DNA of 34,114 nt, taken from positions 1-34,114 of the forward strand of contig JANXUA010000145.1 of the NCBI GenBank assembly GCA_025352085.1. Reading direction: 5' to 3'. The notes under the pieces are model-generated. The model was not told the DNA's origin. It did not search any database and saw only the letters and a program-made list of their open reading frames with translations. This DNA is from Caulobacteraceae bacterium. Its GTDB lineage: Bacteria > Pseudomonadota > Alphaproteobacteria > Caulobacterales > Caulobacteraceae. Shown here piece after piece: positions 1-34,114 of the stretch (position 1 is its first letter; every line of letters begins with the position of its first letter). Made by a program: the position numbers and the translations under genes.

Positions 1-1
1 C

Positions 2-766
2 CTGACCAACTTCGAGGTTGGATGGAAAACCTCCTGGCTTGATCACCGGGTTCACTTCAATGGCGCGGTGTATGACGAAGACTGGAGCAACTTTCAGTTT
101 TCGTTCTTGGGTTTGAACAGCTTCACGGTCGTTGAAAATGCGCCGTCGGCGCGTATTTTGGGCGTCGAGAGCAATGTCGATTGGCGCGTTTCACCACAGC
201 TGACCGTGTCGGCGGCGGGTTCCTACAACGACGGCAAACTCACGCAAAATTTCTGTGGCGCCGATCCCGTCACCGGGATGATCATCGCCACCTGCGCGGA
301 CAGCGCCGCCCAGGCCATCCACGGTCAAGTCCTGCCCTTCACCTCGAAATTCAAGGGCAACATCACGGCGCGCTACACCTTCCCCCTGGCCGGATGGGAC
401 GCCCATGTCCAGGGTGCTCTGCTCTATCAATCCAGCTTCGAAACGGCGCTGAGGACCAGCGATCCGTTTCCCTCGCCCATCGGGAACGATCCGCCGGCCA
501 ACGACGTGAAATTGCAGGGAGCCGTAGGGGCCTACGCGACAGCTGATTTCAGCATCGGCGTAGAACACGAGAAGACGTCGATCGAATTGTTCGTCAAAAA
601 CGCGTTCGATCAGCGGGGCGAAGTCAACCGATACACACCCTGCACCACCGGCGTGTGCGCCGTCTCATACCCCCATGGGTCCACAACTCCCACGGTCCTG
701 CCGGCGCTCTACGTCGTGCCGATCCAGCCTCTGACAGTTGGGATCAAGGTGGGTCAGAAGTTCTAG
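2..766 (+). CDS. TonB-dependent receptor, C-terminal fragment
   Basis: This is the last 254 residues of a gene that begins outside the window; the frame is open from base 2. The sequence looks like the strands and loops of an outer-membrane beta-barrel: alternating aromatic and polar strands such as NFEVGWKTSWLDHRVHFNGA, then a closing segment ending VGIKVGQKF. A terminal phenylalanine is the usual outer-membrane barrel signature. An early WKTSWLD-type strand and a late F-V-K-N-A-F-D motif are common in TonB-dependent receptors. These take up siderophores, vitamins or oligosaccharides using energy from TonB/ExbBD. The substrate cannot be read from this fragment because the plug domain is missing. 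The sulfotransferase gene starts 22 bases downstream on the same strand, so the two are probably co-transcribed. Confidence 0.85.
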   Translation: MTNFEVGWKTSWLDHRVHFNGAVYDEDWSNFQFSFLGLNSFTVVENAPSARILGVESNVDWRVSPQLTVSAAGSYNDGKLTQNFCGADPVTGMIIATCADSAAQAIHGQVLPFTSKFKGNITARYTFPLAGWDAHVQGALLYQSSFETALRTSDPFPSPIGNDPPANDVKLQGAVGAYATADFSIGVEHEKTSIELFVKNAFDQRGEVNRYTPCTTGVCAVSYPHGSTTPTVLPALYVVPIQPLTVGIKVGQKF

Positions 767-788
767 CGGATCGTGCTAAAGGGCGGGC

Positions 789-2792
789 ATGACTGACGCG
801 CCCGCCGGATCGCTCGATGACGCCTTGGCGCACGCCGCCAAGCTGATGCCGACCCGCCCCGATCTGGCGCAGCGCCAGGGGGAGGAAATCCTCAAGGCCG
901 CGCCCGGTGATCCGCGCGCCGTGCTCGTGATCGGCATGGCGAAGCGACGATTGGGCGACACGCTTGGCGCGCGCGCGGTGCTGGAGCCTCTCGCAAATGC
1001 CCAGCCGCGTTCCGCCCAGACCCAATACGAGTGGGGAATGGTCCTCGCCTCCGAGGGCGACGAGGCCGCCGCCATCGCCGCCATTCGTCATGCGGTCGGC
1101 TTGAAGCGCGACATGCCGGATGCCTGGCGGGCGCTCGGCGATCTGTTGACGGCGGCGGGCGATCAGATCGGCGCCAACGGCGCCTATGCGGAGCATATCC
1201 GCGCCGCCACGCATGATCCCCGATTGATGAGGGCCGCCGATGCGCTCTGTGACGACAAGCTCGAAGTCGCCGAACACCTGTTGCGCGATCACCTAAAGGC
1301 ACACCCCACCGATGTCGCGGCCATGCGCATGCTAGCCGAGGCCGGTACGCGGTTGGGACGCAATGGCGACGCCGAGGCCCTGCTGACCCGCTGCCTGGAG
1401 CTGGCGCCGAGTTTCAGCGGCGCGCGCTACAATCTGGCGGTCGTGCTCTATCGCCAGCAGAAGGCCGCGGAGGCTATTGCCCATATTGAAGCGCTACTGA
1501 CCGAAGATCCGCGCGAGCCGAGTTATCGCAATCTCCTGGCCGCCTGTCTGGGGCTTGTCGGGGAATACCAGCGCGCCATTGAGGCCTATGAGGGCGTCCT
1601 GGCCGAGCACCCCCATTGGCCGAAGGTCTGGCTGAGCTACGGGCACGTCCTCAAGACCGCCGGACGTCGCGCCGACGCCATCGCCGCCTACAACCGTTGT
1701 ATCGCCATGGCGCCGCAATTGGGCGAAACCTACTGGAGCCTAGCCAATCTCAAGACCGTGCCGTTCTCGCCCGACCAGGAGGCGGAGATGCGGGCCTTGC
1801 TCACGCGCGAAGACCTGAGTGTCGAGGACCGGCTGCATCTGCACTATGCGCTGGGTAAGGCTCTGGAGGACGCCGGCGACCATGCCGCGTCTTTTGAACA
1901 CTATGCCGAGGGCGCGCGGCTACGGCGCGAGGGGGTCCCCTATGACGCGGACAAGACGACCGACCATATGCGCCGTGCCAAAGCCCTATTCACCGGCAAA
2001 TTTTTCGCCGATCGAGTCGATGGGGGATCGGGTGCGCCTGATCCGATCTTCATTGTCGGTCTGCCCCGATCGGGATCGACCCTGATCGAACAGATTCTCG
2101 CAAGTCACTCCGCCGTCGAGGGAACGATGGAATTGCCGGAGATCGTGTCCATTGCCCGCGAGGTCGGTCGCGTCGACAAACAGACCAACCTTTATCCCGA
2201 AATCCTCGCCGAACTAATCGCCGACGAGCGCGTCGCCCTTGGTGAGACTTTCATTGAGCGCACGCGCGTTCACCGCAAGCTCGGCCGTCCCTTTTTCATC
2301 GACAAGATGCCGAACAATTTCCAGCACATCGGCCTGATCAAATTGATCCTGCCGCGAGCCAAGATCATCGACGCGCGGCGCCATCCGATGGCCGCCTGTT
2401 TCTCCGCCTTCAAGCAGCACTTCGCGCGCGGTCAGGCTTTTTCCTACGATCTCGCCGACCTGGGCCGCTACTACGCGGACTATGTCGAGGTGATGGACCA
2501 CTATGATGTCGAACTGCCCGGCGCGGTCCATCGGGTCATCTACGAAGACATGGTCGAGGACACCGAAGGCGAAATCCGCCGCCTGCTGGCCTTTTGCGGA
2601 CTGCCATTCGAGGCGGGCTGTCTGCGCTTTTACGAAAACGACCGCGCCGTGCGCACCGCCAGCTCCGAACAGGTTCGCAAGCCGATTTTCCGCGAGGGTC
2701 TGGATCAGTGGCGCAATTACGAGCCGTGGCTCGCGCCGTTGAAGACCGCGCTGGGGCCGACTTTGGGCGCGTGGCGCGGGATCGTCCGTTAG
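789..2792 (+). CDS. TPR-repeat sulfotransferase family protein
   Basis: The 667-residue protein has two parts. Roughly the first 350 residues are helical TPR-like repeats rich in A-x-A and L-x-P-x-x-A patterns. From about residue 418 there is a sulfotransferase domain. The phosphosulfate-binding loop GLPRSGST lies at about 424-431, followed by LIEQILASH. RRHPMAACFSAFKQHF further on fits the 3'-phosphate-binding segment of PAPS-dependent enzymes. Known family members transfer sulfate from PAPS to a hydroxyl or amine; the acceptor here is unknown. I see no signal peptide, so it is probably cytoplasmic. The start is ATG at 789, 22 bases after the TonB receptor. The stop overlaps the stop of the convergent acuI gene by four bases. 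The family is confident; the biological role is not. Confidence 0.85.
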   Translation: MTDAPAGSLDDALAHAAKLMPTRPDLAQRQGEEILKAAPGDPRAVLVIGMAKRRLGDTLGARAVLEPLANAQPRSAQTQYEWGMVLASEGDEAAAIAAIRHAVGLKRDMPDAWRALGDLLTAAGDQIGANGAYAEHIRAATHDPRLMRAADALCDDKLEVAEHLLRDHLKAHPTDVAAMRMLAEAGTRLGRNGDAEALLTRCLELAPSFSGARYNLAVVLYRQQKAAEAIAHIEALLTEDPREPSYRNLLAACLGLVGEYQRAIEAYEGVLAEHPHWPKVWLSYGHVLKTAGRRADAIAAYNRCIAMAPQLGETYWSLANLKTVPFSPDQEAEMRALLTREDLSVEDRLHLHYALGKALEDAGDHAASFEHYAEGARLRREGVPYDADKTTDHMRRAKALFTGKFFADRVDGGSGAPDPIFIVGLPRSGSTLIEQILASHSAVEGTMELPEIVSIAREVGRVDKQTNLYPEILAELIADERVALGETFIERTRVHRKLGRPFFIDKMPNNFQHIGLIKLILPRAKIIDARRHPMAACFSAFKQHFARGQAFSYDLADLGRYYADYVEVMDHYDVELPGAVHRVIYEDMVEDTEGEIRRLLAFCGLPFEAGCLRFYENDRAVRTASSEQVRKPIFREGLDQWRNYEPWLAPLKTALGPTLGAWRGIVR

Positions 2793-3784
2793 GCGTTGAC
2801 GTCCACGACCACGCGGCCGCGAACCTGGCCGGCGAGGATGGCGGGGCCGAGCGCCGGAACATCGTTCAAGGCTGCCGGCACGACCATGGTTTCCAGTTTG
2901 GCGAGATCCAGATCGCGGGCCAGACGCCCCCACGCCTCCAAGCGGTCGGCCTTGGGCCGCATTACCGAGTCGATACCCGCCAGGGTAATGCCACGCAGAA
3001 TGAACGGGGCCACAGAGCCGGGCAGGTCCAGACCCTGCGCCAGACCGCAGGCCGTGACCACGCCGCCGTAGCGGGTCTGGCCCAGAACATTCACCAGGGT
3101 GTGCGAGCCGACCGAGTCGATCGCGCCGGCCCAACGCTCCTTGCCGAGCGGACGGCCGGGCGTCGACAGTCCGGCGCGATCAATGATCTCAGCGGCGCCC
3201 AGTGCGGTGAGATAGGGCCCTTCCGTTTCCTTGCGGCCGCTGGAGGCAATCACGCGGTAGCCTAGCTTGGTCAGAAGGGCGATGGCGACGCTGCCGACGC
3301 CGCCCGCCGCGCCGGTGACCAGAACGTCGCCCTTGTCCGGCGTCACGCCGCCGCGCTCAAGCGCTATCACCGACAGCATGGCGGTGTAGCCCGCGGTGCC
3401 GATCGCCATGGCCTGGGCGTTGGAGATACCGGAGGGGAGCTTGATCAGCCAATCGCCCTTGATCCGCGCCTTCTGCGCCAGACCGCCGTGATGAGTTTCG
3501 CCCACGCCCCAGCCGTTGAGGACGACCCGCTCGCCCGGCGCAAATTCCGGGTTAGACGAGGTCTCGACCACGCCGGAAAAATCGATCCCCGGGGTCAGGG
3601 GCCAGGCGCGGATGATCCCCGCCGCTCCGGTCAGAGCCAGGCCGTCCTTGAAGTTGACCGTCGAATAGTCGACGCGCACGGTGACATCGCCGTCCATCAG
3701 ATCGTCGTCGCCGATTTCGACAATGCGGGCGTCTTGCCCCGCGCCGGTCTTGAACATGCGCAGGGCGCGGAAACGATCGGTCAT
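2789..3784 (-). CDS. acuI: Acryloyl-CoA reductase AcuI/YhdH family (MDR oxidoreductase)
   Basis: This 331-residue zinc-independent medium-chain dehydrogenase/reductase has the YhdH/AcuI signatures. STVNFKD lies at 41-47, GTAGYTAMLSV at 129-139, and the NADPH-binding glycine motif GAAGGVG at 158-164. AcuI reduces acryloyl-CoA to propionyl-CoA with NADPH, which detoxifies acrylate and feeds DMSP or 3-hydroxypropionate breakdown products into propionyl-CoA metabolism. The frame is open to 3871, but the extra N-terminus is low-complexity, and ATG at 3784 (MTDRFRAL) is the family-like start. It lies ten bases downstream of the lipoprotein gene on the same strand. pccA and pccB, which would use its product, are in the same window about 13 kb away. 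Substrate is inferred from family; a generic quinone-oxidoreductase-like role is the alternative. Confidence 0.85.
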   Translation of the reverse strand: MTDRFRALRMFKTGAGQDARIVEIGDDDLMDGDVTVRVDYSTVNFKDGLALTGAAGIIRAWPLTPGIDFSGVVETSSNPEFAPGERVVLNGWGVGETHHGGLAQKARIKGDWLIKLPSGISNAQAMAIGTAGYTAMLSVIALERGGVTPDKGDVLVTGAAGGVGSVAIALLTKLGYRVIASSGRKETEGPYLTALGAAEIIDRAGLSTPGRPLGKERWAGAIDSVGSHTLVNVLGQTRYGGVVTACGLAQGLDLPGSVAPFILRGITLAGIDSVMRPKADRLEAWGRLARDLDLAKLETMVVPAALNDVPALGPAILAGQVRGRVVVDVNA

Positions 3785-3794
3785 GGTGCTTTCG

Positions 3795-4340
3795 CTAGTT
3801 GAGGGTGATCGCGCGCGGGCCGCCGTGTGTTTCCACCCGGCGACTGACCGCCACGGACTCGCCTTGCCCATCGATGGGCTTGGCGACGGTGATCACGTAC
3901 CAGGCGCCGTTGGGCAGTCCCGAGAAGGAGAAACGGTTGGACGCGTCGCAGGTCGCCTTGCGCACGTAGCGCGCCAGATCGCCGCTGGGCGCCGAAGGTC
4001 CCCGCGCGCGCACGATCGACACCGGCACGGCGGCGGAATTGGCCGAGCCATAGAGAACGACCATCCGCCGACGGCTCCAGGGGGTTTCGGGCGTGAGGAT
4101 GACATCGCCGCCCTGGCAGGTATACCGACCGCCGCTGCCGTGGAAGGCGAGGGCGCCGACAATCGAAGCGCCGCCGCCCCGCTGCGACCAGGCGAAATCG
4201 CGAGCTTCGAAGACGCCTCCCTCCGCGGGTGGAGGCTCATAGCCTGATGTGGGTGACACGGGTCCAAGCGGCACGTCCGCGCAGGCCGTGACCAGTAAAG
4301 AGATGAAACCGACGGCGGCGATGATGGTCAAACGCTTCAT
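3795..4340 (-). CDS. Putative lipoprotein, unknown function
   Basis: The 181-residue protein begins MKRLTIIAAVGFISLLVTAC. That is a positively charged start, a hydrophobic stretch and a lipobox (V-T-A-C) with the lipidated cysteine at residue 20. The next residue is alanine, which does not signal inner-membrane retention in enteric bacteria. The mature part is rich in glycine, serine and proline and contains two further cysteines. It ends in a beta-rich segment (FSFSGLPNGAWYVITVAKP) that resembles carboxypeptidase-regulatory or transthyretin-like folds; this is a weak resemblance. The start at 4340 was chosen because upstream in-frame ATGs would put the signal peptide in the middle of the protein. 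It precedes acuI by ten bases, so the two may share a transcript, though no shared function is evident. Confidence 0.75.
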   Translation of the reverse strand: MKRLTIIAAVGFISLLVTACADVPLGPVSPTSGYEPPPAEGGVFEARDFAWSQRGGGASIVGALAFHGSGGRYTCQGGDVILTPETPWSRRRMVVLYGSANSAAVPVSIVRARGPSAPSGDLARYVRKATCDASNRFSFSGLPNGAWYVITVAKPIDGQGESVAVSRRVETHGGPRAITLN

Positions 4341-4626
4341 GGAGACTAGCCTAAGATGGACCCGGGGCTTGGGCAACGGTTCAGCGTAAATTCGGTTGCC
4401 CGCCTGGAGCACGATGACCCAGGATAACGTCATTCTGGGTCTGAATCGTGCTCCAAACCCAAATGCACAGCTTGATTCAGACGTCGAAGCGACGTCATCA
4501 AGCTCAAGAGCCTGATGCGTTCATACGGAACAGATATGAACGATGAATCAGGCTCTCCACTCTTGCTTCTAGAGCAGGATTTAAGATTTTGGACGGTTCT
4601 GTCTAAAATCACCCTGCTCTGGCCGA
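4341..4626. repeat. Intergenic array of four imperfect hairpins
   Basis: This 286-base gap between two minus-strand genes holds four successive inverted repeats: 4405-4455, 4469-4504, 4507-4556 and 4571-4620. In the first three, the outer arms end in GAT/ATC. One arm carries an extra TCA (or TGA) that the other lacks, so each has exactly one GATTC/GAATC site (GANTC) at 4443-4447, 4474-4478 and 4545-4549. The fourth has a four-base TTAA bulge instead and no GANTC. It starts seven bases after the acyl-CoA dehydrogenase stop and could act as its terminator. From memory, Caulobacter has long intergenic repeats (CIR) with a CcrM site in one arm of an inverted repeat; this array fits that description. 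No protein-coding signal is visible. Confidence 0.8.
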
Positions 4627-5775
4627 CTATCCGCCTCGTTTCATGGTTTCCCGAGCGATCACAATCTGCTGGATCTGGCTGGTTCCCTCGTAGATGCGGA
4701 AGATACGCACGTCGCGATACAGCCGCTCAATGCCGTAGTCGGCGATGTAGCCCGCGCCGCCGAAGATCTGCACGGCGCGATCGGCGACCCGACCCACCAT
4801 TTCCGACGCATAGTATTTCGACGCCGCCGCCTCGAGTGTGACATTTTCGCCCAGGTCACGTTTGCGGGCGCTCTCAAGCGTGAGGGCGCGGGCGGCCAGA
4901 GCTTCGGTCTTGGAATCGGCGATCATGCCCTGGATCAGCTGGAAGTTGGCGATGGCCTGGCCGAACTGCTTGCGCTCAGACGCGTAGGCGACGCAGTCGG
5001 CCAGCAGCCGCTCGGCCACGCCGACGCAGATCCCGGCGATGTGCAGACGGCCGCGATCGAGCACCTGCATCGCCACCTTGAACCCCTCGCCTTCGGCGCC
5101 GAGCAAATTTTCGACGGGCACGCGGACATTTTCGAAGTTCACGTCGTGGATATGGGCGCCCTGCTGGCCCATCTTTTTCTCCGACTTGCCGACCGAAAGC
5201 CCCGTCAGGTCGCTGGGAACCAGGAACGCCGATACCCCCCCGCCGCCCTTGATGTCCGGATTGGAGCGCGCCATCACCGTGAACAGGCCCGCCCGTCTGG
5301 CGTTGGTGATGTAGCGTTTGGTTCCGTTCAGCACGTAAACGTCGCCGTCGCGGGTCGCGCGCGTGCGCACCGCGGCGCTGTCCGAGCCGGCCTCAGGTTC
5401 GGTCAGGGCGAAGGAGGTGACGATTTCGCCAGACGCGATGCCCGGCAACCATTTGGCCTTCTGCTCAGGTGTGCCGAACATCACCAGGCCTTGCGAGCCA
5501 ATGCCGACATTGGTGCCGAAGGCGGAGCGGAACGCCGGGCTCGTGCGGCCAAGCTCGATTCCGACCAGGCACTCGTCCTCCATCGAAAGATCAAGTCCGC
5601 CGTATTCCTCGGGAATAGACAGGCCGTAGAGCCCCAGGTCGCGCATTTCGCCCAGGACGTCATCGGGAATGGCGTCGTTTTCGGCGACCTGCGCCTCGAT
5701 CGGCCGCAGGCGTTCGGCCACGAATCGCCGAAGAGTTTCGATGAGGTGTTCGCGGGTGTCGATGTCTAGCGCCAT
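4627..5775 (-). CDS. Acyl-CoA dehydrogenase
   Basis: This 382-residue flavoenzyme has the normal family length. It catalyses alpha,beta-dehydrogenation of an acyl-CoA, passing electrons through FAD to electron-transfer flavoprotein, as in fatty-acid or branched-chain amino-acid breakdown. The substrate/FAD signature FALTEPEAGSD lies at 122-132. The YEGTSQIQ motif near the C-terminus contains the likely catalytic base, Glu363. The start is ATG at 5775 (MALDIDTREHL); the reading frame is open further upstream but without family-like sequence. The chain-length preference cannot be told from the sequence. A perfect 12-base palindrome at 5878-5889, about 100 bases upstream, is a candidate operator. 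The hairpin at 4571-4620 follows the stop directly. Confidence 0.92.
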   Translation of the reverse strand: MALDIDTREHLIETLRRFVAERLRPIEAQVAENDAIPDDVLGEMRDLGLYGLSIPEEYGGLDLSMEDECLVGIELGRTSPAFRSAFGTNVGIGSQGLVMFGTPEQKAKWLPGIASGEIVTSFALTEPEAGSDSAAVRTRATRDGDVYVLNGTKRYITNARRAGLFTVMARSNPDIKGGGGVSAFLVPSDLTGLSVGKSEKKMGQQGAHIHDVNFENVRVPVENLLGAEGEGFKVAMQVLDRGRLHIAGICVGVAERLLADCVAYASERKQFGQAIANFQLIQGMIADSKTEALAARALTLESARKRDLGENVTLEAAASKYYASEMVGRVADRAVQIFGGAGYIADYGIERLYRDVRIFRIYEGTSQIQQIVIARETMKRGG

Positions 5776-5953
5776 GATGATCGGCTTTCGGCTTGGGCTG
5801 GAGAATCGTCGCGCAATAAGCACAAACCGATTGTCTCGCCTATCGCCGACGGGACGATCAGCGTCACGCAAGGTTCAAGTGAATTCACTCGTTTTGTTAA
5901 CGAAGCTGTGATCAGACTCGGCTTCGCGAGGGATGACTTAGGGAGGCAATGCC
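5776..5953. promoter_or_regulatory. Divergent regulatory region with a 12-bp palindrome
   Basis: This 178-base region separates the leftward acyl-CoA dehydrogenase from the rightward His-rich peptide gene. It contains a perfect palindrome AGTGAATTCACT at 5878-5889 and a second small inverted repeat around GTTAAC (5891-5903). Both are candidate binding sites for a dimeric regulator. Upstream of the peptide gene lies a strong Shine-Dalgarno sequence, AGGGAGG at 5940-5946, seven bases before ATG 5954. I could not identify clear -35/-10 boxes. Confidence 0.4.
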
Positions 5954-6061
5954 ATGAAGACCTTTCTCGCCAAAGCCGCCGCCTCAACGGCCTTGATGTT
6001 CGCCGCCGCCAGCGCGCACGGCTGGCATCACCATCATCATTGGGATCACCACCACCATTAA
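5954..6061 (+). CDS. Secreted His-rich micropeptide (35 aa)
   Basis: The gene encodes only 35 residues. It starts at ATG 5954 behind a strong AGGGAGG ribosome-binding site with seven-base spacing. Residues 1-21 look like a classic signal peptide: MKTFLAK, then a hydrophobic alanine-rich core, then a likely cleavage site after ASA. The predicted mature peptide is HGWHHHHHWDHHHH, with ten histidines and two tryptophans in 14 residues. Such a sequence would be expected to bind Ni, Zn or Cu ions in the periplasm. That function is an inference from composition; I know no named family for it. The gene is too short for most ORF callers. It is followed 21 bases later by a strong hairpin. The ribosome-binding site, signal peptide and terminator together support a real gene. 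Confidence 0.7.
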   Translation: MKTFLAKAAASTALMFAAASAHGWHHHHHWDHHHH

Positions 6062-6082
6062 CGGGTAACGGGCGGGCGCCGA

Positions 6083-6107
6083 CCCCCTCTCGATTGGCGA
6101 GAGGGGG
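6083..6107. terminator. Strong GC hairpin, probable bidirectional terminator
   Basis: A perfect ten-base stem (CCCCCTCTCG / CGAGAGGGGG) closes a five-base ATTGG loop. It lies 21 bases after the His-rich peptide stop and 9 bases beyond the pheT stop, which reads the other way. There is no long T-run, so it may also be a member of a dispersed intergenic repeat. Confidence 0.5.
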
Positions 6108-6116
6108 AACGGGGCG

Positions 6117-8489
6117 TTAGCCGCGCAAAACGGCCCCGACCGCCTTGACCGCGGCGGCGATGATTTTGGACGACAGAGCCTCGATTTCGGCGTCGGCGAG
6201 CGTCTTGTCGCGCGGCTGGATAGTCACTTCGATGGCCACGGACTTCTGGCCCTCCACCACGCCCGCGCCTTCATAGACGTCGAACACCCGCGCCGCGGCG
6301 ATCAGCACGCGGTCAGCGCCGATGACGGCGCGAACGAGATCCTCGGCGGCGACGGACTTTTCCACCACGAACGCGAAATCGCGCGTTAGCGGCATCAGGG
6401 GCGATAGCGTCAGGGCGGACTTGGTCTTGGCCGTCTTGCGCTTGGGCTCCGGAAGGGCGTCAAGCCACAGCTCAAAAGCGTAGATCGGACCCTCCACATC
6501 CATCGCTTTCAGGGTCGCCGGGTGAACTTCGCCGAAGGCGGCCACCGCGACCTTGCCGAGGCGCAACTCGGCCGCACGACCCGGACGCCACCACGCTGCG
6601 GTCTCGCCCTGCGCGGTGCGCAGCGAGGCGGTCGGGGCGCCCAACTCCTCCAGCAGGTTCAGCAAATCCGCCTTCAAGGTGAAGAGATCGTCGCCCGGCG
6701 CCTTATCCCAGCGCTGCGCGGCGCCGGGGCTAAGAACCGCGGCGATGCTGGTGCGTTGATCTGCGGGTTCGACGCCGGCGAACACAGGGCCGATCTCGAA
6801 CAGAGCGGCGTCCTTGAAGCCGCGCTTGGCGTTGCGGCCGACCGCCTCGATCAGACCGATCAGCGCCGAAGGGCGCATGCAGTCGAGTTCGGTGGCGATG
6901 GGGTTTTCCAGCACCAGTTTCGGCTGGCCGCCGCCGAACAGGCTCGCCGTGTGACGGGCGGTGAACGACCAACCAACGGTTTCCAGATAGCCCGCCGCCG
7001 CGAGCGCGCGGCGGCCCACGCGAATACGGGCCTGGCGCGCCGTGAGGACCCCGCCGACCGCGCGGGGCATGTCGGGAAGGGGAACATCCGGCAGGTCGCC
7101 GTATCCGACGATCCGCGCGACCTCTTCGACAAGGTCCGCCTTGCCCTCGACGTCGCGGCGCCATGACGGGGGTTGGACGCGGCGACCGTCAACAGTGAAA
7201 CCGAGGGCGGTCAGGATCGCCAAGGTACGCTCCGGCGCGACATCCAATCCCGAAAGCTGCCGAACATATGCCGGATCAAAATCGATCGCTCCCCGGGGTG
7301 TCGGCGTCTCGCCGGCCACGACCACAGCCGATGCCTCGCCGCCGCACAAATCCAGAATCAGCCGCGTCGCCAATTCCACGCCCGGAACCAGTGACTCCGG
7401 ATCGACGCCGCGCGCGAAACGGTATTGCGCGTCGGAGGCGATGCCGGTGTCGCGCCCGGTCTGGGCGGCGCGGATCGGATCAAACCAGGCGCTTTCGATG
7501 AACACGTCGGTGGTGGTTTCAGAACAGCCCGTTGATGTCCCACCCATCACGCCGCCCAGGCCAATGGCGCCCGAGCCGTCGGCGATGACACAGATTTCAG
7601 GCGTGACCTGATAGGTCTTGCCGTCCAAAGCCGCCACGCGTTCGCCGGCGCGACCGAGCCGCGCCTCAATGAACCCGCCGCTGACCAGCGCCGCGTCATA
7701 GACGTGCAGCGGCCGCGCGCGGTCATAGGTGATCAGGTTGGTGATATCGACAAGGATGCTGATCGGGCGCAGGCCGATGGCTTTGAGCCGCTGCTGCAAC
7801 CAAGCCGGAGAAGGACCGTTCTTCACGCCTCGGATCAGGCGTCCGGCGAAGGCGGGGCAGGCGTCCGGCGCCGGCAAGCGGATATCGATCGGGCAGGGGA
7901 AGACGCCCGGCGTCGGCGTGACGGCCGTGTCCTTCAGCAGCCCCAATCCGGCGGCGGCCAGGTCGCGGGCGATCCCCGCCACGCCCAGCCAGTCGGGACG
8001 ATTGGGCGTGACCTCGAAATCGATCACCGCCTCCAGACCCAGCGCCCCGGCGGCGGGCGTTCCAATCGGCAGCTCGGTCAGTTCGAGAATGCCGTCAGAT
8101 TCTTCGGCGGTCTCCAGTTCGGCGGCCGAGCACAGCATGCCGTTGGAAATGACGCCGCGCACCGCGCGCGGCTCCAGGGTGATCCCCGAGCCCGGGATGA
8201 AGGCGCCGATCGGCGCGTAGATGGTGGTCAGGCCCGCGCGCGCATTGGGCGCGCCACAGACGATTTCCTTGCGCCCGTCGACCGTGTCGACCTGACAAAC
8301 CCGCAGGCGGTCGGCGTTGGGGTGCTGGACCGCGTCGATCACTTTGGCGACGGTGAAGGCGGCAAGTTTGGCGGCGGGATCGGACACATGCTCGACCTCC
8401 AGGCCGGCCATGGTCATGGCGTCGACGATCTCGGCCACCGTCGCGGTGGTGTCGAGGTGCTCTTTGAGCCAGGAAAGGGTGAATTTCAT
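6117..8489 (-). CDS. pheT: Phenylalanine--tRNA ligase beta subunit
   Basis: The 790-residue protein has the full length and domain order of bacterial PheT. It starts with the typical [14 protein letters not shown]. An OB-fold tRNA-binding domain follows at about 40-150 ([20 protein letters not shown]). Next come B3/B4 editing, B5 and catalytic-like domains, and a C-terminal anticodon-binding ferredoxin-like domain ([22 protein letters not shown]). With PheS it forms the alpha2-beta2 enzyme that charges tRNA-Phe and removes mischarged tyrosine. ATG at 8489 lies ten bases after the pheS stop, so the two subunits are made from one transcript. Confidence 0.97.
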
Positions 8490-8499
8490 AGCGCCGCCC

Positions 8500-9612
8500 T
8501 CAGCTCAAACCCGACGCCGGATTCGGCGCGGCGAAGGCCGAGAAACCGTAGTGGGCCAGCCAGCGCACGTCTGAGGCGAACATGTCGCGCAGATCGGGCA
8601 TGCCGTATTTCAACCGCCCCAGTCGATCGACGCCGAAGCCGAAGGCGAAGCCCTGCCATTCATCCGGATCAATGCCGCAATTGCGCAGCACATTGGGGTG
8701 CACCATGCCGCAACCGACGATCTCCGACCATTCCGTGCCCTGACCGATTTTCACCTCGCCGCCCGACGTGTCGCATTGCACATCCATCTCCGCCGAGGGT
8801 TCGGTGAAGGGGAAATGGTGTGGGCGAAAGCGGGTGACCACGCCTTCCAGCTCAAAGAACCGGGCGATGAACTGATCCAGCGTCCATTTCAGATGGCCCA
8901 TGTGGATGTCGCGGTCGATGACCAGGCCTTCGATCTGGTGGAACATCGGCGTATGCGTCGCGTCGCTGTCGCAGCGATAGGTGCGGCCGGGCGAAATGAT
9001 CCGGATCGGCGGCGCCTGGCCGGCGGCGATCCACGGCGCGGCGGGCGGGGTGTTGGTGCGCTGCATGGCCCGCACCTGCACCGGGCTGGTGTGGGTGCGC
9101 AGCACCTTGCGCACGCCCTCGGCGTCGGGCGGGAAGAAGAACGTGTCATGCATTTCCCGCGCCGGGTGTTTGGGCGGAAAGTTGAGGGCGGTGAAGTTGT
9201 GGAAATCGTCCTCGATGTCTGGTCCTTCCGCCAGGGCGAAGCCCATTTCGGCGAAGATGGCGATCATCTCGTCCATCACCTGCATGGTCGGGTGGACGGC
9301 GCCCTTGCGGCGCGGCGGGGCGGGCAAGGATAGGTCGAGGCGTCCGGCGGCGAGACGGGCGTCGAGTTCGGCGGCCTCCAATAATGTCTTGCGCTGGGCG
9401 ACCGCGGTCGCGACCCGATCGCGTAGGCCGTTGATCGCGGGACCCTGAACCTTGCGTTCATCGGCGTTCATTGCGCCCAGGGATTTCAGCAGGGCGGAGA
9501 TGGCCCCGGTCTTGCCCAGGGCGTCGAGACGAACCGCCTCCAGCGCCGCGGTGTCCGGCGCGACGGCGATGCGGGCGGCTAGATTAGTTTCAAGTGTGGC
9601 GAGATCGGTCAT
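8500..9612 (-). CDS. pheS: Phenylalanine--tRNA ligase alpha subunit
   Basis: The 370-residue protein is the catalytic alpha subunit, a class II aminoacyl-tRNA synthetase. An N-terminal coiled-coil segment (about 1-100) is followed by the class II core. The [12 protein letters not shown] block and the motif 2 region [20 protein letters not shown] are visible, as is [15 protein letters not shown] (motif 3) near the C-terminus. It forms phenylalanyl-adenylate and transfers it to tRNA-Phe together with PheT. The frame stays open to 9888 through the upstream repeat region, but only MTDLATLE at 9612 gives a family-like start. rplT lies 166 bases upstream. Confidence 0.97.
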
Positions 9613-9778
9613 GGAGGGAATCTTCCTCCCTCCCCTTTTTGGGGAGGGCGAGTCGCGAAGCGACCGGGGTGGGGTTCTTTGATGAAGCCCACGAACACCC
9701 TTGAACTTGAAGACTTCCCCGCCCCGGACGTTGCTTCGCTCCGTCTCGACCCTCCCCACAAGGGGGAGGGAGGGATGT
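9613..9778. repeat. Inverted pair of GGGGAGGG-type intergenic repeats
   Basis: Two copies of one repeat element face each other between rplT and pheS. Copy A (about 9625-9676) contains the hairpin CCCTCCCC-TTTTT-GGGGAGGG, followed by a segment with GCGAAGCGACCGGGGTGGGG. Copy B (about 9714-9774) is the same design on the other strand, with its own CCCTCCCC/GGGGAGGG hairpin and GAGCGAAGCAACGTCCGGGG. The whole region could form one large cruciform or long mRNA stem inside the rplT-pheS transcript. Elements of this look are scattered through many proteobacterial genomes. Confidence 0.65.
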
Positions 9779-10135
9779 CTACGCCAGGGCGGCGCGGACC
9801 TTGTCGGCGATGACCTTGAACGCGGCCGGGTCAGCGCCCGCGATGTCCGACAGAACCTTGCGGTCGATATCGATCCCGGCCAGTTCAAGGCCGTGGCTAA
9901 ATCGCGAATAGGTCAGACCCTCAAGCCGCGCGGCGGCGTTGATGCGCTGGATCCACAGGGCGCGGAACGAACGCTTGCGCACCTTGCGGTCGCGATAGGC
10001 GTATTGACCGGCCTTATCCACCGCCGCCTTGGCGGCGCGGATGGTGTTTTTGCGGCGACCCCAGAAGCCCTTGGCTTGCTCGAGAACTTTTTTGTGTTTG
10101 GCGTGGGCGGTGACGCCCCGTTTGACGCGGGCCAT
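9779..10135 (-). CDS. rplT: 50S ribosomal protein L20
   Basis: The 118-residue, very basic protein matches bacterial L20 along its length: [18 protein letters not shown] at the start, [14 protein letters not shown], and [21 protein letters not shown]20 binds 23S rRNA early in large-subunit assembly. In some bacteria it also represses its own operon by binding the mRNA leader. It follows rpmI by 22 bases and precedes pheS on the same strand. Confidence 0.98.
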
Positions 10136-10157
10136 TTTTGACTAAGCTCCTAAAAGA

Positions 10158-10358
10158 TCACAGGCCGTAGGGCAGGAAGGATTTGATGGTCTTGGCGTCG
10201 GCCTCGCTCATCACCTTGGTGCCGCGGTTCTGGCGGATATATTTCGACGAATGGCTGATCAGCCGGTGCCGTTTTCCCGCCACGCCGGCCATTAGCTTGC
10301 CGGTCGCGGTGATCTTGAAGCGCTTTTTGGCGCCTGACTTGGTCTTCAGTTTGGGCAT
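10158..10358 (-). CDS. rpmI: 50S ribosomal protein L35
   Basis: The 66-residue basic protein has the standard L35 sequence ([20 protein letters not shown] at the start, [20 protein letters not shown] in the middle). It is a structural protein of the large ribosomal subunit. It is the first gene of the minus-strand run rpmI-rplT-pheS-pheT. infC, which precedes rpmI in many bacteria, is not here; the upstream neighbour is a divergent thiolase-like gene. No clear Shine-Dalgarno precedes the ATG. A small hairpin at about 10367-10380 (CGCCC-GCAA-GGGCG on the plus strand) lies just upstream of it. Confidence 0.97.
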
Positions 10359-10589
10359 TTTGCATCGGCGCCCGCAAGGGCGACCGTCCTCAGATAAGGG
10401 TCGCTGAAAAGAACCGCCATGGCATGCCTTTGGGCCAGGCGGCTCGAACGAAGGGCGGGTCTTTAGGGGAAGTGGGGGCGGAAAGCAAGGACGGCGTTGT
10501 CAGGACGGACCCTACGTCATACTCGACACGAGGGTCCTGTCGTTGGCATTGTGAAGTCACGCCGCGTCCGCGCACGGGAGTCCGCTATT
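10359..10589. promoter_or_regulatory. Divergent leader region of rpmI and the thiolase-like gene
   Basis: This 231-base region contains a perfect inverted repeat GGACCCT (10507-10513) / AGGGTCC (10531-10537) with a 17-base spacer, and a small hairpin at about 10367-10380 just before rpmI. Either could be an operator or a leader RNA structure for the ribosomal operon. GGGAG at 10576-10580 is the likely ribosome-binding site for the TTG start at 10590. No convincing -10/-35 pair was found. Confidence 0.35.
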
Positions 10590-12113
10590 TTGACCGACAA
10601 TACCCCCATCATCATCGGCGTCGGCGAGGCGTCGGAGCGGATTGACGCGGCCGACTACGCGGCGCTGTCGCCGGCGGATCTGGCCGGACGGGCGGCGGCG
10701 GCGGCCCTGGCGGACGCTGGCGTCGAGGGGCTCGCGGCGCACGTCGACGTGATCGCCGCCATCCGCCAGTTCGAGGTCTCCTGGCCGGCGGCCGTGGCGC
10801 CGTTTGGCAGGGCGGATAATTTTCCTCGCGCCGTGGCGCGCCGGATCGGGGCCGATCCGGCGCGGGCGATCCTGGAGCCGGTGGGCGGGCAGGGACCGCA
10901 ACACCTGGTCAATAAGTTCGCTGAAGAGATCAACGCCGGCCGGATCGACATTGCGCTTATCTGCGGGGCCGAAGCCATCTCCACCGTCCGCCACCTGAGC
11001 ATGCGCGGTGAGACGCGCGATTGGGCCGAGGAGGTTGGCGAGCGGCTGGAGGATCGCGGCTATGGCGATCAGTTGCTCGAACCCGAGCTGCGGCGCCACG
11101 GCGCCCGGACGCCGATCGACGTCTACGCCCTCCTTGAGAATGCGCGTCGCGCGCGGCTTGGGCAGTCTCGAGAGGCCTACCGCGAGACCATGGCCGAGTT
11201 GTTCGTGCCTTTCACCAGGGTCGCCGCGCAAAACCCGCACGCCATGTCGCGCGAGGTCCGGTCGGTGGCGGATCTGGCGACGATCTCTGCCTCCAACCGC
11301 CTGACGTCGGACCCGTTTCCCCGGCGCATGGTTGCGCGCGACCAGGCCAACCAAGGCGCCGCCGTGCTGATGGCTTCGGTGGCGAAGGCGCGGGCCCTGG
11401 GCGTCCCCGAAAACCGCTGGGTCTATCCGCATGGCGGCGCGGATACGCGCGAGCGCTTGCCGATGCAGCGACAGGACCTATCCCGCGGCCCGGCGGCAGT
11501 CATGGCGACGCGGCGGGCGCTGGAGATCGCTGGCGTCGGCGTCGACGCGATTGATCTGTTCGACCTCTACAGCTGCTTTCCCATCGCGGTGTTCAACCAA
11601 CTCGACGGCCTGGGGATCGCGCCGGACGATCCGCGACCGTTCACGGTCACCGGCGGCCTGCCGTATTTCGGCGGGGCGGGAAACAACTATTCCACCCACG
11701 CCATCGCCTCGATGGTCCGCGCCTTGCGCGCCAGGCCGGGCGCCAAGGGCCTAGTAAGCGCCAACGGCGGTTTTCTGTCCAAGACCTCGACAGGTATCTA
11801 TTCGACGACGCCAGCGCCTTGGCGCGGGCTCGACAACACCGCCCTGCAGGTGGAGATCGACGGCTGGGCGGCGCCGGCGGTCGCGCCTGGCGAAGGCGTC
11901 GGCGCGGTGGAAACCTACACCATTGACTATAGCGGCAAGGCGCCGGTCGGTGTCGTCATCGGCCTGCTGGAAAGCGGCGCGCGGTTCGTGGCTATGACCG
12001 GCCTTGAGGGCGGGGCTGTCGCCGAGACGATGATCGCGCGCGACCCGCTGGGCGCGCGCGTGTCGCTGACGCTGGATGAAAAAGGCCGCTCGATCATAGG
12101 AAGCATCTCATGA
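10590..12113 (+). CDS. Thiolase-like acetyl-CoA acetyltransferase family protein (TLP1 type)
   Basis: The 507-residue protein has a thiolase fold. Recognisable segments are EILxP-like VGGQGPQHLVNKFAEEI, ALICGAEAISTVRH, FPIAVFNQLDGLGI and the late GGLPYFGGAGNNYSTHAIA, which resembles the thiolase C-terminal glycine motif. About 100 extra residues at the C-terminus (ETYTIDYSGKAPVGVVIGLLESG) resemble the added domain of thiolase-like protein type 1. Such proteins often lack the usual nucleophilic cysteine, and I see no clear CxS active-site motif, so true thiolase activity is uncertain. The start is probably TTG at 10590, with GGGAG nine bases upstream; in-frame GTGs upstream are open but lack family-like sequence. 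The stop overlaps the next gene's ATG (ATGA), implying translational coupling. Confidence 0.85.
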   Translation: MTDNTPIIIGVGEASERIDAADYAALSPADLAGRAAAAALADAGVEGLAAHVDVIAAIRQFEVSWPAAVAPFGRADNFPRAVARRIGADPARAILEPVGGQGPQHLVNKFAEEINAGRIDIALICGAEAISTVRHLSMRGETRDWAEEVGERLEDRGYGDQLLEPELRRHGARTPIDVYALLENARRARLGQSREAYRETMAELFVPFTRVAAQNPHAMSREVRSVADLATISASNRLTSDPFPRRMVARDQANQGAAVLMASVAKARALGVPENRWVYPHGGADTRERLPMQRQDLSRGPAAVMATRRALEIAGVGVDAIDLFDLYSCFPIAVFNQLDGLGIAPDDPRPFTVTGGLPYFGGAGNNYSTHAIASMVRALRARPGAKGLVSANGGFLSKTSTGIYSTTPAPWRGLDNTALQVEIDGWAAPAVAPGEGVGAVETYTIDYSGKAPVGVVIGLLESGARFVAMTGLEGGAVAETMIARDPLGARVSLTLDEKGRSIIGSIS

Positions 12114-13243
12114 AATCACCGATTTGCGACATGCTCGGGATCGAATTTCCGCTGCTTGCCTTCAGCCATTGCCGCGATGTGGTCGCCGCCGTCAGCCGGG
12201 CGGGAGGCTTTGGCGTGTTCGGCGCTACGGCGCATTCGCCGCAATCGGTGCGCGAGGAGCTGCGCTGGATCGAGGACCACGCCGGCGGCAAACCGTTCGG
12301 CATCGATGTTCTGATTCCCGAAAACATGGCCACGGCGGGCGAGACGAACGTCACCTACAACAGCTTGCGCGCGCGCATCCCAGAGGCGCAAAGCGCGTTC
12401 GCGCGCGATCTTCTGGCCAAGGTCGGCGTCACCGTGCCGGAACAGACGGTGAGCGACGACCAGACCCAACCGTTCGATCCGGGCCGCGCTCTTGAGGTGC
12501 TCGACGCGGCCTTCGAATTTCCGATTCGGCTGATTGCCAATGCGCTAGGTGTGCCGCCGCCGGCGATGATCGAGATGGGCAAGCGCCACGGCGTGCCGGT
12601 AGCGGCGCTCGTGGGCGCCAAGGAACACGCCATCCGCCAGGTCAACGCCGGCGTGGACATATTGGTGGTGCAAGGCACCGAGGCCGGCGGTCACTGCGGC
12701 GAGGTCTCGACCCTGGTTCTGGTGCCCGAAGTGATCAAGGCGATCAAACCGATCCGCAATGTGCCGGTTCTGGCGGCGGGGGGCATCATGACCGGCGGAC
12801 AGATGGCGGCATGTATGGCCATGGGCGCCGCAGGCGTGTGGACCGGCTCGGTGTGGCTGGCGACGGTGGAGTCGGAGACCAGCGAAATCTTCCGCGAGAA
12901 AATGATCGAAGCCGGCTCGCGCGATGCAGTCCGCTCCAAGAGCCGCACCGGCAAGCCCGCCCGGCAACTGCGCTCGACGTGGACCGAGGCGTGGGAGCGT
13001 GATCCGAACAGCCCCGGCCCACTGCCCATGCCGCTGCAGACTCTGATCAGTGAGCCGGCCCTGCGCGGCGTTGACCGCGCCGCCGCCGCGGGCAATCCCA
13101 AGGCGCGCGAGATGGTCACCTATTTCGTCGGTCAGGGCGTCGGCCTGATCGACAGCGTCCGCTCGGCCGGCCAGGTGGTGCAGACCTTTAAGGAGGAATT
13201 TCTGGAGGCGGTCGAGGCGCTGAACGAGACGATGGAGGATTAG
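12110..13243 (+). CDS. Nitronate monooxygenase family flavoprotein
   Basis: The 377-residue TIM-barrel FMN protein has the family signature QGTEAGGHCG with His195, and the FMN-phosphate segment VPVLAAGGIMTGGQMAACMAMGAAGVWTGSVWL. Characterised members oxidise alkyl nitronates such as propionate-3-nitronate; many relatives have other or unknown substrates. The C-terminal 100 residues after the barrel (SKSRTGKPARQLRSTWTEAW) are typical of the longer subclass. ATG 12110 overlaps the thiolase-like stop by four bases, so the two are made together and may act on a shared acyl-CoA substrate. The stop overlaps that of the convergent DUF1501 gene by four bases. The family is confident; the substrate is unknown. 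Confidence 0.85.
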   Translation: MKSPICDMLGIEFPLLAFSHCRDVVAAVSRAGGFGVFGATAHSPQSVREELRWIEDHAGGKPFGIDVLIPENMATAGETNVTYNSLRARIPEAQSAFARDLLAKVGVTVPEQTVSDDQTQPFDPGRALEVLDAAFEFPIRLIANALGVPPPAMIEMGKRHGVPVAALVGAKEHAIRQVNAGVDILVVQGTEAGGHCGEVSTLVLVPEVIKAIKPIRNVPVLAAGGIMTGGQMAACMAMGAAGVWTGSVWLATVESETSEIFREKMIEAGSRDAVRSKSRTGKPARQLRSTWTEAWERDPNSPGPLPMPLQTLISEPALRGVDRAAAAGNPKAREMVTYFVGQGVGLIDSVRSAGQVVQTFKEEFLEAVEALNETMED

Positions 13244-14523
13244 GCGATCAAACCCGCCGTCGGCGCGACGTTGGCGCTGCCGGGGAAGACGACCGTGTCG
13301 AGGGCCGCGCGCTCGACGCCCATGTGATCGCGCAAGACGCCCTTGAACAGGCCGCGCATGTCCAGGGTCGGCGCGGTGTCACGGTTTTCGAACAGTTTCG
13401 CCGCCGCCAGGGTCGGCCAATCACCGATGATGCCGCCCTTTTTGATCGCGCCGCCGAGAACGAGAGCCGTCGAGGCGGTGCCGTGATCGGTGCCGCCGGT
13501 GCCGTTGGCGTGGGCGGTGCGGCCAAACTCGGTCGCCATGACCACAACCGTATTGCTCCAGGCGTCGCCAAGGCCGCTCGACAGCCCGTCGATAAAGGCG
13601 TCGACATAGGTCAGGCGCGTATTGATCAAGCCCAGCTGATTGGCGTGGGAGTCGAAGCCGTCGATGGATACTGCCGCCACGTGCTGGCCGCCGGGCTGGG
13701 TCATGAAGGAGGCGAGGGTAGCGCCGAGCTTTCGCGCGAGGGGCCGGCCGGCGCGCGCGTTGAGCGCGGTTCCGCGGGTGCCGGCGCCGGTCATCCCGGC
13801 CGGATCGGCGGGGGCGTCAGCCTTGGCGGCATCCGCCCGGTTGACGTCGGATTGGGCGATCCTGGCCATCGCCTGGGTCGCCATGCCGCTGGCCAGCGCG
13901 GGACCTAAGAGGGGATCGCCAGCGTAGAGATCGGCCAGAATGCCCGGCAGACGATGATCGATCTGCGCCCCGCCGCCCGGCGACCAGGACGCTGCCTCGA
14001 TCGGGCCTCGCAGGATCAGCGGTGCGGTCGGCCCCATCGAGATCGCCTTGACCGCGCCGGCCGGACCCATGGCGGTGAGCGCGCGGTTGAGCCAACCGGA
14101 CGAGGTGCCATAAACCACCGCCGCGCCGCTCTCGAGCACGTCCTGCGCCTCGAAATGGGAGCGTTCGCGGTCGGGCGTCGCCACCGCCGGTGCGATGCGC
14201 GCCTCGCCCTTCAGGGCCAGGGCGTGGGTCGCCTCCATCGCCGGGTGCAGGCCGAAGGTCTCGTCCAGCTCCAGCGCCCCGCCCGCCTGACCGAAGCCTG
14301 GCAGGGCGATGGCGCCGCGCAGGCCGGCGTAGGCGCGATCGCCCACCGGCGGCGACAGCGACAGGCCGTCCAGGCCGCCACGGCAGATGATCACCACGAA
14401 CCGCCGGCTCGCGCGCGCGCCTTCGGAATCGGCCAGGGCGCGCGTGGCCATGAACTCGACGGTGATCCCAAGACCAAGCGCGCCCATCAGGACGTGACGA
14501 CGGGAAAGGTGAGAGGAGGTCAT
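13240..14523 (-). CDS. DUF1501 family protein with Tat signal
   Basis: The 427-residue protein starts with a twin-arginine signal: S-R-R-H-V-L-M at residues 7-13, then the hydrophobic stretch GALGLGITVEFMA, and a likely cleavage after ALA. The body has DUF1501 landmarks, including RRFVVIICRGGLDGLSLSPP near the start and NTVVVMATEFGRTAHANGTGGTDHG late on. DUF1501 proteins resemble alkaline-phosphatase/sulfatase-type enzymes and are exported to the periplasm folded; their substrate is not established. ATG 14523 overlaps the stop of the upstream DUF1800 gene (ATGA), a pairing seen widely in bacteria. The 3' end overlaps the convergent monooxygenase gene by four bases. Confidence 0.9.
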   Translation of the reverse strand: MTSSHLSRRHVLMGALGLGITVEFMATRALADSEGARASRRFVVIICRGGLDGLSLSPPVGDRAYAGLRGAIALPGFGQAGGALELDETFGLHPAMEATHALALKGEARIAPAVATPDRERSHFEAQDVLESGAAVVYGTSSGWLNRALTAMGPAGAVKAISMGPTAPLILRGPIEAASWSPGGGAQIDHRLPGILADLYAGDPLLGPALASGMATQAMARIAQSDVNRADAAKADAPADPAGMTGAGTRGTALNARAGRPLARKLGATLASFMTQPGGQHVAAVSIDGFDSHANQLGLINTRLTYVDAFIDGLSSGLGDAWSNTVVVMATEFGRTAHANGTGGTDHGTASTALVLGGAIKKGGIIGDWPTLAAAKLFENRDTAPTLDMRGLFKGVLRDHMGVERAALDTVVFPGSANVAPTAGLIA

Positions 14524-15905
14524 CGGCGTTGAAACTCCGGACTCATCAGCAATATGGACAGGCCCTCGGCGCGGGTTTCGGCGCGGGCGATGGTCTTGGA
14601 GGCCAGTGGCGAAAGGCGGGCGCCCAGTGCCTCTCGCGCGAGCTGCGCCGGGTCGCGATCACCGATGGCGCGGGCGGCGAAGGCTTCGCTCCAGTCCATG
14701 CGCTTGATGACCGCGTCGGGCGCGCACCAGACCCCGGTTTCCTCGGCCCAGCCCTTGGGAGAGGGCGCGCTGAACGGCTTTTGGCCCATGGCGGTCATGA
14801 TCGGCGCGATCGCGGTGATGTCGTCTGGGACCGTGCCCGCCGCGCGCCAGCTGGAGACCAGGAAATCATACGGCGTTTTGAACTTGACCGCCGCCGGTTC
14901 CCAGGTTTCCGGAGCGCTGATCAGGGTCCTGGCGACCACATCAAGGCGGCCGTCGCTGCCGAGCCAACTGCGCTCCAGGCGCGCGACGAGGGAGGCGGGC
15001 GGATCGTCGGCCACGAAATGGCGGGCGATCTTGGTGGAGAGGTGACGGGCGGTGTGCGGATTGGCGGCCAGGTCGCGCATCACCGCCCGCGCCTGCCCGG
15101 CGCCATCGTCGCCGTACCGTATGCCCAGAATGGTGCGCGCGCCCGGCTCGTGCGCGCGTGGTCGGAATACGAATTGGCCTGCGCGGTCCAGGACATCGTT
15201 GGGCAGGCCGATGCTCCAACCGGTCATGGCGCGGGCGAATTCGGTTACGTCGGCCTGGGTGTAGCCGCCATCGACGCCGACGGTGTGGAGCTCCATGATT
15301 TCGCGGGCCAGGTTCTCGTTGAGACCGGCGTGCTTGCCCGACCGGGCCTGGAAGGCGCTGGCCATGCTGTCCGGTCCGATCGAGCGGGCTTGATCGAGAT
15401 AGATCAGCATGGCGGGATGGCGCGAGGATGCCGCGAGGATGTCTTCAAACCGACCAAACACATGCGGCCGGATCGCTTCGCGCTCGAACGGGCCGATCAG
15501 GCCGGCGGCGGCGGGCTTGGCGGCGGAGACGGTGAAGTGGTTGGCCCAGAAGAGGGCCCAGCGCTCACGAAAGCCGGCGTCCGTGTTTGTGGCCAGGCGC
15601 GCCCTGTCCAGAAAGTCGGCGCCGGCCTCGTCGCGCAAGTCCCGCGCGAGCGCCTTGACCGCGTCCGATTTGGCGTCGCCGTCCTGTTTGGCGTCGCGCC
15701 TCTGCATTTGATAGTCGCGAAACTCGCCAAAGCGTTTCGCCGCGCCCGGCCCGCCGGGCGAGGGCTGGTCGGCGCCCGATTCGCGGATCTGCGCCGACAG
15801 CCAGCCTTGCGGATCGGCCTTGGCCGCCGCGATTTCGCCCGCCCGCGCGCCCAGCCCCAGCCTCGTGACGGCGATCGCCGCTTGTAGATCGCGATCAACG
15901 GTCAA
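14520..15905 (-). CDS. DUF1800 family protein
   Basis: The 461-residue protein has DUF1800 landmarks: VTRLGLGARAGEIAAAK near the start, RERWALFWANHFTVSA, NENLAREIMELHTVGVDGGYTQADV, and a closing ILLMSPEFQRR. The family is usually paired with a DUF1501 partner. The biochemical role is unknown. I see no signal peptide here, unlike its Tat-tagged partner. The start is TTG at 15905, preceded by a GGGAGCGG-type ribosome-binding site on the minus strand. It shares a four-base stop/start overlap with the DUF1501 gene, so the two form a coupled operon. Confidence 0.88.
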   Translation of the reverse strand: MTVDRDLQAAIAVTRLGLGARAGEIAAAKADPQGWLSAQIRESGADQPSPGGPGAAKRFGEFRDYQMQRRDAKQDGDAKSDAVKALARDLRDEAGADFLDRARLATNTDAGFRERWALFWANHFTVSAAKPAAAGLIGPFEREAIRPHVFGRFEDILAASSRHPAMLIYLDQARSIGPDSMASAFQARSGKHAGLNENLAREIMELHTVGVDGGYTQADVTEFARAMTGWSIGLPNDVLDRAGQFVFRPRAHEPGARTILGIRYGDDGAGQARAVMRDLAANPHTARHLSTKIARHFVADDPPASLVARLERSWLGSDGRLDVVARTLISAPETWEPAAVKFKTPYDFLVSSWRAAGTVPDDITAIAPIMTAMGQKPFSAPSPKGWAEETGVWCAPDAVIKRMDWSEAFAARAIGDRDPAQLAREALGARLSPLASKTIARAETRAEGLSILLMSPEFQRR

Positions 15906-16001
15906 GTCCCGCTCCCTGTTCAGAGGTGGAAAAGTCTAGCCCGTTGAACGCGCGAACGATACGAGTCCGTCGCCTATCCCCGGCGTGTTATCAGGCAGTC
16001 C

Positions 16002-16724
16002 ATGGCCCATCCTCCCGAAATGCCGGTCCGTATCCGTCGTTTCTACAAAAACGTCGAGGTCGCGCGCGCGGGTGGCGGCTTCACGATCCAGCTGGATGGC
16101 CGGGTCGCGCGCACCCCCGCCGGCCGGCCGCTGGCCATGCCGACCCAGGCCCTGGCCGACTTGATCCGGGCCGAATGGGCGGACCAGGGGAACGAAATCG
16201 CGCTCGCGGCCATGCCGGCCACACGCCTCGCGCAGACTGCGCTTGACGGCGTCGCCGACCGGCATGCCGAGACGGTGCGTGAGTTCGCGCGCTTCGCCGA
16301 GACGGACCTGCTGTGCTACTTCGCCGAAGCGCCCACGAGCCTTGTCCGTCGAGAAGACGCGGTCTGGACCCCCTTGCTCGCATGGGCGCGCGAGGATCTG
16401 GGGCTGGCCTTCGTGCGCACCTCCGGCATCGCCCATAGCCTGCAACCCCCTGAGGTCCTGACGAGTGTCACCGCCCTGGCGGCGGCGGCCGGACCGTTTG
16501 ACTTGGCCGGCCTCGCCTTCGGGGGAGCCCTGTTCGGTTCGGCGATTGTGGTTCTGGCCCTCCGCGCGGGGCGAATTGACGCCCAGGGCGCCCTGTCTGC
16601 GGCGCGTCTGGATGAAATGTTCCAGGAAGAGCATTGGGGTGTCGACGACGAAGCGGCGCAGCACGCCGCCCGCATGGCCCGCGAAACGGCGATGCTGGAG
16701 CACTGGTTTCGGGCGTTGGCCTGA
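16002..16724 (+). CDS. ATP12 family F1-ATPase assembly chaperone
   Basis: The 240-residue protein matches the ATP12 family of alphaproteobacteria and mitochondria. RIRRFYKNVEVARAGGGFTIQLDGR lies at the start, RTPAGRPLAMPT follows, and FAETDLLCYFAEAP is in the centre. In mitochondria ATP12 binds unassembled F1 alpha subunits and keeps them from aggregating before F1 assembly. A similar cytoplasmic role is inferred in bacteria. ATG 16002 was used; an internal ATG at 16020 (MPVRIRRFY) is an alternative. pccB follows 92 bases downstream on the same strand. Confidence 0.9.
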   Translation: MAHPPEMPVRIRRFYKNVEVARAGGGFTIQLDGRVARTPAGRPLAMPTQALADLIRAEWADQGNEIALAAMPATRLAQTALDGVADRHAETVREFARFAETDLLCYFAEAPTSLVRREDAVWTPLLAWAREDLGLAFVRTSGIAHSLQPPEVLTSVTALAAAAGPFDLAGLAFGGALFGSAIVVLALRAGRIDAQGALSAARLDEMFQEEHWGVDDEAAQHAARMARETAMLEHWFRALA

Positions 16725-16757
16725 GGCTTGCGACCCACGCCTGACCCAAGGTGAAAC

Positions 16758-16786
16758 TTGTCAGGGAGCCTTACGGCGGCTAGGCG
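16758..16786 (+). promoter_or_regulatory. Putative pccB promoter
   Basis: TTGTCAG at 16758-16764 and GCTAGGCG at 16779-16786 are separated by 14 bases. This fits the spacing and the -35 of the Caulobacter housekeeping promoter (TTGACGS, 10-14 bases, GCTANAWC), with a weak -10. It lies about 30 bases before pccB. Confidence 0.35.
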
Positions 16787-16816
16787 ATAGTCGTCGTCAT
16801 TAGGGTGATCGTTCAA

Positions 16817-18349
16817 GTGCAAAATAATCTTGCGGAACTCCACAAGCGTCGCGAACAGGCGCGGGCCGGCGGCGGCGCCAAGCGGATAGCCGCCCAGCAT
16901 GCCAAGGGCAAGCTGACCGCGCGCGAACGCCTGGACATATTGCTCGACGAGGGCTCGTTCGAGGAGTTCGACATGTTCGTCGAGCATCGCAGCCATGACT
17001 TTGGTATGGAAAAGCAGCGCGTGCCCGGCGATGGCGTGGTGACCGGCTGGGGTACGGTGAACGGTCGCGTCATCTACGTTTTCTCCAAGGATTTCACCGT
17101 CATAGGCGGCTCTCTTTCGAAGGCGCAGGCCGAAAAAATCGTCAAGGTCCAGGAAATGGCGGCGCGCAACGGCGCCCCGATCGTGGGCCTGTTCGACGCC
17201 GGCGGCGCGCGCATCCAGGAAGGCGTCGACTCGTTGGCCGGCTACGCCGACATCTTCCTGCAGAACGTCCTGTCCAGCGGCGTCATCCCGCAAATCAGCG
17301 TGATCATGGGCCCGTGCGCCGGTGGCGACGTCTATTCGCCGGCCATGACCGACTTCATCTTCATGGTGAAGGACACGTCCTACATGTACGTCACCGGTCC
17401 GGACGTGGTGAAGACGGTGATCAACGAGGACGTCAGCCATGAGGATCTCGGCGGCTATCGCGTGCACGCGCTCAAATCCGGAGTCGCGGACGGAGCCTAT
17501 GAGAATGATCTTGAAGCCCTGACCCAGGTTCGCCGATTGATCGATTTTCTGCCATCATCCAACCGGCAGGCGCCGCCGGTGCGCGAGAGCTTCGACATTC
17601 CCGACCGTGACGAGCGCTCGCTCGACACCCTGGTGCCGGCCAATCCGAACAAGCCCTACAATATGAAGGAACTGATCCTCAAGGTATCGGACGAGGCGGA
17701 TTTCTTCGAGATCTCGCCGGATTACGCCAAAAACATAATCATTGGGTTCGCGCGCATGGACGGCGAGCCTGTCGGCATTGTCGCCAACCAGCCGCAGGTT
17801 TTGGCCGGGGTGCTGGATATTGATTCGTCGCGCAAGGCCGCCCGGTTCGTGCGGTTCTGCGACGCTTTCGGCATACCGATCATCACCTTGGTCGACGTGC
17901 CGGGCTTCATGCCCGGCACCAAGCAGGAGCAGGGCGGCCTGATCAAGCACGGCGCGAAGCTTCTGTTCGCTTATGCCGAAGCGACGGTGCCGAAAATCAC
18001 CGTGATCACCCGCAAGGCCTATGGCGGGGCCTTTGACGTGATGAGTTCGAAGAACATTCGCGGCGATTTCAACTACGCGTGGCCGACCGCCGAAATCGCG
18101 GTGATGGGTCCCAAACAGGCGGTGGAAATCATCTTTCGCAATGAGCTGGGCGATCCTGAGAAGCTCGCCGCCCGCGAGGCCGAATACAAAGCCCACTTCG
18201 CCAGCCCGTTCGTGGCTGCTTCACGCGGCTACATTGACGACATCATCATGCCGCACGGCACCCGGCGCCGGATCGTGCGGGCGCTGAAGAGCCTGAAGGG
18301 AAAAGAACTCAAGAACCCGTGGAAAAAACACGATAATATTCCACTCTAG
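16817..18349 (+). CDS. pccB: Propionyl-CoA carboxylase beta subunit
   Basis: The 510-residue protein is the carboxyltransferase subunit that moves carboxybiotin CO2 onto propionyl-CoA to give methylmalonyl-CoA. Landmarks are [39 protein letters not shown], the acyl-CoA/oxyanion segment [19 protein letters not shown], and the biotin-side [13 protein letters not shown] near the C-terminus. The start is GTG at 16817 ([20 protein letters not shown]), which gives the usual family length and has AGGGTG nine bases upstream. GTG at 16805 would add four residues. The biotinylated partner pccA lies 560 bases downstream, with msrB between them on the opposite strand. The stop overlaps the msrB stop (CTAG). 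Confidence 0.95.
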
Positions 18350-18810
18350 TCCATATAGTCACCCCGTCCCAGCGGATCGGGCATGGCCTCGCCGTTCGCC
18401 ACAAAGCTTAGGCTCACCGAATTGATGCAATAGCGATTGCGCGTCGGCGGCGGGCCGTCGGGGAAAAGATGGCCTTGATGCGAACCGCACCGCGCGCAGC
18501 GGGTCTCGATGCGGATCATACCGTGGCTGTCGTCGCGCACTTCGACGACGTGTGTCGGGTCGAACGGGGCGAAGAAGCTCGGCCAGCCGGTGCCGCTCTC
18601 GAATTTCGTCTTGGCGCGAAACAGGGGCAACCCGCACAGACGGCAGCAATAGGCGCCGTCCTGTTTGTTATCCAGGAGGCCGCCGCAGAACGGGGCCTCC
18701 GTGCCGTGATGCAAAAGCACATCGCGCTCCTCGCGCGTGAGATTCACCTCCAACCGCGCGCGTTCGTCCTCATTGGGTGCGGTCAGGTCAAAACCGGTGG
18801 TGCTGGACAT
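18346..18810 (-). CDS. msrB: Peptide-methionine (R)-S-oxide reductase MsrB
   Basis: The 154-residue enzyme reduces the R form of methionine sulfoxide in proteins. GTGWPSFF lies at 73-80. The zinc-binding cysteine pairs are C56/C59 and C105/C108. The catalytic cysteine is C128 in RYCINSVSL. An extra cysteine, C55, next to C56 may be a resolving residue or may be neutral. No signal peptide is visible, so it is probably cytoplasmic. It sits on the opposite strand between pccB and pccA. Its stop overlaps that of pccB, and its start is divergent from pccA across 99 bases. Confidence 0.95.
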
Positions 18811-18909
18811 GGCGATCCTTCTGGGGGGTTACGCTCGGGCAAGGTTGTCAAGGCGCGCGGGCGCGTCTAACCCCTCAGATATAGTGTGAACTCGGACGGC
18901 CCCAAGCGA

Positions 18910-20907
18910 ATGTTCTCGAAAATCCTGATCGCCAATCGCGGCGAAATCGCGGTGCGGATCATCAAGACCTGTCGGCGGATGGGGATCGCCGCCGTGGTGG
19001 TCTATTCCGAAGCGGACGCCGATTCCCTGGCTGTGGAGATGGCCGACGAGGCCGTACTGATTGGTCCGCCGCCGGCGGCGCAGTCCTATCTGCTGGGTGA
19101 CAAGATCATCGCGGTGGCTCTGCAAACGGGCGCCCAAGCCATCCATCCTGGGTTTGGCTTCCTATCGGAAAACGCGGGTTTCGCCCGGGCGTGCGCCGAG
19201 GCCGGCGTTGTCTTCGTCGGCCCCAATCCGCACGCCATCGACGCCATGGGCGACAAGATTCAGTCGAAGAAATTCGCTGCCGCCGCGAACGTCACCGTGG
19301 TCCCAGGACATGTCGGTGAGATCGACGATACGGCGCACGCCGTCCGCATCTCCAAAGAGATTGGCTATCCGGTGATGATCAAGGCTTCGGCCGGCGGTGG
19401 CGGCAAGGGCATCCGCGTCGCCTGGAGCCGTCGGGACGTCGAGGAGGGCTTTTCCGCCGTCCGCGCCGAAGCCAAGGGCGCCTTTGGCGACGACCGCATC
19501 TTCATCGAAAAGTTTATCGAAAGCCCGCGCCATATCGAGATCCAGGTGCTGGGCGACAAACATGGTCATGTCGTCCATCTGTTCGAGCGCGAATGCTCGA
19601 TCCAGCGACGCAACCAGAAGGTGATCGAAGAGGCGCCGTCGCCCCTGCTCGACGAGGCCACCCGCGCGGCCATGGGCGCCCAGGCCGTGGCGCTGGCCAA
19701 GGCGGTGAATTACGATTCCGCCGGCACGGTGGAGTTCGTCGCCGGACAGGATAAGTCGTTCTATTTTCTGGAGATGAACACCCGTCTTCAGGTCGAGCAT
19801 CCGGTCACCGAATTGATCACCGGCGTCGATCTGGTCGAACAGATGATCCGCTCCGCTGCCGGCGAGGTGATGGCATTCGGACAGAAGGATTTGAAAATCA
19901 ACGGCTGGGCGATGGAAAGCCGCATCTACGCCGAAGATCCCTACCGCAAATTCCTGCCTTCGATCGGCCGGCTGGTCCGCTACGCGCCGCCAGCGGAAGG
20001 CCAACAGGGCGACGGCGTCGTGCGCAACGACACCGGCGTGCGCGAAGGCGACGAAATCTCGATGTTCTACGATCCGATGATCGCCAAACTGTCGACCTGG
20101 GCGCCGACTCGCGCCGATGCGATCACCGGCATGGCGCGGGCCTTGGAGGATTTCCACATTGAGGGCCTGGGCCACAATACACCGTTCCTGTCGGCGGTGA
20201 TGGATCAGGATCGTTTCCGGTCCGGGGTGCTGTCGACCAACTATATCAAAGATGAATTCCCCGAGGGATTTCAAGGACTCGCGGCGACATCATTGCAGAT
20301 CGATATCGCCACGGCGGTCGCCGTCGCCATGCACCGCGCCATCACCACGCGCGCGCGCCGGGCCGGAAATGGCCTTCTGCCGCCGGCGCGAACCGACTGG
20401 GTCGCGGTCGTCGGCCCGACGCGTCGCCCGGTGCGCGTCGCGGAGGCGGATACCGGCTTGGCGATTGAACTGGTCGACGAGGGCCGTGTCTTGAGTCTCG
20501 AGGCGATTGACTGGCGCCCCGGCGCGCCGTTGTTTCGGGGACGCCTGGATGGCCTGGCCTTCACCGTCACGGCCGCGCCGGCCGACGAAGGCTTCGTGAT
20601 CCGTCACCGCGCCAGCGTTCTGAAGGCCCTGGTTTTGAGCCCGACCTCGGCCGACCTGCATGAACGCCTGCCCGCCAAGACCCCGCCGGACACTTCGCGC
20701 CTCGTCGTCTCACCCATGCCCGGCCTGGTGATCTCCGCCGATGCGGTGCAAGGCGAAGAGGTCAAGGAAGGCCAGGTCCTGTTCGTGATCGAGGCGATGA
20801 AAATGCAGAATATCCTGCGCGCCGAACGCGACGGAGTGCTCAAGACTGTTTCCGCTAAGGCCGGCGACAGCGTGGCGGCCGATGACGTGCTGGCGGAGTT
20901 CAGCTGA
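18910..20907 (+). CDS. pccA: Propionyl-CoA carboxylase alpha (biotin) subunit
   Basis: The 665-residue protein combines biotin carboxylase and biotin carrier domains. It starts MFSKILIANRGEIAVRII. The ATP-grasp glycine loop GGGGKG lies at 162-167, and the biotin-carboxylase motif EMNTRLQVEHPVTE follows. The biotin attachment motif is EAMKM, with Lys631 near the C-terminus. It uses ATP and bicarbonate to carboxylate biotin, which PccB then uses on propionyl-CoA. A GTG at 18886 is also in frame; ATG 18910 gives the family-typical N-terminus. A DUF805 gene follows five bases after the stop. Confidence 0.95.
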   Translation: MFSKILIANRGEIAVRIIKTCRRMGIAAVVVYSEADADSLAVEMADEAVLIGPPPAAQSYLLGDKIIAVALQTGAQAIHPGFGFLSENAGFARACAEAGVVFVGPNPHAIDAMGDKIQSKKFAAAANVTVVPGHVGEIDDTAHAVRISKEIGYPVMIKASAGGGGKGIRVAWSRRDVEEGFSAVRAEAKGAFGDDRIFIEKFIESPRHIEIQVLGDKHGHVVHLFERECSIQRRNQKVIEEAPSPLLDEATRAAMGAQAVALAKAVNYDSAGTVEFVAGQDKSFYFLEMNTRLQVEHPVTELITGVDLVEQMIRSAAGEVMAFGQKDLKINGWAMESRIYAEDPYRKFLPSIGRLVRYAPPAEGQQGDGVVRNDTGVREGDEISMFYDPMIAKLSTWAPTRADAITGMARALEDFHIEGLGHNTPFLSAVMDQDRFRSGVLSTNYIKDEFPEGFQGLAATSLQIDIATAVAVAMHRAITTRARRAGNGLLPPARTDWVAVVGPTRRPVRVAEADTGLAIELVDEGRVLSLEAIDWRPGAPLFRGRLDGLAFTVTAAPADEGFVIRHRASVLKALVLSPTSADLHERLPAKTPPDTSRLVVSPMPGLVISADAVQGEEVKEGQVLFVIEAMKMQNILRAERDGVLKTVSAKAGDSVAADDVLAEFS

Positions 20908-20912
20908 CGACC

Positions 20913-21353
20913 TTGCCTGAGACGGGAACCATCCGGACGAGCCTCGTCCATCTCCTGTTCGGTTTCACGGGCCGAATTGGCCGGGCGGCCTATGGCCTTG
21001 GAACAGTCTTCAACGTCGTCTGCCCGATTTTGGCCGGTGTGGCGGCGGCGCCGACCTTCGATGCCTATTTCAATGCCTTCGCGGCGTCGGAGTCGTCGGT
21101 TCCGATTGAGGTTGCGGCCCATCTGGCCGTGATGCTGATCGGCGTCTTGGTCGGGCTCTTGGTCCTGATGGTATTCGTATGGTCAATCTTGGCCGTGCAC
21201 GTGAAACGCTGGCATGATCGCGACAAGACTTGGCTGTGGATCTTCGTCGGTCTTGTCCCACTCATTGGTCCTTTGTGGTTGATTACTGAATGCGGGTTTA
21301 TGCCCGGAAAGGCGAGAGCCGACCGATTTGGGCCGGCGCCGCCTCCATTCTAG
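20913..21353 (+). CDS. DUF805 family membrane protein (first copy)
   Basis: The 146-residue protein has the DUF805 pattern: LLFGFTGRIGRAAYGLG at the start, KRWHDRDKTWLW in the centre, and a C-terminal GFMPGKARADRFGP. About three hydrophobic segments are visible, so it is probably an inner-membrane protein. DUF805 function is unknown. The only plausible start is TTG at 20913, five bases after the pccA stop, without a clear ribosome-binding site; translation may depend on pccA. A second DUF805 gene lies 418 bases downstream. Confidence 0.8.
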   Translation: MPETGTIRTSLVHLLFGFTGRIGRAAYGLGTVFNVVCPILAGVAAAPTFDAYFNAFAASESSVPIEVAAHLAVMLIGVLVGLLVLMVFVWSILAVHVKRWHDRDKTWLWIFVGLVPLIGPLWLITECGFMPGKARADRFGPAPPPF

Positions 21354-21554
21354 ACGTTCCCCCGCCGTTGATTTGATGGTTTCCAACGGGCGTCCGCGCA
21401 GACCTTGAGTCGGTCTTTGGTCTCAACTCTCCATCGACCACCGTAAAGACAACCGGGTGGCGAGAATTAAAGAAATTTTACAATCGTCTGAGTTATATTC
21501 AACCGAAAAATTTACAATTGAGAAACAATGGCCACAAATGCCACGGAATAGTAG

Positions 21555-21577
21555 AAAATATTTACAGTGAATATTTT
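21555..21577. promoter_or_regulatory. AT-rich inverted repeat, candidate operator
   Basis: The two perfect eight-base arms AAAATATT and AATATTTT flank TACAGTG. It lies among the TTTACA repeats, about 200 bases upstream of the second DUF805 gene. Confidence 0.45.
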
Positions 21578-21581
21578 AGAA

Positions 21582-21707
21582 ATGGTCATCGATCCTGAGT
21601 TCGAAGCGTCGATCAGTGCGTTTTTGGTGCAACCAGATCACACTTATTTACGTTTACACGGTCGAATTTACATTCAACGTCATTCACCGCGCGAGAAAAT
21701 TGCGTAA
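21582..21707 (+). CDS. Possible small protein (41 aa), unsupported
   Basis: An ATG-started frame of 41 codons encodes a short, slightly basic sequence beginning MVIDPEFEAS and ending HSPREKIA. It has no signal peptide or membrane segment, and I see no ribosome-binding site before it. It sits inside the AT-rich gap. It could be a real small gene, a remnant of a larger one, or chance. Confidence 0.2.
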   Translation: MVIDPEFEASISAFLVQPDHTYLRLHGRIYIQRHSPREKIA

Positions 21708-21771
21708 GATTGGAAGCTGAAGCGGCGGTCAGGTCCGTCGGAATGGGTTTCATAAGGAGGGTGAGCAAGCC

Positions 21772-22233
21772 ATGCCTTTAGCGCAACTCTTGTTCAGCTT
21801 TGAGGGACGGATCGGCCGGGGTCCATTTTGGCTTGGCACCGTCCTGGTGTGGGTCGGCTACGGTTTGGCGTTCACCGCGTTCAACGGGCTGGGTGGTTTC
21901 AGCGTCGATCTCTTTCATCCGATCAACGGGGCTGACTCGAAGAATGTGTTCCTCGAGTCGATGGGATTCGCCGCCGTGCTGATCTGTGTCGCGTTCATCG
22001 TTCGCATTGACCTGGCCTTGCAGATCAAGCGTTGGCACGACCGCGCTAAATCGGCTTGGTGGGTGTTGATCTGCATGTTTCCGGTCCTCGGTGTCCTGGC
22101 GGCCCTCATCGAATGTGGTCTGTTGCCCGGCGACGCCGGACCCAATCGCTTCGGCAAACCGGATGACGCCGCGCGCGGGCCAGCCGTCATCGGTCATCGC
22201 TTGATCGCGGGCGGGGGTGGCGCGGCCGGTTAG
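21772..22233 (+). CDS. DUF805 family membrane protein (second copy)
   Basis: The 153-residue protein resembles the first DUF805 protein: LLFSFEGRIGRGPFWLG at the start, KRWHDRAKSAWWVL in the centre, and GPNRFGKPD near the end. At least three hydrophobic segments suggest an inner-membrane location. The last 25 residues (ARGPAVIGHRLIAGGGG) are an unrelated tail. The ribosome-binding site AAGGAGG is strong, in contrast to the first copy. The AT-rich upstream gap suggests its own regulated promoter. Confidence 0.85.
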   Translation: MPLAQLLFSFEGRIGRGPFWLGTVLVWVGYGLAFTAFNGLGGFSVDLFHPINGADSKNVFLESMGFAAVLICVAFIVRIDLALQIKRWHDRAKSAWWVLICMFPVLGVLAALIECGLLPGDAGPNRFGKPDDAARGPAVIGHRLIAGGGGAAG

Positions 22234-22367
22234 GCGCGCGCCGACCGACAGAAGGCCCTTGGTGCGCGGACGGCCGCGCATGGATTTACGCGTCCGTCCG
22301 CAGCTCCGGACGCTTCCGCCAAACTGAACAACAGGATATGCCGGGCTCTCGCGCAACGGAGCCCCGT

Positions 22368-23852
22368 ATGAAAATCGAATTTGTCGCCCAGGACGCCCCC
22401 GCGGGTAAGACCTGCGCCGTGGCCGTGATCGTATTTGAAAAAGGTGGCATGTCACAGGCCGCCGAGGCGCTCGACAAGGCGTCGGGCGGGGCGGTCAAGC
22501 GGGCGATCGCCGGCGGACGGTTCGCCGGACAAATGGGACAGGTTCTCGACCTGATCGCCCTGCACGGCGTCGACGCGGCCAGAGCGGTCATCGTCGGTTG
22601 CGGCGTCAAGGACGATTTCGACGCCAAGGTCATGGAAACGGCCGCGGCGCACGCCTATCAAGCCGTCAAGGCCAGCGGCGTCGATACGCTGATTGTGCGA
22701 TTGCCAGGCGCCCCGGCGGAGGTTTCCGCCCGCGCCGCGTTCGGCGTGCGGCTGGCGGCCTATCGGTTCGACAAATACCGCACCACCGAGAAGCCGGACA
22801 AGAAACCGTCGGTGACCAAGGTCAAGATCGCCGTGGATGATCCCAAGGTGGCGGCCAAAGCGTTCAAGGCCGACAGCGGCCTGGCGGACGCCATCCTGTT
22901 CGCCCGCGATCTCGTCTCCGAGCCGGCCAACATCCTCTATCCGGAGGAATTCGCCCGCCGGGTCAAGGCCCTGACCAAGCTTGGGCTGGAAGTGGAGATC
23001 CTCGGCGAAAAGGAAATGAAGAAACTGGGCATGGGGGCCCTTCTGGGCGTCGGCCAGGGCAGCGTGCGCGAAACCCAGTTGGCGGTCATCCAGTGGAAGG
23101 GCGCCAAGGACCCCGCCGCCCAACCGATCGCCTTCGTTGGCAAAGGTGTGTGTTTCGACACCGGCGGCATCAGCCTCAAGAGTCCGGACGGCATGGAAGA
23201 GATGATCACCGACATGGGCGGCGCGGCGGCCGTCAGCGGCGCGATGTACGCCCTGGCCGCGCGCAAGGCCAAGGTCAACGCGGTCGGCATTCTGGGCCTG
23301 GTGGAAAACATGCCCGACGGCAACGCCCAGCGCCCCGGCGATGTGGTCACCACCATGTCCGGCCAGACTGTCGAGGTGATCAACACCGACGCCGAGGGTC
23401 GGCTCGTTCTTGCCGACGCCCTCTGGTATTGTCAGCAGCGGTTCAAGCCGAAATTCATGATCGATCTGGCGACCCTGACCGGCGCGATCATCATTTCGCT
23501 TGGCAAGGACCTCGGCGGTCTGTTCTCCAACGACGACAAACTGGCCGACAATCTGCTGGCCGCGTCCAGAGCCAGCGGCGACATCCTGTGGCGTATGCCC
23601 ATGCCGGCGCAATACGACAAGAATATCGACAGCGCCGTCGCCGATATGAAGAACGTCGGCCCGCGCTATGGCGGATCGATCACCGCCGCCCTGTTCATCC
23701 AGCGGTTCGTAAACAAATTGCCGTGGGCGCATCTGGATATCGCCTCGACAGCGTGGAAGCCCAACTCCACCGTGCCGACCATCCCCAGCGGCGCGACCGG
23801 TTTTGGCGTGCGTCTGCTCGACCGCCTGGTAGCCGATTGTTACGAGGGCTGA
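22368..23852 (+). CDS. pepA: Leucyl aminopeptidase (M17 family)
   Basis: The 494-residue enzyme removes N-terminal amino acids from peptides using two metal ions. The signature NTDAEGRL lies at 339-346. The metal and substrate segment VGKGVCFDTGGISLK lies about 80 residues earlier, with MITDMGGAAAVSGAMYAL just after it. The start is ATG at 22368 (MKIEFVAQDAP). An in-frame ATG at 22338 would add ten residues and would span a hairpin (GGGCTC/GAGCCC), so it is less likely. In E. coli PepA also binds DNA; I cannot tell if this one does. holC follows 13 bases downstream, a common pairing. Confidence 0.96.
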   Translation: MKIEFVAQDAPAGKTCAVAVIVFEKGGMSQAAEALDKASGGAVKRAIAGGRFAGQMGQVLDLIALHGVDAARAVIVGCGVKDDFDAKVMETAAAHAYQAVKASGVDTLIVRLPGAPAEVSARAAFGVRLAAYRFDKYRTTEKPDKKPSVTKVKIAVDDPKVAAKAFKADSGLADAILFARDLVSEPANILYPEEFARRVKALTKLGLEVEILGEKEMKKLGMGALLGVGQGSVRETQLAVIQWKGAKDPAAQPIAFVGKGVCFDTGGISLKSPDGMEEMITDMGGAAAVSGAMYALAARKAKVNAVGILGLVENMPDGNAQRPGDVVTTMSGQTVEVINTDAEGRLVLADALWYCQQRFKPKFMIDLATLTGAIIISLGKDLGGLFSNDDKLADNLLAASRASGDILWRMPMPAQYDKNIDSAVADMKNVGPRYGGSITAALFIQRFVNKLPWAHLDIASTAWKPNSTVPTIPSGATGFGVRLLDRLVADCYEG

Positions 23853-23865
23853 GGGTGCGAACCGC

Positions 23866-24324
23866 ATGAGCGAGACGTCCGGTGAGGTCTGGTTCTATCA
23901 TCTTGAGCGGGCGAGCCTAGAGCAAGTTCTGCCTGAACTTCTTGAAAAGACCCTGGCGCGCGGCTGGCGCGCACTGGTGCGAACCGGCGACGCCGAGCAG
24001 CGCGCCCGACTCGACGCCTGGCTGTGGACCTTTCGGGACGAGAGTTTCCTGCCGCACGGCATGGCCGGCGAAGCGACGGCGGACCGTCAGCCCATCCTGC
24101 TCACGGGCGGCGAGGAGAACGTGAACGGCGCGCAGGCTCTGTTCGTTCTGGACGAAGCGCCGGCGGATATCTCAGGCTTTGCCCGCACCATCGTTGTGTT
24201 CGACGGCCACGACGAAGCCGCCCTGGCGCGCGCTCGCGGGTATTGGAAAACCTACAAAGCCGCGAAGCTGGACGTCGCCTATTGGAAACAGGGCGAGACG
24301 CGGGGGTGGGAGCGGCAGGGCTAA
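23866..24324 (+). CDS. holC: DNA polymerase III subunit chi
   Basis: The 152-residue protein matches HolC: EVWFYHLERASLEQVLPELLEK at the start, RGWRALVRTGDAEQRARLDAWLWTF, DESFLPHG, and a C-terminal KAAKLDVAYWKQGETRGWE. Chi is part of the clamp-loader complex and connects it to single-stranded DNA-binding protein during replication. The ssb gene lies about 9.3 kb away in the same window. It follows pepA closely on the same strand and is convergent with the small secreted-protein gene. Confidence 0.93.
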   Translation: MSETSGEVWFYHLERASLEQVLPELLEKTLARGWRALVRTGDAEQRARLDAWLWTFRDESFLPHGMAGEATADRQPILLTGGEENVNGAQALFVLDEAPADISGFARTIVVFDGHDEAALARARGYWKTYKAAKLDVAYWKQGETRGWERQG

Positions 24325-24335
24325 GGACCAGCGAG

Positions 24336-24692
24336 TCACGGCCTCGGTCGCAAAACCAGACGCCGCGCATCCATCACCTCGACCTCTTGCATTCGGCCTG
24401 GCCGCCCCGGCGCGAGGGCGCAGACCTTGAAATTTCCGTAGATGACAGTGCTCCAATCGGCGTCAGGATTTTTGCCGTCCCAGAGCTTGCGGACCGACGC
24501 GGGCAATTGATCAAAGGCCTCGTCCTGCTGGGCGACGCCCAAAATCCTGCGGGTTCCGACGACCCAGATTCGCACCGTTGGCCTCCCATTCCACAGCGCC
24601 ATACGTCCGTGCACCGTGCGGCACGCTGGTGAGGTATGTGGCGGCGCGGCGGTAAGCAAAATAGCCATTGCGGCGACGAACGCGGGAATCAT
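24336..24692 (-). CDS. Small secreted protein, unknown function
   Basis: The 118-residue protein begins [17 protein letters not shown], a likely signal peptide. The mature part contains CRTVHGRMALWNGRPTVRIW, a segment with GTRRILGV, a conserved-looking DADWSTVIYGNFKVC and a C-terminal VEVMDARRLVLR. Two cysteines could pair. I recognise the HGR..LWNG..RIW..GT pattern from uncharacterised secreted proteins of alphaproteobacteria but cannot name a function. ATG overlaps the stop of the upstream ABC-F gene (ATGA), so it is probably translated with it. Confidence 0.75.
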   Translation of the reverse strand: MIPAFVAAMAILLTAAPPHTSPACRTVHGRMALWNGRPTVRIWVVGTRRILGVAQQDEAFDQLPASVRKLWDGKNPDADWSTVIYGNFKVCALAPGRPGRMQEVEVMDARRLVLRPRP

Positions 24693-26551
24693 GATTGAGC
24701 CGCGATCGCCGCTTCATGCGCCTCCGCCGCCGCAACCCACTTGGCCTCGGCTTCGGCCAGACGCTCGGCCGTTCTTGCCCGGCGACGTTGCAGATCGACG
24801 AGGCGGTTGGGGTCGGCGTAGACGGCGGGGCTCGACAGAGTCTCGTCCAGTTCGGCGACCAGTCTGGTTTCGCGGGCGAGGACCTCTTCAGCCGCCTCGA
24901 GTTTGCGCTTGAGCGGCGCCGCGGCGGCGCGTTGGGGAGCGGCGGCCGGAGAGGGCGGTGGGGCCTTGGCGACGGGCTTGCCGGCGTTGCGGGCGCGGTC
25001 GAGGACGAACTTGGCATAGTCGTCCATATCGCCGTCGAAGGGTTTGACCGAACCGTCGGCGGTCAGCCACAGCCGGTCGGCCACCATTTCCATCAAGGAT
25101 CGGTCGTGGGTGATCAGGATTACCGCGCCGGCATAGTCGTTGAGCGCCTCGGTCAGGGCGCGGCGACTGTCGATATCGAGGTGGTTGGTGGGTTCGTCCA
25201 GGATCAGGAGGTGCGGCTTTTCCATCGCCACCATGTTGAGCAACAGCCGCGCCCGCTCGCCGCCGGAAAGGTTGGCGACGGTGGTTTCGACCTTTTCCAC
25301 GGTCATGCCGAACTGAGCCAGACGCGAGCGACGCTGCGCCTCGGTGGCGTCCGGCAGAGCGCGGCGGATGATGGCCAGCGGCGTATCCTCCGGATCCATC
25401 GCCTCGATCTGGTGCTGGTGAAACCAGCCGACCTTCATGCGCCGATCGCGATGGATGTGGCCCCCGCCGATCTTCAGATCGCCGGCGATCATGCGCGCGA
25501 AAGTGCTCTTGCCGGTGCCGTTGACGCCCAGAAGGCCGATGCGGTCATCGACATCCATGCGCAGATTGAGGCGCTTTAGGACCGGCGAACCGCCGTAGCC
25601 GACCTCAACCCCCTCCAAGCGCACCAGAGGCGGGGCGAGCGGGCGGGTGGGAGAGGGGATCAGGAAGGGCGCGACATTGCTTTCGATCGACGGGGCCACG
25701 TCCTGCAGCTTGGCGATCATCTTCAGGCGCGACTGGGCCTGGCGGGCCTTGGCGGCGGAGGCGCGGAAGCGGTCGACGAAGGCCTGCATGTGCGCGCGCT
25801 TGGCGTCGATCTTGCTCTTCATCGCCGTCTGCAGGCGGATCTTTTCGGCCCGTTGGCGCTCGAACTCGGAAAATCCGCCCGTGTAGTAGTCGAGCCGGCC
25901 TTCGGTGAGGTGCAATATGGCGTCCACCGAATGGTCGAGCAGCTCGCGATCGTGGCTGATGATCAGGGCGGTCTTGGGGTATTTGCGCAGGCGCGCTTCC
26001 AGCCACAAGGCGCCCTCGAGATCGAGATAGTTGGTCGGTTCATCCAGCAGCAGCAGGTCGGGCTCGGCGAACAGGGCCGCGGCCATGGCCACGCGCATCC
26101 GCCAACCGCCGGAAAACTCCGCCATCGGCCGGGCCAGATCGTCGTTAGTGAAGCCCAGGCCGCTGAGGATTTCCGCCGCGCGGGCCGGCGCGCGGTCGGC
26201 TTCGATGTCGCTGAGACCCTGGTAGATGTCGGCGATGCGCTCGGGCGGCGCGGTTTCCAACTCCCCAATCAGCGCCGCGCGGCGGGTGTCGGCGGCGAGC
26301 ACCGTTTCGAGAAGAGGGATGGGCGTCGCCGGATGCTCCTGATCCACCGAACCGATCCGCGCGGCCTTGGGCAGATCGATCTCGCCGCCGCCGGCGGCGA
26401 GCGTGCCCAGGATCAGCTTGAACAGAGTCGACTTGCCCGCGCCATTGCGCCCGACCAGCCCGACCTTGACGCTCGCCGGCAGCGTGACGCTGGCGTGGTC
26501 GAAGAAGCGGCGTCCCCAGGCGTCGAGGACAAGATCGTGGATACGGAGCAT
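24689..26551 (-). CDS. ABC-F family ATPase
   Basis: The 620-residue protein has two ABC ATPase domains on one chain and no membrane segment, which defines the ABC-F family. The first Walker A is GRNGAGKST at 34-42, with signature FSGGW and Walker [16 protein letters not shown]. The second is GVNGTGKST at about 340, with [13 protein letters not shown] and [15 protein letters not shown]. The linker between the domains is long and charged, and a C-terminal coiled-coil follows. The set resembles YheS-type members. ABC-F proteins act on ribosomes, easing stalls or controlling elongation. Divergent ndk starts 105 bases away; the small secreted protein is coupled at the 3' end. Confidence 0.92.
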
Positions 26552-26582
26552 GAGGATACTTTACAGCCGGGGTTACGCCGCC

Positions 26583-26611
26583 TTGGCGAACCGGGCGCGC
26601 GTCGCTATAAG
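26583..26611 (+). promoter_or_regulatory. Probable ndk promoter
   Basis: TTGGCG (26583-26588) and TATAAG (26606-26611) are separated by exactly 17 bases. The same bases fit the Caulobacter form TTGACGS-N14-GCTANAWC as TTGGCGA and GCTATAAG. It would place transcription start near 26618 and give a leader of about 40 bases before ndk. Confidence 0.55.
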
Positions 26612-26656
26612 CCGCCACCCCGACTTTTCCAACCGCTTGCGAGTGATCCCCTCCCT

Positions 26657-27076
26657 ATGACCGAACGCACCTTCTCGATTCTGAAACCCGACGCGACCAA
26701 GCGCAACCTGACCGGCAAGATCAATGCGGTGATCGAGGAGGCGGGCTTGCGCATCGTCGCCCAGCGCCGCATCCGCATGACGCAGGAACAGGCCGAAGAC
26801 TTCTACGACGTCCACCGTGAGCGCCCGTTCTATGGCGAACTGGTGGAGTTCATGACCTCGGCGCCGGTCGTCGTGCAGGTGCTCGAAGGCAAGGACGCCG
26901 TCGCGAAATACCGCGAAGTGATGGGCGCGACCAACCCCGAGCAGGCCGACGCGGGCACCATCCGCAAGCTGTTTGCCCTCTCGGTCGGTGAAAATTCCGT
27001 GCACGGTTCGGACAGCATCGACAACGCCAAGATCGAAATCGCCCAGTTCTTCGACGCGGAAGACATCGTCGGGTAG
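26657..27076 (+). CDS. ndk: Nucleoside diphosphate kinase
   Basis: The 139-residue enzyme keeps nucleoside triphosphate pools balanced by passing phosphate from ATP to other NDPs through a phosphohistidine. The active-site histidine is H116 in [25 protein letters not shown] is the usual N-terminus. The frame is open far upstream, antisense to the ABC-F gene, but ATG 26657 gives the correct family start and length. The following FAD oxidoreductase gene continues in the same reading frame directly after the TAG stop. Confidence 0.97.
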
Positions 27077-27082
27077 GACGAC

Positions 27083-28174
27083 ATTTCCGGACGCCGCCCC
27101 TTCGACTGCACCGTCGTCGGTGCCAGTTTCGGCGGCGTGTCCTGCGCCATGAGCCTGGCGGCGGCCGGCGTTCCGGTGCGGGTGCTGGAAAAAAAGACCG
27201 ATCCAGGCGCCAAGCTGCACACCACCGGTCTGCTCGTTCGCGATGTTGTCGATGGCGTTGACTGGCTAAGCGAAACGCCGCCGGACATCGTGCGCCGCAT
27301 CGACGGCGTGCGTCTTTACGCGCCCGACATGCATTCAGTTGAACTGGTCGCGCCCGGTTACTATTTTCTCGCGACCGACACGCCGCAACTGATGCGTTGG
27401 ATGACCGACCGCTGCCGTCGGCTTGGCGGGGAAGTTCAGCTCGGGGCGACCTACACCCGCGCGCGCCGCGACGACGACGGTTTCGAGATCGACGGCTTTG
27501 GCCGGACGAGCTTTCTCGTCGGCGCCGATGGGCCTAGGTCGCGCGTCGCCCGGGATCTGGGCCTGGGCGAAAATCGACGGTTTCTGTTCGGCATTGAGCA
27601 CGAATATGCCGGCGCACAAATCGCCGAGCCGCATCTGCTGCATTGCTTCATCGATCACCGACTCGCCCCCGGCTATATCGGCTGGGCCGTGAGAGGGGTA
27701 GGCCAGGTTCAGGTTGGCCTCGCGCGCCGCGCCGATGCGCCCGGCGTCGCCAAGGAGGCGATGGCCGCCTTTCTCACCAAGATTGCGCCGGTGATCGACC
27801 TGCGCGACGTCCATCCGAGCCACATCCGCGCGGGCCTCATTCCCTGCGGCGGCGTTGTGTCCCCGGTCGCGGCCGAGCGGGTTCTGCTCGTCGGCGATTC
27901 GGCCGGCATGGTCTCGCCGGTCACCGCCGGCGGCATTCACACCGCCCTCAAGCACGGCCAAGCGGCCGGCCGCGCCATCGCCGACTTCGCCGCCGGCAAA
28001 CGCGCCGATCCCAGCCGCTGGTTCACCCAGACCTATCCCAAATTCCGCGCCAAGCGGGCGCTGCGTTGGGCCTTCGACCATTTCCAGAACGACCTCACCT
28101 TCAACCTCCTGCTCGGCTCGCCCCCCATGCGGGCGGCCGCGCGATTGATTTTCTTTCATCGGGCGAGAGGGTAG
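27083..28174 (+). CDS. FAD-dependent oxidoreductase (geranylgeranyl reductase-like)
   Basis: The protein has an FAD-binding Rossmann start FDCTVVGASFGG, a middle GADGPRSRVARDLGL, and a late segment VLLVGDSAGMVSPVTAGGIHTALKHG. Together these fit the geranylgeranyl reductase-like branch of FAD oxidoreductases. The substrate is unknown. The start is unusual. The first ATG, GTG or TTG is GTG 27137, after the FAD-binding glycines, which cannot be right for a functional protein. Between the ndk stop (27074-27076, same frame) and that GTG, the only near-cognate start is ATT at 27083, with AGGA four bases upstream. I use 27083, giving 363 residues with GASFGG at 13-18. Readthrough of the ndk TAG is the less likely alternative. 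hisD follows ten bases later. Confidence 0.75.
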   Translation: MSGRRPFDCTVVGASFGGVSCAMSLAAAGVPVRVLEKKTDPGAKLHTTGLLVRDVVDGVDWLSETPPDIVRRIDGVRLYAPDMHSVELVAPGYYFLATDTPQLMRWMTDRCRRLGGEVQLGATYTRARRDDDGFEIDGFGRTSFLVGADGPRSRVARDLGLGENRRFLFGIEHEYAGAQIAEPHLLHCFIDHRLAPGYIGWAVRGVGQVQVGLARRADAPGVAKEAMAAFLTKIAPVIDLRDVHPSHIRAGLIPCGGVVSPVAAERVLLVGDSAGMVSPVTAGGIHTALKHGQAAGRAIADFAAGKRADPSRWFTQTYPKFRAKRALRWAFDHFQNDLTFNLLLGSPPMRAAARLIFFHRARG

Positions 28175-28184
28175 AAGCGCGCCC

Positions 28185-29462
28185 ATGCGCCGCCTCAACG
28201 CCTCCGATCCCAAATTCGCCGCCGTCTTCGCCGCCTTTCTGGCCGAGGCGCGCGGCTCGCCCGCTGATGTCGAGACGGCGGCGGCGGGGGTGATCGAGGC
28301 GGTGCGCCGCGAGGGTGTGCCCGCTTTGCTGCGCTTTTCCCAAGACTTTGACGGCGTGACGCTCGACGAGGCGGGCCTGCGCGTCTCCGAGGACGAGATC
28401 GAGGCGGGCGTCGCGGCTTGCCCAGCCGAGGTGCGGGACGCCCTGGCCTTCGCGGCGGCGCGCATCCGCGACTATCACGAGCGCCTGCGTCCGACTGACG
28501 GGCAGTTCACCGACGCGGCGGGCGTCGATCTGGGCTGGCGTTGGAGCCCGCTCGATGCGGTGGGCGTGTATGTACCGGGCGGTCGGGCGGCCTATCCCTC
28601 AACGGTGCTGATGAACGTCATCCCGGCCAAGGTCGCCGGAGTGAGCCGCATCGCCATGGTGACGCCGCCCGGCGGCGTGCAGCCGGCCGTGCTGGCGGCG
28701 GCGCGGGTTGCGGGGGTGAGCGAGATCTGGCGGGTCGGCGGCGCCCACGCGGTGGCGGCGCTGGCCTATGGCGCGGGGCCGATCGCACCGGTGGACAAGA
28801 TCGTCGGGCCGGGCAACGCCTATGTCACTGCCGCCAAGCGCCGGGTCTATGGCCATGTCGGCATCGATTCCCTGGCCGGGCCGTCGGAAGTGGTGGTGGT
28901 GGCCGACGGGGCCAACGATCCGGCCTGGATCGCCGCCGACCTCCTGGCCCAGGCCGAGCACGACCCCGACGCCCAGTCGATCCTGATCACCGACGATGCG
29001 GCCTTCGCGGGCGCCGTCGACGCGGCGATTGCGGCGCAGCTCGTCACGCTTGCCACCGCTAAGACGGCGGCGGCCTCCTGGCGCGACCATGGCGCGATCA
29101 TCATAGCGCCGCTGGACCGCGCGCCCGACTTGGTCAATCAGATCGCGCCCGAGCATGTGCAATTCGCCGTCGCCGATCCAGAGGCTCTGGCGGCGCGGGT
29201 GCGCCACGCCGGCGCGATCTTCCTGGGGCGCCACACGCCGGAAGCCATAGGCGATTACGTCGCCGGCTCAAATCACGTCCTGCCAACCAGCCGCGCGGCG
29301 CGCTTCTCGTCCGGTCTGTCGACGGTGGATTTCCTCAAGCGCACATCCATCGTGGGGTGTGACAGCGACGCTTTTGCCCAGTTGGCCGACGCCGGAGTGG
29401 CGCTGGCGGAGATCGAAGGCCTGCCCGCGCACGCCCGCTCGATGGCTATTCGTAAGAACTAG
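28185..29462 (+). CDS. hisD: Histidinol dehydrogenase
   Basis: The 425-residue enzyme catalyses the last two steps of histidine synthesis, oxidising histidinol to histidine with two NAD. PLDAVGVYVPGGRAAYPSTV, the cofactor-region KIVGPGNAYVTAAKR, the zinc-region QAEHDPDAQ and APEHVQFAV, and SNHVLPTSRAARFSSGLS are all visible. ATG 28185 gives the usual length. It starts the alphaproteobacterial run hisD - UPF0262 - phosphatase - infA. Confidence 0.97.
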   Translation: MRRLNASDPKFAAVFAAFLAEARGSPADVETAAAGVIEAVRREGVPALLRFSQDFDGVTLDEAGLRVSEDEIEAGVAACPAEVRDALAFAAARIRDYHERLRPTDGQFTDAAGVDLGWRWSPLDAVGVYVPGGRAAYPSTVLMNVIPAKVAGVSRIAMVTPPGGVQPAVLAAARVAGVSEIWRVGGAHAVAALAYGAGPIAPVDKIVGPGNAYVTAAKRRVYGHVGIDSLAGPSEVVVVADGANDPAWIAADLLAQAEHDPDAQSILITDDAAFAGAVDAAIAAQLVTLATAKTAAASWRDHGAIIIAPLDRAPDLVNQIAPEHVQFAVADPEALAARVRHAGAIFLGRHTPEAIGDYVAGSNHVLPTSRAARFSSGLSTVDFLKRTSIVGCDSDAFAQLADAGVALAEIEGLPAHARSMAIRKN

Positions 29463-29514
29463 CCGCGGCGACATCGATTTTGCCGCGACGCATTGGAGCG
29501 GCTAAGACCCGATC

Positions 29515-29991
29515 ATGGCCGATCCCGCCGCCTCGCACCGCCTGCAGTCCGTCATCCTGGACGATGAGTCCCTGGCGGCGGTGTCGCGCGACCAGGACCA
29601 GGAACGCCAGATCGCCATCTTCGATTTGCTGGAGGACAACCGGTTCGCCCCCGACGGTGCGGACGCCGGGCTGTTTGATCTGAGGATCGCCCTGATCGAG
29701 AACCGCCTGGCTTTGGACATCACCGGCCCGGCGTATGAGCGTCGGCACCTGCTGTCGCTCTCGCCGTTCCGAGCGGTGGTGCGCGACTACCGCATGGTCT
29801 GCGAAAGCTATTACGAGGCCATCCGCCACGCGACGCCCTCGCGGATCGAGGCCTTGGACATGGGACGGCGGGGCCTACACGACGAGGGATCGGCCCTGCT
29901 CAAGGCCCGCCTGGAGGGCAAGGTCGAGATCGATCTTGACACCGCGCGGCGGCTGTTCACGCTGATCTGCGCCCTGCACTGGCGGGGGTGA
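29515..29991 (+). CDS. UPF0262 family protein
   Basis: The 158-residue protein matches UPF0262, a family restricted to alphaproteobacteria: [30 protein letters not shown] at the start, [35 protein letters not shown] and [20 protein letters not shown]. Its function is unknown. It stands between hisD and a phosphatase and overlaps the start of the latter by four bases, so it is probably made in the same operon. No signal peptide or membrane segment is seen. Confidence 0.92.
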
Positions 29992-30461
29992 CGATGGCTT
30001 CGCCGCTGGGCGCGGTTCTGTTCGCCTGCAACCTCAATCGCGTGCGCTCGCCGATGGCGGCGGGTTTGATGCGCCGGCTGTTTGGCGCGCGGGTCTTCAC
30101 CGACAGCTGCGGCCTGCACACCGGGCGCGGGCGCGCCGACGACGACGGCCTGCCCGACCCATTCGTCCTGGTGGTCATGGATGAAGTTGGGGTTGATCTG
30201 ACCGGTCATCGCCCGAAAAATTTCGACGATCTTGAAGACGATTCCTTCGACTTGGTGATTTCGTTGACGCCCGAAGCGCATCACCGCGCCGTCGAGCTCA
30301 GCCGCCACCGCGCCGTCGAGTTGGAATATTGGCCGACGCAGGACCCCACCTTGATCATGGGTGCGCGCGAATCGGTGTTGGACGCCTATCGCGCGATGCG
30401 CGACGGCCTCGAGGCGCGGCTGCTTGCGCGGTTTGGTCAGACGCGGACGTTTGGGGGTTAG
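29988..30461 (+). CDS. Low-molecular-weight protein tyrosine phosphatase-like protein
   Basis: The 157-residue protein carries the CX5R loop, C-N-L-N-R-V-R-S at residues 14-21, close to the N-terminus as expected for low-molecular-weight phosphatases or arsenate reductases. The DP pair in YWPTQDPT near the C-terminus fits the family's general-acid aspartate. GTG 29988 overlaps the UPF0262 stop; ATG 29994 is an alternative that gives 155 residues. In alphaproteobacteria this gene often follows UPF0262 and precedes infA. Here an opposite-strand gene lies between it and infA. Phosphatase activity is inferred. Confidence 0.85.
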
Positions 30462-30464
30462 TTC

Positions 30465-31424
30465 TTACGGCGCCGGCGCCGCATATCCTTCGATGCGCTC
30501 GAACACATATCCGGCGGCCTGTGCGTCGGCTTCGCCTTGCGCCGTAGCGATCAACATTTCGCGGCCGGTCGCGATGTTGCGGTATTGCTTGAGGCCGACG
30601 GCGCCGGCCACTGGATGGGTCCAGACATAGCCCTGGACGCCGTAGAAGGTCGCACCGTCGCCCTGCGCGCGCTCGCCCTGCAGGGTGGCGACGGTGACGT
30701 GGGCGCCCGAAGCGGCTTCGTATAGTTTCAACGGTGCCATATCCCGTCCCGGTTCGGCGAACACCAGGGCTTCGGTTCGGACGCGGGCGTATTGGGCCGC
30801 TACAGCGCGCGCGGTGGCGTTCTGCGCGGCGATGCTCTCGAAATCGTCGCCCGCCGGCGCGCGGAACAGGTCCAGCGGCGCCTTGGCGGCTGCGGCGTCG
30901 AGGCCGAGCGCGGCGCTGGCGATCTGGGCGCCGTGCTCTTCGTCGCAGGAATCGAGCGACCGACTATAGGTAAGCGAGCCGCCTTCGAACATCTGACGCT
31001 GGCCATCGGGCGTGTTTTCGGCGTCGTTGATCGGCAGGCCGAGCCACCCGCCCGGTCCGCCGAACTGGAAATATCTCCGATAGCAGGCGACCACCGAGTA
31101 GGCTTGGCCCGCGCGGGGGCCGGAGGTGTGCCAGACCACGGTTCCGCCGGCGAAGGTGGCGGCGCGTCCTCCAGAGCCCTGCGGCGACGCCGATGTGTCG
31201 GCCTCGCGGTCCGTGGGGCAGCCCAGCCGGCCGGTTTCACCGCCCAGGGCGCGCCATTCGCTCAAGATCGGCGCGCTCAAGGTCTGGCCGCACGCCGCGT
31301 CGCCCGCGACCCCGGCCGCCGGAGGCGGCGCGGCCGGCGCGGCGAGCAAGCCCGTTGGAGCCAACGCGAGCCACGCACCTAGGGCTCTGGCGCCCCGGAT
31401 CATTCGAACCTGCCCGTCGATCAT
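30465..31424 (-). CDS. Secreted LGFP-repeat / DUF5648-like protein
   Basis: The 319-residue protein has a signal peptide (MIRGARALGAWLALAP... then AAPAAPP). Two LGFP-like repeats follow: one at about 52-108 (EWRALGGETGRLGCPTDRE, then FAGGTVVWHT) and one at about 116-157 (YFQFGGPGGWLGLPINDAE, then FEGGSLTYSRS). The C-terminal part, about 230-316, resembles DUF5648: PLKLYEAASGAHVTVAT, YGVQGYVWTHP, QYRNIATGREMLIATAQGEA and AGYVFERIEGYA. LGFP repeats are best known in actinobacterial cell-wall proteins. ATG 31424 has GAGG seven bases upstream; ATG 31403 is an alternative. It faces the phosphatase gene three bases away and breaks the usual link to infA. Function unknown; a cell-wall or sugar-binding role is a guess. 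Confidence 0.75.
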   Translation of the reverse strand: MIDGQVRMIRGARALGAWLALAPTGLLAAPAAPPPAAGVAGDAACGQTLSAPILSEWRALGGETGRLGCPTDREADTSASPQGSGGRAATFAGGTVVWHTSGPRAGQAYSVVACYRRYFQFGGPGGWLGLPINDAENTPDGQRQMFEGGSLTYSRSLDSCDEEHGAQIASAALGLDAAAAKAPLDLFRAPAGDDFESIAAQNATARAVAAQYARVRTEALVFAEPGRDMAPLKLYEAASGAHVTVATLQGERAQGDGATFYGVQGYVWTHPVAGAVGLKQYRNIATGREMLIATAQGEADAQAAGYVFERIEGYAAPAP

Positions 31425-31591
31425 GATTAAGCCTCACTCCACCCCGAACACATGGGGTTTGCCGTGTCGATCCGCCATCTACCTGCTAACCATCGACCTG
31501 AGGGCCCGCAATGCGTATGATTGACCCGCGGCGCGGCGCCTTCATGGCAAAAGCGGGTCGCGCCGTTACTTTGTTTCCTTTGAGGAGCCGC
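31425..31591. promoter_or_regulatory. Divergent region upstream of infA
   Basis: A long hairpin (GACCCGC 31523-31529 / GCGGGTC 31553-31559, with GGCGCGGCGCC inside) lies in the infA leader. TGAGGAG at 31581-31587 is the infA ribosome-binding site, four bases before the ATG. I see no convincing promoter boxes. Confidence 0.35.
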
Positions 31592-31810
31592 ATGGCGAAA
31601 GAAGAACTGCTGGAGTTTCCAGGCACGGTTAGTGAACTGCTGCCCAACGCCACCTTCCGGGTAATGCTGGAGAATGAACACGAAATTATCGCCCATACCG
31701 CGGGCAAGATGCGCAAGAACCGCATTCGCGTCCTGGCCGGCGACAAGGTGCTTGTGGAGATGACTCCCTACGATTTGAGCAAGGGGCGGATCACCTACCG
31801 CTTCAAATAG
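31592..31810 (+). CDS. infA: Translation initiation factor IF-1
   Basis: The 72-residue S1-domain protein is the standard IF-1 ([19 protein letters not shown], then [20 protein letters not shown] and [15 protein letters not shown]). It blocks the A site during initiation. The frame extends upstream to 31511, but the family start is ATG 31592 with TGAGGAG four bases before it. The gene is separated from the hisD-phosphatase run by an opposite-strand gene. Confidence 0.98.
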
Positions 31811-31861
31811 AATCTGCGTGCAAATGCATCAGGCTCTAGGGGGTGGACTTAAAGGGTCTCG

Positions 31862-32569
31862 ATGGACTGGCTGAAGAATCGGCGCGTGGTGGTGTTCGGC
31901 GGCATGGGCCTGGCCCTGGTCGCCGGTCTGGGGATCGCCGCGATGATCGCCGCGAGCGGCGCGGCCCATGACGAAGCCCCGCCGGCGTCGCAGGGCGGCC
32001 TGGTGGTGCAGACCGGTCGCGACGACGATATCAAGCTTGATCCCAAGCGGCCGCTGCGTTGTTTCGTGAACGGCCAGTTCGTCGGCGAGCTGCCCTTAAG
32101 CGACTGCGCGCAGAAAAACGGCGTCGCGACCGGCGCACTGGATGTCGGCCTCGATCAGAGTGGCGCTCTGGCTGCGGCGAACGGCGGCGGCGCCCATCTG
32201 ACCCCCCTGTCGCCTGACGCCAATACGTCCGCGGCGAATGGTTCTGCGTCCGCCGACCTGGGCTTTCCGGCCGCCGTCGATGATCAGAAGGCCGTGCCGC
32301 TCGCCCGCAAGACCATGATCTGTTGGCGTTATGCCGAGGGCCAGTGGGCGCGCGTGCCGGGCGAGATCGACCTCGCCGCCTGCGTGCGGGCGGTGTTCGC
32401 CGGACATTGCGCCCCGGCGGGCGGCGCCGGTTTCGGCCGCTGGGGCGAGCGGGGCCTCCGGTTGACATCGGGGAAGATTGAACTGACCTCGGAGGACGGG
32501 GACTATCGCCCCCTGACGACCCAGACCGCCGACTGCGCCATCGCGCCATTCGGCCGATCGCCGCAATAG
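31862..32569 (+). CDS. Membrane-anchored protein, unknown function
   Basis: The 235-residue protein has one hydrophobic segment near the N-terminus (residues 10-31, VVFGGMGLALVAGLGIAAMI), so it is probably anchored with the rest in the periplasm. The soluble part has RCFVNGQFVGELPLSDCAQKNG and MICWRYAEGQWARVPGEIDLAACVRAVF, each with paired cysteines that could form disulfides. I do not recognise a family. The upstream gap of 51 bases contains a lone 12-base copy of a half-site of the hairpin repeat at 4507-4556 (GCATCAGGCTCT). Confidence 0.7.
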   Translation: MDWLKNRRVVVFGGMGLALVAGLGIAAMIAASGAAHDEAPPASQGGLVVQTGRDDDIKLDPKRPLRCFVNGQFVGELPLSDCAQKNGVATGALDVGLDQSGALAAANGGGAHLTPLSPDANTSAANGSASADLGFPAAVDDQKAVPLARKTMICWRYAEGQWARVPGEIDLAACVRAVFAGHCAPAGGAGFGRWGERGLRLTSGKIELTSEDGDYRPLTTQTADCAIAPFGRSPQ

Positions 32570-32590
32570 ACGCTTTTTAAGGATGCGCGC

Positions 32591-32977
32591 ATGTCTCGCC
32601 TCGCCCTCGCCATTGCCCTGATGGTTCCGTTCGGCCTCACCGGTTGCGCCAAAACCCTGGAGGCGCCGACAGATGCGGGGGTGTGCTGGCATCTTGTGTC
32701 CCTGCCGGGCGGCAAGGTGAAATTCAACCGCCTTGCTGATCATCAACCGACCCTCGAAAACTGCGCCGCGCAACTCGAGATCATGCGTCGGAACTTCCAG
32801 TCCCTCGGCGCCGGGCAGGACAGCGTGACGGGCGCCTATCAGGGTCAGTTCCTTTTTATCCAGCCGGAAGGCGTGTTCACCGCCCAAACCTACAGCGGCC
32901 ATCACTATAACCTCATGGTGCGCACTGGCGATGGCCGCCTGGCCGTGCCGGGGGCCATGCCGCAGGCGCCGCAATAA
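32591..32977 (+). CDS. Small lipoprotein, unknown function
   Basis: The 128-residue protein begins MSRLALAIALMVPFGLTGC: a signal peptide with a clear lipobox (L-T-G-C), lipidated Cys19. The mature part holds VCWHLVSLPGGKVKFNRLAD, NCAAQLEIMRRNF and FLFIQPEGVFTAQTYSG. Two mature cysteines (in VCW and NCA) may pair. It follows the previous gene by 21 bases and may be co-transcribed. Function unknown. Confidence 0.75.
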   Translation: MSRLALAIALMVPFGLTGCAKTLEAPTDAGVCWHLVSLPGGKVKFNRLADHQPTLENCAAQLEIMRRNFQSLGAGQDSVTGAYQGQFLFIQPEGVFTAQTYSGHHYNLMVRTGDGRLAVPGAMPQAPQ

Positions 32978-32987
32978 CAAGAGCAGT

Positions 32988-33530
32988 CTAACGTCTTGTG
33001 GCGTGGTCGCGGTTGGAGCGGGCGAGATAGGCGCGCAGGCTGGCCTCGCTGGCGCTCTGGATGTCGGCGATACGCCAGCCACCCTTGACCCGAGACAGGC
33101 GAATGACTAACCGGCGGACGTCCGGCGGCGAACTGGCCGCGAAGGTCAGGGTGACCACCGCGCGGGCGCTGGACGGGCCGGTCTTGCTGACCGCGCCGAC
33201 CTTGACTTGAAGACCGCCGTCGTCCTGGCAATCGCATAGCGGATCGCCGTCGAGGGCGCCGACCTCGCCGTTGGCGAATTTCTGGTCCTGGCGGATCAGT
33301 CCCGTCAGGTCGGGGGTAAAGATTTTGGGCGCATCGGCCCCGACCGGATCGAACGCCCCCGGCGTATCGGCGGTCGGATAGTGACGATAGACGCCGACCA
33401 GGAAGGCCCTAGCGTCCGCCGTCGGCGCCCCGTTGACAGACAAAGGCACGGCCCCTGCCGCAAGGACGGCGACAATACAAAGGCGCCGCAGCGACCTGTG
33501 GGATACCGCCTCGAAAGGGGAGTGGGTCAT
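32988..33530 (-). CDS. Secreted DUF3828-like protein
   Basis: The 180-residue protein has a signal peptide (positive start, then LCIVAVLAAGAVPLSVNGAP). The mature part has FLVGVYRHYPTA, FTPDLTGLIRQDQ, the cysteine pair in GDPLCDCQDDGGL, and an end of alternating strands RRLVIRLSRVKGGWRIADI. This order fits DUF3828-type periplasmic proteins, whose role is unknown. Its start lies 39 bases from a GAAC-N7-GAAC SOS-type box shared with ssb. It is convergent with the small lipoprotein, ten bases apart. Confidence 0.72.
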   Translation of the reverse strand: MTHSPFEAVSHRSLRRLCIVAVLAAGAVPLSVNGAPTADARAFLVGVYRHYPTADTPGAFDPVGADAPKIFTPDLTGLIRQDQKFANGEVGALDGDPLCDCQDDGGLQVKVGAVSKTGPSSARAVVTLTFAASSPPDVRRLVIRLSRVKGGWRIADIQSASEASLRAYLARSNRDHATRR

Positions 33531-33568
33531 GGGCGATGTTCCGTGAGATTGACGGGCGAGGCAAGCGG

Positions 33569-33583
33569 GAACAAAAAGAGAAC
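33569..33583. promoter_or_regulatory. SOS box (LexA site, GAAC-N7-GAAC)
   Basis: GAAC-AAAAAGA-GAAC is a perfect direct repeat with seven-base spacing. On the other strand it reads GTTC-N7-GTTC, the LexA box of alphaproteobacteria. It lies 91 bases before ssb and 39 bases before the divergent DUF3828-like gene, so LexA could control either or both. Confidence 0.7.
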
Positions 33584-33590
33584 ATATCCC

Positions 33591-33618
33591 TTGCGCGTCG
33601 CCAAAAGGCTGCTAAGGA
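33591..33618 (+). promoter_or_regulatory. Putative ssb promoter
   Basis: TTGCGCG (33591-33597) and GCTAAGGA (33611-33618) are separated by 13 bases, matching the spacing of the Caulobacter housekeeping form. The LexA box ends eight bases upstream of the -35. GGAGG at 33664-33668 is the ssb ribosome-binding site. Confidence 0.35.
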
Positions 33619-33673
33619 GAGGGTCTCGAAGATTCCGGCGCGCTTGGTCGCCGGGCAAGCGATGGAGGATACA

Positions 33674-34114
33674 ATGGCCGGGAGTGTCAACAAGGTTATT
33701 TTGGTCGGCAATCTGGGGCGTGACCCCGAAATCCGTACGCTAAACTCCGGCGACCGGGTGGCCAGCTTCTCCATCGCTACGTCGGAAACCTGGCGCGACC
33801 GCACCTCGGGTGAACGCAAGGAACGGACCGAGTGGCACCGGATTTCGATCTTCAACGACAACCTCGTCAAGGTCGCCGAACAATATCTGCGCAAGGGCTC
33901 GAAGGTGTATATCGAGGGCGCGCTGCAGACCCGCAAATACAACGACGCCGCGGGCGTCGAGAAGCAGACGACCGAAGTCGTTTTGCAGAAATTCCGCGGT
34001 GAACTGACCATGCTCGATGGTCGCGGCGACGGGGACGGCGGCGCGCGTGGCGAGGCTGACGCCGGCTATTCCGCCGGCCCGCGCGCCGGCTCATCGGGCC
34101 CGCGCGAGACCTTC
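33674..34114 (+). CDS. ssb: Single-stranded DNA-binding protein (3' end outside window)
   Basis: 147 residues are visible and the frame runs off the window. The OB-fold starts MAGSVNKVILVGNLGRDPEI, followed by RVASFSIATSETWRD, EWHRISIFNDNLVKVAEQYL and KGSKVYIEGALQTRKYND. After about residue 115 a glycine-rich, disordered linker begins (GRGDGDGGARGEADAG), typical of SSB before its acidic tip. It coats single-stranded DNA during replication, repair and recombination and binds HolC. ATG 33674 has GGAGG five bases upstream; ATG 33662 is also in frame. A LexA-type box upstream suggests DNA-damage control. Confidence 0.95.
   Translation, partial: MAGSVNKVILVGNLGRDPEIRTLNSGDRVASFSIATSETWRDRTSGERKERTEWHRISIFNDNLVKVAEQYLRKGSKVYIEGALQTRKYNDAAGVEKQTTEVVLQKFRGELTMLDGRGDGDGGARGEADAGYSAGPRAGSSGPRETF

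Follow-up and report, generated by a model that had tools for sequence, protein, structure and literature searches.

A short gene for a predicted exported, histidine-rich peptide in a Caulobacteraceae genome, supported by a syntenic counterpart in a close relative

Histidine-rich proteins of prokaryotes were, to go by its title, reportedly surveyed by Cheng et al. in 2013. PcoE is grouped with SilE as a comparable system, and bufferins are modified at Cys by a partner enzyme. SilE has been described as a disordered sponge of the periplasm that uses His and Met as ligands (PMC5008109). In Caulobacter vibrioides, the disordered N-terminus of PcoB, rich in His and Met, is reported to matter in copper resistance (PMC12509749); bufferins are presented as small metal-chelating peptides among the MNIO-modified RiPPs (PMC12452194), and Hpn is reported to act on nickel inside the cell, with trafficking to urease and hydrogenase (PMC4671568).

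The locus compared here with these systems lies in the window, the whole 34,114-nucleotide stretch of Caulobacteraceae DNA that was analysed, and encodes a preprotein of 35 residues, MKTFLAKAAASTALMFAAASAHGWHHHHHWDHHHH, in the frame ATG AAG ... CAT TAA at 5954-6061 on the plus strand. Its features are given below together with the counterpart gene of G004, a Caulobacteraceae MAG of the same genus.

4627..5775, minus strand: acyl-CoA dehydrogenase gene (ACAD), 382 aa, divergent neighbour (Pfam)
5893..5900, plus strand: block TTTGTTAA, kept between the window and G004 within an upstream stretch otherwise diverged (47% identity)
5940..5946, plus strand: Shine-Dalgarno AGGGAGG, 7 nt 5' of the ATG; AGGAGA at the corresponding place in G004
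5954..6061, plus strand: His-peptide gene, ATG at 5954, 35 codons, TAA at 6059-6061 (stop within the range), as translated
5954..6016, plus strand: MKTFLAKAAASTALMFAAASA, predicted signal peptide of 21 aa, its cut placed by eye
6017..6058, plus strand: HGWHHHHHWDHHHH, the mature peptide as predicted, 14 aa with 10 His and 2 Trp
6023..6059, plus strand: 18-bp tandem repeat in frame, 2.1 copies of the unit TGG CAT CAC CAC CAC CAT = W-x-H-H-H-H (Tandem Repeats Finder)
6083..6107, no strand assigned: perfect 10-bp hairpin CCCCCTCTCG-ATTGG-CGAGAGGGGG, between convergent genes, 21 nt past the peptide stop
6117..8489, minus strand: pheT, phenylalanine-tRNA ligase beta chain, convergent neighbour (Pfam)
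L023:1501-1683 in G004: counterpart gene, 60 aa, MKIFAAIVAVSTALMMAGAAGAHPHYHYWGHQHWRDHHWGHDRWGHDRWAHHHWDHRHRR, between the acyl-CoA dehydrogenase gene and pheT, as in the window

The preprotein is predicted to be split into MKTFLAKAAASTALMFAAASA and HGWHHHHHWDHHHH, and its N-terminus is signal-peptide-like, with K2, a hydrophobic core and A-S-A preceding H22. The first-pass annotation had read this stretch as an ORF for a 35-residue His-rich peptide with an AGGGAGG ribosome-binding site, a signal peptide ending in an ASA site and a mature part with 10 His in 14 residues, and the sequence reads as it claimed on each of these points. The peptide had no match to Pfam or NCBIfam at E<=1 and no paralogue within its own genome at E<=10. 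A sigma-70 promoter scan over 5700-6200 gave no match, and the sole Rfam match over 5000-7000 was sub-threshold and lay away from the gene, at 5392-5416; the kept block at 5893..5900 is a possible part of a promoter. A perfect 12-bp palindrome, AGTGAATTCACT, occupies intergenic positions 5878-5889 on the 5' side of the gene and is not kept in G004.

Frames of this type are rare both in the genome itself and in simulated DNA. The genome sample of 244,857 bases (the window plus 210,743 further bases of the same genome) was filtered for start-to-stop frames of 25-80 codons that satisfied a crude signal-peptide rule and had at least 35% His past the rule's cut. One of 5517 candidates passed, with nested starts counted separately, and this was the window gene itself, with 62% His; 4.9 Mb of simulated sequence (20 sets, second-order Markov, with the sample's trinucleotide statistics) yielded a single weak pass of 36% His. 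Because of this rarity, a chance frame of such base composition is a poor explanation, and the first-pass judgement that chance was unlikely is borne out, the one simulated frame being far weaker. We regard 5954-6061 as almost certainly a real gene, and its product as very probably exported.

G004 has the pheT end closest to that of the window (79% across the entire query; the next-closest reach 78% over part of the query, then 72% and lower), and its peptide stretch recurs letter for letter within L088 of JANXWN010000427.1. Start codon, Shine-Dalgarno sequence, signal peptide and AxA/H junction are all kept in the counterpart, and both predicted mature forms start with His after AxA. The first 15 codons align ungapped. 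Nucleotide identity is 66/97 near the dehydrogenase start, falls to 37/79 before the ATG, is 46/63 (73%) in the gene's first 66 columns and 23/42 in the tail, and is 33/57 past the stop of the window gene, a region partly still coding in G004. By hand count, the 11 differences across the 15 ungapped codons comprise 7 nonsynonymous and 4 synonymous ones, a split that is about neutral and no better. Neither peptide retrieved the other when the whole family was searched (E<=0.01 and E<=0.5), and a match between them came only at E 6.76 elsewhere; since a mutual match is absent at those thresholds, their homology rests mostly on synteny. The G004 gene qualifies as a counterpart by its place, frame, Shine-Dalgarno sequence, signal peptide and composition, rather than by a sequence score. 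The first-pass annotation had named loss of the frame, ribosome-binding site and signal peptide in close relatives as evidence against its reading: these are conserved in one relative, G004, and the peptide is not seen in the stretches inspected of 13 other congeners. Taken together, a gene for a predicted exported His-rich peptide is supported by its syntenic counterpart in G004.

Among 15 other genomes of the genus, 8 were inspected upstream of the orthologous dehydrogenase and 10 downstream of pheT, which covered G004 and 13 further genomes in stretches of ~650 to 1050 bases, with G012 covered on neither side. The peptide gene was seen in 2 of the 15 readable genus genomes (the window's and G004), and neither the ACAD-pheT junction nor such a peptide was present in the stretches of the 13 other congeners, for which a scripted scan of the same loci was also negative. 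There the dehydrogenase gene has other neighbours: a 4HBT thioesterase gene in G015 (Pfam) and, by eye, in G008, G014, G007, G013, G006 and G001, and in G005 a gene whose product has an N-terminal domain of the prolyl oligopeptidase type. Across 390 genomes of the family, protein searches matched 22 genomes with the 60-aa query (E<=0.01) and 44 with the 35-aa query (E<=0.5), and no further counterpart was found among the matches inspected (6 of 23 rows beyond the query itself for the first search, 12 of 45 for the second); diverged counterparts can escape such searches because the queries are of low complexity. Weak protein matches were inspected at ~26 loci of relatives. Several were frames within larger ORFs, others were different exported proteins or other short His-rich peptides, and only G004 was retained as a counterpart, because of synteny. 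The peptide gene is lineage-restricted and fast-evolving, ordinary in kind and unusual for its shortness and His content.

The tail of the G004 peptide is also encoded by a repeat, of 15 bp x 6.5 and in frame (Tandem Repeats Finder). Both repeat periods, 15 and 18 bp, are multiples of 3, and the in-frame units are Trp-led (W-G-H-D-R; W-H-H-H-H-H and W-D-H-H-H-H). The difference in length, 60 against 35 residues, is best read as the gain or loss of in-frame Trp/His repeat units, a process by which the size of the peptide could be tuned.

The hairpin between the convergent genes was treated separately. Its surroundings fold better than shuffled sequences (z -2.37, with 5 of 200 shuffles equally good), and it occurs as a single copy in the genome when up to 3 mismatches are allowed. 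The first-pass annotation had included it in a complete gene architecture. A perfect hairpin does begin 21 nt after the stop, as it stated, but there is no T-run (AACGGGGCGTTAG comes next), the terminator scan does not list it and it is not kept in the G004 alignment; for these reasons we did not count it in the gene architecture. Most likely the hairpin does not belong to the peptide gene; it may act for the two genes jointly where their ends converge.

Short exported-looking peptides rich in His also occur elsewhere in the family. We scanned 655,146 bases (the window plus 152 loci of the family and its order, overlaps included) for ATG frames of 28-75 codons that satisfied the signal-peptide rule and had at least 25% His; these loci are an unfair sample, because they were chosen for matching His-rich queries or adjoining anchors. 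Nine frames passed, namely the window gene, the G004 gene and seven others with lengths from 38 to 70 aa, among them MKTLLSLTLVAGLVLASASAASARPWHHHHPYFHHHHRMFMRHHPR (L154, G219) and MKAAVAALTLVLALSASVAQAYPHHHCYWRHHHRVCHR (L164, G336). An SD-like motif, which was outside the filter, precedes 9/9 of these frames versus 525/4315 of all ATG frames of such length across this DNA. The window peptide thus fits a broad kind defined by a signal-peptide-like start suggesting export, a His-dominated rest, a length below 80 aa and an SD sequence of its own. Locus L198 in G024 holds a 57-aa frame, MKTLRTALAIVVAVTGVTLMAGAAQAAPRHHHHRHHAMHHHHMKHHMRHHHHRHHRH, with its own SD and 19 His past the filter's cut. 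G004 itself has a second exported-looking His-rich protein (L012:1396-1596, minus strand, 67 aa), in which AQA directly precedes HGRHHHHHHHGMMAKHDRMGHH at the predicted cut and which likewise has an H-G start; it gave weak matches in the window's genome (best E 0.027).

A motif scan for HHHWDHxH through the DNA of an 84,980-species collection, from which records of the window's own genome were possibly left out, gave 77 places, all translated, one of them G004 (L088). Thirty of the 77 are frames of at least 245 residues with the context [TS]HHHWDHxx and, from this motif context, are read as the metallo-beta-lactamase type. On that reading HHHWDH would also occur as a zinc motif of another fold, a coincidence worth remembering. 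The scan also gave two Bacteroidota lipoprotein-like peptides and five Methylobacterium exported-looking peptides (L102, L120, L122, L123 and L143, two of these loci being in M. oxalidis), in which HHHWDH lies inside His runs. The Methylobacterium frames resemble the window peptide in their signal-peptide-like start and in the His run around HHHWDH, whereas the L102 frame is ~76 aa from its likely start and has flanking residues unlike those of the window peptide. The motif common to the Methylobacterium frames and the Caulobacteraceae peptide is likely to be convergent.

These observations suggest a simple model. Sec would export the 35-residue preprotein, and cleavage would leave a disordered chain of ~14 residues made up almost wholly of His, with two Trp as spacers. 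In the periplasm or outside, the imidazoles of this chain would capture transition-metal ions with little specificity and buffer them, as a minimal 'metal sponge'. We infer translation, export, cleavage, disorder, metal binding and buffering from sequence, and hold the role of an exported disordered metal buffer with moderate confidence, on the basis of composition, export signal and precedent. A copper site at the free N-terminal His is possible in both mature forms. The first-pass annotation had likewise proposed a periplasmic metal buffer; its exported His-rich peptide gene is supported, whereas the buffer is drawn from composition, and no gene for metal transport, resistance or efflux was recognised among 24 window ORFs scanned with Pfam. 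One possible exception is the end of a TonB-dependent-receptor barrel at 68-763, ~5 kb from the peptide gene. Adjoining the barrel end (68-766) is a gene at 789-2792, whose 667-aa product combines TPR and sulfotransferase domains. Elsewhere in the window, two DUF805 genes (20913-21353 and 21772-22233) lie in the same orientation ~400 bp apart, and a plus frame of 504 aa at 22338-23852 is a leucyl-aminopeptidase-type (M17) gene; for the 471-aa minus frame overlying it Pfam gave no match, and this frame is probably a shadow ORF.

Other accounts of the gene were weighed against this metal-buffer model. The ORF might be translated and dispensable, an orphan in decay or newly arisen at a rearrangement junction, or the remnant left by contraction of the longer G004 form. 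Its restriction to 2 of the 15 genomes inspected in the genus, with the ACAD-pheT junction confined to the same two among the stretches covered, fits such an origin, and so does the 7:4 hand count of differences; yet the start, SD, hydrophobic core, AxA/H junction and open frame have been kept, identity rises to 73% at the gene start from 47% upstream, and the repeat periods preserve the frame, so that we think this account unlikely while giving it some weight. Somewhat less probable still, in our view, is a membrane-anchored small protein in which an uncut signal peptide forms a single TM helix with the His tail outside, e.g. a regulator or a metal-presenting subunit of a transporter. The length and the hydrophobic segment permit this, and the signal peptide was judged by a crude rule, but AxA lies immediately before the His-rich stretch in the two members, and likewise in the other seven frames from the scan for short His-rich peptides, which suggests cutting.

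The Trp/His composition, along with a computed pI of 9.96 for the G004 form, would suit a secreted antimicrobial or membrane-active peptide of pH-dependent action. The window form has a computed pI of 6.85, which would leave little positive charge at neutral pH, and no immunity gene was recognised among the scanned window ORFs, though Pfam is poorly suited to recognising such genes; we consider this use of the peptide quite improbable. Runs of His codons also occur in attenuator leader peptides, of which the his operon leader is an example, and here too such a run is followed by a hairpin, with a histidinol dehydrogenase gene present in the window (28185-29462), 22 kb off. Gene order leads us to reject a leader role, to which we give next to no credence: pheT, the next downstream gene, is on the opposite strand. 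Moreover, Rfam contributes only its sub-threshold match, the hairpin is missing in G004, and a leader needs no signal peptide.

If the metal-buffer reading holds, the gene would encode a very small metal buffer, one easily synthesised. More generally, our results suggest that a signal peptide followed by a dozen His/Trp codons can persist as a gene, with its length changing by in-frame repeats, and that such short His-peptide genes turn over fast between species. The finding directs attention to further exported His peptides of small size within the Caulobacter family, some of which NCBI has already named. As a speculation that we think rather doubtful, ultra-short exported His peptides might have arisen again and again in Caulobacteraceae, with a metal capacity that depends on how many copies of a Trp/His minisatellite lie in frame; the gene in the window, the smallest seen, would then make an unmodified ribosomal chelator of ~14 residues, whose free N-terminal His could form a histidine-brace-like copper site.

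Compared by description with the systems introduced at the outset, the window peptide, whose sponge role is predicted and whose disorder is assumed from composition, would, like SilE, be a His-using exported metal sponge. SilE differs in belonging to the sil operon and in using His and Met, whereas here a lone gene encodes a tail without Met. Hpn and Hpn-2 of Helicobacter, again by description, are likewise small, His-rich and lineage-restricted. The first-pass likeness to Hpn stands for composition and goes no further, since Hpn is described as acting inside the cell (PMC4671568), whereas the window peptide has an export signal and its genome has no NiFe hydrogenase match. The large subunit of that enzyme (PF00374) was matched in 0 of 2 genomes (the window's, G000, and G004), and urease-alpha (PF00449) scored 20.8 bits in G000 and 22.4 bits in G004, both below the cut-off of 23 and over 35-37 of 121 positions. 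A role in supplying nickel to enzymes is disfavoured because of these results, though not finally, because the G004 match to PF00449 is near the cut-off and G004 is 83% complete. Bufferins share with the window peptide small size and metal chelation, putative for the latter, which differs in having no Cys; no MNIO-type partner for a bufferin-like modification was recognised among the scanned window ORFs.

Nearest in form is the NCBIfam family NF040554 (mini_HHHH, 'HHHH-motif protein', a name not found in the literature searched), which is ultra-short (model length 45) and has a signal peptide and then a His-cluster tail, as predicted for the window peptide. At its curated cut-off of 40 bits, matches in the family Caulobacteraceae include L070 (at 40.4 bits when scored as a protein, but 38.4 by six-frame search) and L191 (43.0). 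The six-frame search put 1 of 390 family genomes over the cut-off and gave some match at E<=0.1 in 156 of 390, many of those listed covering only the signal-peptide part of longer ORFs; of 14 control genomes two matched, Caulobacter vibrioides and Synechococcus elongatus, both under the cut-off. The window and G004 peptides gave no match to the model at E<=1, nor did the G000 and G004 genomes at E<=0.1, and NCBIfam returned nothing over cut-off for the peptides of L198, L060, L012 and L102. The NF040554-matching peptides inspected (L070, and below the cut-off L164 and L060) have an HHHRVC-type motif with Cys, whereas the window peptide is without Cys and has more His. The kind has therefore already been named, and the window peptide is an extreme further member of it, outside the family NF040554.
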